DNA from: Gemmata massiliana
GTDB lineage: Bacteria; Planctomycetota; Planctomycetia; Gemmatales; Gemmataceae
Assembly (NCBI GenBank): GCA_000531095.1
Contig: HG799462.1
Location: 871,551 to 935,550, forward strand
Length of the DNA: 64,000 bases
Direction of reading: 5' to 3'
Positions 1 to 64,000 of this stretch are shown in pieces. The notes below the pieces were generated by a model that saw only the letters and a program-made list of their open reading frames with translations, was not told where the DNA came from and made no database searches. A program made the position numbers and the translations under genes. Positions within the stretch are counted from its first letter, which is position 1; the number at the start of each line of letters is the position of its first letter.

Positions 1-197
1 TCGCGCCGTTGCCAGCAGACGCACGTGCGCGGTTGCGCGAGTTCTTCGTTTCTACAGTAAAACCGTTGGTTCGCGGCCCGGATTGATTTCACCCTTGCCA
101 GCAGGCCGGCGCAATTCATACGATTACTGCGGGCTTGTGAAAAGTTTCACAAAGTCGCAGTTCGCTTGAATTCCGGCCGATTATTGGGAGCGAGAGC
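1..197. other. Upstream region of the respiratory operon
   Basis: No gene is visible here. The stretch should carry the promoter of the alternative complex III operon, but I cannot assign -35 and -10 boxes with confidence. A GGGAG purine run at 186-190 lies 7 nt before the GTG start at 198 and is the likely ribosome binding site. Confidence 0.5.
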
Positions 198-863
198 GTG
201 CCGGCGATTTTTTCGCGGTCACTTGATGGTCACCTCCGCCAAGCCATTGTTGGCCTGGGGGTGCTGGTCGCGCTCGTCGGTACCGGGTGGTACTACTACG
301 CGCTGCCCAGCTACACCCGCGTCGGGTACACGCCGGAGCAACCGGTGCCGTTCTCGCACGAGTTGCACGCGGGCAAGCTCGGAATGGATTGCGCGTACTG
401 TCACCAGTCCGTGTTCGAGTCGCCGAACGCGAGCGTGCCGAACTCGCAGACGTGCATGAACTGCCACAACCCGAAGAAGGCCAACGTGAAGGGCGCCAGC
501 CCGCTCCTGGCCCCCGTGCGGTCGAGCTTCGACACCGGGCGCCCGGTGGAATGGAAGAAAGTTCACAAGCTCCCCGAGTACGCCTACTTCAACCACTCAG
601 TCCACGTCAACAAGGGCGTGTCCTGTGTGTCGTGCCACGGCCAGGTCAACGAGATGAAGGTCGTGTCGCACGAGAAGCAGCTCACGATGGGCTGGTGCTT
701 GCAGTGCCACAACGACCCGCACGAGCACCTGCGTGACGTGAAGGACGTGACCAACCTGAAGTGGAAGCCGGAAGGCGGGAAGAGTGCCAGCGAGATCGGC
801 GCCCTGCTTCAGAAAGACTTGCGTGTGGCCCCGCCGATGAACTGCCAGGCGTGCCACCGATAA
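198..863 (+). CDS. actA: Alternative complex III pentaheme cytochrome c subunit (ActA)
   Basis: Multiheme cytochrome c of the quinol:cytochrome c oxidoreductase (alternative complex III), acting on the periplasmic side of the membrane. The 221-residue protein has an N-terminal membrane segment (about residues 14-31). It has five CxxCH heme motifs at about residues 65 (CAYCH), 86 (CMNCH), 143 (CVSCH), 167 (CLQCH) and 216 (CQACH), matching the pentaheme ActA family. The GTG start at 198 is chosen because a GGGAG precedes it and the membrane segment follows directly. It is the first gene of an actA-B-CD-E-F series; the next gene starts 168 nt downstream after a palindrome-rich spacer. The product is secure; the exact start is slightly less so. 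Confidence 0.93.
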   Translation: MPAIFSRSLDGHLRQAIVGLGVLVALVGTGWYYYALPSYTRVGYTPEQPVPFSHELHAGKLGMDCAYCHQSVFESPNASVPNSQTCMNCHNPKKANVKGASPLLAPVRSSFDTGRPVEWKKVHKLPEYAYFNHSVHVNKGVSCVSCHGQVNEMKVVSHEKQLTMGWCLQCHNDPHEHLRDVKDVTNLKWKPEGGKSASEIGALLQKDLRVAPPMNCQACHR

Positions 864-869
864 CCAGAA

Positions 870-1008
870 CCCCGGGGTTGAAACCCCGGGCTATTTCCGG
901 TGACCCCTTTGGGGTCCAAAAGACAACGAGCGGTGTTTGTCGCCCCAAATGGGGCGACCGGTAGCAGTTCGGGGCTTCAGCCCGGGCTCCCGATTCGATT
1001 GGTTTGGC
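870..1008. repeat. Cluster of intergenic hairpins between actA and actB
   Basis: The spacer is built of short palindromes: 871-890 (arms around CCCGGGG), 902-916 (GACCCC/GGGGTC), 940-957 (TCGCCCC/GGGGCGA) and a looser one at about 972-990. The part from about 931 resembles a second spacer at 20878-20945 (shared GTGTTTGTC, then CGCCCC, then GGGGC). This suggests a dispersed repeat family. There is no T-run, so an intrinsic terminator is unlikely; the hairpins may affect stability of the operon mRNA. Confidence 0.6.
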
Positions 1009-1031
1009 TCCGATGCGGGTGAAGGGTTCAC

Positions 1032-4000
1032 ATGGACCGACAGAGCTACTACCGCAGCCTCGAACAACTGGCCGATACGCCAGAATTTCGGGCGTTCGCG
1101 TCGGAAGAGTTCCCCGGCTTTGCCAACGTGTTCGAGTCCGTCGGTGCGGCCGAACTGAAGGCCGATGAGCCCGAGTCCGTGGGGCTGAACCGCCGCAAGT
1201 TCATGGCGCTCTCGGTCGCGACCCTGGGGGCCGCGGCCCTCGCCGGGTGCCGCCGACCGGACATTCAGATCCTCCCGTTCTCCGCGGTACCGGACGAGCA
1301 GATCGGTCACGTCGTCCCTGGCAAGCCGGCGTTCTACGCGACGAGCATTCCCCGCGCTGGCGGGGCGCTTCCTGTTCTCGTGGAGAGTCACGACGGGCGC
1401 CCCACTAAGATCGAAGGCAACCCGCAGCACCCGTGCAGCCTCGGCAGCACCGACGCGCTGGCGCAAGCCACCATTTTCGATCTCTACAGCCCCGACCGAC
1501 TGATGTCGGACAAGTACCCCGGCGTCATGGAGGGGAAGGCCGCGCGGAAGTGGGAAGACTTCGACCGGTTCGCGCGCGGCGAAACCGAGAAGCTCGTCAA
1601 GGACAAGGGCAAGGGCTTCTACATCCTCACCGATCAGGCGTCGGCCCCGTCGCTGCGGGTGCTGCGTGAGTCGATCAAGGACAAGCTCTCGCTCGCGTCG
1701 TGGCACAGTTACGAGGCCGTTGATACGAGCGAAGAGCTGAAGGGCGCGGAAGCGGCGTTCGGCGCGAAGGTCGTGATCCGCCCCCGGTTCGATAAGGCCG
1801 AACGCATCCTCGCCCTGGATAGCGATTTCCTCGGTCACGAAGCCGACGGCGTGTTCCACGCGCGCTCGTTCAGCGCGAACCGCAAGGCCGAGCACATGAA
1901 CCGCCTTTACGTCGTGGAATCGACGTGGACGGCGACCGGCACGATGGCAGACCACCGGCTGCGAGTGCCCGCGTCCCAGGTCGGCGCGTATCTGGTCGCA
2001 CTGGCCAAAGAACTGAAGGCCGCGCACGCGGCGAGTTTCAAGAACCCGGCCGCGCTGCCGGATTCGTTCCCCGCAGCGTCGAACTACTCCTTCCCCGAGA
2101 AGTGGCTGAAGGGCGTCGCGAAGGACGTCGCCGGGCACGCGGGCAAGAGCCTCATTGTCGTAGGCGCGCGGCAACCCGCCTGGGTTCACGCTCTCTCGCA
2201 CTCCCTCAACGATGCGCTGGGCAACTACGCGGCGGGGATGGCCGAGTTCCGTGACGCGCCGACGGAAGTCGTTGACAAGACGCTGAAAGAACTCGTCGCC
2301 GACATCGCGGCGGGGCGCGTGAGCACGCTGCTCATCATCGGCGGCAACCCGGTGTTCAGCGCGCCGGCCGATTTCCGGTTCGGCGAAGAACTCGCGAAGG
2401 TCGCGAAGAAGATCCGGCTCGGTCTGTACTTCGACCAGACGTCCGAAAAGTGCGACTGGCACCTGCCGCTCGCTCACTTCCTCGAAGGCTGGGCCGACAC
2501 CGAAGCTGGGGACGGCTCGCTCTGCTGCGTGCAACCGCTCATCGCGCCTCTGAACAGTGGTAAGGGCAGCGACGACGCGGCTCCGCCCGCTCGTGGTGGA
2601 CGCACGGTTCTGGAAGTGCTCGCGCTGCTCACGCAAGCGCCCGGCGTGGACGGCAAGCCGGTCGCGTCGTTCACCGCGGCACAGAAGGCCGGTTACGGCT
2701 ATGTCCGCAAGGCGTTCAGCGACCGCAGCGGTATCGCGCTGGCCGCGCCGAACTTCGACGACGAATTCAACCGCTACAAGCAAGTCGGCTTCTTCCCGGT
2801 GGACGCGGAGAAGGCCAAGGCCCTCAAGTTCGCGAAGCCGGACGAGAAGAACCGGAAGCCGAAGGCGGTGAGTGCGAACAAGGCGGGCATCACCGCTGCT
2901 CTCGCCGCGTACCGACCGACCGAAACGCCCACCAAGGACGCGGTCGAAGTCACGTTCCACCCGTCGAACACACTGTACGACGGCAGCGGGGCGATGAACC
3001 CGTGGCTCCAGGAAATGCCGGACCCGATCACGAAGCTCGTGTGGGACAACGCCGCGCTCCTGAGTCCCGCGACCGCGACCGCATTTGGGGTCGCGCAGAG
3101 TGACATCGTTGAGATCCGGCTCGGCGACTCGACCATCGCGGTGCCGGTGTTCGTGCTGCCGGGGCAAGCCGACTACTCGGTCGCGCTCGCGTTCGGGCAG
3201 TTCGGCCAGATGCGGATCTCGCACGTTCCCAACGGCGGCGGAACGGACGTGTTCCCGCTGCGGCGAGCTGCGGCGCTCCACAGCGCGACCGGCGCCACGC
3301 TGAAGAAGACCGGCCGCAAAGCTGACCTCGTCACCACGCAGGAACACGGTGTCATCCCCGAGGGGCGCGACATCATCCGCGAGGTGCGTGTCGCCAAGAA
3401 GGACGATCGCGGCCACGATCACAAGCACGGCGACGACCACAAGCACGAGAAGTCACACGGGGACGATCACGGCCACGGCCCGAAGCTCGGGATCGCCCCG
3501 ACCGGGCACATCACCGAAGAGGCGCTGAAGAAAGAGTTCCAGGGCGGCTACGGCAACAAGCAGCAACTCCCGGCCCCGTCGGGCGTGAAGCAGGAGCGGT
3601 TCCCGCTCGACCTCGCGCGCCCCGAACTGCTGGACAGCCAGTTCCAGTGGGGCATGGTGATCGATCTCAGCTCCTGCTCCGGCTGCACCGCGTGCTTGAT
3701 CGCGTGCCAGACCGAAAACAACATCCCGGTCGTCGGTAAGGACGACGTGAAGCGCAACCGCGAGATGCACTGGATCCGCATCGACCGGTACTTCTCGTCC
3801 ACGACGACCCACGGTGAAGCGGCCGACGCCGAGCCGACGATCGTGTCGCAGCCGATCGCGTGCGTCCACTGCGAAGCCGCTCCGTGCGAGCAGGTGTGCC
3901 CGGTCAACGCGACGGTCCACAGCCCCGAGGGGCTGAACCTGCAAGTTTACAACCGCTGCATCGGGACGCGGTACTGCTCGAACGCCTGCCCGTACAAGGT

Positions 4001-4589
4001 CCGCCGGTTCAACTGGTTCGACTTCAACAAGCGCCGGCTGGACGAGCTGCGGGTCGCGACTCCGTTCGCGAGCGGTGGTATGGGCTTCACCGAGAGCGGC
4101 GTGCCCGAAACGCTCAAGATGCAGAAGAACCCCGACGTGACCGTGCGGATGCGCGGGGTGATGGAGAAGTGTACGTACTGCGTCCAGCGCCTGGAGCGCG
4201 GGAAGTACGGGGCGAAGATCGCGGCGGCGGAAGTGGCCCAGGACCGGCGCACGATCGAGGTGGACGCCGCCTTCAAGACCGCGGACGGCTCGGTGTCGGC
4301 GTACAAGAAGCCGAAGAACCCGCTCGCGGCCGGCTACGACCTCGACTCGGTCGGGCGCGTGATCGTCCCGGACGGCGTGATCGTGACCGCGTGCCAGGCC
4401 GCGTGCCCGTCGCAGTCCATCACCTTCGGCAACATGCTCGACCCGAAGAGCAAGGTCGCGAAGCTGAAGGCCAAGGAGAGCGAGTACCTGCTGCTCGGCG
4501 AACTGAACACGAAGCCGCGGACGAGCTACCTGCCGCGCCTGCGGAACCTGAACGAGGATCTGGTTGAAAAACCGGCCGCCTCGCACTAA
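1032..4589 (+). CDS. actB: Alternative complex III iron-sulfur/molybdopterin-like subunit (ActB)
   Basis: Large periplasmic electron-transfer subunit of alternative complex III, 1185 residues. About residue 53 starts a twin-arginine motif (NRRKFMALS) with a hydrophobic stretch, set back from the N-terminus as in the TAT-variant molybdopterin oxidoreductase family. Residues about 85-780 are the molybdopterin-oxidoreductase-like domain; in characterised ActB proteins it carries no molybdenum cofactor (family knowledge). Residues about 880-1150 are the ferredoxin-like domain with four Cys groups: CSGCTACLIACQ, CVHCEAAPCEQVCP, CIGTRYCSNACP and CTYC followed by CQAACP. A His/Asp-rich linker at about 793-816 separates the two halves and is unusually long. 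The start ATG at 1032 gives the expected N-terminus. Confidence 0.93.
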   Translation: MDRQSYYRSLEQLADTPEFRAFASEEFPGFANVFESVGAAELKADEPESVGLNRRKFMALSVATLGAAALAGCRRPDIQILPFSAVPDEQIGHVVPGKPAFYATSIPRAGGALPVLVESHDGRPTKIEGNPQHPCSLGSTDALAQATIFDLYSPDRLMSDKYPGVMEGKAARKWEDFDRFARGETEKLVKDKGKGFYILTDQASAPSLRVLRESIKDKLSLASWHSYEAVDTSEELKGAEAAFGAKVVIRPRFDKAERILALDSDFLGHEADGVFHARSFSANRKAEHMNRLYVVESTWTATGTMADHRLRVPASQVGAYLVALAKELKAAHAASFKNPAALPDSFPAASNYSFPEKWLKGVAKDVAGHAGKSLIVVGARQPAWVHALSHSLNDALGNYAAGMAEFRDAPTEVVDKTLKELVADIAAGRVSTLLIIGGNPVFSAPADFRFGEELAKVAKKIRLGLYFDQTSEKCDWHLPLAHFLEGWADTEAGDGSLCCVQPLIAPLNSGKGSDDAAPPARGGRTVLEVLALLTQAPGVDGKPVASFTAAQKAGYGYVRKAFSDRSGIALAAPNFDDEFNRYKQVGFFPVDAEKAKALKFAKPDEKNRKPKAVSANKAGITAALAAYRPTETPTKDAVEVTFHPSNTLYDGSGAMNPWLQEMPDPITKLVWDNAALLSPATATAFGVAQSDIVEIRLGDSTIAVPVFVLPGQADYSVALAFGQFGQMRISHVPNGGGTDVFPLRRAAALHSATGATLKKTGRKADLVTTQEHGVIPEGRDIIREVRVAKKDDRGHDHKHGDDHKHEKSHGDDHGHGPKLGIAPTGHITEEALKKEFQGGYGNKQQLPAPSGVKQERFPLDLARPELLDSQFQWGMVIDLSSCSGCTACLIACQTENNIPVVGKDDVKRNREMHWIRIDRYFSSTTTHGEAADAEPTIVSQPIACVHCEAAPCEQVCPVNATVHSPEGLNLQVYNRCIGTRYCSNACPYKVRRFNWFDFNKRRLDELRVATPFASGGMGFTESGVPETLKMQKNPDVTVRMRGVMEKCTYCVQRLERGKYGAKIAAAEVAQDRRTIEVDAAFKTADGSVSAYKKPKNPLAAGYDLDSVGRVIVPDGVIVTACQAACPSQSITFGNMLDPKSKVAKLKAKESEYLLLGELNTKPRTSYLPRLRNLNEDLVEKPAASH

Positions 4590-4667
4590 TCGGTTTCGCG
4601 CCCTGAACACGGCGCCGCTCGCGGACCGAGCGGCCCGCACTGAAGAATTCGACCAAAGGCCGCCAGA

Positions 4668-6758
4668 ATGACCACCACCACCCACCACGATACGCACGCC
4701 GGGCACGGGCCGAAGTTCCCGGACCCGCTGCCGCGCATCCCGCTCGTGTGGGGGCCGGCCGACTACGACACCATCTCCGAGCAGATCAGCGAGATCACCG
4801 AGAAGCCGCAGCCGTACTGGTGGTGGCCCTCGCTGCTCATCACCACCGCGCTGCTGAGCGGCGGCGTGCTGGCGGTGAGCTACCTCATCTCGACGGGCGT
4901 CGGGGTGTGGGGGAGCAACGTCCCGGTCGCGTGGGCGTTCGACATCACGAACTTCGTGTTCTGGATCGGGATCGGGCACGCGGGCACGCTCATCAGCGCG
5001 ATCCTGTTCCTGTTCCGGCAGAAGTGGCGCACGTCGATCAACCGGTTCAGCGAGGCGATGACGATCTTCGCCGTGATCTGTGCGTTCATTTACCCGGCGA
5101 TGCACGTCGGGCGCATCTGGTACGCCTGGTTCACGATCCCGCTGCCGAACGCGAACCACATTTTCCAGAACTTTCGGTCCCCGCTGCTGTGGGACGCCTT
5201 CGCGATCTCGACGTACTTCACGATCTCCTTGATCTTCTGGTACATCGGCCTCATCCCGGACCTCGCGACGCTCCGCGACCGGGCCCAGAGCCGCGCGCGG
5301 CAGATGATCTTCGGGTTCCTCGCGCTCGGGTGGCGCGGGAGCACGCGGCACTGGCGCCACTACGAGGTGGCGTACCTGATGCTCGCGGGCCTGAGCACGC
5401 CGCTCGTGTTGAGCGTCCACTCGGTCGTGAGTTTCGACTTCGCCACGTCGCTGATCCCCGGCTGGCACACGACGATCTTCCCGCCGTACTTCGTCGCGGG
5501 GGCGATCTTCGGCGGGTTCGCGATGGTGCTCCAGTGCATGATCCCGGCCCGCGTGGTGTACAAGCTCGAGAACGTCGTGACGATCAAGCACATCGACGTG
5601 ATGTGCAAGTTCATCATGGCGACGGGCACGATCGTCGGGTACGCCTACTGCATGGAGCTGTTCATCGCGTGGTTCTCGGGCAGCCCGTATGAGTGGCAGA
5701 CGTTCAAGAACCGCGCGTTCGACGGCGACTACACCTGGGCCTACTGGGTGATGATGGGGTGCAACCTGTTCATCCCGCAGGTGTTCTGGGTCCGGTGGTG
5801 CCGGCAGACCCCGTGGTTCGTGCTCATCATCGTGACGTTCGTGAACGTCGGTATGTGGTACGAGCGGTTCGTCATCATCGTGCAGTCGCTGCACCACGAC
5901 TTCCTGCCCGGTTCGTGGGGGCAGTTCCACCCGACGTGGGTGGACTGGCTCCAGATGATCGGCGACTTCGGGCTGTTCTTCACGTTCACCCTGCTGTTCG
6001 TCCGGTTCCTGCCGATGGTGGCGATGGCCGAAGTGAAGGGCGTTCTGCCGATGGCGAACCCGCACTATCACCCGACCCCGGAAGCCCAGTACCTGAAAAA
6101 CGAGAGCGGTCAGTACCCGACCGACGACCACGTGATGGCCGCGGCCTACGGCCCGCCGTCGCACCCGCCGACCGAAGTGAAGCCGCACACCGAGCCGGTT
6201 CCCGCGTTCATCCCGACCCCGGGCGGGACGGGCAAGCCGTGGGGCGCGGTCGCCGAGTTCGCCAACGGTACGGACCTGCTTGATGCCGCGAAGAAGGCGC
6301 TCGCGGCCGGCTACAAGCACCTGGATGCGTGGACCCCGTTCTACGTCCACGGGATGAAGGAAGCCATCGGCCGCACGCGGAGCCGGTTACCGGTCTTCAC
6401 GCTCGCCGGGGGCCTGACCGGGTTGACCGCCGCCGCGACGCTCCAGTTCTACCTCATGACGTACTACTACCCGACCATCGTGGGCGGGAAAGAATACCGG
6501 GCGTGGGAAGCGTTCGTTCCGGTATTCTTCGAGATGACGATTCTGTTCTCGGGGTTCTTTACGCTGTTCAGCCTCATCGGGCTGTGCGGGCTGCCGAAGT
6601 TCTTCCACCCGCTCGACAGCCACCCGACGTTCAACCGCAGCACTCAGGCCGGGTTCTTCCTGACGATCGAGGCACAGGACGCGAGCTTCAACCCGGACGT
6701 GACCCGCGCGTTCTTGGAGTCGCTCGGCGGCAAGCACGTGGCGGTAGTCGAAGCGTAG
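4668..6758 (+). CDS. Alternative complex III membrane subunit, ActC-ActD fusion
   Basis: A single 696-residue protein that appears to join two normally separate subunits. Residues about 40-470 form the NrfD/PsrC-like quinol-binding membrane protein ActC, with about ten hydrophobic helices. Residues about 520-690 match ActD (DUF3341): a soluble start ([18 protein letters not shown]), two helices around 575-600 and 620-645, and the typical C-terminal [12 protein letters not shown] region. The linker at about 480-520 is Pro-rich. No internal stop or frame change is seen, so this looks like a true fusion. It sits 78 nt after actB and precedes actE. Confidence 0.9.
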
Positions 6759-6805
6759 TTGAGTGATTGCGGGCGCCCGCCCCAAAAAGGCCGCGGGCGC
6801 CTTCA

Positions 6806-6881
6806 GGTGAACCTCGCCCGCAAGGGCGACGGGTAGAAACAAAGTGAGAAGAACCCACCGCCCTTGCGGGCGGGGTTCACC
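6806..6881. repeat. Inverted repeat between actCD and actE
   Basis: Arms of 23 nt (6806-6828 and 6859-6881) are complementary with one mismatch around a 30-nt spacer. The element lies inside the operon, 47 nt after the actCD stop and 22 nt before the actE start. No T-run follows. It may be a processing or stability element, or a dispersed palindrome inserted in the spacer. Confidence 0.7.
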
Positions 6882-6902
6882 AAGAATGTGGGATTCATTC
6901 GC

Positions 6903-7772
6903 ATGTACATGATCGACGCGAACGTGTTCATGAACGCGGTGCTGGCCGTGATCCTCGGCACGACCGCGCTGCTGCTCGTTACGACGGTGACCGCGTCGTG
7001 GTTGGGCAAGCGCGGGCGCGTGATGTCGTACCTGTACATGTTCACCGCGCTGTTCGTCTCGTTCACGGTCGTGGTCGCGGCGATGGGGTTCCGCGGGAAG
7101 AAGAGCGACTCGCGCCCGTGGCACCTGTTCCTCGACATGAAGTACCAGGCGAAGTACCTGAGCCAGGGCCAGAGCAAGTACTTCGCGGACGGCCGCAGCA
7201 ACCGGCTCCCGCCGGAAAACACGGTTCCCTTCGACGGCACCGACTACAGCGCCGACGCGGGCACGCACAGCACCCCGAACCCGGACTTCCTGAAGGCCGA
7301 CAAGCGGTACTACTTCGGCATCGCCGACGCCGACGCGAAGGGTGCCGACGGCGCCCCCGCGAAGCCCAAGTGGGCCGGTGGCAAGCTGATCGGCGAGGGG
7401 TACTACGTGAACAACCTCCCGCCGCAAGCGGTCGAGCGGGCCGGCGGGTGGGAAGCCCTCCTGAAGCGCGGACAGGCGCAGTTCAACCGGAACTGTTCCG
7501 TGTGCCACGGCACGAGCGGGCGCGGGGGCGGTGGGGATCTGGCATACGGCATCGTGGGCGCCTACGGCCTGAGCGTGGCCCCTGCGAACGTCCTCACGCC
7601 GGACGTGCAATCGCAACCGGACGGGCAGTTGTTCAACACCATCACCAATGGCAAGAGCGCGATGCCCGGCTACGGTCACCAGGTGCGCGACGCGCTGGAC
7701 CGCTGGGCGATCGTGGCTTACGTCCGCGAGTTGCAGTTCGCCAACGGGAACGCGGTGACGGACAAGAAGTAG
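6903..7772 (+). CDS. actE: Alternative complex III monoheme cytochrome c subunit (ActE)
   Basis: Membrane-anchored c-type cytochrome of alternative complex III, about 289 residues from the ATG at 6903. Two hydrophobic segments lie near the N-terminus (about residues 5-25 and 38-57). One heme motif CSVCH is at about residue 198, followed by a cytochrome c fold with a likely distal ligand Met in the SAMPGYG segment. An upstream in-frame TTG at 6864 lies inside the palindrome and is unlikely; ATG 6909 is a possible alternative. It follows ActC-ActD and precedes ActF, the usual order. Confidence 0.87.
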   Translation: MYMIDANVFMNAVLAVILGTTALLLVTTVTASWLGKRGRVMSYLYMFTALFVSFTVVVAAMGFRGKKSDSRPWHLFLDMKYQAKYLSQGQSKYFADGRSNRLPPENTVPFDGTDYSADAGTHSTPNPDFLKADKRYYFGIADADAKGADGAPAKPKWAGGKLIGEGYYVNNLPPQAVERAGGWEALLKRGQAQFNRNCSVCHGTSGRGGGGDLAYGIVGAYGLSVAPANVLTPDVQSQPDGQLFNTITNGKSAMPGYGHQVRDALDRWAIVAYVRELQFANGNAVTDKK

Positions 7773-7932
7773 TGTCGGTTGAGGTACGGGGCTGAGCGCC
7801 CGTGCCACGAGAAGTAAGCCCACGGTAGCAGATTGACTGGTTCGTTTTCTGGAGCCGACCGCCCGGGAAACGATACCCATCGGGTGTCAGACGGGTCGCC
7901 GGACCACGACAAGAAGCCACAGAAGAAGGCCG

Positions 7933-9195
7933 ATGAGTACCGCGAACATTACCACCGACGGCACCCCGCCGCTCACTTACCCCGCCGGGCTGCCGGACAA
8001 CGTTGCCCCCGTTGGTAACGCCCTCGGCAGCGTCGTTCGCGCCCTCGTCGCGATCCTGGTGGTTACGGGCGCGCTGCTCGTGATCGGGCTGTTCACGGAC
8101 GCGAAGCAGTTCTACCACTCGTACCTGTTCGGGTACGTGTTCGCCCTCGACATCGCGCTCGGCGCGCTGTTCTGGACGATGATCCACCACGTCGCGGACG
8201 CGGGCTGGTCGGTCGGGCTGCGGCGCGTGTTCGAGAACATCAACCGCGCGATCATCCCGCTCACGGTGCTGTTCGTCCCGGTGCTGGTCGGCACGTTCAC
8301 GGGCAACCTGCACGCTTGGTACGAGTTCGTCAACAGCGCCGCTCCCACAGAGCACGCGCACCTGTGGCACGTCAAGCACCTGTATTTCAACACGCCGTTC
8401 TTCGCGGCCCGGATCGCGATCTACTTCGCAGTGTGGATCGGGTACTCCGTGGCGATGCGGAACTGGTCCACGAAGCAGGACGCGGTCGGCGGCGCGGCGC
8501 TCACGCGGAAGATGCAGTGGTGGGCGCCGTCGGGCGTCGCGCTCCTGGGCCTGACGGCCACGTTCTTCGCGTTCGACATCCTGATGAGCCTGCAGTACTC
8601 GTGGTTCAGCACGATCTTCGGCGTGTACTTCTGGGCCGGCGGCATCCGCGGGTCGCTCGCCACGGTGGTGCTGGTGGTTCTCGGGCTCCGCGCCGCGGGG
8701 TTCCTGCGGAACACGATCACGATGGAGCACCTGCACGACGTCGCGAAGATCATGTTCGGGTTCACCGTGTTTTGGACGTACATCGCGTTCTCCCAGTACT
8801 TCCTGATCTGGTACGGGAACATGCCGGAAGAAACGCAGTTCTTCCTGCTCCGGCGCAACGGGGCGTGGAACATCATGAGCATCCTGCTCCCGTTCCTCTA
8901 CTTCGTGGCCCCGTTCTTCATGCTGCTCCCGCGGGCGCACAAGCGGAACCCGCTGTGGCTCGCGTTCATCAGCGCGTGGATTCTGGTGATGCACGCCTAC
9001 GACCTGTACTGGCAGGTGATGCCGGTGCTGCACCAGGACACGATCCACTTCCACTGGCTGGACGCCGCAGCGCCGGTGTTCATGTTCAGCGTGGTGCTGC
9101 TATCGGCCGTTTGGGGGTTCATGCGGTTGCCGCTGATCCCGATCCGCGACGCGCGGTTGAACGAGACGATCGGGTACGAGAACGAGACGCCGTGA
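7933..9195 (+). CDS. actF: Alternative complex III membrane subunit ActF
   Basis: Polytopic membrane protein of 420 residues, the second NrfD-like quinol-oxidoreductase subunit of alternative complex III. About ten hydrophobic helices are visible from residue 35 to 400. Segments typical of the family include MIHHVADAGWSVGLRR and HAWYEFV near the N-terminus and HAYDLYW near the C-terminus. The ATG at 7933 is preceded by AGAAGAAGG. It lies 160 nt after actE, across a spacer with a small GC-rich hairpin, and ends the core act gene set. Confidence 0.9.
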   Translation: MSTANITTDGTPPLTYPAGLPDNVAPVGNALGSVVRALVAILVVTGALLVIGLFTDAKQFYHSYLFGYVFALDIALGALFWTMIHHVADAGWSVGLRRVFENINRAIIPLTVLFVPVLVGTFTGNLHAWYEFVNSAAPTEHAHLWHVKHLYFNTPFFAARIAIYFAVWIGYSVAMRNWSTKQDAVGGAALTRKMQWWAPSGVALLGLTATFFAFDILMSLQYSWFSTIFGVYFWAGGIRGSLATVVLVVLGLRAAGFLRNTITMEHLHDVAKIMFGFTVFWTYIAFSQYFLIWYGNMPEETQFFLLRRNGAWNIMSILLPFLYFVAPFFMLLPRAHKRNPLWLAFISAWILVMHAYDLYWQVMPVLHQDTIHFHWLDAAAPVFMFSVVLLSAVWGFMRLPLIPIRDARLNETIGYENETP

Positions 9196-9201
9196 GGTGC
9201 C

Positions 9202-9280
9202 CCGAGCGGTTCGCTCGGTGTCGGGACCGCGGGGTTCGGACCCGTGGTCCCGAGGCCCGGACTAGAGCCCCGGGCCACAA
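9202..9280. repeat. Intergenic hairpins after actF
   Basis: A 7-bp stem at 9202-9218 (CCGAGCG/CGCTCGG) is followed by a longer imperfect palindrome at about 9222-9252 (CGGGACC.../...GGTCCCG) and another GC-rich stretch ending CCCCGGGCC near 9280. No T-run follows, so readthrough into the next gene is plausible. The content resembles the other hairpin-filled spacers of this window. Confidence 0.5.
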
Positions 9281-9325
9281 ACTACTACAAAGCGCCAAAC
9301 GAAACACCAAACACGAGAGTTGGGG

Positions 9326-9718
9326 ATGGCCGCAAGCACGGAACACACGAACCCGGAACCCCAGGGCTTCCCGTTCATCACGGTGGGCGCGTCGGTGGGC
9401 GTGTTGTTCGCCTTCCTGTTCCTCATGTGGCTGGTGACGAGCCGCGAGAACGTGCTCGACGCATCGAAGACCGACCTGAAGGGCGAACCCAAGCCGGACG
9501 CCGCCGCGAAGCTCGACGAGGTGAAGGGCCGTAACGAAGCGGCCCTCAACGGCGTCGGCGCGAAGATGTCGCGGGACGAGGCCCACGGGAAACTGCTCTC
9601 CACGCTCAAGGGGCCGAACGACAAGATGCCGTTCCCCACGCCGGAACCGCCGGCCCCGGTCGCTCCGAAAAAGGACGAACCCAAGAAGGACGAGCCGAAG
9701 AAAGACGGGAAGGGGTAA
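9326..9718 (+). CDS. Small single-pass membrane protein in the act/cco cluster
   Basis: A 130-residue protein of unknown function from ATG 9326. One hydrophobic helix at about residues 17-37 is followed by a charged tail rich in Asp, Lys and Ala. The C-terminus has repeated KKDEP units, so much of it is probably disordered. Its position between actF and the cbb3 oxidase genes, 5 nt before the next start, suggests a role in assembly or in linking the two complexes (inference only). An in-frame TTG at 9320 is a possible earlier start. Confidence 0.7.
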   Translation: MAASTEHTNPEPQGFPFITVGASVGVLFAFLFLMWLVTSRENVLDASKTDLKGEPKPDAAAKLDEVKGRNEAALNGVGAKMSRDEAHGKLLSTLKGPNDKMPFPTPEPPAPVAPKKDEPKKDEPKKDGKG

Positions 9719-9723
9719 GAACC

Positions 9724-9984
9724 ATGAGTGCGATTGCCGCCCTGTTCGCGGCCCACGACGTTGCCACCCCGGGGGCGACCGTGAGTGCGGCCGATATCGC
9801 GCTCTTCGCGACCGTGATCGGGTCGATCGTGATGTTCGGCGGGGCCGCCGCGATCGCTCTCAGTTGGGCCTTCCGCGACGGCCAGTTTGATAACTTCCAA
9901 CAAGGCTCGCAGTCGATCTTCGGGCCGGACGAACCCATTGGCGAAGCGACCGATTCGTTCCCCGGAACGCCGATCGAGCGCTAG
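9724..9984 (+). CDS. CcoS-like cbb3 oxidase maturation protein
   Basis: An 86-residue protein with one membrane helix (about residues 24-48). The family-like motif WAFRDGQFDNFQQGSQSIF follows; compare the usual CcoS pattern in which a helix ending in W-x-R-x-GQFDD is followed by an acidic tail. CcoS acts in cofactor insertion into cbb3-type oxidases (family knowledge). The N-terminus before the helix is longer than usual. It lies 5 nt after the preceding gene and 68 nt before ccoN, which supports the call. Confidence 0.7.
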   Translation: MSAIAALFAAHDVATPGATVSAADIALFATVIGSIVMFGGAAAIALSWAFRDGQFDNFQQGSQSIFGPDEPIGEATDSFPGTPIER

Positions 9985-10052
9985 AACGGGCCGGAGCCGC
10001 CCGTAACGAACTTTCCCCCTTCGGCGCGCCCGCGCCCGGAGACCGATTCGAC

Positions 10053-11513
10053 ATGGCCGTGATCGCAGCACCCGATTCCCGTCAATTCGATCGCGCGAAA
10101 TCGGCGGCGGAGCGCGCCGCCATCGATGCGTCGTGCCGCGGACCGGTGCTCTTCTTCGCTTCGAGTGCGGTGCTCTGGCTGGTCGTCGGCTCGATGCTCG
10201 CGCTCATCGCCTCGATCAAGCTCCACAGCCCGTACTTCCTCACGGGGACCGCGGAACTCACGTTCGGCCGCGCGCGAATGGCCCACCTTCAAGCCGTGGG
10301 CATCGGCTGGTCGTCGTTCGCGTCGGTGACCGCGTGCCTGTGGCTCATGTGCCGGCTGTCGCGTGCGGAACTGATCTACCCGAAGATGCTGTACCTGGCC
10401 GGCGCGCTCTGGAACGTGGGCGTGTTCTTCGCGGTGTTCGGCATCCTGTTCGGCGACGGCCAGTCGGTGGAGTGGCTCGACGCCCCGCCCTACGCCCCGC
10501 CGTTCTTCGTGGCCGCGCTCGGCCTCGTCTCGGCGTGGACCGTGGCCGTGTTCCGCCGGCGCCGCGAGCTGCACGTGTACGTCACGCAGTGGTACATTCT
10601 CGGCGCGGTCTTCTGGTTCCCGTGGCTCTACCTCGTCGCGCAGTTCGTCATCTTCTGGGTACCCGTCGCCGGCGTGGTCCAGCCGATCGTGAACTGGTGG
10701 TTCGGGCACAACGTGCTCGGACTGTGGTTCACCCCGGTCGCGGTAGGGACCGCGTACTACCTGATCCCGAAGATCATCGGGCGCCCGGTCCACAGCTACT
10801 ACCTGAGCATCATCGGGTTCTGGGCGCTGGCCCTGTTCTACTCGTGGGCCGGCATGCACCACCTGATCGGCGGGCCGATCCCGGCGTGGCTCGCGACCGC
10901 CAGCACCGTCGGCAGCATGATGATGTTCATCCCGGTGATCGCGGTGGCGATCAACCACCACATGACGATGCTCGGGCACTTCCACCGGCTGCGGTACAGC
11001 CCGGCCCTGCGGTTCACCGTGTTCGGGTCGATCGCGTACACGATGGCGAGCTTCCAGGGGTCGCTCATGGCGCTGAAGGGCGTCAGCGAGACGGCCCACT
11101 TCACGCACTACATCGTCGCCCACGCGCACCTCGGCGCGTATGCGTTCGTCACGATGATCTTCTTCGGGCTGTTCTACTACATGGTCCCGCGCCTCACCGG
11201 GCGCGAGTGGGCGAGTAGCACGCTGATCCGCATCCACTTCTGGGGCACCGCGGTCGGCATCACGACGTACTTCGTAGCCCTCTCTATCGGCGGCTGGTGG
11301 CAGGGGCGCATGCTGAACAACCCGGACGTGCCGTTCGCCAAGATCGTGCTGTACCTCCAGCCGCACCTGTTCGCGCGCTCGATAGCGGGTGTCTTACTCA
11401 CGACCGGGCACATCGCGTTCGCGATCTCGTTCGTGATGAACCTGTCCGGGTGGGGCAAGCAGCGCTCCGGCGGCCCGACGTTCTTCGTGGAACCGGTCAC
11501 CCGCAAAGCGTAA
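10053..11513 (+). CDS. ccoN: cbb3-type cytochrome c oxidase subunit I (CcoN)
   Basis: Catalytic heme-copper subunit of the cbb3 oxidase, 486 residues with about 12 membrane helices, which reduces oxygen at the heme b3/CuB site. Visible His ligands include RMAHLQAVG for the low-spin heme, FGHNVLGLW and MHHLIGG for CuB, and HFTHYIVAHAHLG for the two hemes. The length matches the family. The ATG at 10053 is preceded by GGAG at about 10037. The other oxidase genes follow after a 421-nt gap with its own promoter-like sequence. Confidence 0.95.
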   Translation: MAVIAAPDSRQFDRAKSAAERAAIDASCRGPVLFFASSAVLWLVVGSMLALIASIKLHSPYFLTGTAELTFGRARMAHLQAVGIGWSSFASVTACLWLMCRLSRAELIYPKMLYLAGALWNVGVFFAVFGILFGDGQSVEWLDAPPYAPPFFVAALGLVSAWTVAVFRRRRELHVYVTQWYILGAVFWFPWLYLVAQFVIFWVPVAGVVQPIVNWWFGHNVLGLWFTPVAVGTAYYLIPKIIGRPVHSYYLSIIGFWALALFYSWAGMHHLIGGPIPAWLATASTVGSMMMFIPVIAVAINHHMTMLGHFHRLRYSPALRFTVFGSIAYTMASFQGSLMALKGVSETAHFTHYIVAHAHLGAYAFVTMIFFGLFYYMVPRLTGREWASSTLIRIHFWGTAVGITTYFVALSIGGWWQGRMLNNPDVPFAKIVLYLQPHLFARSIAGVLLTTGHIAFAISFVMNLSGWGKQRSGGPTFFVEPVTRKA

Positions 11514-11572
11514 ACGCACGGATCGGCTACGGAAGCCGGTTCGGAGAAGACGTGCGATTTTGCGGTTGGTGC

Positions 11573-11602
11573 TTGTGGCCCGCGCGCGGTATCGGATATA
11601 AT
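11573..11602 (+). promoter_or_regulatory. Possible sigma-70-type promoter upstream of ccoO
   Basis: TTGTGG at 11573-11578 and a perfect TATAAT at 11597-11602 are separated by 18 nt. A start just downstream would leave a leader of about 320 nt before ccoO. The match is by eye and -35 is only partial. It would allow ccoO and the cytochrome gene to be expressed apart from ccoN. Confidence 0.45.
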
Positions 11603-11768
11603 GATCCTGTGTTCACGTGTTGTGTCCGGGATACGCACGGATATCGGGCACCATTAAGGGCGAATTGAGGCAGAACGAAGGGTCGCAAAGGCTACAAGGC
11701 GCGATTTCCGTAACAGATTAATAGGCTTGAATTTACGTCCAACGGGTGGCGATAAGACACCCGGTAAT

Positions 11769-11791
11769 TGTTAGCAAATGTTAGCCGCGCG
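11769..11791 (+). promoter_or_regulatory. 23-nt element with direct TGTTAGC repeats, copy 1
   Basis: The segment holds two TGTTAGC heptamers separated by AAA and then CGCGCG. Exactly the same 23 nt, in the opposite orientation, occur at 20563-20585. The copy here lies in the leader of ccoO. A direct repeat with 10-nt period fits a protein-binding site on one face of the helix, but no regulator is identified. The rest of the 11514-11934 gap shows no gene. Confidence 0.45.
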
Positions 11792-11934
11792 ACGGACGGG
11801 CAGGTTGCGATCGATTGGCGAAGCGAGACGAGCACGGTTCTTTGTGAATCGTCCGGTTCCGTGTTCGCAGTGTCTATCCGTGGCGGATCTTTTTGGCACT
11901 CGGTGTCCGCGGCGCGTTTTCTTGAGGGACCGAT

Positions 11935-12753
11935 ATGGACCGCGGGATGGTGATCTTTCTGGGGGCGGTGCTCACGTTCTCGTCGAGCTGGCTGGGACTG
12001 GTCGTGTTCCCGTTCTGGCAACTGGGTAAGCAGCAGCCGTACCAGAAGGACGAGGGCGACGAGCCGTACCCGCAGCCGCTCCAGGGCAAGGCGCTCGCCG
12101 GGCGCAAGGTCTATCAGAACAACGGCTGCATGTACTGTCACACCCAGCAAGTGCGCAGCGAGAAGTTCGGCGACTGGTGGGACGCGAACGGCGAGCACAA
12201 GACCGGGGCCGACATCAAGCGCAGCTACGGCCTCCGGCGCACCGTGTCGCGCGACTACATCTACGACAACCCGACCATGCTCGGGACCATGCGCACCGGG
12301 CCGGACCTCGCGAACATCGGCGCCCGGAACCCGTCGGACGCCTGGCACCACACCCACTTGCTGAACCCGCGGTCCGCGAACGGCTGGAGCATCATGCCGT
12401 CGTTCGCGTACCTGTACTCCCGCGAGAAGATCGTCGGGAGCCGCAGCGACAAGGCGCTGACGCTGGGGCGCGAGTGGACCGTTGATCCCGGGTACCGGTG
12501 GCGCCCGAGTACGAAAGAGTGGGACGCGATCGTCGCCGAACGCGGCAGCGCGTTGGTTGCCCAGTACACCGCGGGTCAGCCCGAGCCGATCAACATCGGC
12601 ACCCCCGAGGGGAAGAAGCGCCTCTTGGAGTTCTGGCTGACGACGCCAGAAGAAGAGTATCAGGTGATCCCGAACGCCGAGGGCGACGCGCTGGTCGCGT
12701 ACCTGTTGGCGCTGCGGAAGGCCGAAGTCCCGCTGCCGGAGGCAAAGGAATGA
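11935..12753 (+). CDS. ccoO: cbb3-type cytochrome c oxidase subunit II (CcoO)
   Basis: Membrane-anchored monoheme cytochrome c of the cbb3 oxidase, 272 residues. One N-terminal helix (about residues 5-27) is followed by the heme motif CMYCHTQQVR at about residue 65, which is diagnostic for CcoO, and by RTGPDLANIG and the SIMPSFAYLY segment containing the likely Met ligand. The C-terminal part beyond about residue 180 is longer than in a minimal CcoO. GAGGG lies 8 nt before the ATG. Its stop overlaps the next start (ATGA at 12750-12753), so the two are probably translationally coupled. Confidence 0.94.
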   Translation: MDRGMVIFLGAVLTFSSSWLGLVVFPFWQLGKQQPYQKDEGDEPYPQPLQGKALAGRKVYQNNGCMYCHTQQVRSEKFGDWWDANGEHKTGADIKRSYGLRRTVSRDYIYDNPTMLGTMRTGPDLANIGARNPSDAWHHTHLLNPRSANGWSIMPSFAYLYSREKIVGSRSDKALTLGREWTVDPGYRWRPSTKEWDAIVAERGSALVAQYTAGQPEPINIGTPEGKKRLLEFWLTTPEEEYQVIPNAEGDALVAYLLALRKAEVPLPEAKE

Positions 12754-13517
12754 GCACGCCGAACCCGAACGCCGCGCCCAAGACGGACGCGCCCGTCGTT
12801 CCGACCGGCGGCGATTCCGTGTCCGACCTGCACCGGGCGCACATGATTCAGATGAACGACCCGGTGATGCTCACCGCGGACGGGGTGGACGACAGCCCCG
12901 AGAGCGACGAGCCGGGCGAGGGCGGGTCGGACTCCGTGCAGGGGCTGCACGAGGTCGTGATGCGCGAGCAGGCCGAGCCGCGCGACGGGTTCGAGCCGGT
13001 CCCGTTCTGGGTCGCAGTCGTGTGCGGCGGGCTGCTCATGTGGGGCGGCTTCTACATCGGCACGAACTCCGCCGATTTCCGGCGCGACGTGTTCGACGAT
13101 CCGGACCCGCAGCCGACACTCGTTCAAGGGCCGGCCGCCGATCCCGACCCGCAAACGGTCGACGACCTGAAGGCGATCGGCAAGCAGAAGTACGACGCGA
13201 TCTGCGCCGCGTGCCACCTGCCGGACGGCAAGGGTAAGCCGAGCGAACAGCCGCCGATCCCGCCGCTGGACCGGTCCGAGTGGGTCGCGGGGGACAAGGC
13301 AACGCCCGCGCGCCTCTCGCGGATCTTGCTGTACGGTCTGAAGGGGCCGATCGAGGTGGACGGGAAGCAGTTCTCCGGCACCGGCACGGCGATGCCCGCA
13401 CACGGCTCGCTGCTGAAGGACTACGAGATCGCGGGCGTGCTCACCCACATCCGCAACAGTTGGTCCAACAAGGCCGACGCGGACAACGCGAAGCCCGCGA
13501 TCACGGGGCGATCGTGA
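12750..13517 (+). CDS. Membrane-anchored monoheme cytochrome c in the CcoP position
   Basis: A 255-residue cytochrome c. An acidic N-terminal region of about 80 residues leads into one membrane helix (about 86-104) and a c-type domain with one heme motif, CAACH, at about residue 152. The later MPAHG segment may give the distal Met. Classical CcoP has two hemes, so this is either a shortened CcoP equivalent or a separate electron donor. It starts within the ccoO stop (ATGA) and ends within a GTGA overlap with the next ORF, which argues for one tightly coupled unit. Confidence 0.85.
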   Translation: MSTPNPNAAPKTDAPVVPTGGDSVSDLHRAHMIQMNDPVMLTADGVDDSPESDEPGEGGSDSVQGLHEVVMREQAEPRDGFEPVPFWVAVVCGGLLMWGGFYIGTNSADFRRDVFDDPDPQPTLVQGPAADPDPQTVDDLKAIGKQKYDAICAACHLPDGKGKPSEQPPIPPLDRSEWVAGDKATPARLSRILLYGLKGPIEVDGKQFSGTGTAMPAHGSLLKDYEIAGVLTHIRNSWSNKADADNAKPAITGRS

Positions 13518-13639
13518 AAGCGGCCCGGGCTAAAGAGAAGGACGGCAAGCGCGCGACTAACGGTACCGAGCAAGTGACCGTGGAAGAGCTGCTGAACCTC
13601 GCACGCGACTACGCGGACCCGCCCGCAGCGAAGAAGTGA
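13514..13639 (+). CDS. Small coupled ORF, 41 residues, unknown function
   Basis: A short reading frame starting at GTG 13514 inside the stop of the cytochrome gene (GTGA). The product is highly charged at first (VKAARAKEKDGKR) and then has a helical-looking segment, EELLNLARDYADPP. It has no membrane helix and no heme motif. The stop-start overlap and the terminator-like hairpin just behind it support a real gene at the end of the oxidase operon. It could instead be a chance frame. Confidence 0.45.
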   Translation: MKAARAKEKDGKRATNGTEQVTVEELLNLARDYADPPAAKK

Positions 13640-13653
13640 ATTGAGTGATGTGG

Positions 13654-13680
13654 GGCGCGGGTGACGCGCCTTACATTTTG
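13654..13680 (+). terminator. Likely terminator of the oxidase operon
   Basis: A 6-bp stem GGCGCG/CGCGCC (13654-13670) with a 5-nt loop is followed by TTACATTTT. The stem is short but GC-only and sits 15 nt after the last ORF of the operon. Confidence 0.5.
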
Positions 13681-13866
13681 CCACAAGGCCGCAGTCCACT
13701 CATTTTGCCCACGCAGCTATGCCCGCACACATTGCACAATCGGCAACTCCGCCACGCGGTGCAATCGGAATTATCGCAGTTTGACTCAAGATCCGTGGGT
13801 CGTGCCCGTTCTCAGCCTAGAATCGGATGTCGAGTGCATTCGTTTCAATGCGCGGAGGACCGTCTC

Positions 13867-14679
13867 ATGGCTCGGAAGTTGATGCTCGTCGCGGTCGCCG
13901 CGCTGATGGCTGGGGCAGTCGGGTGCCGGCACAAGTGCTGTCACCTGAACGAGCCGGGCAACCGCCCGCAGCCTTTCCTGCCGAACCCGCCGCGGAACTC
14001 GATCCTGCTCCCGCCGGCCGGTGTACCGACATCGCCGGCCCCCTCGGGCCAGCCCCCGGGCGGGTCGAGTAACTTCCCGCCGCCGGAGATCGGCACCCCC
14101 GACCCGAAGAGCAGTGGCCCTGAGAAACTGTTCCCGGACCCGCTACCGGGGAACCCGTCGGCGCGGCCCGGTTCATCGAACCCGTCGGGCATTCTCGGCG
14201 CACCCGTGAAACCGCAAACGACCGAACCGTCCAAGACGGCGGCGACCGGACAAACGAAGGTAAAGGACGGACTATTCGCGGGGCGCAAGCCGACCCTCGA
14301 CGGGTTCGACGCACTCAGAAGCTCGGGATTCCGTAGTGTCGTGTACCTGCACACGAGCGGCGCGGACCTGAGCGCGATCAAGGACATGGCTTCGAGCCGT
14401 GGGCTGGCGTTCCACGCGATCGAAACGACCCCCGAAACGCTCGCCGTGGCGAGCGCGACGTTCAACCGCGTGACCGGCGACCGCCTGAACCGCCCGACCT
14501 ACGTGTTCGGCGAAGACGACCTCCGGGCCGGTGCGATGTGGTACTTGTACTTCCGCACGGTCGATGTGCTCGGTGACGACGTGGCCCGGCTCCGCGCGCG
14601 GCCGCTCGGTCTCAGCGATCAGGGCGAAGAGGGACGAGCGTTCGCGATTGCGATCCAAAACGTTTTGGCAACGAAGTAA
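13867..14679 (+). CDS. Lipoprotein with a catalytically incomplete phosphatase-like domain
   Basis: A 270-residue protein. The N-terminus is a lipoprotein signal (hydrophobic core, then GAVGC at about residue 20), followed by a Pro-rich spacer to about residue 135. The C-terminal domain (about 136-270) reads like the small protein-phosphatase/rhodanese-adjacent family: GRKPTLDGFDALRSSGFRSV, then two further strands, then YVFGEDDLRAG. At the place where a dual-specificity phosphatase has Cys-x5-Arg, the sequence has Phe-x5-Arg, so catalysis is unlikely. ATG 13867 is chosen because the signal peptide starts there. It may bind rather than hydrolyse phosphate ligands (inference). Confidence 0.65.
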   Translation: MARKLMLVAVAALMAGAVGCRHKCCHLNEPGNRPQPFLPNPPRNSILLPPAGVPTSPAPSGQPPGGSSNFPPPEIGTPDPKSSGPEKLFPDPLPGNPSARPGSSNPSGILGAPVKPQTTEPSKTAATGQTKVKDGLFAGRKPTLDGFDALRSSGFRSVVYLHTSGADLSAIKDMASSRGLAFHAIETTPETLAVASATFNRVTGDRLNRPTYVFGEDDLRAGAMWYLYFRTVDVLGDDVARLRARPLGLSDQGEEGRAFAIAIQNVLATK

Positions 14680-14683
14680 CGGC

Positions 14684-15322
14684 TCACAAGCTTCGTTCGA
14701 CGCCGACCGCGCTCATCAATTCTCGCACCTCGGTCGCCACGAAATCGGGCGCGCCGGTGCGTAGCAGTTCCGCTTTGTGGAACCCCCACGCGACCGCTGC
14801 GACCTTCACACCAGCCTTCTTTGCGGCTTCCACGTCGCGCAGTTCGTCCCCGACGTAGAGCACGTCCGCACGGTCGGCCCGCTCGGCGCGGAGGATGCGT
14901 TTGAGCGCTTTGGCCTTACCGAAGAGGCGCGGGTACCCGATCACGAACGCGAAGTGCTGCTCCACTCCGTTGGCCCGCAAACAGCGCCGAATGTTGTCCT
15001 CGCGGTTCGACGACAGCACGCCCAACCGCACGCCCGCGCTCGCGAGCGCGGCGAGCGCCGCGGGGATTCCTTCGATCAGCTTCAATTGGTCCGCGCTCTC
15101 AGCGGCGATCGCTTGATACTTGCGCACGAGACGCGGCAAGCGCCAGAGGGAGATACCGTGCTGTTTGAGGAACTGGCGCGTCGAGAGTTCTCGCGCGGCA
15201 CTCAGATCGCCGATCGGCTTGATGCCCATTTCCGGCGCGAGCCGGTTGAAGATGCTCACGGCCGATGGTAACGAGTCCGCGAGAGTGCCGTCGAAGTCCC
15301 AAATGACGAGTTTGAAAGGCAC
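14684..15322 (-). CDS. HAD-family phosphatase, phosphoglycolate phosphatase-like
   Basis: Cytosolic HAD-superfamily hydrolase of 212 residues. Motif I is DFDGTLADS (about residues 9-17), motif II is VLSSNRED, the motif III Lys lies in GKAKALKR, and motif IV is YVGDELRDVEAAKKAG. The cap is a small helical insertion after motif I, as in Gph-type enzymes. The substrate cannot be read from sequence. It is convergent with the preceding lipoprotein, with only 4 nt between the stops. Confidence 0.85.
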   Translation of the reverse strand: MPFKLVIWDFDGTLADSLPSAVSIFNRLAPEMGIKPIGDLSAARELSTRQFLKQHGISLWRLPRLVRKYQAIAAESADQLKLIEGIPAALAALASAGVRLGVLSSNREDNIRRCLRANGVEQHFAFVIGYPRLFGKAKALKRILRAERADRADVLYVGDELRDVEAAKKAGVKVAAVAWGFHKAELLRTGAPDFVATEVRELMSAVGVERSL

Positions 15323-15387
15323 GCCAGTCTCCGGAGAGGCTACCCCGACTCACACTTCCTGTGGAGCCGCGCTATCACCAGTGTGAC

Positions 15388-17475
15388 TCACGCGCCGGGT
15401 CGGGAGCCGGGAGTGCGCGGGAGTGCGGCGAAGCGGCTCAGTGACGGGGCCGGCAAACGCGCGGCGACCCAGGCGGCAGCCCGTTCCGCGTCCCACCCGG
15501 CGGCCGGGTCGAAGCTCACAGCCACGGTGAAAGCGAACGGACCGGCGCCGACCACCTTCTCGCGCACGCCCGCTTCGAGGTCGATCCACACACCGTCCGA
15601 ACCACTATCGGTGGACCAGGTCGCGGTAATCGTTTCGGCACCGTGGGTCCAACAGAGATCGCCGCACGGCCGCAGCAGCACTTCGCCGAGTTCGTGGAAC
15701 AGGAGACTTTTCGCCGCAGCGACCGTCACGTGATTGGGGAACGCGATCTCCGCGAGTTGCGGATCGCCCTCGGTCGTGGTGAACCGGAGTTCGATTTCGG
15801 GCCGGTCGGCGAGCGGTTCGCGGGTCACCGTTCGCCGCTGGTCCGGGGTGAGGTGCGCGAGCCGGCACACGAACCGATCGCCCTCGATCGCCCACGCTTC
15901 ACGGTCGAGCGTTTTCGCCAAACGGACCGTGAACGGCCCTTCGGCCTGTCCCGGGCGCGGGCCACGCGAACGATTGTGATTCGACGGCGGCCGCGGGTCG
16001 TCTGCGAGGAGCGCGTGGCCGACCAGAACCCAGCGCTCGGCCAGTCGCGCGAGCCGAGGGAACTCCGCTTCGGGCAACTCTTCCGCACGGTCGAGCACGA
16101 GCACGCCAAAGGGCGGATCGGCGGTCAGAGCCGCGAACACCGGATCAGTGCCGAGGCTTCCAGGGGTACCGACCACAACTCGCGCTGTGATTTGCGACTC
16201 GGATCGCGTGAGTTGAGTGGCTTTCTCGCGAGCAGTGGTCAGTCGTTGCTGAGCGATCGTGTAGTCATCGTCCGGTACGGCCGCAGTGATGACTTTGTTG
16301 AGAGCGGCAACTTCGGCCAGCGCCCGAGTGTGTTCGTCTTCGATCGCGGCAATCGCAGTTTCACTCACCGCACGGCGGGAAGTCAGTTCGTTAGCGACCA
16401 GCGCGCTTCGCTCGGCGGCAATCGTGGCCCGAGAAGCGTCCAACTTCGCTTGTAACTCACGAACTTGCTCGGCCAGCGCCCCGACTTCTGTTTCGAGGGT
16501 GTGAACCTGTTTTTCCAGGTCCACCGGGTCGGCGGTACCAGGTTTCGCTTTGCTGCTGAACAAGCGCGACAAGAACCCGGGCTTGCGGGCGGCTTCGGCG
16601 AGAACATTTCGCGCCTGCGTCAGAGCCGCGTCCTTTTCGCCGTGACTCGCGCTCGCGGCTTGCAGCTCCGAGGCGAGCTTCGCGCTCGCGTCGTCGTGAT
16701 CGGTTTGGAGTTTGGCGAGCGCCAGCGCGAACGGTGTGTCCGTTTCGGCTCGCAGATCGGCCTCAATGCGATCCCGCACGGCCGTGCGTTCGGCGAGATC
16801 CGCGTCGAGGCGAGTCAGTGAGTCATTGACCTCGGTTAAGCGTGCGAGAGCCTTAGAAACGCTTGCGAACGCGGCAATTTTGGCCTCGGCCTCGGCGACC
16901 TCGGCAACCGCTTCACGGCGCGATTGCTCCGCGCGCCCGGTACCGAGCGCAACGGACGTGACCTTACTGACGGCCGGGGACGGGCGGGTCGGGTTCTCGT
17001 CGTCCGCGAGCGCGCGGAGCACGGTCACGCCGCACTTGAGCAGCCGCTCAGCCACGCGGTCAGCGGCGCCCGGGTTCGGCGACAGCACCAGCACGCGATC
17101 CGTTACGGCACGAGCGACGTCCACGATGACGCGCTCACCGGCGGCGGGGTCGGCGTGAATCACGAACAGGTCGCGACACGCCGCGGCGCGAGCGACGGCC
17201 GCGTGTTCGGCAACCGTGCGATCCGCGGGCGCGAGTGCGACGGGAATGATCGCGGGAATGGACGTGTCGCCCGCGAACAAGCGGTCGAGCCACTGACGGC
17301 CGCGGTCGCCGAGATCGGAGGCGGTCACGGAGTGCTCTCCCCGCGCGTGCGCGCCGGAAGCAGGCGGTCGAGGGACAAGGGTCGCGGTCATTAACGAACC
17401 GATACCTTCGTGGTCTGGGTGCGGAGCAGTGTGAGCGACCGACCGGGCCGGCGCGAGCGATTCCCGTTCTGTCAT
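15388..17475 (-). CDS. Coiled-coil protein with a degenerate SF1-helicase-like core
   Basis: A 695-residue protein without a recognised name. Pieces of an SF1 (UPF1/DNA2-like) helicase domain 1 can be aligned in order. A P-loop position reads HADPAAGERV (no GKT). A motif Ia-like VLVLSPNPGAADRVAERL follows. After an insertion of about 260 residues rich in coiled-coil heptads come a motif II-like VLVLDRAEELPEAEF and a motif III-like WVLVGHALLADDPRP. Motifs IV-VI are not seen. The last 170 residues are unrelated and end in a Pro-rich tail. ATP hydrolysis is therefore unlikely. A later start at about 17391 (MTATLVPRPP) is possible. The helicase link is my inference from motif spacing. Confidence 0.6.
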   Translation of the reverse strand: MTERESLAPARSVAHTAPHPDHEGIGSLMTATLVPRPPASGAHARGEHSVTASDLGDRGRQWLDRLFAGDTSIPAIIPVALAPADRTVAEHAAVARAAACRDLFVIHADPAAGERVIVDVARAVTDRVLVLSPNPGAADRVAERLLKCGVTVLRALADDENPTRPSPAVSKVTSVALGTGRAEQSRREAVAEVAEAEAKIAAFASVSKALARLTEVNDSLTRLDADLAERTAVRDRIEADLRAETDTPFALALAKLQTDHDDASAKLASELQAASASHGEKDAALTQARNVLAEAARKPGFLSRLFSSKAKPGTADPVDLEKQVHTLETEVGALAEQVRELQAKLDASRATIAAERSALVANELTSRRAVSETAIAAIEDEHTRALAEVAALNKVITAAVPDDDYTIAQQRLTTAREKATQLTRSESQITARVVVGTPGSLGTDPVFAALTADPPFGVLVLDRAEELPEAEFPRLARLAERWVLVGHALLADDPRPPSNHNRSRGPRPGQAEGPFTVRLAKTLDREAWAIEGDRFVCRLAHLTPDQRRTVTREPLADRPEIELRFTTTEGDPQLAEIAFPNHVTVAAAKSLLFHELGEVLLRPCGDLCWTHGAETITATWSTDSGSDGVWIDLEAGVREKVVGAGPFAFTVAVSFDPAAGWDAERAAAWVAARLPAPSLSRFAALPRTPGSRPGA

Positions 17476-17677
17476 GCGGGCACTCTGACTGACTCAACGG
17501 TCATCTGCGCTCGCTCACGAGGGTGGTCGCGGGAGAAACGGGCACCCGTTGGCGTTTTGCGCCTCACGACGCTTAAGGAACGTGTTCAGCGGCAGTGCCA
17601 AGAGTATAGACGGTCGATCGCGGGGATGCTATCGCACACTCAAATTTCATGCGCAATCGGTGCCCCCGACTTTCTAA

Positions 17678-19447
17678 CTATGGTTCCACTTTTCCCACGG
17701 TTACCGCCGGCTTCGCCGAGAGCACCCGTAGTACGGGTAGCAGCGGGGCGAACGTCTTTTCGTCGTGCCAACTGTGGTCCGCGATCTTCAGGTGCCCGGG
17801 ACCAACACCCCCGCCCCCGAGCGTCGCGTCGAGCGGGAGCCACTGACCGTCCGCGAACACCTCGAACCACATGTGGTACGCGAGGTACGGCTTCCCGTCT
17901 TTCGCCGGGGCGTACACCAGACCCAACACTGTCCGCGATGGAACCCCGACCGCCCGGGACATCGCAGCCCCGAGCATCGCGTACTCGGTGCAGTCCCCGC
18001 TGAGCGTTTTCGCCACATTATCGGCGGTCGCCATCGCCTGAGAGAACTCGAACGCCTTCATGTTTCGGTGGACCCAGCGCTCGATCGCAACGGCCTTCTC
18101 CCAATCGGTCGCGGTCGCAGGTAATCCCCGCATGGCAGCCGCTGCGTGTCCCTTCACCCCATCGTTGTCCCAGTTGATGAAGTAGTTGCTCGCGGTGAAC
18201 TCTTTGCCCGGTGCAGGAAGCACGGCCGCTCCCTTAATCGGCCCGTGGGCCGCGGACACGTGCAATTCAAAGCTCTTCGCCTTGGCGTCCGGGTTCTTGA
18301 CCGTTTGTCGCGCGTCCTCCGCGAAAAGGGTACCCGGCTCGTCGTCCTTCGGGGCCGTTACCTTGTAGACGACGCTCCTACCCGCATGTATTCCAGGAAT
18401 CTCGCGATCCAAGCGAATCGATTGCGCGTTGAACAGTTCGACCGGCCGGGCCACGGCCACGGTCGCGGACTCCTTCGTGGTGCGCAGGAACGTGATTTTG
18501 CCACCGAAACCGGGGAAATCGAATTCCATTTTCAGCGGTTCAAACGTCTCCGCGTCCACCCAAGTCGTGGCGGGCGGCAGTTTGAAGTTCCCGACCGGTT
18601 CCATTCGAGAAACGAACCGCAGCAGCTTTCGGGCCGGTTCTTTCGGCCACAACGCCAGCGTTTCTTCCGCTTCCAGCGTGACCGTCATCTTCACCACGCG
18701 GTTCACGACACCGATGTACGCGGGGTAGTCGAAAGATGCGCCGGTCTTGAGCCGCTTCTCCTTAAAGAGAGCGGGTTCGCGAACGCACCCGACCACGCCT
18801 TCGGGCCAGGGGGTGTTGCTGGCGCCCTTTGCGGCTCCCTCACCCGTCACTTTGAGCGTTTTGCCGTCGACCACGCCGTTTAACACGAGCGCCTGGTCTT
18901 GGCCGATGCCTTGCCGCATCCCGGTAATCAGAACGTCGCCGTCCGTGTTTTCAACCGACGATTCCTCGCCCCACTGACTCACGACTTGCCCGAACCGCGA
19001 CACGGTAAATTTCTGATGCTTCACGCCGACGAGAAGTTCGCGGTCGTTCTGCTTGACCTTCTTCGCGCCCCACTGAACGTAGCCGATTCGCTGACCGTCC
19101 ACTGCGGCCGCGAACCAGTAGTCGAACACGATGCCGGCGTCAACTTTGGGCGTTCCCGGCGGGGGAACCGCGATCATTCCGGGTACGAGGCGCCCCGCAA
19201 CGGGTTGAGTAGACGGAGTGGTTGGTTGAGCGGGTGTCGTCGGTTGCGTTACAAGGGAAGGCACGTTCCCGTTGGGCCTGATGACAATGAACTTGGACGT
19301 GTCGTAGTTGGTGCCCCCCGATCCGCCGGCCGCCTTCGGGCGGATGACGAAGTTCTTCTGCTCGTCTACCTTGGTCGGTTGCGCGAAAGAATAGGCCGCG
19401 AACAGCGCACAGGCGGCTAAAGAGAGAAACGTGCCGAATCGCTGCAT
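17678..19447 (-). CDS. Secreted transglutaminase-like domain protein
   Basis: A 589-residue exported protein: signal peptide to about residue 22 (ending YSFAQ), a Thr/Pro linker, a beta-rich middle region, and a transglutaminase-like Cys protease-fold domain at about 430-560. The catalytic triad is visible as Cys in SGDCTEYA, His in AYHMWFEV and Asp in LPLDATLG. Such domains act as peptidases or in protein cross-linking; the target is unknown. It is transcribed away from the gene at 19839 and is probably monocistronic. Confidence 0.85.
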   Translation of the reverse strand: MQRFGTFLSLAACALFAAYSFAQPTKVDEQKNFVIRPKAAGGSGGTNYDTSKFIVIRPNGNVPSLVTQPTTPAQPTTPSTQPVAGRLVPGMIAVPPPGTPKVDAGIVFDYWFAAAVDGQRIGYVQWGAKKVKQNDRELLVGVKHQKFTVSRFGQVVSQWGEESSVENTDGDVLITGMRQGIGQDQALVLNGVVDGKTLKVTGEGAAKGASNTPWPEGVVGCVREPALFKEKRLKTGASFDYPAYIGVVNRVVKMTVTLEAEETLALWPKEPARKLLRFVSRMEPVGNFKLPPATTWVDAETFEPLKMEFDFPGFGGKITFLRTTKESATVAVARPVELFNAQSIRLDREIPGIHAGRSVVYKVTAPKDDEPGTLFAEDARQTVKNPDAKAKSFELHVSAAHGPIKGAAVLPAPGKEFTASNYFINWDNDGVKGHAAAAMRGLPATATDWEKAVAIERWVHRNMKAFEFSQAMATADNVAKTLSGDCTEYAMLGAAMSRAVGVPSRTVLGLVYAPAKDGKPYLAYHMWFEVFADGQWLPLDATLGGGGVGPGHLKIADHSWHDEKTFAPLLPVLRVLSAKPAVTVGKVEP

Positions 19448-19838
19448 GGATGAGTTCTCCCGTTGCGCCGTTGCGGTTCGCGAGAGCCGGGATCAGAGTG
19501 TCCGATCCCGCCTGTATCTTCATTCACACCGTGTCGCCCGCCGGCTTGATCCGTTCAACGAAATTCGCGCCGGGCGCGTTGGTAACGGGCGGTACCGCCG
19601 CGCCAGTGCCCCGATCATACACCGGTTCCGTAATCGGAACACCCGGACTTCGCGCCAGTTTCGTGCGCTTCGGACAAACGGCGCGCTATAATTCGGGCGG
19701 CAGGGACGCCAGCGACGCAAAATTGGGGCTAAGTTACAGTGCCCGGGGCTTTTCACCCAGACGCCGCCCGCCACGACGCGACACCACTGATTTCTGTCTC
19801 ACCCCGGGCTAAATTCCGTTGTCGCGCGAGGTGTCCCC
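19448..19838. other. Divergent intergenic region with a TATAAT box
   Basis: No gene is supported in this 391-nt gap between divergent genes. A TATAAT hexamer at 19687-19692 faces the plus-strand gene at 19839, without a convincing -35 box. The part from about 19740 to 19813 is bounded by GCCCGGGGC and CCCCGGGC and resembles the palindromic spacers elsewhere. Confidence 0.4.
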
Positions 19839-20465
19839 GTGACTCCTGACCGGCTGGCCACGCACCTGTCCGTTAACTCTTACGGCTCTTTCACGCTCAC
19901 GGACGCGATCCGTCCGGGGGCCGAACTGCCGGTGCGCCCGCGCCAGGGCTACCGTGTTGAAGTGTACCGCGATCAGCGTGCGAAACTGCGGCTCCCGATG
20001 CTCTCGGCCGCGGTCTCCGCGGAGCGGCTGTTCGAGACGTTCCTGGCGCTACTCGAACCGCTCGGTGAAGTCGTTCACGTCGTTCTGGAAAGCAGTCACG
20101 GGACGACCTCAGACGGGCACGCGGACTTGCGCCGCGAGCACATCGACTTGGCCGTTCTCACGAGCCACTTCTGTGAGTTCGAGGAACTGCTGACGCACGA
20201 CGGCTGCACCGGGGTCGCGGTTCTCGCGGACCGCCGGCCGATCGAGGTGCAGTTCGACGAACACAAGCTGTTTCACATTTACGCGCCGAACCTGAAGCCG
20301 TTCCGCCGCGTGTTGCGCGACCACGGCGTCCGCCGGCGCGAAACGCTCTCGCTGATTTCCGAAGCCGAGCACCTGCACCACACGACGGAGAGCTTCGCGG
20401 ACGATTTCCGCCAACTCGCGATGCGGACCGGCGTCGGCGATTTCGACCGCGTGTTCAGCGACTGA
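19839..20465 (+). CDS. Conserved-looking protein of unknown function
   Basis: A 208-residue soluble protein starting at GTG 19839. There is no signal peptide, membrane helix or recognised motif. The composition is balanced, with many acidic and His residues (VVLESSHG, HIDLAVLTSH, EAEHLHHTTESFADDF). Segments such as RPIEVQFDEHKLFHIYAPN look like alternating strands and helices of a compact cytosolic protein. It is followed by a good terminator and so is probably transcribed alone. Confidence 0.7.
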   Translation: MTPDRLATHLSVNSYGSFTLTDAIRPGAELPVRPRQGYRVEVYRDQRAKLRLPMLSAAVSAERLFETFLALLEPLGEVVHVVLESSHGTTSDGHADLRREHIDLAVLTSHFCEFEELLTHDGCTGVAVLADRRPIEVQFDEHKLFHIYAPNLKPFRRVLRDHGVRRRETLSLISEAEHLHHTTESFADDFRQLAMRTGVGDFDRVFSD

Positions 20466-20483
20466 AGTCGATCACACGACCGG

Positions 20484-20524
20484 AAGGCGAGCCGCGCAAC
20501 CCATATGCGGCTCGCCTTTTATTT
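20484..20524 (+). terminator. Intrinsic terminator after the 19839-20465 gene
   Basis: A perfect 12-bp stem (20484-20495 with 20507-20518, AAGGCGAGCCGC) and an 11-nt loop are followed by a T-rich tail (TTTTATTTTG). It starts 18 nt after the stop codon. Confidence 0.88.
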
Positions 20525-20562
20525 TGCCCCGGCTCTCACGACATCCATCACGTCTCGTCCGG

Positions 20563-20585
20563 CGCGCGGCTAACATTTGCTAACA
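20563..20585 (-). promoter_or_regulatory. 23-nt element with direct TGTTAGC repeats, copy 2
   Basis: This is the reverse complement of 11769-11791, identical over 23 nt. It lies between two convergent genes, so a simple promoter-operator role is not obvious. A single TGTTAGC also occurs on the plus strand at about 20667, and GCTAACA occurs at about 22335 in the next divergent spacer. Confidence 0.45.
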
Positions 20586-20812
20586 TTTCCGGCCCATCAA
20601 TTCGCCACATCTGCGACGCAAACTATTGGTAAAAAATCACTTGTGGCAATTTGGCCCAAAGTGAATGTTAGCTTTTCGGATACGAACGCGGACGCAGATA
20701 AATGTGCGTTGTTTTTGCGGCAAATGCCTGTTGCCACAATTCCTACCCCAAGTGTAAATTAGTTCACAAATTTTACAAGGGCAATTTAGGCGAGAGATGA
20801 ACCCGTCAAACC
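20586..20812. other. Low-GC spacer without a gene
   Basis: About 200 nt here are clearly richer in A and T than the surroundings (runs such as GGTAAAAAATCACTTG and ACAAATTTTACAAGG). A 9-bp inverted repeat TTGTGGCAA/TTGCCACAA lies at about 20640 and 20729. No credible reading frame is seen. It could be a small RNA locus, a protein-binding region or a remnant of acquired DNA. Confidence 0.4.
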
Positions 20813-20813
20813 A

Positions 20814-20945
20814 CACAGGGCAGGGCATCCGCCCTGTGCTATGAACGCACACCGCGGAACGGCGTGTAAGACATCAAGGGTGTTTGTCTTCGCCCCAGAG
20901 GGGCCGACTGACGTAGCACAGAGCCCCCGCCTGTGAACCAAACCG
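20814..20945. repeat. Palindromic spacer elements near the end of the PQQ-propeller gene
   Basis: An 8-bp stem CACAGGGC/GCCCTGTG spans 20814-20838. From about 20878 the sequence resembles the actA-actB spacer (GTGTTTGTC, CGCCCC, GGGGC). Both fall between convergent transcription units, so the first hairpin may also help terminate the minus-strand gene. Confidence 0.5.
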
Positions 20946-20956
20946 ATAACTGACTT

Positions 20957-22195
20957 TCACTTCTTCTCGATGCGGTACAGCGCTTTCTCGGTGCGAAGTA
21001 AGAGCGCGTCGCCATACACCGCGCAACTGGCCTGCGTCTTCTCGCCGAGCTTGTTCTTCGCGACCTCCTCGTAGCTCTCGCCCGGTTTGAACACGGTCGT
21101 CGTACCCGCCTCGTCCAACAGGTACACCAGACCGTCCGCGAGCAGCGGTGACGAGGAGAAATTCCCGCCGACGCGCTCGTTCCATCGCTCGGTGCCCTTT
21201 TTCGCGTCCAGACAACTCAGCACGCCGTTATCCGAGATCATGTACAGCGCGTCGTCGATCGCCAGGATTGACGGATTGAGCGGGACGTTCTTTTTGACCG
21301 TGAACGCGACGTGCGTGGCCGTCACGTCACCCTTCCCGTCCGGCTTAACGGCGATCAGATTCGCTGTGTTGTACCCGGTGCAAACGTAAACGAGGCCGTT
21401 CGCGTACACCGGCTTCGGCACCACGGAGTAGCCGCCACCGTAGGTCGCGCGCCAGATCTCCTTGCCGGTCTTCGGGTCGAGGGCCATCACGACTCCGCTC
21501 CCGGCGGAGACGAGTTGCTCCTGATCCTTCACTTTGATGAGTACCGGTGTGCTGAACGAGAACGGGTTCGCCCCGGTCTTGTTGTTCCGCGGCGTCTGCC
21601 ACGCGATCGCCCCGGTTGTCTTGTCGAGGGCGATCACGGCCTGTTTGTCGGTGCCATCAATGCTGAAAATGAGGTGATTCCCCGCAAGAACCGGCGACCC
21701 GCCGTTCCCGTGAACCGGGCTGTATTTGAGTTCCTGCTTGGCCCACACCTTGCTCCCGTCACTCGCGTTCAGGCACGCGGTACCCATGTGCCCGAAGTGA
21801 ACGTACACGTTGCCGCCCTCGACGATCGGCGTCGGGCTGGCGTGACTGTTCTTGCTGTGGGGTTTCGGCGCGTCCGCGCCCTGTTTGAACACCTCCTGAT
21901 CCCACACCGTGTCGCCGGTCTTCACATCAAGGCAGAGCGCGCGGAGCGAATACCCCTCACCCTGAGTGACCGCGGTCGTCAGATAAACCTTCTCGCCAGC
22001 GATCGCCGGCGACGACCAGCCCAACCCTGGAATTGGTTTGCGCCACGCCACGTTCTGCTTGGCACTCCACTCGGTCACCAGCTTCGCGTTCGCGTGCCCG
22101 TTCCCGGCCGGCCCGCGGAACTGGTTCCAGTCGACTGCGAGTAGAGTGGGAGCGAAGGCAAGCGAAAGCGCGAAGCAAGAGACAAAGCGGTGCAT
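20957..22195 (-). CDS. Secreted PQQ-type beta-propeller protein (BamB-like fold)
   Basis: A 412-residue exported protein with a signal peptide ending near residue 20 (LLAVDWNQFRG). The mature part is a beta-propeller with repeated blades. Each blade has a WxxE/WRA-type or LDxxTG motif, e.g. CLDVKTGDTVWDQE, ALDKTTGAIAWQTP, ALDPKTGKEIWRATYGG and CLDAKKGTERWNE. The DWNQFRGPAGNG start is common in planctomycete PQQ-like repeat proteins (family recollection). No residues proving PQQ binding or dehydrogenase activity can be named, so a binding or scaffold role is equally possible. Confidence 0.85.
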   Translation of the reverse strand: MHRFVSCFALSLAFAPTLLAVDWNQFRGPAGNGHANAKLVTEWSAKQNVAWRKPIPGLGWSSPAIAGEKVYLTTAVTQGEGYSLRALCLDVKTGDTVWDQEVFKQGADAPKPHSKNSHASPTPIVEGGNVYVHFGHMGTACLNASDGSKVWAKQELKYSPVHGNGGSPVLAGNHLIFSIDGTDKQAVIALDKTTGAIAWQTPRNNKTGANPFSFSTPVLIKVKDQEQLVSAGSGVVMALDPKTGKEIWRATYGGGYSVVPKPVYANGLVYVCTGYNTANLIAVKPDGKGDVTATHVAFTVKKNVPLNPSILAIDDALYMISDNGVLSCLDAKKGTERWNERVGGNFSSSPLLADGLVYLLDEAGTTTVFKPGESYEEVAKNKLGEKTQASCAVYGDALLLRTEKALYRIEKK

Positions 22196-22491
22196 GTGCG
22201 GACTCCGCGCGGAGAAGGGCTTTGGGGTGGGAGATTGTTGAACACTTTACGCTGAAACGAGCACCAAGTCCTTCCAAAAGTGAGCGAGCAGAAGGGGCAA
22301 AGCACGCGATTTTGAGACAAGACACGCGAACCGCGGCTAACAATTCTCCATATTCGGCCGGATCGTGCTGACATTCGGGTAACACGCGCAGCCAAAAATG
22401 CGCCTCAATTTCCAGGACGCGCCCTCGGACCCGAGCCGATAAGCGCTCACCAGCGCCCGACCACACTCGCGTCACGGGTAGAATAACCGCC

Positions 22492-23457
22492 ATGAAGCTC
22501 GTTGTGAAAACCATCCTGGTGCTGTTGGCACTCACGAGCGTGAGCATCATGGCCGCGCTCCAGTTCCACCCCGGCGCGGCAACCGAACCACCCCCACCCC
22601 CGGTCTTCGGGGACGCGACCATTCGCGCGAAAGCGGGCACGTCCGACATCGTCATCCGCACCACCGCGCGCACGGCCGGGGCGATTCACTCGCTGACGTG
22701 GGGCGGGAAAGAGTTCGTGGACAGTTTCGACCACGGGCGGCAGATCCAGTCCGCGTCGAACTTCGATAGCGGAAAGGAGTTCGTTCCCGAAGTGTTCAAC
22801 CCGACCGAAGCCGGGAGCCTGGCCGACGGGCGCGGGCCGACCTCCACGAGCAAACTGCTCGAACTGAGCGCCAAAGAAAACGAACTCACCACGCTCAACC
22901 GCATGGCGTTCTGGCTGAAGCCGGGAGAGAAATCACTGGGCAACCCGGCGCGGAACACGGTCGCGCTGTCGGACCACTACCTCACGAAGCGCGTCACCAT
23001 CGGCTTCAAGGGACTACCGCACGCGATCGAGTATCGCACCACGTTCCTGGTCCCGAACAGCGAGAAGCACACTTACGCACAGTTCGAGGCCGTTACCGGG
23101 TACATGCCGGCGGAGTTCAACACGTTCCTGCGGTTCGACTCGAAGAAGGGCCAGTTGCTCCCGCTGACCGACGGACCGGGTGAACAAGCCGACCCGGTCG
23201 TGCTGTCCAGCGCCGACCGCAAACACGCAATGGGCGTGTATGCTCCGGGGCTGCCCAGTAAGGGGTTTGAGGGAGCCGGGTACGGGCGGTTCCGCTTCGC
23301 GCCCGAAAAGGTGGTGAAGTGGAACTGCGTTTTCCGTTTGAAGAATCAAGACGGCGTGCCCGGCGGCGATCACCAGTTCCGGTGCTTCGTTGTCGTGGGC
23401 ACGGCGGCCGATTGTGAAGCGACGCTCGCCGCCTTACACAAAGAATTCACGAAGTAA
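22492..23457 (+). CDS. Secreted protein of unknown function
   Basis: A 321-residue protein with an N-terminal signal or anchor helix (about residues 3-23). A short Pro run (PPPPP at about 35) precedes a beta-rich domain with conserved-looking polar motifs such as LTWGGKEFVDSFDHGRQIQ and EVFNPTEAGS. The pattern is reminiscent of galactose-mutarotase-like sugar-binding folds, but I cannot confirm this. The ATG at 22492 opens the membrane segment. The 296-nt gap to the divergent gene before it should carry both promoters. Confidence 0.7.
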   Translation: MKLVVKTILVLLALTSVSIMAALQFHPGAATEPPPPPVFGDATIRAKAGTSDIVIRTTARTAGAIHSLTWGGKEFVDSFDHGRQIQSASNFDSGKEFVPEVFNPTEAGSLADGRGPTSTSKLLELSAKENELTTLNRMAFWLKPGEKSLGNPARNTVALSDHYLTKRVTIGFKGLPHAIEYRTTFLVPNSEKHTYAQFEAVTGYMPAEFNTFLRFDSKKGQLLPLTDGPGEQADPVVLSSADRKHAMGVYAPGLPSKGFEGAGYGRFRFAPEKVVKWNCVFRLKNQDGVPGGDHQFRCFVVVGTAADCEATLAALHKEFTK

Positions 23458-23638
23458 TGGACCCGCACGAGCCCCACCTGTTGCTTGCAGCGGCGGCGCG
23501 AAGCCCGTATCAAAACGGTTCCGATTGTAGCGACCGAGGGAAACGTACCGTGTGCGCAGAGGCACCGGTGTGGGCTGCTTTTCCTTTTGGGGTTCGCTAT
23601 TATCGCGCTCATCGGATGTGTCGCCACCCGAGGTCCGC

Positions 23639-24454
23639 GTGATCCGATTCAACTGTCCGAACTGCGGCCGTCACTACGAACTGCTCCCGGCACTCGCGTT
23701 CCTTCCGCTGGTGTGCAAACAGTGCGGCGAGCGCATCACGCCCCCCGCGCCGGAACCGGAACCTCCTCCGCCACCCGCACCGGTTTTACAGCAACCCGCC
23801 GCTCCGCCTCCCACGCCAAAGGCAACGTTGCCGGTCGCGAAGGTCGTTGCGCCTCCACCGCCCGTCGCAAAACCGCAGCCCCCCGCACCACCGGCCGACG
23901 ACGCGGACGAAGCGCTCGCGACGAACTCGGATTCGGCACCGGATATCGACTTCAACCTGAGCGGACCAACGGCCGCGGACCTCAGCAACGCGGCCCGCGC
24001 GCTACCTCCGGACGGCGTGAACCCCGCGACGGCATCGGAACTCGAAGGTACCGCCGGCTCGACTTCCAACACGCAAAAGTACACGCCCCCGGAAGTCGAT
24101 CTCAAGCTTCTCGGTACGGAACCGCCGCCCCCGCCTCCGAAACGCGCGCCCAAACCACCGGCTCCCGCTCCCGAGCCAGAAGTCGAAGAGCGGCCCGAAG
24201 CGACGCTGATGCCGTTTATCGTGGACTTCGTTGTGTTCGTGCTACTGGTCGTGGTTGGGATGTTTGTCGGCGAAATGCTGGCCCAAAAAACGACCGGTGC
24301 CGTTCTCTCCGAAGCGGGCTCTGCCCCAAAGTTCCCGCCGCCCGATCTGCTCATGTGGGGCGGGCCACCGGCCGTGTTCGCGCTGATCTATCTGCTACTC
24401 AGCAGCCGCAAACTCAGCGTGGGCGAGTGGCTCCGGCGCCGGCGCGCTCAGTAA
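23639..24454 (+). CDS. Zinc-ribbon membrane protein
   Basis: A 271-residue protein from GTG 23639, where the zinc ribbon begins at once (CPNCGRHYELLP, then CKQCGE). Residues about 40-195 are a Pro/Ala-rich low-complexity region. Two hydrophobic segments near the C-terminus (about 200-220 and 240-260) anchor it in the membrane, ending in basic residues. MJ0042-like zinc ribbons followed by Pro-rich stretches are frequent in planctomycetes (family recollection). Function unknown. An upstream ATG at 23552 would add 29 residues not typical of the family. Confidence 0.7.
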   Translation: MIRFNCPNCGRHYELLPALAFLPLVCKQCGERITPPAPEPEPPPPPAPVLQQPAAPPPTPKATLPVAKVVAPPPPVAKPQPPAPPADDADEALATNSDSAPDIDFNLSGPTAADLSNAARALPPDGVNPATASELEGTAGSTSNTQKYTPPEVDLKLLGTEPPPPPPKRAPKPPAPAPEPEVEERPEATLMPFIVDFVVFVLLVVVGMFVGEMLAQKTTGAVLSEAGSAPKFPPPDLLMWGGPPAVFALIYLLLSSRKLSVGEWLRRRRAQ

Positions 24455-24748
24455 CCCACGGCGAACGAAAACGGCGCCGGTTCGGTTCGATCGCCTTCTG
24501 CAACCGGCCGTCGCGCCGGTACGCCACGGGGAATTGCACGCATTTCTACTCGGACCGACACGCACCCTTGCGCCGTGTAAGCGCCCCTCCGAGATTCGCG
24601 CTCCGTAACACACTTTGCAATCCGACCTCCAACGGCGGGGTACCACGGGGCGCGAACCCCACTTCGCGCGAGTCGTGGCCCGGATTCGATATTCGTTGGT
24701 CGGGGCCGGCCACAGAAAACCGGCACCGGCAACCAACCCGCGAATGCC

Positions 24749-24786
24749 GCGGCCCGCCGGAACCACAGCTAGTTCCGGCGGGCCGC
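24749..24786 (-). terminator. Strong hairpin after the small lipoprotein gene
   Basis: A perfect 15-bp stem (24749-24763 with 24772-24786) with an 8-nt loop lies 16 nt beyond the minus-strand stop at 24803. There is no T-run on that strand, so termination may be imperfect. The 290 nt before it, to 24454, show no gene. Confidence 0.55.
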
Positions 24787-24802
24787 TGTCACGATTTAAG
24801 GG

Positions 24803-24991
24803 TTAGTGCTGCGGAGCGTTCTTGGGTGGAGGCGGGATCGGCGCGACGGACGGATCTCCGCGCCCGCCGCCCTTGTGTACCCCGTTCTTAGGGGCGTCCG
24901 TCGCTACCGGTTGTGTCGGGGTCGACGTGCCACAGCCGACGATTACGGCCGCGAGCCCCGCTGTCAGGAGAGCGTTGCGAAAGCGAATCAT
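24803..24991 (-). CDS. Small lipoprotein
   Basis: A 62-residue protein from the ATG at 24991. A hydrophobic signal (RNALLTAGLAAVIVGCG) ends in a lipobox with Cys at residue 20. The mature part is short, Gly/Pro-rich and probably unstructured. It follows the DUF1559 gene at 25192-26121 on the same strand after 200 nt. This is comparable to the DUF1559 and lipoprotein pair at 36.7-38.1 kb, although this protein is much shorter. Confidence 0.7.
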   Translation of the reverse strand: MIRFRNALLTAGLAAVIVGCGTSTPTQPVATDAPKNGVHKGGGRGDPSVAPIPPPPKNAPQH

Positions 24992-25191
24992 TATGGCTCC
25001 GTGAGCGGCGACCGGGTGCGGCCGCCGGTTATTAAGGGTGAACGTAACCGATTTCGGATGACTTGGAACGAGCCGCGACCGCGAGGGTGCGGGAGGCGCC
25101 TCCCGTTGCTGGTGCTCGCACCCAATATGGGGGGCTCCGTACCGCTCCCTCGCGGTCGCGGCTCGTCGAGCCGGTACGACGATCTCGATAC

Positions 25192-26121
25192 TTAGTTGCT
25201 GATGCTGGAGTAATCCGTGCTCTGGCCGTCCTGCATGCCGGCCATGCGCTGGAACGTGTACCAACTGTCGCTGTACCAGTCGGTGCTGGCACCGGAGAAC
25301 TTGCGGATCGTGCGGACGGACCCGTCGCACATCCCGAAGCACACGATCCCGGAGTGGTTGCTCGAGTAGTTGGTGAGCGAGCTGGTGGTCGGGATCGCCC
25401 ACGCCGTCGGGAGGTTGGACCCGCCCATCCAGCTCGAGACGAAGTCGCGGGTGCCGGGCGCGGTGCCGCCGAGGGTCTCGCCGAACGCGATCGTGTTGCT
25501 CGTCCCGTCCGTGATCCCGACGATGGTGGTCTTGGAGTTCTGCGTGTACGGCCCCTTCCACTGGTCCCAGAAGCTGTCGCCGGTCGCGCCGAGGGCGCCC
25601 GAGCTGGCCGCGTAGTTCGTGCGGCCCAGGGGCGTGGACGGGTCGAACCACGCATACGCGAGCGAGCCGGGGGTGGTGTAGTAGTACGCCATCACCCCGG
25701 TCGAGGGCGTGACGTCGGCCGTGTCCGACGGGCAGAGGAACGTCTTGATCCGGACCTGGGCCGGGCCGTAGGCCGAGCCCCACCACTCCCCGCCGGCCGC
25801 ACCGGGCGGGAGGATGAACTCGTTGGTCGGGATCTGGGTGTACACGTTGTCCTGCTCGATGTACGGCAGCAGGTACGCGAGCGTGCCTACGTAAGTGCTC
25901 ATGTTGATGCCCGGGGGCAGGTGCCCGTTGGCGCTGTCGTAACTGTGGGCCGCGAGGCTGATCTGCTTGAGGTTGTTCTGGCAGCTCATGCGCGCGGCGG
26001 CCTCGCGCACCTTCTGGACCGCGGGCAGCAGGAGCCCGATCAGGATGGCGATAATGGCGATCACCACCAGCAATTCAATGAGCGTGAATGCCGAGCGAAA
26101 ACGGCGCAGCCGAACCGACAT
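25192..26121 (-). CDS. DUF1559 family prepilin-like protein
   Basis: A 309-residue protein with a type IV prepilin N-terminus ([20 protein letters not shown]; the residue before the Phe is Ala, and Glu is at +5 of the mature form). The typical [18 protein letters not shown] helix follows, then the DUF1559 domain with LPPG and the C-terminal FGMCDGSVRTI. This family is expanded in planctomycetes and is of unknown function, probably forming surface or pseudopilus structures. The gene precedes a small lipoprotein on the same strand. Confidence 0.92.
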   Translation of the reverse strand: MSVRLRRFRSAFTLIELLVVIAIIAILIGLLLPAVQKVREAAARMSCQNNLKQISLAAHSYDSANGHLPPGINMSTYVGTLAYLLPYIEQDNVYTQIPTNEFILPPGAAGGEWWGSAYGPAQVRIKTFLCPSDTADVTPSTGVMAYYYTTPGSLAYAWFDPSTPLGRTNYAASSGALGATGDSFWDQWKGPYTQNSKTTIVGITDGTSNTIAFGETLGGTAPGTRDFVSSWMGGSNLPTAWAIPTTSSLTNYSSNHSGIVCFGMCDGSVRTIRKFSGASTDWYSDSWYTFQRMAGMQDGQSTDYSSISN

Positions 26122-26575
26122 GCGAATCTCCGAGTAAACGAACGAAAAGAATAGACTGAACCAGGCAAATCGGACTGGGAGCGAAAAGACACTATGGGCG
26201 GATGAAGGAGCGGGCAGGCTCTTTCGGGAGAGAGTGGGCGGACCTATTGCAGTTTACCTGCCAACGGCGCGGGGCTTACGCGCCGGGGAACTGAAAATGC
26301 TGCAAGTGGCATGTTTTACGTGCGTTCTGCGGGTTCAGTTTTTGGACTCTCATCCCGGGCACATAAGTTCCCCGCCGCGTCCCGCGACAGCGTGCTCGAA
26401 AATAGTGCACAAATGAACCAAATATGAAATGGGCGCAGCCACTCTCACAACCATAGGCGTGGGAAATCGTATTTGCGTCCGCCAAAGAAAATGGGCAAGG
26501 CGGTGAGAGATGAGTACCGGCATTAAGCGAGTTTGCGCCGGAGAGTGCAACCGGTTTTATGAGGGCTAATGCTCT

Positions 26576-26645
26576 CCACCCGCGCGTTAACACTCGCGGT
26601 TCGCCCGGAGCCTTTGGCGAACCGCGAGTGTTAACGCGCGGGTGG
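26576..26645. repeat. Perfect 30-bp inverted repeat
   Basis: Arms 26576-26605 and 26616-26645 are exact reverse complements with a 10-nt loop. It lies 49 nt beyond the stop of the DUF1501 gene and 455 nt before the start of the DUF1559 gene, both on the minus strand. As RNA it would form a very stable hairpin and could serve as a terminator of the DUF1501 gene, though no T-run follows. The remaining spacer 26122-26575 shows no gene. Confidence 0.85.
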
Positions 26646-26693
26646 GACGGAGTACCAGCAAAGGGTGCTAAAATCACGCCAAGCGGTCGCTCA

Positions 26694-28193
26694 TCACGCC
26701 AGCACGTCGCGCAGGACTTGCCCCGTGGGGACGATCGACACCGGTCGGTTGGTCTTGTCGGCGATCGTCGTTTCGAGGTCGTAGCCCAGGAGGTGGTACG
26801 CGGTCGCGAGCAGATCCTTCGGCGACACCGGCCGGTCCGCCACGGTTCCGCCGATCTTGTCGGTCTTGCCGACGACCTTTCCGCGTGCGATCCCGCCGCC
26901 CGCGAGCAGCACCGAATACGCCTGCGACCAGTGGTCGCGGCCCGCGCCCTTCGCGCTGCTCAACTTCGGCGTGCGCCCGTGCTCGCTCAGCACCATCACG
27001 AGCGTGTCGTCGAGCATCCCGCGCTGGTCGAGGTCGCTGATTAACCCGGAGAACCCGCGGTCGAACCCGGGCATCAGTTCGTTCCGCATGCGCGGGTAGT
27101 GTTCCCAGTGCGTGTCCCAGCCCGAACCCGCGAGCCCGAACTCGTCCCAGAACACCGTCACGAACTTGCTGCCGGCCTCCACCAGCCGGCGCGCGGCGAG
27201 GCAACTCTGGCCGAACAGCATGTGCCCGTAGCTCTCGCGCGTCTTCGCGGACTCGCGGCGCACGTCGAGCGCGTGGCGCACCGCGTTCGAGCTGATGAGC
27301 GAGTAGGCCATCTCACGGAAGGGGTCGCGGGAACCGGATTTGTCGCGCGCCCGGCGCGCGTCTTCCATCTGGTCGAGCAGCGACTTCCGGGTGTTCATGC
27401 GGTCGAGCGTGAGGTCGGCGGTGTGTTCACCGCCGAGCGTGAAGTACGAGTCCGGCGCGATCCCCGCGTAGGGCTCGTCGAATTCGATGGTGCGGTCGGT
27501 CAGTGTCTTGGTGATCTTCGCCGTCGCCTTACCGTGGAAACTGGTGTAGTGCGGGTGGAACTGATTCCCGAGGAACGCGGGGTACGGCCCGGCGCGCTGC
27601 ACCTCGCCCGTGCGCTGGCTGCTGAACGGGAACGGCAGCGCGATGTTGTCCGGCACGGCCCTCTTCGCGCTCGCGGGGTTCCGACGCTGTTCGAGGTGTG
27701 CGACCGTCGACCCGATGAACGGCCAGTGCTTGCTGTCGTGGGGCGCCAGTTCCATTGACACATCGATCTCGGGAATCGACGTGGTCGCGTAGGCGACGCC
27801 GTGGATCGGGTACGGGTGCGTCACCGAGCGCACCACGGTGACGTTGTGCATCACGCGGCTGGTGTGCGGGAGCAGTTCGCACACGTCACACCCCGGCAGG
27901 GTGGAGCGGATCGACTTGAGTTCCCCGCGCACCTCCACGGGCGCATCTGGTTTCTGGTCCGCGAGTTCGATCTGGCTCGGCGATCCGTAGAGGAACAACA
28001 GGATGCACGCTTTCGCGCGGCCGAAGTGTTTGTCGTGCCCCGTCGCCGCGCCCGCTCCGGCGGGCGGAGTTTTTCGAGCTTCAGCGCGCAGGAACGCGGG
28101 TAAATTCAGCCCCAGAGCGGCGCCGGCCGTGATGAGGTCGCGCCGGGTGACACCGGTGCAAAGCCGCTTCGGGTTTCCGAGAACGCGCAACAT
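26694..28193 (-). CDS. DUF1501 family protein (alkaline phosphatase/sulfatase-like fold)
   Basis: A 499-residue exported protein from the ATG at 28193. A twin-arginine signal is at the N-terminus (TRRDLITAGAALGLNLP). The DUF1501 domain shows family features: ACILLFLYGSPSQIEL, SVTHPYPIHGVAY, FWDEFGLAGSGWDTH, and VLSEHGRTPK followed by GRDHWSQAYSVLLAGGGI. DUF1501 proteins are abundant in planctomycetes and are often paired with DUF1549/DUF1553 cytochrome proteins; no such partner is present here. Enzymatic activity is unproven. An upstream extension to 28364 lacks a signal-like start. Confidence 0.9.
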   Translation of the reverse strand: MLRVLGNPKRLCTGVTRRDLITAGAALGLNLPAFLRAEARKTPPAGAGAATGHDKHFGRAKACILLFLYGSPSQIELADQKPDAPVEVRGELKSIRSTLPGCDVCELLPHTSRVMHNVTVVRSVTHPYPIHGVAYATTSIPEIDVSMELAPHDSKHWPFIGSTVAHLEQRRNPASAKRAVPDNIALPFPFSSQRTGEVQRAGPYPAFLGNQFHPHYTSFHGKATAKITKTLTDRTIEFDEPYAGIAPDSYFTLGGEHTADLTLDRMNTRKSLLDQMEDARRARDKSGSRDPFREMAYSLISSNAVRHALDVRRESAKTRESYGHMLFGQSCLAARRLVEAGSKFVTVFWDEFGLAGSGWDTHWEHYPRMRNELMPGFDRGFSGLISDLDQRGMLDDTLVMVLSEHGRTPKLSSAKGAGRDHWSQAYSVLLAGGGIARGKVVGKTDKIGGTVADRPVSPKDLLATAYHLLGYDLETTIADKTNRPVSIVPTGQVLRDVLA

Positions 28194-28370
28194 GGCATGG
28201 TCCTGACGGGCCGCGGGAGGCGGGACGCTGGCGGGATGACACAATAATGCCCCGGCCCCGCGATCGGGGCAAGTGAAATGCGCGGGCGAAAACTGCCGCC
28301 CCCTTGCCCCGAACACGGTAACTGGTGACACTATTCCGGCACCCATCAAATCCGTGAGGACCAAGTCCCC

Positions 28371-30389
28371 ATGAAGCGCTACCTCTCTCTGGCCGCGCTG
28401 CTGATCGCTGCGCCGGTGTCGGCCGCGGAGTTACCCAAGCCCCTCGCTACGGGGATGGTGAACCCCGAGTCGGTCGTCGTCGGGCCGGACGGCAAGATTT
28501 ACGTCACCGTGATCGGTGAGTTCGACAAGGACGGCGACGGGGCCGTTGTCACGATCGAGAACGGGAAGGCGGTCCCGTTCGTCAAGGATCTTGACGATCC
28601 CAAGGGCATCGCGCTGTTCCAGAACTGGCTGTTCGTGACCGACAAAACGAAGGTTCTGCGCATCAACCGCCAGACCGGTAAGTCGGACGTGTTCGCCGCT
28701 GCGAAAGCGTTCCCGGTCGAGCCGAAGTTCCTCAACGACGTCGTCGTGGACCCGGAAAACGGCCTGGTTTACGTCAGCGACTCGGGCGCAAAGGGGAGCG
28801 GCGGGGCCGTGTACCGCATCAACCAGAAGGGCGGGGTCTCGCTCGTCGTGGACGAGAAGAAGTTGCCGGGGCTGAACACCCCCAACGGCCTCACGCTGGA
28901 CGGCTCCTCGCACCTGATCCTCGCGGACTTCGGCGCGGGTACGTTGCACCGCATCAAACTGGTCGACGGCAGCAACGAGAAGATCGCCGAGGGCATGGAC
29001 GGGGCCGACGGCCTCACCTGGGACTACTACGGCCGGCTGTTCGTTTCGAGTTGGAAGACCGGCAAACTGTTCGTCATCCCGCGCCCGGGGGACAAACCGG
29101 TGCTCGTGGCCGAGGGCTTCAAGTCGGCCGCGGACACGTGCCTCGACGCGACCGGCAAGTTCATCCTCGTGCCCGACATGAAGGGCGGCACACTGAACGC
29201 GGTCCTCGCACAGGTGCCCGGCGCCCCCGTGGACGACACCGCTCTCCCGCTGAAGACGGAAGTCGCGTTCCCGGACCTCAAGTGGACCGGGTGGAACCCG
29301 GAAACGGCCTCGGGCCGGCCGAACCCGCTCCGGCCGCTCGTGCTCACGCACGCGGGCGACGGGAGCAACCGGGTGTTCGTCGGCACGCAGCACGGCGTGA
29401 TCCACGTGTTCCCCAACGACCAGAAGGCCACCGAGACGAAGGTGTTTCTCGATATCCAGGACCGCGTGAAGTACAACGACAACACCAACGAGGAAGGGTT
29501 CCTCGGCATGGCGTTCCACCCGAAGTTCAAGACCAACGGCGAGGTGTTCGTCTTCTACACGCCGAAGAAGGAGAACAAGGTCAACGTTGTGTCGCGGTTC
29601 AAGCTGAGCAAGGACGACCCGACGAAGCTCGACCCGGCCTCCGAAGAGCAGATCATCCGGTTCGAGAACAAGCTGTTCTGGAACCACGACGGCGGGACCG
29701 TCCTCTTCGGGCCGGACGGGTACCTGTACGTGATCCACGGCGACGGCGGCGCGGCCAACGACCCGCAGGAGAACGGTCAGAACCTCGGCGTGCTCTACGG
29801 GAAGATTCTGCGCCTCGACGTCGACAACAAGGCCGACGGCAAGAACTACGCGATCCCGAAGGACAACCCGTTCGTGGACCAGAAGGGCGCGCGGCCCGAG
29901 ATCTGGGCCTACGGGATCCGCAACATCTGGCGCATGAGCTTCGACAAGAAGACGGGCAAACTCTGGGCCGGTGAAGTGGGCCAGAACCTGTACGAAGAGA
30001 TCAACATTATCGAGAAGGGCGGGAACTACGGTTGGAACATCCGCGAGTCGCTCCACCCGTTCGGCGCGAAGGGCGTCGGCCCGCGGAAGGATCTCATCGA
30101 CCCGATCTGGGAGTACCACCACAACGTGGGCAAGTCGATCACGGGCGGCGGGGTGTACCGCGGGAAGGCGCTCCCCGAATTGGAGGGGCACTATCTGTAC
30201 GCGGACTACGTCACGTCCAAGATCTGGGCGCTGAAGTACGACGAAGCTGCGAAGCGCGTGACCGCGAACCGGACGATCAAAGACCCGGAAAAGCCGGTGC
30301 TCTCGTTCGGTGAAGACGAGCAGGGCGAGATGTACTTCCTCATCGTTGCCGCCAACGGTAAGGGGATCTATCGCTTCGTGAAGCAGTAG
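28371..30389 (+). CDS. Secreted double beta-propeller, sugar dehydrogenase-like (GSDH)
   Basis: A 672-residue exported protein with a signal peptide to about residue 18. Residues about 25-290 form an SMP-30/NHL-type propeller (e.g. VVVGPDGKIYVTV, NGLTLDGSSHLILADFG). Residues about 325-670 match glucose/sorbosone dehydrogenases, with TNEEGFLGMAFHPKF, WNHDGGTVLFGPDGYLY, GDGGAANDP, EIWAYGIRNIWRMSFD and GGNYGWNIRE. GSDH proteins use PQQ to oxidise sugars; catalysis here is plausible but not proven. It is divergent from the DUF1501 gene. Confidence 0.88.
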   Translation: MKRYLSLAALLIAAPVSAAELPKPLATGMVNPESVVVGPDGKIYVTVIGEFDKDGDGAVVTIENGKAVPFVKDLDDPKGIALFQNWLFVTDKTKVLRINRQTGKSDVFAAAKAFPVEPKFLNDVVVDPENGLVYVSDSGAKGSGGAVYRINQKGGVSLVVDEKKLPGLNTPNGLTLDGSSHLILADFGAGTLHRIKLVDGSNEKIAEGMDGADGLTWDYYGRLFVSSWKTGKLFVIPRPGDKPVLVAEGFKSAADTCLDATGKFILVPDMKGGTLNAVLAQVPGAPVDDTALPLKTEVAFPDLKWTGWNPETASGRPNPLRPLVLTHAGDGSNRVFVGTQHGVIHVFPNDQKATETKVFLDIQDRVKYNDNTNEEGFLGMAFHPKFKTNGEVFVFYTPKKENKVNVVSRFKLSKDDPTKLDPASEEQIIRFENKLFWNHDGGTVLFGPDGYLYVIHGDGGAANDPQENGQNLGVLYGKILRLDVDNKADGKNYAIPKDNPFVDQKGARPEIWAYGIRNIWRMSFDKKTGKLWAGEVGQNLYEEINIIEKGGNYGWNIRESLHPFGAKGVGPRKDLIDPIWEYHHNVGKSITGGGVYRGKALPELEGHYLYADYVTSKIWALKYDEAAKRVTANRTIKDPEKPVLSFGEDEQGEMYFLIVAANGKGIYRFVKQ

Positions 30390-30400
30390 GCGAACCGCGT

Positions 30401-30435
30401 TGGTGGTGCGCTCCGTTCGTCAGAGCGCACCGCCA
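30401..30435. terminator. Terminator hairpin between convergent genes
   Basis: A 13-bp stem with one wobble (30401-30413 with 30423-30435) and a 9-nt loop lies 12 nt after the propeller gene and 19 nt before the stop of the convergent ankyrin gene. It is followed by TTGGTTTT on the plus strand, so it can serve both directions. Confidence 0.7.
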
Positions 30436-30453
30436 TTGGTTTTCAATCGGAAC

Positions 30454-31482
30454 TCACTTCTCCCCCGCGCGCTCCTTGAGCAACTTCGCGGCCGCACCGG
30501 TGTGGAACTCCCACGTGCGCATCCCGCTCTCCTCGACCGCTTTCGGGTCCGCGCCCGCGGCGAGCAGCAGGCGCACGGTCTCCACGTTTTTGGAGAGCAT
30601 CAGCGCGTTGCGCCCGGAGTTGTACTTCTGAGTCGTCTTCGCATTCACGTCCGCTCCGCGGGCGAGTAGCAGCGAGACGAGCTTCACGGCCGCCCGGTTC
30701 GCGGCCCACAGGAGCGGGGTGAACCCGTCCGCGTCGCGCGAATCAACCGCGGCGCCTTTATCGAGTAGGGCTTCGGCCAGTTTCACGTTCTGGTGCGACA
30801 TGACCCACCCCGACCGAATCGCGGCGTACTTCAATGGGTCGCTCTTTTCCTTGTCGCCCAGATTCACGTTCGCGCCCTGCGCAATCAGGTAAAGCGCGAC
30901 GTCCAGTTTGTCGCTCACAATGGCCGCGATGAGTGGCGTGTAGCCGTACTGCCCGCGCCCGTCGAGTTTTGGCTTCGTCGCGACGAGTCCCTTCACTTTG
31001 TCCAGGTCGCCGGCGATCGCGGCTTTCACCAGTTCGGCTACCGACGCCTTGGCCGCAGATTTCTTCGGAGCCGGTTTGCCGTCGTCGACCTGCGTGGCCC
31101 TGACCTTCCCACCGCTATCCGGCGACAGGTCGATGAACACCTTGCGCTTGTCCATGACCGTGTCGAAGCAGCCCTCACCGATGCCGTCGCTCCACTGGCC
31201 CTGCGTGTCTTCGATCAGCCCCTGGAGTTCGTCCTTGGTGAGTTTGCGCGCGCTGATGAATTCGGACACGACCCGCAGCGAAGAAGCTGCGGCGTCAAAC
31301 ACGAGAGCCACCCGCCCGCCCTTCAGTTCCAGGTCCGCGATGTCGCCGTGGTGGTACTTGGCGCACGTTTCTTTACCAGAGTGAAGTCCGTCGAACGTGC
31401 CGAGTCGCTTGACGTCGGTGATCGGCTCCTCGGTCGCGTCGTCGGTGACTACGACCGGGCCGCTAATCGTAATGGTGAACAT
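30454..31482 (-). CDS. Ankyrin repeat protein with an extra N-terminal domain
   Basis: A 342-residue protein without a signal peptide. Residues 1-135 form a compact domain of unknown type with acidic and beta-rich segments (FTITISGPVVVTDD, CAKYHHGDIADLELKG). A KKSAAK linker at about 145 leads into four to five ankyrin repeats at about 150-335 (GYTPLIAAIVSDKLDVALYL, GFTPLLWAANRAAVKLVSLL, GRNALMLSKNVETVRLLLAA). Ankyrin arrays bind proteins; the partner is unknown. Confidence 0.82.
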   Translation of the reverse strand: MFTITISGPVVVTDDATEEPITDVKRLGTFDGLHSGKETCAKYHHGDIADLELKGGRVALVFDAAASSLRVVSEFISARKLTKDELQGLIEDTQGQWSDGIGEGCFDTVMDKRKVFIDLSPDSGGKVRATQVDDGKPAPKKSAAKASVAELVKAAIAGDLDKVKGLVATKPKLDGRGQYGYTPLIAAIVSDKLDVALYLIAQGANVNLGDKEKSDPLKYAAIRSGWVMSHQNVKLAEALLDKGAAVDSRDADGFTPLLWAANRAAVKLVSLLLARGADVNAKTTQKYNSGRNALMLSKNVETVRLLLAAGADPKAVEESGMRTWEFHTGAAAKLLKERAGEK

Positions 31483-31566
31483 GGCGCTGACCTTGGGCTG
31501 GGAGAAAGCCGTTACGGTAAGCGACCAACAATACCGAATCTATCTCAGAGAAAAACATCTCTTGGT

Positions 31567-31588
31567 GAACGGCCGGTATGAGCCGGCC
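31567..31588. repeat. Short palindrome GAACGGCCGG, copy 1
   Basis: The unit (GGCCGG, four bases, CCGGCC core) lies upstream of the ankyrin gene. A near-identical copy is found at 39316-39337, sharing the GAACGGCCGG start and the TGAGCCGGC end. It is probably a dispersed intergenic repeat. Confidence 0.5.
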
Positions 31589-31618
31589 GAAGTGTTGACC
31601 CCAAGCACGCGAACCGCG

Positions 31619-32329
31619 TTACGCCAGTGCTACGGCTCGCTGGCGGCGCACGTATACGATGAGCATACCGGCACCAGTCACGAGCAGCACCCAGCTACTC
31701 GGTTCCGGGGTCGATACGGCGGTCGGGTTCGATGCGGGGGAGGGTGGGCGGGCGTCGAACCCGTCCGCGAAGCTCCACCCGTCCCACGAACCGTCCTTTA
31801 GTATGCGACCGGACATCCCCACCCCGCTGTAGCCCCAATCGGCGTCGCCGGGGTCTTTGGCCCAGTAGCTCCAGTACCCGGTCCACCACCCTTCGCGGTA
31901 GAGGTCGCCCGGGTCGGTCGGCGCCCGACCATCGGCCAGTCCGCCGTCCCGGTCCGCGGACGCGATCCCGTTCGTGAACGTGAGCGTCGGCGATACGCCG
32001 AACACGCCGTTGTGGTTCGCGTCGAACCCGATCCCGAACAGCGCGAACCCCAATCCCGGCCCGAAGTCCCCGAGGTTGGCGTAAAGTCCGGTGTTGGACC
32101 CGGTGATCGCCCGGAGCATGTCCTCCGCGGTCGCAGTGCCGTCCCACCGGTACCCCCAGATGAACGACGAGGTTCCGGACGCGGTCTTCCAGTCAACCAC
32201 GAACGCGGCGCGGTTGCTCCCGGTCCCCACCCACACGTCGACGTCATCAAGAGACGTAACGAACCCGGCCTGTGCGCTGCCTGCCAGCCCCAACAACACG
32301 CCGAGACAAAGAACTAACTGCCTGAACAC
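31619..32329 (-). CDS. PEP-CTERM surface protein downstream of a cobalamin riboswitch
   Basis: A 236-residue protein starting at GTG 32329, with GGAGG 8 nt upstream. A signal peptide ends near residue 21 (GSAQAG). The mature domain (about 25-200) is rich in Trp, Gly and Asp, with DVWVGTGSNRAAFVVDW, FIWGYRWDGTATAEDMLRAI and WWTGYWSYWAKDPGDADWGY. The C-terminus is a PEP-CTERM tail (TPEPSSWVLLVTGAGMLIV, then RRQR), which is processed by an exosortase and places proteins at the surface. The leader RNA carries a cobalamin riboswitch, so expression should respond to vitamin B12. A role in cobalamin binding or capture is my inference. Confidence 0.85.
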   Translation of the reverse strand: MFRQLVLCLGVLLGLAGSAQAGFVTSLDDVDVWVGTGSNRAAFVVDWKTASGTSSFIWGYRWDGTATAEDMLRAITGSNTGLYANLGDFGPGLGFALFGIGFDANHNGVFGVSPTLTFTNGIASADRDGGLADGRAPTDPGDLYREGWWTGYWSYWAKDPGDADWGYSGVGMSGRILKDGSWDGWSFADGFDARPPSPASNPTAVSTPEPSSWVLLVTGAGMLIVYVRRQRAVALA

Positions 32330-32660
32330 GCGAGCCTCCGTTCCCCAGTTCGGGGCCGCTCACCGCGTGCGGTGATGCGTCCGCCCGCTCCGGGACGTAA
32401 GCCGTTGGTGCCGGCGTTCTCGCGTTAATGGACCGGTGGAAGTCGCATTTCATGCGACTATCGCGAGGAGTTCGACCGGGGGAGACACGGACCGCGGCGC
32501 GGGCGCGCCGGGAACGGGAAACGCACGGGCTGCTCCTTCTTCGCCGGGCCGGGCGAGGAAACGCCTACGGACCGGGGTGGACGGGCAGCGCCGCGCACGC
32601 GCGCGGACAGAGACCTGCCGGTCCGGTCGCCTGGGGTCCGAGGCACCGAACGACGATCAC

Positions 32661-32830
32661 GACAGGCAGGTCTTCTGGCTTACGGCCTTTTGTCGGGTTC
32701 GAGCGGCCTTCCCGCGGTGCTCCGCAGTGGCATTGTGCCCGTTCCCGGCCGAATACAGCAGCGGCCCTGCGCCGGATTCTCACCGGCTTCCCTTTTCACC
32801 CCCGCCGCGAGAACGGCGGAGACACCTATC
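32661..32830 (-). promoter_or_regulatory. Cobalamin riboswitch
   Basis: Read on the minus strand, the segment begins GATAGGTGTC, has the core GGGAAGCCGGTGAGAATCC (the B12-box region GGGAA...CCGGTGA.AATCCGGC), a GCCGCTGCTGT segment, and ends GCCAGAAGACCTGCCTGTC, the conserved 3' part of cobalamin aptamers. The downstream gene on the same strand is the PEP-CTERM protein at 31619-32329. The 3' AGACCTGCC (32665-32673) can pair with GGCAGGTCT read from 32611-32619, a candidate switching helix. The remaining leader 32330-32610 shows a GC-only hairpin at 32591-32606 but no gene. Confidence 0.93.
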
Positions 32831-33067
32831 GAGTGGGGTGAGTTATACGCGACCAACACCCGGCGTCCAGAACTGTGGGCACCTTCACCGCACAATCATA
32901 TCTGACTCACGTTTGCGTGTTGCGGCGCGCAAACAAATAGCAACACCGGAGTGTCACGCCCTTCGGTGTGAGTTTTCGCCCGCCGGATTGCTTTCACCGC
33001 CCGGGACGGTTAGAGATGATGAGTGCCCGTGTTGCGTTGTTGAATTGATGGATTTGGTTTTTGTTTG

Positions 33068-33123
33068 GTGGCACAGGCCTCTGGCCTGTGTGAGTGCCTC
33101 CACAGGCCAGAGGCCTGTGCCAC
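33068..33123. repeat. Nested palindrome with 23-bp arms
   Basis: Arms 33068-33090 and 33101-33123 are perfect reverse complements. Each arm is itself a palindrome (CACAGGCC-TCT-GGCCTGTG), so one long or two short hairpins can form. It lies 31 nt before the start of the formylglycine-generating enzyme homologue. I recall similar CACAGGCC units as common spacer repeats in Gemmata-type genomes (recollection, unchecked). Confidence 0.75.
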
Positions 33124-33154
33124 GAACACAAAACACAACCAGAGTGGGGGCCAC

Positions 33155-34312
33155 ATGGGTTCCAAATCCGTGCGCCGAGCTGCCAAACCCGAACCGCTTC
33201 CCGTCCCTAAACCGCGACCGAGCCGCCGAACATTCATCCTCAGCGCGCTCGCAGTGGGCGGGTTCGGGGTGGCATACGGGATCACTAAAAAGATCCAGAC
33301 CGCGAAGTTGCCCGCACCGACCGACGCGGCCCCTCCCCCTCCGCCCACCATACCGCCGGCCCCCGGCCCACGCGACTCGGTTGGGATGAAGTTGATTCCC
33401 GGTGGCGAGTTCACAATGGGTTCGGCCGATTCCGCGTTCCCACGAACCGAGCGCCCGGCCCACAAGGTGAAACTGACCGGCTACTGGATCGATGAAACCG
33501 AGGTCACCAATTCCGCGTTCCGGAAGTTTGTCGAAGCAACCAAGTACGTCACGACGGCCGAGAAGAAACCCGACTGGGAGGAGATGAAGAGGTTCGTCCC
33601 GCCCGGCACCCCGAAACCGCCGGACGATCTACTCGTGCCCGGATCGCTGGTGTTCAAACAACCCGCGCGGGCTGTGTCCCTCGACAACGTCGCGCAATGG
33701 TGGGCCTATGTGCCCGGGGCGTGCTGGAAGAATCCGGAAGGGCCGGAAAGTAACCTCACGGGGAAGGACGATCACCCCGTTGTTCACGTTTCGTGGGACG
33801 ACGCGGTCGCGTACTGTGCCTGGGTCGGTAAGCGGTTGCCCACCGAGGCCGAATGGGAGTTCGCCGCACGCGGCGGACTTGCCGGGAAACGGTACCCGTG
33901 GGGTGATGAAAAGTCGACTGACGATAACCCGCGTGCGAACATCTGGCAGGGCGAGTTCCCGCACCGCAACACCGAACGCGACGGTTACGGGCGAACCGCA
34001 CCGGTCAAGAGCTTTCCGCCGAACGGGTACGGCTTGTACGACATGGCCGGCAACGTGTGGGAATGGTGCGCGGACTGGTACCGGGCGGACGCTTACGACA
34101 GGCTCGCGGACCGTGGAACGAGCGCCGACCCGCAAGGCCCGGGCGACAGTTGGGATCCGGGCGAGCCGTGGGCGCCCAAGCGCGTAACGCGCGGCGGGTC
34201 GTTCCTCTGCCACGTCAGCTACTGCGAGAGCTACCGCCCCGGCGCCCGGCGCGGAACGACCCCCGATACCGGCATGTCGCACATCGGGTTCCGCTGTGCC
34301 CGATCTGCTTGA
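33155..34312 (+). CDS. Formylglycine-generating enzyme-like (SUMF1) protein, membrane-anchored
   Basis: A 385-residue protein from ATG 33155. An RR-containing N-terminus (PSRRTFILSALAVGGFGVAY) forms a Tat-type signal or anchor, followed by a Pro linker. The FGE-sulfatase domain (about 75-385) starts at GMKLIPGGEFTMGS and includes VSWDDAVAYCAWVGKRLPTEAEWEFAARGG split over strands, DMAGNVWEWCADWY and RGGSFLCHVSYCES. The two Cys at about 352 and 357 match the catalytic pair of true formylglycine-generating enzymes, which oxidise a sulfatase Cys. No sulfatase lies in the window. Confidence 0.9.
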   Translation: MGSKSVRRAAKPEPLPVPKPRPSRRTFILSALAVGGFGVAYGITKKIQTAKLPAPTDAAPPPPPTIPPAPGPRDSVGMKLIPGGEFTMGSADSAFPRTERPAHKVKLTGYWIDETEVTNSAFRKFVEATKYVTTAEKKPDWEEMKRFVPPGTPKPPDDLLVPGSLVFKQPARAVSLDNVAQWWAYVPGACWKNPEGPESNLTGKDDHPVVHVSWDDAVAYCAWVGKRLPTEAEWEFAARGGLAGKRYPWGDEKSTDDNPRANIWQGEFPHRNTERDGYGRTAPVKSFPPNGYGLYDMAGNVWEWCADWYRADAYDRLADRGTSADPQGPGDSWDPGEPWAPKRVTRGGSFLCHVSYCESYRPGARRGTTPDTGMSHIGFRCARSA

Positions 34313-34498
34313 AAACGCGCAAGAGCGGTTCGAGGGCACGTGCCGCGAGTCGCACTGCGAGCCGATCCCGGGTTGCTTACCCTCTGTAACCGGCTACAGA
34401 AGGCGAACGATCCGAGGCCGTTCGGCGCGCCCGCTCCCACTTCTTGCGCGTTACGGTATGCTGATCGGCACCGCTCCTCGCCCAACCAGAGGCCCGCC

Positions 34499-35131
34499 AT
34501 GCCCGACCCTGTCGATCGTCGCACGTTCGCGACCACGTTCGCCGCGAGCATCGTTCTTGGAAGTGAAACGTTCGGCGCCGACGCGCCGGTCGTTGCCCCA
34601 ATGCCACACGGCAAGCCCACCGAGGCGCCGTTCGAGCGCGACTACCCCAAGCCGGGCTTCAACCCGAGCTGGCGCCGGCCGCAAATCAACCGGCTGCTCA
34701 TTCAGGACTTCGTCGTCTACGCGCACACGGACGCGGCGATGGTGTCGAAACTCCTCGATAAAGAGCCGGCCCTCGTCAACTCGTTCATGGATTGGGGCGG
34801 CGGGGACTGGGAAAGCGGTCTCGGTGCTGCGGCCCACATGGGGAACCGCGCGATGGCCGAACTGCTCCTGGAGCGCGGCGCCCGGATCGACATCTTCTGC
34901 GCCACAATGATGGGACAACTCGACGCGGTCAAAGCGTTCCTCACGCTCCAGCCGAAGCTCATCGACGCGAAGGGGCCGCACGGGTTCAGCCTGCACTTCC
35001 ACGCGCAGTTGGCCGGCAAGGACGCGGACAAGATGGTCGAGTACCTGCAATCGGTCAAGAAGATCGACCTCCCGCCGAACCCGTTCCTCCGGAAACCCGG
35101 CGACAAGAAAGACCCGCCGAAGAAGTCATAA
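34499..35131 (+). CDS. Ankyrin-type repeat protein with a Tat-like signal
   Basis: A 210-residue protein from the ATG at 34499 (AGAGG upstream). The N-terminus has DRRTFATTFAASIVLG, a twin-Arg signal-like stretch. Residues about 70-190 contain degenerate ankyrin units (DAAMVSKLLDKEPALVNS, LGAAAHMGNRAMAELLLERG, GQLDAVKAFLTLQPKLIDAK). The tail is Lys/Pro-rich. It is followed closely by two further plus-strand genes (gaps of 37 and 9 nt), probably one operon. Confidence 0.78.
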   Translation: MPDPVDRRTFATTFAASIVLGSETFGADAPVVAPMPHGKPTEAPFERDYPKPGFNPSWRRPQINRLLIQDFVVYAHTDAAMVSKLLDKEPALVNSFMDWGGGDWESGLGAAAHMGNRAMAELLLERGARIDIFCATMMGQLDAVKAFLTLQPKLIDAKGPHGFSLHFHAQLAGKDADKMVEYLQSVKKIDLPPNPFLRKPGDKKDPPKKS

Positions 35132-35168
35132 ATCGCCGCGCAAACATTCACCCGAACGAGGCCGACCG

Positions 35169-35699
35169 ATGACTCCGTTACTGCGTGCCGCGGTACTGCT
35201 CGGCTTGATCGCAATTCCCGCCCCGGCAAGGGGAGTCGATGTCGAAATTCCCAAAGACATTGCCGTCCCCGCGGGGCACAAGGCCGTCTTCACGGTCAAG
35301 GCGAAGGGCGTTCAGATTTACAAGTCGGTCGCCGACAAAGACGGCAAACTGGTGTGGGTTCTGGACGGCCCGCTCGCGGAACTGACCGACGCGAAGGGCA
35401 CGCGCGTCGGGTGTCACTTCGAGGGGCCGTCGTGGGAAACGACGGACGGGAGCCGGCTCGTGCGCGACGAGGCCGAGAAACCGAAGTCGGTCTCGAAGGG
35501 GAACGCCGATATCCCCTGGCTCCTCATTCGCGTGAAGTCGGATGATCCCAAACCAGGTACGCTCACCAAAGTTGTCTACGTTCAGAGGATCGAAACGAGC
35601 GGCGGAAAAGCCCCCGCGGACGCGCCGAAGCGCGCGGGCACGAAGGTCGGGGTGCCTTACGAAGCGAAGTATGTATTCTTCGCGCCAACCGAGAAATAG
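35169..35699 (+). CDS. Secreted protein of unknown function
   Basis: A 176-residue protein with a signal peptide to about residue 22 (AIPAPARG). The mature part reads like a beta-rich domain: AGHKAVFTVKAKGVQIYKSV, KLVWVLDGPLAEL, GTRVGCHFEGPSWET and IPWLLIRVKS. These features resemble DUF3455-like secreted proteins (a tentative family guess). It lies between an ankyrin protein and an alpha/beta hydrolase in a likely operon. Confidence 0.72.
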   Translation: MTPLLRAAVLLGLIAIPAPARGVDVEIPKDIAVPAGHKAVFTVKAKGVQIYKSVADKDGKLVWVLDGPLAELTDAKGTRVGCHFEGPSWETTDGSRLVRDEAEKPKSVSKGNADIPWLLIRVKSDDPKPGTLTKVVYVQRIETSGGKAPADAPKRAGTKVGVPYEAKYVFFAPTEK

Positions 35700-35708
35700 G
35701 CGGAACTC

Positions 35709-36614
35709 GTGGGGAATCCGGTCCGGCGCAAGTGGGTTCGGCGCGTGTTCGTTTTTACTGCGTGCGCGATCGTGTTCTGGCTCGTGGCTTCGTTCGCAGT
35801 GACCTCGCGACTGACGCGCCGTGCGCGCCCACTCACACCGGAACCGCTACCCACGGTACCCTGGGGTAATGCGGAAGCGCTCACGCTCCACACCTCCGAC
35901 AACCAGACGCTCGGTGCGTGGTTCTTTCCCGGCCCCCCGGCCCGCCCCGTCGTTGTTCTCCTTCACGGCAACGGCGGAAGTCGGAGGGCGTGTCTACCCC
36001 AAGCGGAGTTGCTCGCCGCGGCCGGGTACCCGGTACTGGCCGTCACCCTTCGGGCGCACGGCGATTCGACCGGCGATCGCAACGACATCGGGTACTCCGC
36101 GCGGCACGACGTGGTCGCTGCGGTCGACTGGCTCAACGCGAATCGCCCCCACGCACGGGTCGTAGTTTGGGGCCAGTCGCTGGGTTCGGCCGCGGCCCTG
36201 TTCGCCGCACGCGATCTCGGAACGCGGGTGAGTGGGTACGTTCTCGAATGCCCCTATCGCGACCTGCGCACCGCCGTCTGGAACCGGCTCCACTCGCGCC
36301 TGCCACCGGTCCTCGATCACGTCGCGTATGCCGGGCTGCGAATCACGGCGCCGATCGTATTACCCGATTTCGATCGCATCGCGCCGGTCGAAGCCGCGGC
36401 GGGCGTTCCGCGTGAAACTCCCGCGCTCGTGCTGGCCGGTGGCCGGGACGCACGCGCCACCCCGAATGAAGCACGCGAAATTGTGGCCCAACTCGGGCCG
36501 CGTGCGGAACTCGTCGTAATTGCGGAGGGCGACCACCTGCAACTCTTCGAGGCTGACTCGAACCAGTACCGGTCTGTGATTCTCAGTTTCCTGGAGAAGT
36601 GCAACTCGCCGTGA
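35709..36614 (+). CDS. Membrane-anchored alpha/beta hydrolase
   Basis: A 301-residue protein starting at GTG 35709, 9 nt after the previous stop. An N-terminal helix (about residues 11-29) anchors it. The hydrolase domain has the oxyanion segment VVLLHGNGGS, the nucleophile elbow WGQSLGSAA with Ser, Asp in LAGGRDARATP and His in AEGDHLQLF. The arrangement is that of serine hydrolases such as esterases; the substrate is unknown. Confidence 0.85.
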   Translation: MGNPVRRKWVRRVFVFTACAIVFWLVASFAVTSRLTRRARPLTPEPLPTVPWGNAEALTLHTSDNQTLGAWFFPGPPARPVVVLLHGNGGSRRACLPQAELLAAAGYPVLAVTLRAHGDSTGDRNDIGYSARHDVVAAVDWLNANRPHARVVVWGQSLGSAAALFAARDLGTRVSGYVLECPYRDLRTAVWNRLHSRLPPVLDHVAYAGLRITAPIVLPDFDRIAPVEAAAGVPRETPALVLAGGRDARATPNEAREIVAQLGPRAELVVIAEGDHLQLFEADSNQYRSVILSFLEKCNSP

Positions 36615-36671
36615 TGTGGTTGTGGAGATGTGTGTGGCGCGGAGCCGGTGCCCCGCGCCGCACGCAGTTTG

Positions 36672-37082
36672 TCAGTCCTTGAACTCGACCGTGATGTCGT
36701 TACTGCCGGGCTTCACGGTCACGACCACTCCGCTGGAACCCGGGTCGCGGAACTTGGCCGGCACGTCGACCTTCGGCACCGCGGCGGCCTTCGTTCCCGG
36801 CGCGTGAGGTTCGGCACGCGGCGGAGCGAAGTACGCCTTGTATTCCCCGGCCTCCAGTTCGCCGGTGACCTTGTACTGGCCGTTCGCGTCAATCTTGGCG
36901 CTCCCAGCCGAGCCGGTTTTGGAGAGGAAGTTCACCTCCCCGGCGGTCAACGGGTTGCCCTTGTACTTAACGATCCCCGCGACGGTGCCGGTCGGCTTCT
37001 CACTCGAGCACCCGCCCGCGGCGAGTGCGGCGCAGAAGAGCGCCAGCCCGCTCGCGGTGCGGGCGAAAATACGCGCTGTCAT
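36672..37082 (-). CDS. Lipoprotein with a transthyretin-like (carboxypeptidase regulatory-like) domain
   Basis: A 136-residue protein. The lipoprotein signal ends at Cys about 25 (LAAGGCSS). The mature part is one small beta-sandwich: GTVAGIVKYKGNPLTAGEVN, NGQYKVTGELEAGEYKAYF and the final VVVTVKPGSNDITVEF. Such domains are typical of planctomycete lipoproteins. The gene starts 28 nt after the DUF1559 gene on the same strand, so the two are likely co-transcribed and may act together at the cell surface. Confidence 0.85.
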   Translation of the reverse strand: MTARIFARTASGLALFCAALAAGGCSSEKPTGTVAGIVKYKGNPLTAGEVNFLSKTGSAGSAKIDANGQYKVTGELEAGEYKAYFAPPRAEPHAPGTKAAAVPKVDVPAKFRDPGSSGVVVTVKPGSNDITVEFKD

Positions 37083-37110
37083 TGTGGTGTGTCTCTAAAG
37101 GGTTTGGGGA

Positions 37111-38088
37111 TCACGGGTCGTTGGCCACGAGGCCGTCGTCACGGACGCACTGCTTCTGGAACGTGGCGAAGTCGATGCTGTTCGTGACGAACCGGACCGA
37201 CCCGTCGGTGCGCAGCGTGTTGATGCCGGCCGTGTGGTTGGAGTTCAGGATCGAGTTCCCCTTGTACGAGGTGTCCGAGCCGGCCGACGTCGCGGTCCGG
37301 GAGTTGATGGCGTAGGCGACGCAGGTCAGCCCCATGCCCCAGATGTCGCTCGACCCGGGGGACGAGATTTTCCCGGGGAAGGTGCAGCTCCCCCAGGGGC
37401 TGTAATACCCGTTGCGAATGTCCTGGGTGCCGACGAGCCCCGACTGTTCGGCTACGATGATCGTGTTCGAGGTGCCGTCCGTGCAGTCGGCGATGCGGGT
37501 CTGCTCGTTCGCCAGGAGCATCCCGTTCGAGGACCACCACCCGCCGTAGTTCGAGGCCAGGATCACGTTCGAGCGCCCCGTCGGGTCCGGGTACGCGCCC
37601 ATGATCCCGATGTACCCGGCCACTTGGTGATTGTTATTCGTCCACCACGTCACCCACGCGGCCGGTTGCGTGTCGGGCACGCTGGCGGACGGGCACTTCC
37701 AGATGGGCAGGACCAGGTTCTGAAGGACCGCGCTGTTGTAGACGTCGTTGATGTTCAGTTGCTTGTAGAGATTGTCCTGTTCCATGTACGGGAACATCTC
37801 GACGCGCCAGTTCGCGCTGGCCACCGAGGGGCCGCGCTGCCCCATCGGGAACTTCTGGTTGGCGCTCTCGTAGTTGTGCAGACCCAGCCCAATTTGCTTG
37901 AGGTTGTTCGAGCACTTCATGCGCGCCGCGGCCTCGCGGACCTTCTGCACCGCGGGTAGCAGCAGACCAATGAGGATCGCAATAATCGCGATCACCACGA
38001 GCAGCTCGATCAGTGTGAACGCGCGGGCACGGGTGCGCGACGGGGCACCCCCGCGGCGCGCGGGGAGACAACGGACCGTGTGAGACAT
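37111..38088 (-). CDS. DUF1559 family prepilin-like protein
   Basis: A 325-residue protein with an unusual basic leader of about 25 residues before the prepilin motif ([19 protein letters not shown]). [20 protein letters not shown] and the DUF1559 domain with [15 protein letters not shown] near the C-terminus follow. The cleavage-site residue is Ala instead of Gly. It is the first gene of a two-gene unit with the downstream transthyretin-like lipoprotein. An upstream gap of 282 nt (38089-38370) carries divergent promoters. Confidence 0.92.
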
Positions 38089-38370
38089 GACGGCTCCCGA
38101 AAAAAGAATGATGACGGCGGGCGAACTCGGTGGAAGTCCGGGGGAGTGAACGGACTGCCTGGAGGCGGTGTGGGAGAGGGTTGCGGGGAGAATTCAAGTG
38201 GAGATGGAGAGGACCGTTACACGCTACCAACTGCGCCGCGCCTTTTGCAAGAGGCAAATAGCACATCGTGAAGAATTTCAGAATCGCCTCACCAGTAACA
38301 CAACGAATGCCACTCCCAACTCCGGTTCGCGTCGAGTATCATCGGCCCGTCCCATTCTCGGAGTACCCAC

Positions 38371-39285
38371 ATGCTCTCCCGTTTCTTCCTGGCCGCGGTC
38401 GCGGCTATCGCACTCGCACCGGGCGCGTTCGCGCAGCCGAACTACACCCGCACCGAGGACGTGATCTACGGCCGCAAGCACGGCCTCGCGATGACGATGG
38501 ACGTGTTCGCGCCCAAAGAGAAGGCTAACGGTAAGGGCATCATCTTCTGCGTGTCCGGCGGGTGGTTCTCGTCCAAAGAATCGGTCAATCCCGGCTTCGT
38601 GGGGGCGTTCGTCGAGCGCGGGTACGTGGTGTTCGCGGTCCTTCACGGGAGCCAGCCGAAGTTCACCATTCCCGAAGTGCTCGACGACATGCACCGCGCC
38701 GTGCGGTTCATCAAAGCGAACGCGAAGAAGTACAACGTGGACCCGGACAAGCTCGGTATCGCCGGCGGGTCCGCCGGCGGGCACCTGTCGCTGATGCAGG
38801 GCTGCGCGCCCAAAGAGGGCGACCCGAAGTCGAAAGACCCGGTGGACCAGCAGTCGTCTAAGGTCGCGGCGGTCGCGTGCTTCTTCCCGCCCACGGACTT
38901 CCTCAACTACGGCAAAGAGGGGCAGGTCGCGCTGGGCGACGGCACGCTCAAGGGCTTCCGCCCACCGTTCGATTTCTGGGAGCGCGAGAAGGGCACGAAC
39001 AAGCTCGTGGTGATCGAGGACCAGGAGCGGCGCAAGGCCATCGGCAAAGCGATCTCACCGCTGTACCACGTGACGAAGGATTCGGCCCCGGCGCTCGTCA
39101 TCCACGGCGACGCGGACCTGCTCGTGCCGATCCAGCAGGCCGAGCTCATCATCGCGAAGCTGAAGGACAACAAGGTGCCGTGCGAACTGGTCGTGAAGAA
39201 GGGGCTTGCCCACGGCTGGGCCGGCATGGACAAGGATCTTGTCACGCTGGCCGACTGGTTCGACAAATACCTCCTGAACAAGTAA
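38371..39285 (+). CDS. Secreted alpha/beta hydrolase (BD-FAE/esterase-like)
   Basis: A 304-residue exported hydrolase with a signal peptide to about residue 22 (APGAFAQ). The oxyanion hole is in FCVSGGWFSS, the nucleophile Ser in IAGGSAGGHLSLM, the acid Asp in IHGDADLLVPI and the His in GLAHGWAGM. This arrangement is seen in carbohydrate-esterase-like and lipase-like enzymes of planctomycetes. Substrate unknown; an ester-cleaving role in polysaccharide use is plausible. Confidence 0.87.
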   Translation: MLSRFFLAAVAAIALAPGAFAQPNYTRTEDVIYGRKHGLAMTMDVFAPKEKANGKGIIFCVSGGWFSSKESVNPGFVGAFVERGYVVFAVLHGSQPKFTIPEVLDDMHRAVRFIKANAKKYNVDPDKLGIAGGSAGGHLSLMQGCAPKEGDPKSKDPVDQQSSKVAAVACFFPPTDFLNYGKEGQVALGDGTLKGFRPPFDFWEREKGTNKLVVIEDQERRKAIGKAISPLYHVTKDSAPALVIHGDADLLVPIQQAELIIAKLKDNKVPCELVVKKGLAHGWAGMDKDLVTLADWFDKYLLNK

Positions 39286-39315
39286 ACTCGAAAGCGCGGA
39301 CCCGACAGGCAAGGC

Positions 39316-39337
39316 GAACGGCCGGCGTGAGCCGGCT
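39316..39337. repeat. Short palindrome GAACGGCCGG, copy 2
   Basis: Near-identical to 31567-31588. It lies 30 nt after the stop of the hydrolase gene. Confidence 0.5.
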
Positions 39338-39462
39338 GGTTGTTGCCAACCGCGCCCCGCGTTGCGCTCCCGTCGTTCGGTGCCTCGCGGGAGATGGCTC
39401 ACCAACCATTGACCGCTTCCCCGCGCTACTGTAAGAGTCATTGTCCCGTTGTCATACCCACC

Positions 39463-39502
39463 AGCCGGCGGGGGCCGGCCGTTCGCCCGGCCCCCGCCGG
39501 CT
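39463..39502. terminator. GC-only hairpin before the oxidoreductase gene
   Basis: A perfect 16-bp stem (39463-39478 with 39487-39502) with an 8-nt loop. It has no T-run. It may end transcription from the hydrolase gene or may be one more dispersed palindrome. Confidence 0.5.
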
Positions 39503-39538
39503 CACACCCGCCGACCCAATTTCAGAGGCTCTCTCCCA

Positions 39539-40831
39539 ATGCTCACGCGCAGAACGTTCCTGGCCGCAAGTGCGACCGCCCCTCTTGTGTTCTCGCGCGC
39601 CTCGGGGCGCGCCGCGAACGAGAAGATCACCCTCGGGTTCATCGGCGTCGGCACGATGGGCCGCGGGCACCTCGCGGCGTTCCTCGGGCGCCCGGAGGTC
39701 GAAGTCGTCGCCGTGTGCGACGTGGTGAAGGAGCGCCTCGATAACGCGAAGACGACCGTCGAGAAGCGGTACGCGGACCGCATCAAGTCCGGCGTCTACA
39801 AGGGCGTGACCCCGTATGCCGACTTCCGCGACCTGTTGGCCCACAAGGGCCTCGATGCGGTCGTGATCGCCACCCCGGACCACTGGCACCACATCCCCTG
39901 CGTGCTCGCGGCCCGGGCCGGGAAGCACATCTACTGCGAGAAGCCGCTCACGAACAACGTCGCGGAGGGGCGCGAGATCGTGAACGAGGTGAAAAAGGCG
40001 AAGATCGCGTTCCAGACCGGCAGCCAGCAGCGGAGCGAGTTCGCGAACCGGTTCCGCGCAGGGGTCGAGATGATCTGGAACGGGTGGATCGGTACCGTGA
40101 AGACGGTCCGCATCGGCGTCGGCGGCCCGTCCCGGCCGTGCGACCTCAAGGGCGAGGAAAAGCCCGCGGGCACCGACTGGGACATGTGGCTCGGGCCGGC
40201 GCCCGACCGCGAGTACAGTTCCGTACTGTGCCCCAAAGGGGTCCACACTCACTTCCCCGCGTGGCGCGACTACCGGGAGTACGGGGGCGGGCTGCTGGCC
40301 GACATGGGCGCGCACCACTTCGACATCGCCCAGTGGGCGCTCAAGATGGACACCTCCGGCCCGACCGAGATCATCCCGCCCGAGAACCCCAAGAAGGGGA
40401 GCGGGCTGCGGTTCGTGTACAAGAACGGCGTGACGATGATCCACAACGAGTTCGAGAAGGACAAGGACGGCAAGGAGATCGCGAAGGCCGACTGCGTGTT
40501 CGAGGGCACCGAGGGCACGCTCCTTGTTGGGCGCAACCAGCTCGAACTGCGAATGAAGAACGGAAACCCCACGAAGTTCCCCGATCAACCGCAGCGCGTC
40601 TACCCGAGCACCAGCCACCCCAAGAACTGGCTGGAGTGCATTGTGAGCGGGAAGGAAACGATCTGCCCGCCCGAAACGGGGCACCGCTCCGCGAGCGTCT
40701 GCCACTTGGGGAACATCGGCTACCGCCTGGGACGAAAACTGAAGTGGGACGCGGTCAAAGAACTATTCGTGGACGACGAGAAAGCGAACAAGGAACTGTC
40801 GCGCGAGCCGCGTGCGAAGTGGAAGGTGTAA
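39539..40831 (+). CDS. Exported Gfo/Idh/MocA family oxidoreductase
   Basis: A 430-residue NAD(P)-dependent oxidoreductase of the glucose-fructose oxidoreductase family. A Tat signal lies at the N-terminus (TRRTFLAASATAPLVFS). The Rossmann fold starts GFIGVGTMGRGHLAAFLG, then VIATPDHWHHIPC and the family signature AGKHIYCEKPL. The C-terminal domain shows GGLLADMGAHHFDIAQWAL. Export is typical of the planctomycete subfamily; the sugar substrate cannot be deduced. ATG 39539 is chosen as the start of the signal. Confidence 0.92.
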   Translation: MLTRRTFLAASATAPLVFSRASGRAANEKITLGFIGVGTMGRGHLAAFLGRPEVEVVAVCDVVKERLDNAKTTVEKRYADRIKSGVYKGVTPYADFRDLLAHKGLDAVVIATPDHWHHIPCVLAARAGKHIYCEKPLTNNVAEGREIVNEVKKAKIAFQTGSQQRSEFANRFRAGVEMIWNGWIGTVKTVRIGVGGPSRPCDLKGEEKPAGTDWDMWLGPAPDREYSSVLCPKGVHTHFPAWRDYREYGGGLLADMGAHHFDIAQWALKMDTSGPTEIIPPENPKKGSGLRFVYKNGVTMIHNEFEKDKDGKEIAKADCVFEGTEGTLLVGRNQLELRMKNGNPTKFPDQPQRVYPSTSHPKNWLECIVSGKETICPPETGHRSASVCHLGNIGYRLGRKLKWDAVKELFVDDEKANKELSREPRAKWKV

Positions 40832-40912
40832 TCGCGAAACGCGAATCGGAGCCGGCTCGATAGTCTCATGATTCGCTCATTTCCCAGATTGTGCCGGTCG
40901 CTCTCATAACTA

Positions 40913-40955
40913 CCGGGTTTCAAACCGCTTTAAAAATCGGCGGTTTGAAGCCCGG
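40913..40955. repeat. Inverted repeat in the 40832-41106 spacer
   Basis: Arms of 16 nt (40913-40928 and 40940-40955) pair with one wobble around an 11-nt loop. They contain GGGTTTCAAACC and GGTTTGAAGCCC, close in style to the GGGGTTGAAACCCC hairpin at 871-890. Confidence 0.6.
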
Positions 40956-41106
40956 CTCGCTTTTTGCGACATTCGTCTCTCATTTCTTGCGGTCGAGCGC
41001 GCAAAAATTTCTCCTTTGTGCCTCACCACCAACTCACGGCCGCTGTGTTAGATGTTGTGTGCGATGGGCGTATGACCTTGGTCCGCCCGCGCGTATTGAG
41101 GCGACA

Positions 41107-42096
41107 ATGGACTCCACCGACTACTTCGACCAATTCATTGTCCTCGCCGCCGTCGGGTTCGGCCTGCTGCTCGTCGGGGGCACGAACCTCGCGCTCGGGG
41201 CCCGTTCGGGGCGCCGGTTCGCGCTGCGTGCGGGGATCAACATCGCGATCTGCGCACTGGTCGCGGTCGGGGTGAGTGAGATCGCCCGGGGCGAACTGGC
41301 CGCTCGCGCCGCAATGCTGCTCGGTGGCCTGGTGCTCACGATTACGCTCTCCAACTCCGAGTGGCTCCAGCAGCGGCTCGTGCTCCTCGTGTCGCTGCTC
41401 CTCCGGCCGTCGGCGCGCTGGGGGCTCCTGACGGTCGGCGGTCTGGCCCTGGTACTCGGGTCCGTGGTCGCGTTCGAGCACGCCGATAGCGAGACCCTCG
41501 AACTGCAAACACGGGAACTCGAAGCGGTGCTCGGCCCGCCCCCCAACACGCCCACGGAGCGCGCCCGCGCGACGACCGACCGCGGATCGCGGGTCGTACT
41601 GAAGGAGCCGCTGAACCCGCGCGACTGTAGTGACTTGGCCGAACCCGAAGAGAAGCTGCTCCGCGAGCGCAAGCTCACAACACAAATCATCCGCAACAGC
41701 GCCCCGACGGATACCTCGAACTGCCACGGTTGGGTCTTCACGGGCGGCCAGTTCCTGCTCTCCCCGGACGACGTGGAACTGATTCTGAAGGAGAACGGGT
41801 ACGCGGAAACGAACGACCCGCGCCCGGGCGACGTGGCGATCTACCGGCAAAACGGCGGGATCTCGCACAGCGCCCTCGTCCGGTACGCCAGTGAGGGGCA
41901 ACCGGTGATGGTCGAGGGGAAGTGGGGCACGCTGGGCGTCTACCTGCACGGCGTCGACAAGTCGCTCTACGGTACCGACTACACGTTTTACCGCAGCCCG
42001 CGCCCGGGCCACTTGCTGGCCGGTCTCAGCGGCACCAACACCAACTCGGTCAACGCGAACCCGTCCAACGTAATCCCCGCGGCCAGCAGCGACTGA
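41107..42096 (+). CDS. Membrane protein with a C-terminal NlpC/P60- or CHAP-like Cys-His domain
   Basis: A 329-residue protein from ATG 41107. Four hydrophobic segments occupy about residues 8-125. A charged linker leads to a soluble domain at about 190-315. It has a likely nucleophile Cys in SNCHGWVFTGG (about 206), and His in GGISHSALVRY (about 254), with the AIYRQNGG strand between them. The order fits papain-like NlpC/P60 or CHAP amidases, which cleave peptide bonds in cell walls or other amides. The target is unknown. Confidence 0.75.
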   Translation: MDSTDYFDQFIVLAAVGFGLLLVGGTNLALGARSGRRFALRAGINIAICALVAVGVSEIARGELAARAAMLLGGLVLTITLSNSEWLQQRLVLLVSLLLRPSARWGLLTVGGLALVLGSVVAFEHADSETLELQTRELEAVLGPPPNTPTERARATTDRGSRVVLKEPLNPRDCSDLAEPEEKLLRERKLTTQIIRNSAPTDTSNCHGWVFTGGQFLLSPDDVELILKENGYAETNDPRPGDVAIYRQNGGISHSALVRYASEGQPVMVEGKWGTLGVYLHGVDKSLYGTDYTFYRSPRPGHLLAGLSGTNTNSVNANPSNVIPAASSD

Positions 42097-42123
42097 CGCG
42101 AGCGATCGCTACAGCGCTCACTC

Positions 42124-42151
42124 GACGCCCGCGGCACCAGTCGCGGGCGTC
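42124..42151 (+). terminator. Terminator after the 41107-42096 gene
   Basis: A perfect 10-bp stem (GACGCCCGCG/CGCGGGCGTC) with an 8-nt loop, followed by GTTCGTTTCG, 27 nt after the stop codon. Confidence 0.65.
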
Positions 42152-42292
42152 GTTCGTTTCGTATCGCGGAACCGCTCTCGCATTGAGGTGAGTACCTCAC
42201 GCCCACCCCACGTTATCGAAGCGACGCGAAGCCCGCATTGATGCGACGCCAACCAGCGTTGCGCGTTCGTGCGCAGACTCCACCAGCACAAA

Positions 42293-42369
42293 AGCGTTCG
42301 GGCGGGCCGGTTGGTGAGGCCGAAACGCACTTGGCGCTTCGATCTCACCAACCGGCCCGCCCGAACGCT
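42293..42369. repeat. Perfect 26-bp inverted repeat between convergent units
   Basis: Arms 42293-42318 and 42344-42369 are exact reverse complements (GTTCGGGCGGGCCGGTTGG core) around a 25-nt spacer. It ends 16 nt before the stop of the giant pseudopilin gene on the minus strand and could terminate that long operon. No T-run is present. Confidence 0.8.
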
Positions 42370-42385
42370 GACAAATCGAGCGCCC

Positions 42386-45300
42386 TTACTTCAATCGTTC
42401 CACATACGGAACCACGGGTCTGTACTTCGGCAGGGTGAAATCGAACGCGGGTTGTGGTCCGGCGTAGCCCGGACGCACATTCGACACACACGTTCCACCC
42501 CACGCGGTACGAGCCAGCCCAGTTACTTGGACTGAACCGATTCCGGTGGCCGTGTCGAACGCGACCGGAGTATTGGTGACGGTAACCACTTGCGTCTCGG
42601 TTCCGTAACCGAGGACCAATGTTGTAGTGGCCCCAATCGGCCGGCGTTGACCATCGGCCGCAACGTACAGTGTTCCAGTACCAGTAGCATCATATCCTTG
42701 GCAAACGAATGAGATCTGCACGGGGTCCGTTAGCGGGTTAGCCGGTGGTCGGGCAGTTTCAGTCAGTGCTGTAAAGAACGGCTGCTCCTGGGCGTGAGGA
42801 TCGGAGTCATTATTCGGCTTCAGCGCCATGTTCGACATGTCAACGACGGCGACGTACTTCTGCCGCATGTCACCGGGAATCTTGTCGTACACTTCGGCCC
42901 CAAACTGCGCCGGGGCTGCCACATTACTCGGCCAACCTGCTGGCGCGGCCGGGAACGTTACGTCGAAATACCCGATGGTGAGGTACACGACAAACGAATG
43001 GCTAACGGTGGTGACGTTGCTAACCACCTTCCGGAACGGCTCGGTCTGGGTGTGGAGGTGATTTATCGCCGGCGAAGGCGCGATGTTGTACAAGATGGGC
43101 TGACCCGTCGAATTGCGCCGCAGGATCGTGTCTTCGGTTCCGGTCCCGGTTGCCGTCCCATACGCGAAAGAGCCCGCCCCCGCACTCGGGGCACCAAATG
43201 GGAGGAACGGCCGGTCTGAGCCGTCCGTCAGCACGGTATCGGTGAACGAGGGCGCGGGGGTTCCGTCCGCTTTTTGGTTTGGTACCGGCACCGATACTTG
43301 GTCTGCGGTTGCACCACTGGCCGTGTTGCGCAACTGAAGCGGTGTGCGACTGCTCATCCACGTCGGCAACGGTGTCGGCACCGTCAGGTCACCCCAGATG
43401 GTATTACTCACGAACGCCTGATTAAACCGGTTACCCGTAGTGACCGTCGCCGGCGCGTCCCACAGCCCCAGTGCGATGCGCCGGTCCTGCATGGCGTTCA
43501 CGTTGATCTTCCCGCTCATGCGCCCGCCGTGCGCGGCGTAGGTGCTCGGCGATTTCACCGCGAGTAGCTCCAGCGCCCGCGCCAAACCGTCTTCGTGGAG
43601 CCGCCAGCGGCCGTATCCACCGTCGTACACCAGACCGGTAGCAGTATTCCTGACGAACTCGTTCGTGAGCATGTGCGGCTTGGAATCTCGGGCGAAAAAC
43701 ACATCGCCGAGCGTTTCGAGTGGCCGGTCCATGTGCGGCAGCCAGTCGAACGGCGCCATGATCGTTTCCGTGTTGGGCACCATTGCTGCCAGCGCGCCGC
43801 CGGGATTAGAAACGGTCGTCGCAGTAGGCGGAGTTGTGGAGCTAACGCCGTTGTGTCGGCCGAACGTGTGCTGCACTTGGCCCGCAGTCCCTACCTGTTT
43901 CAACACCATCGACGACCGTGTCGGGTTCGCTGAGTTTTGGAACAAGTATGAGTTGTATTTGGCTTCTCCGTTCATGTACTGCTCAGCGGCTGAGTAACCC
44001 GCGAGCGGCTGCACCTTCCCGATCGAGAATCGCTCACCAACTGGGTCGTAACCAGCAGCACCCATCGGGCGCACCTTGCGATTGGGACCGTCGTCTTTAC
44101 CACGGTTAACCGCATCGAACGACGGTACGTAGTCCATCACGTCGACGGTGACATACGGATTAAGCGTTCCAGCAGTGGCCCCGATGATCGGGTCGTTCGG
44201 TGTCAAATACGGATTCGCCGCTCGCCGCAGGAGGACGATGTGTCGCTTGAACTCCTGGTCGGAAAATGTCGTGTTCGCGGTCGGCAAGTCGAACGTGTAA
44301 CCCATTCCCCCGGTTCCCGTGCCGGGTGTAGTCGCTGCGGGTTGCAGAGCCGGGGATTGAATCATTCCCGTCCACACACCACCGGTCGGAGCGAACTGAT
44401 CGCTCCCCGCTTTATCCGGTGCGGGCGGCCCGATCAAAACGACCCCCTGTGCCGGGAGATTGAGTTGGTTGTACTGGGCGTCGTTGGGATTCAAAAGACC
44501 AGGTGGAGTCGGGATTTTATAAAATTCGCACGTTGTATCCGGTATCCCTTTGCTCAAATCGAACGCGCCAGCCACGTTAGCCAAATTCGAGAACAGGTAC
44601 GGATACTGGTTCTGACCCGGTTGCGCCGGTGCGAGAGTGTCCTGGTTTGCCACCGGTGTAATGTTCTTACGGGTCTCGCGTCGGATCTGAACGGCGTATG
44701 CACTGAGTGGGACCGAGCCGTTACCGAGCGGCCCAAACGGCGCAGCGGTATTCAGAGTTGATGTCGGGTTGAGTAACTCCAGCCAGAACCGCACGTTTGC
44801 AGGCTTGGTCGGTTTCTGCTGCACGAGCCCAACGAACGGACCATCCACAGGGTCAGCGTCATCGTTGACAATTTCGCTGTACGCTTCGTTGATTACGAGG
44901 CGCGGCTTTTCGACGCCAAAGACCACTCGGTTGCCGACTTCGGCTGCTGACAGATCGGTCGCTAAACCCGCTGGAGGGTTGGCAGCATTTGAGGGATTCC
45001 ACACGAACACCGTGCTTATATCGTCGTTGTCGATGTAATCCACAATATTCACAGCCACCTGAGCCAAGTAGCGGAGCGCGTCATACTGCGGTGAACCCGG
45101 AGTCACAGAGGCAGGGATGGTTACGTTCCCAGTCGTTGTGTCAACAGTGGCTGCCGCACCGAGGGCCGCGACGAGCCGCGCGAAAATGTCCTTCGCGAAT
45201 TGTTGCCGGTCCGCTTCGGCTTGGGCTAGGTTCGCAATGTTCGTTGCGGAGAGAGCCTGCGGGGGATTGTTCGATGGCAATGTGAGGTCGCGGTAATCGG

Positions 45301-47083
45301 CCAACGGACGATTCAAGTTCACTGAACCGAGCGCGGCGTAGGCGTTGGCCCATTGATTATCGGCCGCGAAGTCCGTGTTCGTTCCTCGCAGTGTCGGGCT
45401 GGGGTACGATGGTGTGGGAATAGTGAACAACGAGCCGGGCTTGGTCGCGCCGGACGGAACCTGAAGGGCCGCCATCACGTCGCGCGAGAACGTGGGCGCA
45501 ATGGCGGGCCGGTCGAGGCTGCTGCTCCTCGTGTTGAACAGCAAGCGGCTGCGGTGGGCGGGGTCGAGCCGATAGGAGTGCGCGGTGGTCGCACCAGGGT
45601 TCGTTATGTACGGGTACGTTCCCGGGGTGCCGTAAAACGTCGGCCGCGAGTTGCTCGGCTTTGACACGAACGCCAGAGAGTACCAGTCTGGCGTGAAGGC
45701 GTAGCGGAGGCTCAGTCGCTTGATGTCGGTGTACGGGAAGATCGGGCTGTTAGAAACCGTATCGCTCCTCACGGCGAACTCGTTGGGGTTGTACCCCGCC
45801 GGGTGCAAGACGGCCGCGTTATCGTTTCGGAAGTTACCAAACACCGGTAGCCCGGTGAGGCTCCCATCAGCAGGCAGTGTGAAGTTGATGGGCGTCGCCA
45901 ACGATGCCGGACTGGGCCAAATGACCGAGGAGTATCGGGGCAACGGCCGACCGCTCGTATACCGGTCGAATGCGGTCGCGTAGCTCGGGTTCCGCCACTG
46001 GAGGAGTTCCTGGCGCTCGGTGTCGTTCGTCAGCCCGTAGATGGGGTTAATCTCCCAGGGAGCGTACCCGCCGTAGGACACGTGGGCGTTGCCCGTTCCG
46101 AACTGGTTCCCGTGCGTGCTGAGATCAAACAAGCCGTCGAGCGGAAGGATCAGCGGAGCGACGAGCGGCTGCACGACCCGCCCGTCGGCGAGGGTGCGCG
46201 GCCTTAACCCGATGTGCATCCAGAGGCTGTCGTTCTTCTGCACTCCCACCGCGCCGGACAGGTTCTGCACGTCGCCGGTGTAAGTGCCGTCGGGGTTCGG
46301 TGGCACGCTGGGAAAGTTCGGGTGCTCTTGCGGGTTGCGGCGCGGGCGCAGAGTCTTCAACCGGCCGACGTCGCTGCTCCAGTTCGGGTTGGTCGGTGCG
46401 AGGGAGCCGAACAGCCACTCGCGGTGGAACGACGGCACCAACACTTCGCCCGTTGCCGGGTCGCGAGCGCCGAGGAAAAAGTTCTTCAGGTCGGGGTAGG
46501 TGTAGCCCGCGTGTTTGCCGACATAGCTTCGACCGGTTTGGTCCGCAAGAAAAGCGGCAAACGCATTGCTGGCGACGCTGCGCCGGCCGGTCCATTCCGG
46601 GTCAATGAGGAACGGGGTACTATTGAGCACCATAGCGGTGTGGTTGACGAACTGCCCGCGGTCCGTTCCGGCAGTCAGTGCCGGATAACCGTACCCGCCC
46701 GCGTTTTCGTGGAAAGTGCCCACACCGGCCCACGGAACGGTGGAACCGACCCACGGGCTGGAGGCGTCTCGGCGCCCGCCGTACATGGCACGGGCGATGC
46801 TGTGCCCGCGCAGTGAGTTGTGCAGGGAGTCGCCGTCGTCGTTCTCGTCGTAGACGAGCGTACTGAGGAACCGGTTGATTGTGTCGGTCGGGTCCGGGGC
46901 GCCGGTGCCGGCCACGTTCGCGCCGTCCTTGTGGGCCTGCGCGACGGCCTTTTCCTTGACGGCGTACATCATGAACGCCAGCCCTAGCACCATCAGGATG
47001 GTGATGAGGGCGAAGATCGTGATTACGACCACGGTCCCGCGGCGCGGGGTGCGTCGGTGCGATCGTGCGAGCGGCCGGAACAT
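42386..47083 (-). CDS. Giant GspK/PilX-like minor pseudopilin
   Basis: A 1565-residue protein from the ATG at 47083. A basic N-terminus (HRRTPRRG) precedes one long hydrophobic helix (TVVVITIFALITILMVLGLA) with no Glu at position 5, which is the hallmark of GspK. The remainder is a huge extracellular region, rich in Asn, Pro, Thr and Gly, with about 40-residue beta-like segments and few recognisable domains. Usual GspK proteins have about 300 residues. It is the last gene of the G-H-I-J-K series. It also recalls the large cassette protein A of Verrucomicrobia (recollection). It may form the tip of the pseudopilus. Confidence 0.72.
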   Translation of the reverse strand: MFRPLARSHRRTPRRGTVVVITIFALITILMVLGLAFMMYAVKEKAVAQAHKDGANVAGTGAPDPTDTINRFLSTLVYDENDDGDSLHNSLRGHSIARAMYGGRRDASSPWVGSTVPWAGVGTFHENAGGYGYPALTAGTDRGQFVNHTAMVLNSTPFLIDPEWTGRRSVASNAFAAFLADQTGRSYVGKHAGYTYPDLKNFFLGARDPATGEVLVPSFHREWLFGSLAPTNPNWSSDVGRLKTLRPRRNPQEHPNFPSVPPNPDGTYTGDVQNLSGAVGVQKNDSLWMHIGLRPRTLADGRVVQPLVAPLILPLDGLFDLSTHGNQFGTGNAHVSYGGYAPWEINPIYGLTNDTERQELLQWRNPSYATAFDRYTSGRPLPRYSSVIWPSPASLATPINFTLPADGSLTGLPVFGNFRNDNAAVLHPAGYNPNEFAVRSDTVSNSPIFPYTDIKRLSLRYAFTPDWYSLAFVSKPSNSRPTFYGTPGTYPYITNPGATTAHSYRLDPAHRSRLLFNTRSSSLDRPAIAPTFSRDVMAALQVPSGATKPGSLFTIPTPSYPSPTLRGTNTDFAADNQWANAYAALGSVNLNRPLADYRDLTLPSNNPPQALSATNIANLAQAEADRQQFAKDIFARLVAALGAAATVDTTTGNVTIPASVTPGSPQYDALRYLAQVAVNIVDYIDNDDISTVFVWNPSNAANPPAGLATDLSAAEVGNRVVFGVEKPRLVINEAYSEIVNDDADPVDGPFVGLVQQKPTKPANVRFWLELLNPTSTLNTAAPFGPLGNGSVPLSAYAVQIRRETRKNITPVANQDTLAPAQPGQNQYPYLFSNLANVAGAFDLSKGIPDTTCEFYKIPTPPGLLNPNDAQYNQLNLPAQGVVLIGPPAPDKAGSDQFAPTGGVWTGMIQSPALQPAATTPGTGTGGMGYTFDLPTANTTFSDQEFKRHIVLLRRAANPYLTPNDPIIGATAGTLNPYVTVDVMDYVPSFDAVNRGKDDGPNRKVRPMGAAGYDPVGERFSIGKVQPLAGYSAAEQYMNGEAKYNSYLFQNSANPTRSSMVLKQVGTAGQVQHTFGRHNGVSSTTPPTATTVSNPGGALAAMVPNTETIMAPFDWLPHMDRPLETLGDVFFARDSKPHMLTNEFVRNTATGLVYDGGYGRWRLHEDGLARALELLAVKSPSTYAAHGGRMSGKINVNAMQDRRIALGLWDAPATVTTGNRFNQAFVSNTIWGDLTVPTPLPTWMSSRTPLQLRNTASGATADQVSVPVPNQKADGTPAPSFTDTVLTDGSDRPFLPFGAPSAGAGSFAYGTATGTGTEDTILRRNSTGQPILYNIAPSPAINHLHTQTEPFRKVVSNVTTVSHSFVVYLTIGYFDVTFPAAPAGWPSNVAAPAQFGAEVYDKIPGDMRQKYVAVVDMSNMALKPNNDSDPHAQEQPFFTALTETARPPANPLTDPVQISFVCQGYDATGTGTLYVAADGQRRPIGATTTLVLGYGTETQVVTVTNTPVAFDTATGIGSVQVTGLARTAWGGTCVSNVRPGYAGPQPAFDFTLPKYRPVVPYVERLK

Positions 47084-47178
47084 AGCGGCGGTCTCCGGGC
47101 GAGTGCGAGTGTGTGCGGCCAGCGCCCGCGCCACCGGGCACGAGCGAACAGTGTGTTTCGGGTGTCGCGGGGGAGCGG

Positions 47179-48381
47179 TTAGAGGTCCACTTGCATCGTC
47201 GTCTGCCGCGAGCTCTTGGTCGCCGGGCTCCAGCACCGCAGGCGGATCATCGCGCCGGTGATCCGGATCCGCTTTAACGGGGCACTGGCGCTGGCGACGT
47301 TAGCAGTCGTTGCCAAGTTCGCTTCTAGATCCCAATTGGCATTTTGATGGAACGTGTCGTAATTGCCGTCATACGGCAGATTATCATAGGGGTAGTCGGT
47401 GTTCGTGGTGAAGAGCCGCGGCCAACGATCATTGGGTGAAGACGTATCGATGGACACGAGCGCCCCATTATTATCCCTAACGCCCCACCCAACACCTGTG
47501 ACCTGCGGACCCGTAAACTTGACCTCGAACGAAGTCACGTTGTGGAGCAAAATGTCTTCCCCGATGCGGTACGTCGGGATCGTAGTGCGGGCAACACGAT
47601 TGGTCGCGAGCGTGAGTTCGTTCATGTTCAGCATTTTGAAGTTGGGTGCGGCGCCGGTCACCGCCATCACTTCGGGTGGATCATTCGCATTCGCGCCGGA
47701 CGTGTTCAGTAAATTGGAATAGGCCGGGGCGTCGTCGACGTTTCGGGCCGCGAGCCGCTGCCGCCGGATCAGCTTGTATTTATTCACCCCACCCGGGGTC
47801 GTTCCGTTGCCCACGAGGAAGTACGCGACCTCCGCGCAAGTTCCGATGATCGGATAGCTGGGGCTGTTCAGCGGGTTCTGGAACGGCACGTCCGCGGTGA
47901 GCCGGTTCTCGGGGGCACCGCCGGGCACGATGATCGTGAACTGAAGGACGTGATTGCCGGAACGGGACGATTGGAAGCCCTCACCGTCCACGCCCTCGTA
48001 AAAGTTGCTCACGTTATCGACCGGGATGCTCGACGCGAAGAAGTAGCCGGACAATGGCGGTTTGTAATTGGTCAACTTCCCACCATTCGCGACCAAATCA
48101 TTGGTGCGCTGGTCGCTCAGCCTTCGTCCCAGGTTAGGCTTCCCGTCCTCTTCAAAGAAGTGGTCGTACTGCAGGTCACGGCGCAGAATCGCGAGCGCGG
48201 CCCGCTCCTGTGCCATGTGGTCGCCCTGAGCCTTGGCCGCGCGGACCGTGTCCGTGGCGATCGAGGATGCGGCCACGAGGATACTCATCAGGATCAGCAC
48301 TACCACCGTGACCACCATCAGCTCAATGATGGTGAACGCTCGGCGGCGGGCGGATCGGCGTGTGTGCGTGCGGCGGATCAT
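47179..48381 (-). CDS. GspJ-like prepilin
   Basis: A 400-residue protein from the ATG at 48381, with GAGGGGG just upstream. The prepilin motif is RRRAFTIIELMVVTVVVLIL, with Ala instead of Gly at the cleavage site and Glu at +5. The early soluble part (QERAALAILRRDLQYDHFFE) matches GspJ/PilW N-terminal helices. About twice the usual GspJ length. Position J in the G-H-I-J-K order supports the call. Confidence 0.8.
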   Translation of the reverse strand: MIRRTHTRRSARRRAFTIIELMVVTVVVLILMSILVAASSIATDTVRAAKAQGDHMAQERAALAILRRDLQYDHFFEEDGKPNLGRRLSDQRTNDLVANGGKLTNYKPPLSGYFFASSIPVDNVSNFYEGVDGEGFQSSRSGNHVLQFTIIVPGGAPENRLTADVPFQNPLNSPSYPIIGTCAEVAYFLVGNGTTPGGVNKYKLIRRQRLAARNVDDAPAYSNLLNTSGANANDPPEVMAVTGAAPNFKMLNMNELTLATNRVARTTIPTYRIGEDILLHNVTSFEVKFTGPQVTGVGWGVRDNNGALVSIDTSSPNDRWPRLFTTNTDYPYDNLPYDGNYDTFHQNANWDLEANLATTANVASASAPLKRIRITGAMIRLRCWSPATKSSRQTTMQVDL

Positions 48382-48490
48382 CGGTCCCCCTCGCGTCGGC
48401 ACCGGACGGGGCGAACCGTCTGGACCGGAAGGAATCGTTGTTCGGAGTTGGTGGCTCGAGAGCTGGAAATTCAGCCTCTCGTGCGATCGA

Positions 48491-49507
48491 TCAGTTCGTG
48501 TTCCCGTTAAGCGCCGGGCGATCGAACACATCGGCGATGCCGGGCATGACCACAACGGTCGCGTTGTAGGCGTTCGTCCCACCATCCACGCGCTTGATCG
48601 GCGTGTGTAACTCCACGTCGTAAAACCCCGTACCGTCGTCCGTCGCACTCACGACGCGGTAGAAGTTCGCGTGCCGAACCGTGCCGTCAATTGTTGCGTC
48701 CACGATCCAACTCCCCTTCCGGATGTCCGCCGCGGTCGAGATCCTGATTGCGGTGCTGGTGGGGAGGAACGAAATGGTCGCGGGACTCGTGGAGTTGGGG
48801 AAGACGGCTTCGGACCCTTGGGGATAAAACTGGTGGCGGCGATTAATGAATACCACGATCTTGAGCGTGGCGTTGTTACGGGCGCTGTTCACCGGGCGCT
48901 GTAGCACGGCTAGCGCGTTGTATCGTAACTCGCGCATCTCCGAGCTGCTCGTCGGCTGCCCTTTAGCGTCGTAGTTCATCTTCGGGCGTGACTCTTCGTC
49001 CCACGCGAACCCGTCCGGCTGACTGAAGAGCCGAAGAGCCTGTGACGGCGACCCGACCACGTTCATGCTCCGACGCGGCACGAAAGTGGGGGGCGTAGGA
49101 GTGGCAATATCACCAACCCACTGGTTGTTCGCCGTTGTGCGCCCGAGAACGCCCATTGGATCAAGAAACACGGGGTAACTCGGCTCGGTGGAACTCGAAG
49201 AGATCGTCGGCAGCGTCGCTCCCGTCCCGATCGGAGTTGCCGGGTGCGTGCCCGGGCTGTCCATCGCTGTGTAGAACGGTTCACTGCTACCCAACCCGCT
49301 CGTATCGTCGGCGACCTTTTCCCTCCAATAGCTCCGAACGAGCCCGTCGATGGAGTTGGCAAGCGAGGTCGAGCGGTCGGCGATGAGGGCATCGCTCATC
49401 TGTTTCGCGCCGAACGGGAACATGCTCATCACGCCCACGAGCCCGATCGCCGTGATGAAGATGGCGACCAAGGCTTCCGTCATCGTCAGACCGGGTCGGC
49501 GGGTCAT
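48491..49507 (-). CDS. GspI/PilV-like prepilin
   Basis: A 338-residue protein. The prepilin motif is RRPGLTMTEALVAIFITAIG (Gly before the cleavage, Glu at +5), typical of GspI and PilV with the following GLVGVMSMFPFG segment. The soluble part is longer than in classical GspI (about 120 residues) and of unknown fold. It lies between H- and J-like genes on the same strand. Confidence 0.8.
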   Translation of the reverse strand: MTRRPGLTMTEALVAIFITAIGLVGVMSMFPFGAKQMSDALIADRSTSLANSIDGLVRSYWREKVADDTSGLGSSEPFYTAMDSPGTHPATPIGTGATLPTISSSSTEPSYPVFLDPMGVLGRTTANNQWVGDIATPTPPTFVPRRSMNVVGSPSQALRLFSQPDGFAWDEESRPKMNYDAKGQPTSSSEMRELRYNALAVLQRPVNSARNNATLKIVVFINRRHQFYPQGSEAVFPNSTSPATISFLPTSTAIRISTAADIRKGSWIVDATIDGTVRHANFYRVVSATDDGTGFYDVELHTPIKRVDGGTNAYNATVVVMPGIADVFDRPALNGNTN

Positions 49508-49642
49508 CGGTCGCCCTCGCGTTGGCGACCAGCGGGGGACGGCCGCCGGTCAGGGAGTCGGGGATCGGGGAGCGGAACCGCTCCCGGAAGAATCATTCGC
49601 AGTGCAATCACGGGCGCCAAAAAAATCGCGCGGAACTTTGCG

Positions 49643-50689
49643 TCACTGATTCTGCTCTTGCCGGGCCAGCAAGAAGGGATCTTGCCCGGCGGGATAAACA
49701 CCGGTCCCCATATTGGGCCAGAGCACCTGATTGTGCCCGAGCGCGCCGGACGCGCGAACCGAAACGATGTACATGTCGCCCACCCGCCGGAATGCGTCGA
49801 CAAGGGCCGGCCCCTCACCGATCCGCATGTTGGGCACTTTGGTGTAGTCGCGGACCCAGAAGAACAATTGACCGGACGGGGCGCCGACCAGTTTCCCGTC
49901 CGGGCTGAAGATCACGTCAAAGTCGCCCGTGTTCGGCGGCGGCCCGATGCTGCCCAACATGATCCGCGGGCTCGCATTGAGATCCGGCACGTTCAGGTCG
50001 ACGCAAATGTTCTTGGAGAGCAGCACCGTCGGCTCGCCGACCAGCGGCGTGGCCGGGAGGTACACCGAAAAGTGGTAGGTCACCGCTTGCGTGCCCCCTC
50101 CCATGATTGCGTCGGGAAACACTTCTAGCGCGACTTGGACGGTGTAGCGACCGGAAGCATTCGGCCCGGTCGTGGCCAGCACACCAATTACCTTGTGCCA
50201 GGATCCGAATACCGGCATCACGATCGTGCTGTTAGGAAGAATCTGAGTCGCCTGATCGAGCGTCAGATTTTCGATAAAGCATTTGCGCGAATTGACAGTC
50301 CCCGCGGGCGGTGTCGTTCCGGTCGCCAGTGGCGTGTAATCGAACCGCACGCGCGGTTCATTGTCCGGGGAACCCGACGTGAGGGGCTTCAGGTTGGGGA
50401 TCAGTGGCGGCGGGAGCTCGACGTACTGGAGCTCGGTCACGAACCGGGCATCGGGCTTCCCGGTACCATCGACGATGAACCGGACCCCGCGCGGCGATTT
50501 GTCGCGCGCGGCCATCCCCTGCGCCATTTTGAACGTGGCTTCCAGATCGCTGACCGCGTTGCGCGCCCGATCCTGGTCCCGGGCACCGGGGTACACGAGC
50601 AGGATGAAGCCCGCGAGCGTGGTGATGATGGCCATCGCGACAAGGAGCTCGATCAGGGTGAACCCACCCCGCGTGTTCGTGCGCGTCAT
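49643..50689 (-). CDS. GspH-like prepilin
   Basis: A 348-residue protein with the prepilin motif [20 protein letters not shown] and a following region that fits GspH/FimT (DLEATFKMAQGMAARDKSPR). The C-terminal part (about 150-348) is an extra domain. It starts 15 nt after the stop of the upstream prepilin gene, so the genes form one operon. Confidence 0.8.
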   Translation of the reverse strand: MTRTNTRGGFTLIELLVAMAIITTLAGFILLVYPGARDQDRARNAVSDLEATFKMAQGMAARDKSPRGVRFIVDGTGKPDARFVTELQYVELPPPLIPNLKPLTSGSPDNEPRVRFDYTPLATGTTPPAGTVNSRKCFIENLTLDQATQILPNSTIVMPVFGSWHKVIGVLATTGPNASGRYTVQVALEVFPDAIMGGGTQAVTYHFSVYLPATPLVGEPTVLLSKNICVDLNVPDLNASPRIMLGSIGPPPNTGDFDVIFSPDGKLVGAPSGQLFFWVRDYTKVPNMRIGEGPALVDAFRRVGDMYIVSVRASGALGHNQVLWPNMGTGVYPAGQDPFLLARQEQNQ

Positions 50690-50704
50690 GGTACTTCCCC
50701 TTGG

Positions 50705-51649
50705 TTAGTTTCCTTGGCGATTCAGCCGGTAACCGACGATATCGTCCCCTGCAGATTTCGTGTCCGGTGGCGCAGTCGGGGCCGGCGGGCTCGGGATTAC
50801 TGCGTCCCTGGGGTAGTAATAGTCAAACTTCTTGTCTTTTCCGTAACTGATCACAGAAGGCACGCGGTTGTGGTTACCGAACTGAAGGTTGAGCGGGGCC
50901 ACGTTCAGAGCGGCCGCGTAACTCGTGCCCACTACCTTCTTCGGGTCGAGCGGGTCGATGCTCCCCGCCGGACTTGCGTGAGCATAGGGCGCTTGGTCGA
51001 GCTCCATATCGTTACTCGCCCACCGGAAGTAGCGAATCAGGTCACCACGGGAGTCAATGAACACGCTCAGATCTCTGCTCATGGGCGCAACAGAAGCTTG
51101 AAAGTTGACGGTGCGAATTTCGCCCGTGCTCCCACCGTCTTCGCCCTCTCCACTGCCAACGGAGCGCTCCTTGAGAATCAGGTGAAGCAGCACTGCGGCC
51201 TGCTGATCCGCCGACGCGCTCGTTATGTTCTTCACCTGCTGAAAGGTGGCTTTCGGTCTGTACGCAAAGCCGCTCGGATCGTTCGGGGGAATAGTGAACC
51301 CGGTCGTGGCTTCGTCAAAAGTCTCCGGGAACATAATTCGTAAGGTGGCTGCGGTGTGAACGGCCCTGGCACGGTCCCGATCATTCCCACAGTACGCCAG
51401 AACCGCGTCCGGCACCGGTTCCTTTTGGCACTTCCCGACAACCGCCTCGTATTCCCGATTCAGCGTCAGTTGAAGTCGCTGCACTTGTTTCTTGATGGTT
51501 TGCTCGGTCGCCCCTTCGCGGAACTTCATGGTGGCGGCTACACCCAGCCCCACCAGGATCGCCATGATGCTGACGACGACGAGCAGTTCAACAAGGGAGA
51601 AGCCGCCCCGACGCCCGCTTCGGACGGGCGAAAGACCGTTCGTTTTCAT
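50705..51649 (-). CDS. GspG-like prepilin
   Basis: A 314-residue protein with the prepilin motif RRGGFSLVELLVVVSIMAIL and the N-terminal helix KFREGATEQTIKKQVQRLQL. It lies between a second GspG-like gene (11 nt upstream) and the GspH-like gene. The length exceeds that of a major pseudopilin (about 140 residues), so it may be a minor component. The soluble domain is not recognised. Confidence 0.78.
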   Translation of the reverse strand: MKTNGLSPVRSGRRGGFSLVELLVVVSIMAILVGLGVAATMKFREGATEQTIKKQVQRLQLTLNREYEAVVGKCQKEPVPDAVLAYCGNDRDRARAVHTAATLRIMFPETFDEATTGFTIPPNDPSGFAYRPKATFQQVKNITSASADQQAAVLLHLILKERSVGSGEGEDGGSTGEIRTVNFQASVAPMSRDLSVFIDSRGDLIRYFRWASNDMELDQAPYAHASPAGSIDPLDPKKVVGTSYAAALNVAPLNLQFGNHNRVPSVISYGKDKKFDYYYPRDAVIPSPPAPTAPPDTKSAGDDIVGYRLNRQGN

Positions 51650-51660
51650 GTGATTCTCCG

Positions 51661-52518
51661 TTATTGGGGGCCGGCGCCGATGACAGCGGTCGAGAAGTTG
51701 CTCTTATCATCCTCTCCGGCACCGGCGACAGGGCCGCTCCACAGCTCCCCCCCCCCGAACAACTTGTTCGGACCGGCTGAAACGATCTGGAGCGTCTTCG
51801 GGTTCTCGTACTTCACCGGAGCAGACCCGCGGTAGTAGGGTTTGACGGTAGACGTCCCGGTCGCAGTGGTTACCGTGAAAGATGGCGTTGCACTGGCCGA
51901 GGTGAGATAAGCCCCCTTCGGACCTGCCAGGAAGATCGCGTATGGCACGCCATACGGGTCCAGAAGCCACGCATGATTATTTGGCGTTAGCCCCTGCCCC
52001 GGGGTCGTTGAATACATGTTCGCTTTGAGTTGCAGGAACGGCCCGATCCGTTGTTCGTCGGGGACGGTCTTTGCCGCGAACGGTTGTTGCCCGTTCGTAG
52101 AAAACCCGGCGTAATCTGGTGCCCCACCGGTGAGGAAGAAGACCGCGACTTGATTGCCGTCTGCGAGCGTGGTTGTGTTCGACAAACCAGTCGTAAGCAT
52201 TCCACTAACGATGGGTAGGTTTGGGAATATGCGCTTGAGGTAAATCGCTTCTGGCTCATTGATGTTGTAAGTGGGCTTCAGCACGAACGGGGCTGGGGGC
52301 AGGTTGCCGGGCTGACCGAGTGCCGCACTCGTACAGAACACATTCGTTGCAACGGTGACCTGCTCCATCCGCCAGCCGTTGTCGGCCCGGACGACGGCTT
52401 CGCGCCCCTTCATGACCCCGGCGGTCGTTAGCGCCACTAGGACGGCGATGATGGAGATCACCACCAGCAGCTCGATCAGCGTGAAGCCGTCGCGTCGGTA
52501 ACCGCTCTGCCGCGTCAT
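51661..52518 (-). CDS. GspG-like prepilin
   Basis: A 285-residue protein with the motif [20 protein letters not shown] at residues 8-27, and then an alpha helix with KGREAVVRADNGWRMEQVTV. It is the first prepilin of the series, directly after the GspF gene. The C-terminal segment has AGPNKLFGGGELWSGP, reminiscent of the end of GspG proteins (S-x-GPD-type loop). Confidence 0.8.
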   Translation of the reverse strand: MTRQSGYRRDGFTLIELLVVISIIAVLVALTTAGVMKGREAVVRADNGWRMEQVTVATNVFCTSAALGQPGNLPPAPFVLKPTYNINEPEAIYLKRIFPNLPIVSGMLTTGLSNTTTLADGNQVAVFFLTGGAPDYAGFSTNGQQPFAAKTVPDEQRIGPFLQLKANMYSTTPGQGLTPNNHAWLLDPYGVPYAIFLAGPKGAYLTSASATPSFTVTTATGTSTVKPYYRGSAPVKYENPKTLQIVSAGPNKLFGGGELWSGPVAGAGEDDKSNFSTAVIGAGPQ

Positions 52519-52544
52519 CGGTCGGTCCCCCTTCTCCGAGTGCG

Positions 52545-52620
52545 GATCGTGGAACGTGGAACGCGGAATGAAGACCAGACACGCTCTGTTCTTCTAATTC
52601 CGCGCTCCGCGTTTCGCGAT
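52545..52620. repeat. Repeat of GGAAC/GTTCC-type units between pilus genes
   Basis: The spacer contains GTGGAACGTGGAACGCGGAAT and, about 40 nt on, ATTCCGCGCTCCGCGTTTCG, which are roughly complementary. Similar TTCCGCG/GGAACGCGG units fill the next spacer (53990-54150). This suggests one repeat family. Confidence 0.55.
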
Positions 52621-52625
52621 CCGGG

Positions 52626-53870
52626 TTACTTACTCAGGCCTTCCAGCAGCTTGATGAGCGGCAGGAACAGCGAGATCACAATTGCCCCGATCGTGAAGCC
52701 CAGGAACACGATCATGATGGGCTCCAGCAGCGAGATCAGCGACTTGACGAGGTTATCGACCCACTCGTCGTAGAAGTCGGCGATCTTGTAGAGCATGGTG
52801 TCGAGGTCGCCCGTTTCCTCGCCCACCTCCACCATATTCACGACCATGTTGTCTACCAAACGGGACTCGCGAAGTGGTTCCGCGATCGTATCGCCCTCGC
52901 GGATCGACTCGAAGATCCGCTGGAACATACGCTCGAAGACCGCGTTATTGGCGGTTTCCTTCACGATGCTGATCGCCTCCAGGATGGGCACGCCGGAGCT
53001 AATCAGGGTACCGAGGGTCCGCATGGTCCGGGCAACGATCGTTTTTTCCACGAGCTGCCCGACGACGGGTATCCAGAGCGTGGCCCTGTCGAGCGCGTAG
53101 TTCCCGGCCCGCGAGAGCCGGATGAGCTTTATCAGGAAGTAAACCGAGATCGGGAACAGCGGGATCGTCCACCAGTACTCGCTCATCCAGTTCGAGACCT
53201 TGATGAGCGTCAGCGTGGCCCACGGGAGGGTCATGCCGAACTCGTCGAAGATCTTCTTAAACTTCGGGATGATGGCCACCATGATGAACGTCAGGATGGC
53301 GACCGCGACGAAGATCACGACGGCCGGGTAGACCATCGCGCCGATGATCTTGGCCTTGAGGCTCTGGGACTTTTCGAGGAAGTCCGCGAGGCGCTGGAGA
53401 ATGACTTCCAGCGCGCCGCCGGCCTCGCCCGCGCGGACCATGTTCACGTAGAGCTTGCTGAACGCCTTGGGGTGCCGCCCCAAAGCTTCCGAGAGCGCGG
53501 CCCCGGACTCGACGTCCTCGACCACGTCGATGAGCGCGTTCTTGAGGGCGCTGGGCTGCATCTGGCGCTCCAGGATGCGGAGCGACCGGAGCACCGGCAG
53601 GCCGGCGTCCTGGAGCGTGGAGAACTGGCGCGTGAACGTCACCAGTTGCTTCGATTTGACGCCGCCGATGACGAACGTCTTGCGGCTCTTGCCGGTCTTC
53701 TTCGCTTTCTTGCCCTTCGACCCCTTCCCGCCCGCGACCGCGGTCAGTTTGGTGACGAAGTAGCCCTTGGCTTTAACTTTCTGCTGCGCCTCTTCCTCGT
53801 TGGCGGCTTCGATCGAGTCTTTGACCTCGGCCCCGGACGTGTCCAGCGCCTCGTACTTGAATGTAGGCAT
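52626..53870 (-). CDS. Type II secretion/type IV pilus inner-membrane protein GspF/PilC
   Basis: Inner-membrane platform protein of 414 residues. The start (MPTFKYEALDTSG) and two T2SSF domains, with SKQLVTFTRQFSTLQDAGLP and RTMRTLGTLISSGVPI, are diagnostic. Three hydrophobic helices lie at about 188-210, 240-260 and 383-405. It couples the cytosolic ATPase to pseudopilus assembly. Located between the GspE-like ATPase and the prepilins, the standard order. Confidence 0.95.
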   Translation of the reverse strand: MPTFKYEALDTSGAEVKDSIEAANEEEAQQKVKAKGYFVTKLTAVAGGKGSKGKKAKKTGKSRKTFVIGGVKSKQLVTFTRQFSTLQDAGLPVLRSLRILERQMQPSALKNALIDVVEDVESGAALSEALGRHPKAFSKLYVNMVRAGEAGGALEVILQRLADFLEKSQSLKAKIIGAMVYPAVVIFVAVAILTFIMVAIIPKFKKIFDEFGMTLPWATLTLIKVSNWMSEYWWTIPLFPISVYFLIKLIRLSRAGNYALDRATLWIPVVGQLVEKTIVARTMRTLGTLISSGVPILEAISIVKETANNAVFERMFQRIFESIREGDTIAEPLRESRLVDNMVVNMVEVGEETGDLDTMLYKIADFYDEWVDNLVKSLISLLEPIMIVFLGFTIGAIVISLFLPLIKLLEGLSK

Positions 53871-53989
53871 TTACCGTCCTCACCCTGGTGGTGTGTGTCG
53901 AGCGCGGGCCGAGTCCCTGCGCCCCCTAATGGGGGCTAACGTCTGTCGCGAACTTCTATTCCAATTCCGAGCGTGCGAACCCCGATGCG

Positions 53990-54150
53990 AGCGGGGCGTT
54001 TCCAAGCGCGGAATTCGGAGCGGGGAACGCGGAGCAAAGGCAAAGGCGGAGCAAAGGCAAAGACGGTCGGGCTTTACTCTTCGTTCCGAATTCCGCGTTC
54101 CGAATTCCGCGTTCCGAATTCCGCGCTCCACACTCCCCGTTCCACGCTCC
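53990..54150. repeat. Tandem GTTCCGAATTCCGC-type repeats
   Basis: GTTCCGAATTCCGC repeats about three times at 54087-54125, and inverted forms (GCGGAATTCGGAGCGGGG) lie at 54008-54030. GCAAAGGCAAAG units are repeated between them. The whole can fold into a large hairpin. It lies between the second GspE gene and the GspF gene. Confidence 0.65.
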
Positions 54151-54155
54151 GCCAA

Positions 54156-56213
54156 TCACCCTTCGTCTTCCTGAACGGTTTCGCGGACCACCTCGTCCAG
54201 CGTGCTCGTACCCCCGAAGAGCGCCCGCAACCCCGCGTCGCGGAGGCTCTGGGTGCCGGTCTTGCGGGTGTGGGCGCGAACGGCGTCCGTGCTCGCCCCG
54301 CGGCTCACCATGTCGCGCAGGTCGTCGGTCATGACGAGCACCTCGTACAGGCCGGTGCGCCCCTTGAAGCCCAGGTTGTTACACTTGTCGCACCCCTCGC
54401 CGTAGTAGAACGGGCGGCCTTTTAGTTGCTCCGGCGTGAGGTTCAGTTCCATCAACTGCTCGCGGGTCGGCTCGTAGGACGTCTTGCAGAACGTGCAGAT
54501 GCGCCGCACGAGCCGCTGGGCCTGGATCGCCTCCACCGTCGCGGTGATGAGGAACGGCTCCACGCCCATGTCGCGGAGCCGCGTGATGGACGAGGGGGCG
54601 TCGTTGGTGTGCAGCGTACTGAACACCAAGTGCCCCGTCAGCGACGCCTGGATCGCGATGCCCGCGGTCTCCAAGTCGCGGATCTCGCCGACCAGGATCA
54701 CGTCCGGATCCTGGCGGAGGATGGCCCGGAGCGCGCTCGCGAACGTCACATCAATGTCGTGGTTGATCGGGCACTGCACGATGCCGTCGATTTCGTACTC
54801 GACGGGGTCTTCCGTGGTGATGATCTTGGTATCGATGTCGTTGAGTTCGGAGAGCGCCGAGTACAGCGTGGTCGTCTTGCCGGCCCCGGTCGGCCCGGTC
54901 ACGAGGACGATGCCGTTGGGCTTGTGGATGATCGCGCGGAACTGGCCGAGCAGGTCCGCCTGCATCCCGATGCGGTCGAGCGACAGGCCGACGTTCGTGC
55001 GGTCGAGAACCCGGATAACGACGCTCTCGCCGAACAGCGTGGGCAGCACGCTCACGCGCATGTCGACGGGGTTCCCGCCGACGTTCAGCTCGATGCGCCC
55101 GTCCTGCGGGAGCCGGCGCTCGGCGATGTCCAGGTTCGCCATGACCTTGATGCGCGAGGCGATCGCGGTCGCGAGGTGGCGGGGCGGCGGCACCATTTCG
55201 TAGAGCACGCCGTCGCACCGGTACCGCATCTTGTACTCGTCCTCGAACGGCTCGAAGTGGATGTCCGAGGCGTGGTCGCGGATCGCCATCAGGAGCACCA
55301 TGTTGATGAGCTTCCGGACGGGCGCGGCGTTCGCCATTTCCACCATGTCGCCGATGTCGATGGACGTCTCGCGCCCGACCGTGTTGGCCCCGATGCTCTG
55401 GTCGGCCTCGATCTGGGCGTATACCGAGCTGATCGTCTCTTCTTTTTCGGTCGAGTACGCCTTCGTGAGCAGTTGCCCGACCTGCTTCGGCGGCCCGAGG
55501 ATCGGGTTCACCTGCTTGATGCCGAGCAGGTTCCGCAGGTCGTCCATCGCCTGCATGTTATTGGGGTCGGACATCGCGACCGTCAGCACGTCGTTCTCGT
55601 AGCTGATCGGCACCAGCTTGTACATCTCCGCGATGTTCTTCATCACCAACTTGACCGCGCTGGGGTGCGGGGTCAGGTCTTCGAGGTTGGCGACGCGCAT
55701 GCCGTGGATTTCGGCCATCGCCTGGAGGAGTTGCTCCTCGTTGAGCACCCCGCGCTGCATGGCGATTTCGCCGAACTGCGCGTCACTGGTGCGCATATCC
55801 TCGTAGATGGACTCGATTTGCGCGCCGTCCATGAACGCGAGGTCTTCGAGCTTCTTAGCGAGCTGGAGCGTGTTGGAATCGATGTGCGAGAAGCGGTTCT
55901 TCGCGGGCTGCGGCTTCTTCTGCGGCGCGGGGGCCGCCGGTTTCTGTGCGGCGGGTTGGCCGGGCTTCGCGGCGCCGGGCGCAGCGGGCTTCTGACCCGG
56001 AACACCAGGCTTCGCCACACCGGGCGCGGCGGGTTGACCGGGCTTCGCACCCGCGACGGGCTGACCGGGCTTCGCCACACCGGGCGCGGCGGGCTTCTGA
56101 CCCGGAACCGCGGGCTTCGGTTGGCCGTTGCCGGGCGCGCCGGCAACGGGCTTGCCCGCGGCATCAACGGGCTTCTTCGGGGGCACGTTCGGGTTGTTCG
56201 GCGTCGTGGACAT
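54156..56213 (-). CDS. GspE/PilB-family secretion ATPase with a Pro/Ala-rich N-terminus
   Basis: A 685-residue hexameric ATPase that drives pilus or pseudopilus assembly. Residues 1-105 are a low-complexity region of repeated PGVAKPGQP/PGQKPAA units. Then comes an MshEN-type N-domain (GVLNEEQLLQAMAEIHGMRV), followed by the ATPase with Walker A GPTGAGKTTTLYSAL, the Walker B region VILVGEIRDLETAG, His boxes and a tetra-Cys zinc motif (CTFC...CDKC). All key residues are present. It lies between PilT and GspF on the same strand. Confidence 0.94.
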   Translation of the reverse strand: MSTTPNNPNVPPKKPVDAAGKPVAGAPGNGQPKPAVPGQKPAAPGVAKPGQPVAGAKPGQPAAPGVAKPGVPGQKPAAPGAAKPGQPAAQKPAAPAPQKKPQPAKNRFSHIDSNTLQLAKKLEDLAFMDGAQIESIYEDMRTSDAQFGEIAMQRGVLNEEQLLQAMAEIHGMRVANLEDLTPHPSAVKLVMKNIAEMYKLVPISYENDVLTVAMSDPNNMQAMDDLRNLLGIKQVNPILGPPKQVGQLLTKAYSTEKEETISSVYAQIEADQSIGANTVGRETSIDIGDMVEMANAAPVRKLINMVLLMAIRDHASDIHFEPFEDEYKMRYRCDGVLYEMVPPPRHLATAIASRIKVMANLDIAERRLPQDGRIELNVGGNPVDMRVSVLPTLFGESVVIRVLDRTNVGLSLDRIGMQADLLGQFRAIIHKPNGIVLVTGPTGAGKTTTLYSALSELNDIDTKIITTEDPVEYEIDGIVQCPINHDIDVTFASALRAILRQDPDVILVGEIRDLETAGIAIQASLTGHLVFSTLHTNDAPSSITRLRDMGVEPFLITATVEAIQAQRLVRRICTFCKTSYEPTREQLMELNLTPEQLKGRPFYYGEGCDKCNNLGFKGRTGLYEVLVMTDDLRDMVSRGASTDAVRAHTRKTGTQSLRDAGLRALFGGTSTLDEVVRETVQEDEG

Positions 56214-56337
56214 GATGAGAGTTCCGTTGTTCGTTCGTGTTTGGTGTTCAGTTTTAAGTGCTTGGTGCTGCTGAAATTGGGAGCGCGACTGCGTTCAACG
56301 AACGGTCGCGGTTCCCCCAGCGCCAAACACGAGCGAG

Positions 56338-57489
56338 TCACTCCTCGTCGTCATCGTCGTCATCATCGTCTTCGTCCTCGTCCCCACCGCCCTCTTCGTC
56401 ATCGTCGTCAAGTCCGCGTTCGGCGTGTGCGATCTTGGCCGCCAAGTCGTTCGGCTTGCTCGACTTGAGGAGGACTTCTTCCTTCTCGCAGAGGTCCTCG
56501 CGCCACAACCGGAACAGTGCGTCGTCGAGCAGGAACATGCCGTGTTTGCGCCCGGTCTGGACCGACGAGTCGATACGGTACGTCTTGTTCTCGCGGATCA
56601 GGTTCCGGATGGCGGGTGTGACCACCATCATCTCGTAGGCCGCAATCAACCCTTCGGGCTTCCGCGGGAGGAGCGCCTGAGACAGCACCCCGATGAGCGA
56701 ACCGGCCAACTGCGTGCGGATCTGGTCCTGCTCGTTTTCCGGGAACACCGTTACCACGCGGTCCACGGTGCTCGCGGCACCGGACGTGTGGAGCGTACCG
56801 AACACCAAGTGCCCGGTTTCGGCGGCTTCGAGCGCGGCGCGGATCGTTTCAAGGTCTCGCATTTCACCGACGAGGATCACGTCGGGGTCCATACGCAGCG
56901 CGCGGCGGATACCCTCTTTGAAGTCCGGCACGTCGATGCCGATCTCGCGTTGATTGACCGTACTCTTTTTGAGCTTGTGGAAGTACTCGATCGGGTCTTC
57001 CAGCGTGATGATGTGACGCTCGTAGATCTCGTTCCTGAAGTTAATCATCGACGCGAGCGAGGTCGTTATACCGGAACCGGTCGGACCGGTCACAAGAAAC
57101 AGCCCGCGCGGGCGAATGATAAGTGAGCGAATAGCTTCCGGGGTTCGCAGTTGCTCGAACGTGAGGAACTGGCTCGGGATGCGCCGCAGCACCATCCCGA
57201 CGGTACCCTTTTGCTTGAACACCGCGACCCGGAACCGGTAGCCGTCGACGTACTCGATGGCGAAGTCGGCTCCCCCCTTCGACTGGAGCTCCTGTTGGCA
57301 CCGGTCGGGGGTGATGGACTTCATCAGCCCGGTCGTGTCGTCGTTGTCCAGGATCAGACCGTTGAGGTCGAGCTTTTTCATGCGCCCCTGGTGCCGGACC
57401 ACGGGCGGCTGACCGACGCTGATGTGCAAGTCACTCGCCTTCAACTGGATCACAGTTGCGAGTAACTTCTCCATCGAGACTTTAGCCAC
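56338..57489 (-). CDS. pilT: PilT-family ATPase with Ile in place of the Walker A Lys
   Basis: A 383-residue PilT homologue, normally the pilus-retraction ATPase. The N-terminal domain (LLATVIQLKASDLHISVGQPP) and the Walker B region (VILVGEMRDLETI) are intact. HTSGAASTVDRVV and the AIRNLIRE motif of PilT are also present. The Walker A, however, reads GPTGSGITTS: residue 141 is Ile (codon ATA at 57067-57069) where Lys is invariant. The tail (about 355-383) is a run of Asp/Glu. The protein may lack ATPase activity or the codon may be a sequencing error. Confidence 0.92.
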   Translation of the reverse strand: MAKVSMEKLLATVIQLKASDLHISVGQPPVVRHQGRMKKLDLNGLILDNDDTTGLMKSITPDRCQQELQSKGGADFAIEYVDGYRFRVAVFKQKGTVGMVLRRIPSQFLTFEQLRTPEAIRSLIIRPRGLFLVTGPTGSGITTSLASMINFRNEIYERHIITLEDPIEYFHKLKKSTVNQREIGIDVPDFKEGIRRALRMDPDVILVGEMRDLETIRAALEAAETGHLVFGTLHTSGAASTVDRVVTVFPENEQDQIRTQLAGSLIGVLSQALLPRKPEGLIAAYEMMVVTPAIRNLIRENKTYRIDSSVQTGRKHGMFLLDDALFRLWREDLCEKEEVLLKSSKPNDLAAKIAHAERGLDDDDEEGGGDEDEDDDDDDDDEE

Positions 57490-57791
57490 GGGAACCTCTC
57501 ACCTGGGCGACCGGCGGCGACGCGAACCGACCCGTGAGCGGACGGGGACCGCAAAAGGACATAAGGGCACGCCTCCGCTGCCCTGGTGTCGCATTATGGC
57601 GGAGTTCGGCGACGCGACCAAAAATCGGAGCGAAACTCCCCCGCCGCTCGGGGGATAGGGCGAATGTGTTCCGGGATCGGGGGCGTTTGGAACCTCTTCC
57701 CCCGATCATTGGCTTTGCGTGACCCGGTCGTTGCGGGCGAGAATTTTCGCAACTCACCAAGGAATAAAGACTAAGGACCAAGAGCTAGTTG
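57490..57791. other. Spacer between the GspE-1 and pilT genes
   Basis: A 302-nt gap between same-strand genes. No credible gene or RNA is visible; it may contain a promoter for pilT, but none can be assigned. Confidence 0.4.
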
Positions 57792-59510
57792 TCACTCGTG
57801 GGATACGAGAACCTCGGCGTGGCACGTGCTGAGCACTTCTTCCAGCGTCGTGCTGCCCTTAAGTGCTTTCAGGATACCATCATCGAGCAACGTCCGCATC
57901 CCCGTACTGCGGGCTTTCCGGCGAATGTCCTGGGTCGGCGCCTGGGCGAAAGTCAGTTCGCGGATCGTCGAAGACATCTTCAACATCTCGAATAGGCCGT
58001 GCCGACCGCGGTACCCTGTTTGTCGGCAGTGGTTGCAACCGCGTCCCTTCATAAACGTTGCTTTTGCCAACTGCTCCTGGTTGATACCCGCCGCCCGGAG
58101 TTCTCCCGCCTGGGGCTGGTACGGCTCCTTGCACTTGATGCAATTCACCCGCACAAGCCGCTGAGCCATGATCGCGATGACCGAGCTGGCGATGAGGAAC
58201 GGGGGCACTCCGATGTCCGCGAGCCGCGTTACGGCGCTGGGCGCGTCGTTCGTATGAAGTGTGCTGAAAACCAAGTGTCCGGTCAGGGATGCCTGCACCG
58301 CGATTTCCGCCGTCTCTTTGTCGCGAATTTCGCCAACCAAAATAATGTTAGGCGCTTGACGAAGCATGGCCCGAATAATCCGGGCGAAATCGAGTCCGAT
58401 GCCGTGTTTCACCTCCACTTGATTGATGCCGGGGAGGTAGTATTCGACCGGGTCTTCCGCCGTAATAATCTTGCGGTCCGGACGATTGAGTTCGTTGAGA
58501 GCGGAGTACAGTGTGGTGGTCTTCCCAGAGCCGGTCGGCCCCGTAACCAGGAAGATGCCGTTGGGCCGCTTGATGATCTGTTGGAACTTCATGTAGTCGT
58601 CGTCCGCGAACCCGAGGTCGCGAATGTTGACCTGGATGTTACCGCGGTCGAGGATGCGCATGACGGCCGACTGGCCGTGGACCGACGGCAGGAGACTTAC
58701 ACGAAGGTCGAAGTGTTTGCCCTGGACCGTCATCTTGATGCGCCCGTCCTGCGGTCGGCGCTTCTCACTGATGTCGATCTGACCCATGATCTTCAAACGC
58801 GAGAGCAACGGTGCCAGGAGCCGGCGGGGGGCGGAGTCGCGTTCGACCAACACGCCGTCGATCCGGTACCGGATGCGCACGCGGTCCGCGAACGGTTCGA
58901 CGTGAATGTCCGATGCGCGCTGGCTGATCGCTTCGGAGATGATGAGGTTCACCAGGCGCACGACCGGTGCGTCGGAGTCGTCCGCGCTGGCCATCGCGGA
59001 GACGGACTCGGTCTGCGTGAACTCGATGGCGGTGTCGGTGAACTCGACGAGCATCGAGTCGACGGACTCGGTTTCGGACTGACCGTAGTTCTGGTTGATC
59101 GCTTCCTGGATCTGTTCCTGCACGGCGAGAACCGGCCGGATCTCCTTGTTCAGAATGAACTGGAGCTTCTGGATCGTGTCGTAGTTGGTCGGGTCCGCGG
59201 TGATGAGTTCGAGGGTGTTGTCCTCGAGTTGGAGCGGCAGCACGAGATTTTCACGGGCCACCGACTCGGGCACCAGTTCGATGATCGCCTTCGCGATCTG
59301 GACCTCTTTCAGGTCCACGAACTTCATCCCGAAGTGCTCGGCCATCGCCGACATGACTTCGTTGGCCGAGAGGTACTGGAGCTTGACGATCGCGTCCTGC
59401 AGCTTCAAGCCCCCGGAACTCGCGGCGCTCTCGGCTTCCGAGAGCTGGTCCGGGCTGAGCAGTTTCTTCTTGAGCAGAATGTCCGCGAAGTCGCCTCTGC
59501 CTTTGGCCAT
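57792..59510 (-). CDS. GspE/PilB-family secretion ATPase
   Basis: A 572-residue ATPase from the ATG at 59510. The MshEN N-domain (LLSPDQLSEAESAASSGGLK, MAEHFGMKFVDL) is followed by Walker A GPTGSGKTTTLYSALN, Walker B IILVGEIRDKETAE and the zinc-binding CIKC...CNHC. All key residues are intact. It is the first gene of the minus-strand pilus/secretion cluster and a paralogue of the protein at 54156-56213, but without the Pro-rich extension. The alternative start at 59687 would add a leader without similarity. Confidence 0.94.
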   Translation of the reverse strand: MAKGRGDFADILLKKKLLSPDQLSEAESAASSGGLKLQDAIVKLQYLSANEVMSAMAEHFGMKFVDLKEVQIAKAIIELVPESVARENLVLPLQLEDNTLELITADPTNYDTIQKLQFILNKEIRPVLAVQEQIQEAINQNYGQSETESVDSMLVEFTDTAIEFTQTESVSAMASADDSDAPVVRLVNLIISEAISQRASDIHVEPFADRVRIRYRIDGVLVERDSAPRRLLAPLLSRLKIMGQIDISEKRRPQDGRIKMTVQGKHFDLRVSLLPSVHGQSAVMRILDRGNIQVNIRDLGFADDDYMKFQQIIKRPNGIFLVTGPTGSGKTTTLYSALNELNRPDRKIITAEDPVEYYLPGINQVEVKHGIGLDFARIIRAMLRQAPNIILVGEIRDKETAEIAVQASLTGHLVFSTLHTNDAPSAVTRLADIGVPPFLIASSVIAIMAQRLVRVNCIKCKEPYQPQAGELRAAGINQEQLAKATFMKGRGCNHCRQTGYRGRHGLFEMLKMSSTIRELTFAQAPTQDIRRKARSTGMRTLLDDGILKALKGSTTLEEVLSTCHAEVLVSHE

Positions 59511-59918
59511 GATGGACGCTCCTTGCGTGAAACGGGGTCGTGCGCGGGGTTGGTTACCGGGTTCGTGTGGGCGTCGTCGGGCAAGAAGATGAATCGACGG
59601 TGACAATTCGCATCTGGAACCGAAACGACTGGGAACACATGAATGACTGATGAATTCAGTGTGACATGACGCGCGCGGGGAGTGCAAGAGTAAAGAACGT
59701 GAAAGTAGACGGATTTCGGCCCGACACTCGCTCGGCGCTGCGCTCGACCGAAAACAAATCGCTCAGATCAGAAAATCAACGCGGATTGTGATTGGCCCCG
59801 CCCGGTTCTCATTTCTTCGGCGCTGATTCCTTTGAAGTACCCGCGGTTCACAGTCACCGATTCGTCGCGCTGGTGTCGCGTGTGCGGCGCTGATACTGTG
59901 ATGGCCGGAGGTACGTTC
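59511..59918. other. Divergent spacer upstream of the secretion ATPase gene
   Basis: No gene is supported here. The gap separates divergent genes and should contain the promoter of the large minus-strand pilus cluster. GGAGG at about 59907-59911 is the ribosome binding site of the following gene. Confidence 0.4.
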
Positions 59919-60485
59919 ATGTCCGCGACACCGTTCCAATGGACCGTTGCGAGGTTCCATCGGGTGAACGCGACCGGCGCGTTCGCCGGGCTGCGCCCCG
60001 TTCTGATCCGCGGCGTCCTTTTGGAGCAAGGGCCGATGAACCCGCCCCACGCAACCGCGGTCGAACTCACGGTTGACGTGTTGCGCGGGGTTTTCGGCCC
60101 CGGCTGGCGCGTGCGCGGGCAATCGCCACTCGTGCTCGGCCAGGACACCGACCCGATGCCGGACGTGGCCGTTGTCGCGGGCGGTCCGCGCGACTTCGCG
60201 ACCGTTCACCCGACGACCGCCGCGCTAGTGGTCGAAGTCAGCGACACGACACTCACCGCAGATTTAACCGAGAAAGCCGAGCTGTACGCGACCGCAAACG
60301 TCCCGGAATATTGGGTACTGGATCTGAACGCGCCTCGGCTACTCGTGTTCCGCGACCCGGGACCGCTCCCGGCCAATCTCGACGCAACGGCGTATCGGAC
60401 GCACCTCACTCTTGGGCCGAACGAGAGCATTTCGCCACTTGCCGCGCCGACCAGCGTGGTGCGCGTCGCCGACTTGCTACCGTAG
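59919..60485 (+). CDS. Uma2 family (DUF820) nuclease-fold protein
   Basis: A 188-residue protein from ATG 59919, preceded by GGAGG; this gives the family's usual length. The PD-(D/E)xK pattern is visible: DPMPDVAVV, then ALVVEVSD, with Lys in LTEKAELYA, followed by PEYWVLDL. Uma2 proteins are very common in planctomycetes and cyanobacteria, and their biological role is not settled. It lies alone, 78 nt before the next gene. Confidence 0.9.
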   Translation: MSATPFQWTVARFHRVNATGAFAGLRPVLIRGVLLEQGPMNPPHATAVELTVDVLRGVFGPGWRVRGQSPLVLGQDTDPMPDVAVVAGGPRDFATVHPTTAALVVEVSDTTLTADLTEKAELYATANVPEYWVLDLNAPRLLVFRDPGPLPANLDATAYRTHLTLGPNESISPLAAPTSVVRVADLLP

Positions 60486-60563
60486 TTCGCTCGCCACTTC
60501 ATTGATCTTGGAATTCGAGCCGCCCATCACGGCCGGCTCCCCCACTCGACGCGGAGGACGCCC

Positions 60564-61493
60564 ATGACGACCCTGGACCGCTACCGCGGGTGCATGCTCG
60601 GGCTCGCTGCGGGTGACGCGCTCGGTACCACGCTGGAGTTCGAGCGCCCCGGCTCGTTTGAGCCACTAACCGATATGATGGGCGGCGGACCGTTCAGGCT
60701 CAAGCCGGGCGAGTGGACCGATGACACATCAATGGCGCTGTGCCTCGCAGAAAGCCTCGTCGTTAAGAAAGACTTCGATCCGGTTCACCAACTCGAAACG
60801 TACTGTCGCTGGTGGCTCGATGGTCATCTGAGTGTAAAAGAGCGGTGCTTCGACATCGGGAATGCCACACGCATTGCGCTCGCTCAATTCAAACGGAAAC
60901 CGGAGCCGTTCTGCGGCGACACCAGCCCGAACTCGGCCGGAAACGGCTCGCTCATGCGGCTCGCGCCGGCCCCACTCGCGTTTGCAGGCGATCCGAAAAA
61001 GGCCATCAGTATCGCGGGCGAAAGTTCGCGCACAACCCACGGCGCGGCCGAGTGCATCGAGGCGTGTCAGTATTTTGCGGGGTTGCTGCTCGCGGCCATC
61101 AACGGAATGCCGAAGGCCCAGATTCTCAACAACAACTACGAACCCGCGACGGCGTTCTTCCTGCGGAACCCGCTCCCGGGCAAGGTGGGAGCGATCGCGG
61201 GCGGGTCGTTCGCGGTGAAGGAGCCGCCGCAAATTCGCGGCAGCGGGTACGTGATTCACACGCTCGAAGCGGCGCTGTGGGCGTTCCACGGGACGGACAA
61301 CTTCCGCGACGGCGCCCTCAAGGTGGTGAACCTCGGTGAGGACGCGGACACGACCGGGGCCGTCTACGGGCAGATCGCGGGCGCGTATTACGGGGCCGAC
61401 GGCATCCCCGCGGAGTGGCGCGAGAAACTCGCCATGCGCGACCTGATCGAGCAGCGTGCGGCGGAACTGCACGCGATGGCGTTCGGGGCGTGA
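60564..61493 (+). CDS. ADP-ribosylglycohydrolase family protein
   Basis: A 309-residue cytosolic enzyme of the DraG/ARH family, which removes ADP-ribose from proteins or small molecules. Metal-binding motifs are visible: GLAAGDALG at the N-terminus, EWTDDTSMAL, and GEDADTTGAVYGQIAGA near the C-terminus, which together supply the Asp residues for two Mg ions. Also present is SPNSAGNGSLMRLAP. The length matches the family. No toxin or ADP-ribosyltransferase partner is seen nearby. Confidence 0.92.
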   Translation: MTTLDRYRGCMLGLAAGDALGTTLEFERPGSFEPLTDMMGGGPFRLKPGEWTDDTSMALCLAESLVVKKDFDPVHQLETYCRWWLDGHLSVKERCFDIGNATRIALAQFKRKPEPFCGDTSPNSAGNGSLMRLAPAPLAFAGDPKKAISIAGESSRTTHGAAECIEACQYFAGLLLAAINGMPKAQILNNNYEPATAFFLRNPLPGKVGAIAGGSFAVKEPPQIRGSGYVIHTLEAALWAFHGTDNFRDGALKVVNLGEDADTTGAVYGQIAGAYYGADGIPAEWREKLAMRDLIEQRAAELHAMAFGA

Positions 61494-61740
61494 ACCCGCC
61501 CGATCTTCACCGGCACTTCACGAAACCGAGGGGGACTGCCTTTTGTTCGGCGATACGATACAATGTGACTTTCTGTCGCCGTCCCCTGCCCCGGATTTTT
61601 TGGCAGGCACGGGAACGGGTCGCGAAGATACGAACCCATTCCTTACCTACGGCGTCTAACTTTGGCCGCAACCCGTGTGGGTAGCGGGATCCTTTTCCAC
61701 ATGTGGAAGGAGCCGGTAAAACACCCCGGCCGCAACGACG

Positions 61741-63900
61741 ATGCTCGACAAAGTACGCAACATCGGGATCATGGCTCACGTGGACGCTGGCAAAACCACC
61801 ACCACGGAGCGGATCCTGTACTACAGCGGCACCAAGCACAAGGTCGGCGACGTCGATGACGGTGACACCACCACGGACTTCGACCCGCTGGAGCGGCAGA
61901 AGGGGATCACGATCAACTCGGCCGCCGTCTCCATCGACTGGAAGGACCGCGCGGACAACGACATCGCCATCAACATCATCGACACCCCGGGGCACGTGGA
62001 CTTCACGGCCGAGGTGGAACGGTCGCTGCGCGTCCTCGACGGCGCCGTCGGCGTGTTCTGCGCCAAGGGCGGGGTCGAGGTGCAGTCGGAGACGGTTTGG
62101 CGCCAGGCCACCAAGTACAAGGTGCCCCGGCTCGCCTACGTGAACAAGCTCGACCGCATGGGCGCCAACTTCTGGGCGTGCGTCGAGCAGATGAAGACCA
62201 AGCTCCACGCGAACCCGGTGGTGGTCACCATCCCGGCCGGGCAGGACAACGCGCTCGAGGGCATCATCGACCTGATCGAGATGAAGCTCATCACGCGCGA
62301 CCTGAACGACAAGACGCACCAGAAGTTCTTCGAGACGGACGTCCCGGAGAAGTACCTGGAAGAGGCTCAGAAGCGCCGCGAGCAGATGCTCGACGGGGTG
62401 TCCGCCGCGTCCGACGAGATTACGGAACTGATCCTCGAGGGCAAGGACGTTCCGGTGGACCTGATCCGCAAGGCGCTCCGCAAGGGGACGCTGGACGGGA
62501 CGTTCACGCCGGTCCACTGCGGCAGCTCGAAGATGTTCCACGGCGTGCAGCACCTGCTGGACCTCGTGGTGGACTGTCTGCCGTCGCCGATCGACCGGCC
62601 CCCGGTGGACGGGTTGCACCCGAAGACCAAGGACGCGCTCGTCCGCAAGCCGGACTCGAAGGAGCCGATGAGCGCGCTGGCGTTCAAGACGGTGGCCGAG
62701 ACCAACGGCGACCTCGTGTACATCCGCGTGTACTCGGGCGAGATGAAGCCGGGCGAGTCGTACACGAACACCACCAACGGGAAGAAGGAGCGCATCGCGC
62801 GGTTCTACCGCATGATGGGCGACAAGCGCATCGCGCTCGAGAAGGCCAGCCCGGGCGACATCGTCGCGGCGATGGGCCTGTCGGAAACGTACACGGGTAA
62901 CACCCTGTCCGACCCCGACCAGCCGATCGCGCTCGAAGCGATCCAGTTCCCGAAGCCCGTGGTGTCGCAGGCGCTGTCGTTCAGCAAGACGCTGGACAGC
63001 GGCAAGGTGGGCGAGGCGCTCAACCGCCTCGTGCGCGACGACCCCACTTTGAAGACGCACACGGACGAGGAGACGAAGGACACGATCATCAGCGGGATGG
63101 GCGAGTTGCACCTGGAAATCAGCATCGAGAAACTGAAGCGCGCCGTCGGCGTGCCGCAGGAAGACACGAAGCTGATCACCCTGGGCAAGCCGCGCGTCGC
63201 GTACCGCCAGTGCCTGGCGCGGTCGGTGGACTTCGAGTACAAGTTCCAGAAGCAAACCGGTGGCCGCGGTAAGTTCGCCGTGATCGTGGTGAAGTACACC
63301 CCGCTCACCCCGGAACAGATCGCGGAGAAGGTCGCGGAGATCGAAGAGCTGAACGACCCGAAGGTGAAGCCGGACCCGAACAGCGTCTACTTCAAGAACA
63401 GCATCACCCAGGGGTCGATCGACAAGCAGTACATTCCGAGCGTGGAAGAGGGGCTCCGGGAAGGCGCGAAGAAGGGGTACAAGTACCCGTTCCCGTTCGT
63501 GGACCTGGAGTTCGACCTCCACTTCGGGAAGATGCACGACGTGGACTCGTCGCAGGACGCCTTCTACCTGTGCGCCCTCGAAGCGTTCCGCGAGGCCCAG
63601 GAGCGCGGCGGCATCGAACTGCGCGAGCCGGTCATGAAGGTGGTCGTGGTCTCCCCGAAGGAGTACCAGGGCCAGATCTCCGGGAACATCAGCAGCAAGC
63701 GCGGGCTGATCGAGGAAACGAGCGAGGACCGCGGCGTGGCCCAGGTCGTCGCGAAGGTGCCGCTGGCGAACCTGTTCGGGTACACCAACGACCTCCGCAG
63801 CGCGACGAAGGGGCAGGCGAGCTTCTCGATGGAGTTCAGCCACTACGCCTCGGTTCCGGTCGAACTGGCCGACATCCCGAAGCCCGACGCGAAGAAGTAA
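61741..63900 (+). CDS. fusA: Elongation factor G
   Basis: A 719-residue translational GTPase that drives ribosome translocation. G1 is AHVDAGKTTTTERIL, G3 is DTPGHVDF, G4 is NKLDRMGANF, and the domain IV loop has HDVDSSQDAFYLCA. The switch I region reads TTDFDPLERQKGITINSAA, which differs from the common ERGITITSAA form and recalls the EF-G1/spdEFG type. No str-operon genes flank it, so it may be one of several paralogues. It is followed by a good terminator. Confidence 0.95.
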   Translation: MLDKVRNIGIMAHVDAGKTTTTERILYYSGTKHKVGDVDDGDTTTDFDPLERQKGITINSAAVSIDWKDRADNDIAINIIDTPGHVDFTAEVERSLRVLDGAVGVFCAKGGVEVQSETVWRQATKYKVPRLAYVNKLDRMGANFWACVEQMKTKLHANPVVVTIPAGQDNALEGIIDLIEMKLITRDLNDKTHQKFFETDVPEKYLEEAQKRREQMLDGVSAASDEITELILEGKDVPVDLIRKALRKGTLDGTFTPVHCGSSKMFHGVQHLLDLVVDCLPSPIDRPPVDGLHPKTKDALVRKPDSKEPMSALAFKTVAETNGDLVYIRVYSGEMKPGESYTNTTNGKKERIARFYRMMGDKRIALEKASPGDIVAAMGLSETYTGNTLSDPDQPIALEAIQFPKPVVSQALSFSKTLDSGKVGEALNRLVRDDPTLKTHTDEETKDTIISGMGELHLEISIEKLKRAVGVPQEDTKLITLGKPRVAYRQCLARSVDFEYKFQKQTGGRGKFAVIVVKYTPLTPEQIAEKVAEIEELNDPKVKPDPNSVYFKNSITQGSIDKQYIPSVEEGLREGAKKGYKYPFPFVDLEFDLHFGKMHDVDSSQDAFYLCALEAFREAQERGGIELREPVMKVVVVSPKEYQGQISGNISSKRGLIEETSEDRGVAQVVAKVPLANLFGYTNDLRSATKGQASFSMEFSHYASVPVELADIPKPDAKK

Positions 63901-63927
63901 CGTGCTGAGCACCCCGTGCTCAACCGA

Positions 63928-63957
63928 AACCGGGAGCCACATGGCTCCCGGTTTTTT
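63928..63957 (+). terminator. Intrinsic terminator of the EF-G gene
   Basis: An 11-12 bp stem (AACCGGGAGCC/GGCTCCCGGTT) with a small loop is followed by TTTT, 28 nt after the stop codon. Confidence 0.9.
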
Positions 63958-64000
63958 CGTTTCAGTTCCCCGTTGCGATCGAACGGGCCGCTCCCTTGCC

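Follow-up and report, generated by a model that had tools for sequence, protein, structure and literature searches.

A transcobalamin-like clade of the SLBB beta-grasp proteins was defined by Burroughs and colleagues in 2007, with planctomycete members for which a role in B12 scavenging was proposed, and a fusion to a beta-propeller in Clostridium was mentioned in the same work (PMC1796856). In the portion of that article available to us, no mention is made of riboswitches, PEP-CTERM tails or Bacteroidota fusions of the BtuG type.

Other surface proteins that bind B12 have been described in Bacteroides, namely BtuG, BtuH, BtuJ and BtuK1 (PMC12751083, PMC8941943, PMC10404256), BtuG and BtuH serving for B12 capture at the surface and being encoded in riboswitch-controlled btuB operons. 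In addition, B12 binding by DUF4465 proteins is known from several groups, one of the tested proteins coming from the planctomycete Mucisphaera calidilacus (PMC13398666).

Here we analyse a gene located in a 64,000-nucleotide stretch of Gemmata massiliana DNA (hereafter the window), encoding a PEP-CTERM protein preceded by a cobalamin riboswitch. Like this protein, BtuJ and DUF4465 proteins are associated with B12 and predicted to be exported, and some DUF4465 members carry C-terminal sorting tails (PMC12751083). They are described, however, as augmented jelly rolls in the sections at hand of PMC12751083 and PMC13398666, whereas our model of the window protein matches another fold, although the lack of a jelly roll in a list of fold matches is little evidence against one; a DUF4465 match was found in 0/80 members of its family at E 0.01. 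Likewise, the folds of BtuG and BtuH differ from it as far as those papers describe them, and the window protein lacks a propeller. Among the matches listed from the open-licence literature, no paper described a bacterial surface protein of PEP-CTERM or transcobalamin-like type under riboswitch control.

Since bacterial transcobalamin-like scavengers had been predicted in 2007 and other surface B12 binders were already known, the window protein is best read as a variant of them. In this regard, the preliminary description had put forward a new type of B12-capture surface protein in planctomycetes. The capture reading gains support from the predicted fold, the riboswitch linkage and a B12 uptake operon described below, but the family extends beyond planctomycetes, and riboswitch-controlled surface B12 binders are not new.

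The riboswitch and the gene behind it

A cmscan of the whole window returned RF00174 as the sole match above threshold (E 1.2e-27); it covers the complete model, and its 113.4 bits compare with a gathering score of 31.5 (Table 1). The aptamer announced in the preliminary description is thus real, but the interval given for it there, 32661-32830, was slightly short at both ends.

Table 1. Features of the riboswitch-controlled locus (window coordinates)
Feature	Position	Strand	Basis
Cobalamin riboswitch aptamer (RF00174)	32648..32844	-	cmscan, 113.4 bits, model 1-189
Leader from aptamer to start codon, 318 nt, presumed expression platform	32330..32647	-	Sequence
Aptamer 3' end AGACCTGCC, could pair with 32611-32619	32665..32673	-	9-base perfect complement
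GGCAGGTCT, possible strand for switching by an alternative hairpin with 32665-32673	32611..32619	-	Hypothesis only
Coding sequence of the 236-aa PEP-CTERM protein, from the GTG start through the stop codon	31619..32329	-	ORF
Probable signal peptide, residues about 1-21	32267..32329	-	Read from sequence by eye
Transcobalamin-like beta-grasp domain, residues about 34-191	31757..32230	-	AlphaFold2 model and structural alignment
PEP-CTERM sorting tail, residues 207-231	31637..31711	-	TIGR02595

Both the aptamer and the gene are kept in the congeners G302 and G304, and the leader between them is partly conserved there. The G304 leader (L102) additionally contains GC-rich stretches that are not present in the window leader. 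A consensus scan of 32300-33100 detected no sigma-70-like promoter and no terminator 3' of the aptamer on the gene strand, the single minus-strand terminator-like match in this interval being located upstream of the aptamer. The 9-base complement that could form an alternative hairpin at the 3' end of the aptamer is kept in the two congeners and has a shuffle P of 0.005. As a general expression platform of the family this hairpin was rejected, given that complements of at least 8 bases occur in 7/75 riboswitches against 5.0 expected.

A GGAGG motif stands just 5' of the GTG start codon. The protein itself was correctly recognized in the preliminary description: its PEP-CTERM tail scores 20.6 bits with NCBIfam TIGR02595, above the cut-off of 16, and 18.2 bits with Pfam PF07589, just below the gathering score of 20.7. 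No further Pfam family was detected in the protein at E 10. The genome (9.27 Mb in 22 contigs, 96.5% complete) encodes one copy of the protein, four RF00174 elements and three PF09721 exosortase matches, the best at E 6.2e-64.

Direct matches to the protein were found in 10/294 planctomycete genomes, and an 80-row profile recovered 14 gene copies in 13/288, so most planctomycetes must do without the gene. Within the window's own family, true homologues are present in 4/95 genomes (the window genome G000, G302, G304 and G299); four further candidates, L104-L107, were rejected by eye as having only the PEP-CTERM tail in common or being read in the wrong frame. A contig scan yielded 263 matching stretches, 226 of which encode relatives. 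Among the best 80 of these 226 are members assigned by record title to Planctomycetota, Verrucomicrobiota, Kiritimatiellota, Armatimonadota (Fimbriimonadaceae and Chthonomonadaceae), Bacteroidota and Thermodesulfobacteriota (one Desulfosarcina). At E 0.01, the PEP-CTERM motif (12 members) is the only Pfam family found in more than one of the 80. In the 80-row alignment, W33, G35, G37, W62-D63-G64, W153, Y155, R175 and W182-D183 are strongly conserved. At E 0.01, 18/80 members weakly match the NCBIfam SCO2322 family (NF040672), with a best E of 3e-5; the window protein does so at residues about 152-190, scoring 17.4 bits against a cut-off of 85. These matches may hint at an actinobacterial relative.

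Predicted fold of the domain

The AlphaFold2 model of the window domain, built with 80 rows, reached a pLDDT of 93.2 and a pTM of 0.90. In structural alignment it matched 14 PDB entries of intrinsic factor, transcobalamin and haptocorrin with Z 10.9-12.1 over 101-107 residues at 2.1-2.5 A, the aligned regions being the C-terminal beta-domains of these carriers at 8-13% identity. The best alignment was to the beta-domain of human intrinsic factor (Z 12.1, 107 residues, 2.4 A). PDB entry 3u7z, which we take to be a DUF4430 protein, scored Z 10.3, and the next row after the carriers and 3u7z scored 6.2. In line with this, the top 19 PDB rows of Foldseek were occupied by 3u7z, transcobalamin, intrinsic factor and haptocorrin; their E values of 0.23 to 1.1 are not significant by themselves, none being at or below 0.001.

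The window protein carries an insert that is lacking in compact members of the family. For one of these compact relatives (L014), modelled with 36 rows to a pLDDT of 89.8, the same proteins filled the top 19 Foldseek rows at E 1.1e-3 to 0.1 and probabilities of 0.98-1.00, and structural alignment gave Z up to 12.2 with the next unrelated row at 6.8. With both models, the carrier matches score well above the ubiquitin-like and MoaD-like rows.

One feature of the transcobalamin-like clade is also recognizable: the glycine expected after the second strand is present as Gly64, directly past model strand 34-41 and invariant in 80/80 rows. In the model, a helix (47-56, model numbering) is followed by strands 61-67 and 74-81, which might represent the beta-hairpin inserted after the helix in that clade.

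Sequence-level kinship is weak. Searching the PDB with the window protein gave nothing useful, nor did alignment A2, and the two matches obtained with alignment A1 (E 0.066 and 0.63) were judged to be chance. Comparison with DUF4430 by hhalign gave E 0.02 and a probability of 2% for the whole family, and E 4.6e-4, a probability of 33% and a collinear alignment over 94 columns for the compact members. The DUF4430 profile, in turn, found 3u7z in the PDB with no better than E 0.079 and no transcobalamin chain, and such sequence-profile tests are therefore insensitive here. The transcobalamin-like clade, represented by 3u7z, shares the predicted fold of our family, but a PF14478 match was present in 0/80 members of our family at E 0.01 and in none of the proteins of the window genome, and the profile link is weak.

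Taken together, a transcobalamin beta-domain fold is well supported for the window protein by modelling, and common descent with that domain is likely, albeit not proved. The window protein thus shares with the animal carriers a predicted fold and a link to cobalamin, but it is bacterial, lacks the alpha/alpha toroid domain and ends in a PEP-CTERM tail. Transcobalamin uses two domains, whereas only the beta-half is seen here; in this regard, the title of PDB entry 5np4, human transcobalamin beta-domain bound to cyanocobalamin, suggests that this domain alone could hold the ligand.

Linkage to cobalamin riboswitches and gene context

An RF00174 element lies upstream on the same strand in 12/14 planctomycete gene copies (288 genomes), including G160, where a pilin-like ORF intervenes and the distance is 1.45 kb. 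The two copies without a nearby riboswitch belong to G185, with none in the genome, and G251, with one on another contig. Across the best 80 of the 226 relatives, 77 loci were counted, after dropping L029 and L083, whose contigs were judged from their equal length to be those of L007 and L008, and L073 (genome outside the riboswitch search); 48 of the 77 are from Bacteroidota. Within the sequence fetched for each locus, 71/77 have a same-strand riboswitch upstream of the gene, 27/29 outside Bacteroidota and 44/48 within, at distances of 62 to 7433 bases and at less than 1 kb in 20. Among the six remaining loci, the contig stops 0.2 to 4.5 kb upstream of the gene in L055, L064, L092 and L097, an aptamer lies instead some 1 kb downstream in L048 (Desulfosarcina), and L047 has none nearby. 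The preliminary description had linked its reading to whether homologues co-occur with cobalamin riboswitches or btu genes, and these counts, together with the btu operon of G299 (see below), bear that expectation out.

These counts combine two procedures. Direct cmscan of 29/77 loci agreed throughout (23/23 expected present, 6/6 expected absent upstream); in L034, RF00174 is outscored by AdoCbl-II, a model from its clan. The other 48 loci were assigned from coordinates plus a motif check, passed by 48/48; the motif expression missed 10/71 elements, all ten being confirmed by cmscan. Coordinates were matched without regard to contig identity, and direct scans exposed chance matches, upstream in L027, L066, L078 and L081 and elsewhere in L056, L088 and L092. 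Two sub-threshold RF00174 rows (24.0 and 24.1 bits) were excluded.

In genomes with a single detected RF00174, the element is upstream of this gene in 18/19, the filters applied being stricter and liable to miss weak elements. Genes of DUF4430, the established transcobalamin-like family, served as a control. They are present in 18/288 planctomycete genomes, and RF00174 was found within about 1.5 kb in 0/17 of the loci scanned, whereas the family of the window protein has a riboswitch in 11/14 with like flanks. The 17 control loci come from 25 (L108-L132), four of the remaining eight being further matches in scanned genes.

The Desulfosarcina cetonica aptamer belongs to a tandem of c-di-GMP-I and cobalamin riboswitches on one strand (L048:9398-9814), and 12 cobalamin riboswitches were detected in that genome.

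Four arrangements of riboswitch and gene recur. As in the window, no same-strand ORF of at least 150 aa separates them in 19/71 loci, which indicates that the transcobalamin-like gene is itself the first target. A second arrangement places a pseudopilin gene between them, in ten loci by motif, in L043 by eye and in G299 and G160, the DUF1559 assignment being confirmed by Pfam in L040, L078, L088 and L167. In Bacteroidota, the order is riboswitch, btuB, a btuG-type gene, a gene for a protein of about 400 aa and the domain protein, as tested with Pfam in L030 (Plug, DUF5074) and deduced from gene lengths in the other loci. Lastly, in L024 and L034 a protein of about 320 aa intervenes. The two intervening proteins, encoded at L024:770-1705 (Phycisphaerae) and L034:6991-7989 (Fimbriimonadaceae), have no Pfam match and are homologous to each other (E 7e-30, 35% identity over 247 columns). 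A 405-aa protein precedes the domain in Flavobacterium and a 312-aa one in Phycisphaerae; it is doubtful that the two are homologous (E 0.005).

A BtuG-type propeller is in several cases fused to the transcobalamin-like domain. In Flavobacterium (L030), both form one protein encoded in a btuB operon; its order, which recurs in L082, is transcobalamin-like domain, DUF5074 propeller and T9SS tail, the tail scoring below the Pfam cut-off in L082. Other fusions C-terminal of the domain are DUF5074 plus Ig-like domains in L063, Ig plus LRR domains in L033 and Ig-like domains in L095.

The most informative context is that of G299, from the window's own family, where a single aptamer (L167, 776-978) is followed by eleven same-strand genes in the order DUF1559 pseudopilin, transcobalamin-like gene, DUF6580, btuF, btuC, btuD, cobU, btuF, bluB, cobT and cobS. 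Their order and spacing suggest a single transcript. The transcobalamin-like product is 60% identical to that of the window, and the FecCD permease and ABC ATPase are over the Pfam cut-offs and under the NCBIfam BtuC/BtuD cut-offs. In the window genome, the pseudopilin (L005), the window gene and the DUF6580 and BtuF pair (L003) form three units, each with its own RF00174. The L005 pseudopilin is 68% identical over 276 residues to the first gene product of the G299 operon, and the L003 products are 56% (DUF6580) and 71% (BtuF) identical to their G299 counterparts. DUF6580 is a candidate component of cobalamin transport. The fourth RF00174 of the window genome precedes the large subunit of ribonucleotide reductase (L004:1501-3212, contig C8), a classical target of cobalamin riboswitches. 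G302 has the same four units and G304 three of them.

Several side observations concern these units. The DUF1559 pseudopilin directly behind a cobalamin riboswitch (L005:1501-2629, contig C4) is an unusual riboswitch target, and the DUF6580 and BtuF-type binding proteins are encoded behind theirs at L003:2-1700 (contig C13). Two other DUF1559-type genes of the window, at 25192-26121(-) and 37111-38088(-), align well with L005 only in the N-terminal part. At L166:1926-2701 of G299 (contig C14), a further cobalamin riboswitch precedes a segment that aligns with the L005 pseudopilin at 45% identity over 144 residues.

A possible cobalamin-capture function and its alternatives

Our findings make it probable that the window gene encodes a surface cobalamin-capture protein with a transcobalamin-beta-like domain, switched off by its riboswitch when B12 is plentiful. 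This reading is supported by the predicted fold, by the riboswitch linkage in several phyla and by the B12 uptake and salvage operon of G299. The protein would be exported and sorted to the surface by exosortase, and its only folded domain would be a bacterial counterpart, in structure if not also by descent, of the beta-domain found in transcobalamin and intrinsic factor. With ample cobalamin, the riboswitch would shut the gene off, a direction of regulation suggested by the Bacteroides cobalamin riboswitches, whose reporters were repressed by B12 in the part of the study accessible to us (PMC12751083). When cobalamin is scarce, the protein would be made and reach the cell surface by means of its PEP-CTERM tail, where it would bind cobalamin or another cobamide and retain it near the cell. 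Uptake would then be accomplished by the riboswitch-controlled set of DUF1559 pseudopilin, DUF6580 protein, BtuF-type binding proteins and BtuCD.

As for the ligand, it is conceivable, if less probable, that a corrinoid precursor, cobinamide or a variant cobamide destined for remodelling is bound instead of complete B12. The presence in the G299 operon of cobU, bluB, cobT and cobS, which rebuild salvaged corrinoids, is in line with this notion. These salvage genes are nevertheless compatible with the uptake of any corrinoid, and the Bacteroidota locus L030 has btuB and BtuG-type uptake genes.

We regard as doubtful that the family is identical to the Bacteroides BtuK proteins. In the B. salyersiae locus L033, a first riboswitch precedes the domain protein and a second one precedes a TonB-type receptor together with a DUF5074 protein, an arrangement that recalls btuK1 opening operon 1 of B. 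thetaiotaomicron with a second riboswitch before btuB1, as outlined in the consulted part of PMC12751083. However, BtuK proteins are described as lipoproteins, whereas visual inspection revealed no lipobox in the L033 protein.

It appears improbable that the protein is a member of the B12 regulon that does not bind B12, acting as a structural or adaptor part, for instance one that works together with the pseudopilin or a BtuG-type propeller. Protein binding is common among beta-grasp domains. Moreover, BtuL and BtuK2 of Bacteroides come from cobamide uptake operons and did not bind cobalamin, according to the available text of PMC12751083. Against this, the fold matches are to cobalamin carriers, well above the ubiquitin-like and MoaD-like rows, and the gene is itself the first riboswitch target in a quarter or so of the linked loci (19/71). 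Finally, the idea that the riboswitch is there by chance or for another gene, the PEP-CTERM protein being an ordinary matrix protein, can hardly be sustained: other genes do lie between riboswitch and gene in many loci and 2/14 planctomycete copies have none nearby, but the sole detected RF00174 precedes the gene in nearly all such genomes, the DUF4430 control gave none in the 17 loci scanned, and the G299 operon genes, split in the window genome, each keep their own aptamer.

Returning to the surface capture of cobalamin, no TonB-dependent receptor plug domain was detected in the window genome, 96.5% complete, with three positive controls. We tentatively suggest that planctomycetes without the TonB plug may take up B12 without BtuB, a transcobalamin-like catcher and a riboswitch-controlled DUF1559 pseudopilin apparatus passing it on to BtuF, BtuCD and DUF6580. 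Planctomycetes encode DUF1559 proteins in very large numbers. Because of these numbers, and because the capture gene is present in so few planctomycete genomes, this route is offered as a hypothesis only.

The findings presented here connect the fold of the animal B12 carriers with a protein that is under riboswitch control and probably sorted to the surface, whose relatives belong by record title to six bacterial phyla and whose domain has no Pfam model among the 80 members scanned. They also name a set of genes that may serve B12 collection without BtuB, namely pseudopilin, transcobalamin-like protein, DUF6580 and BtuF, and they render the 2007 proposal of bacterial transcobalamin-like B12 scavenging directly testable.
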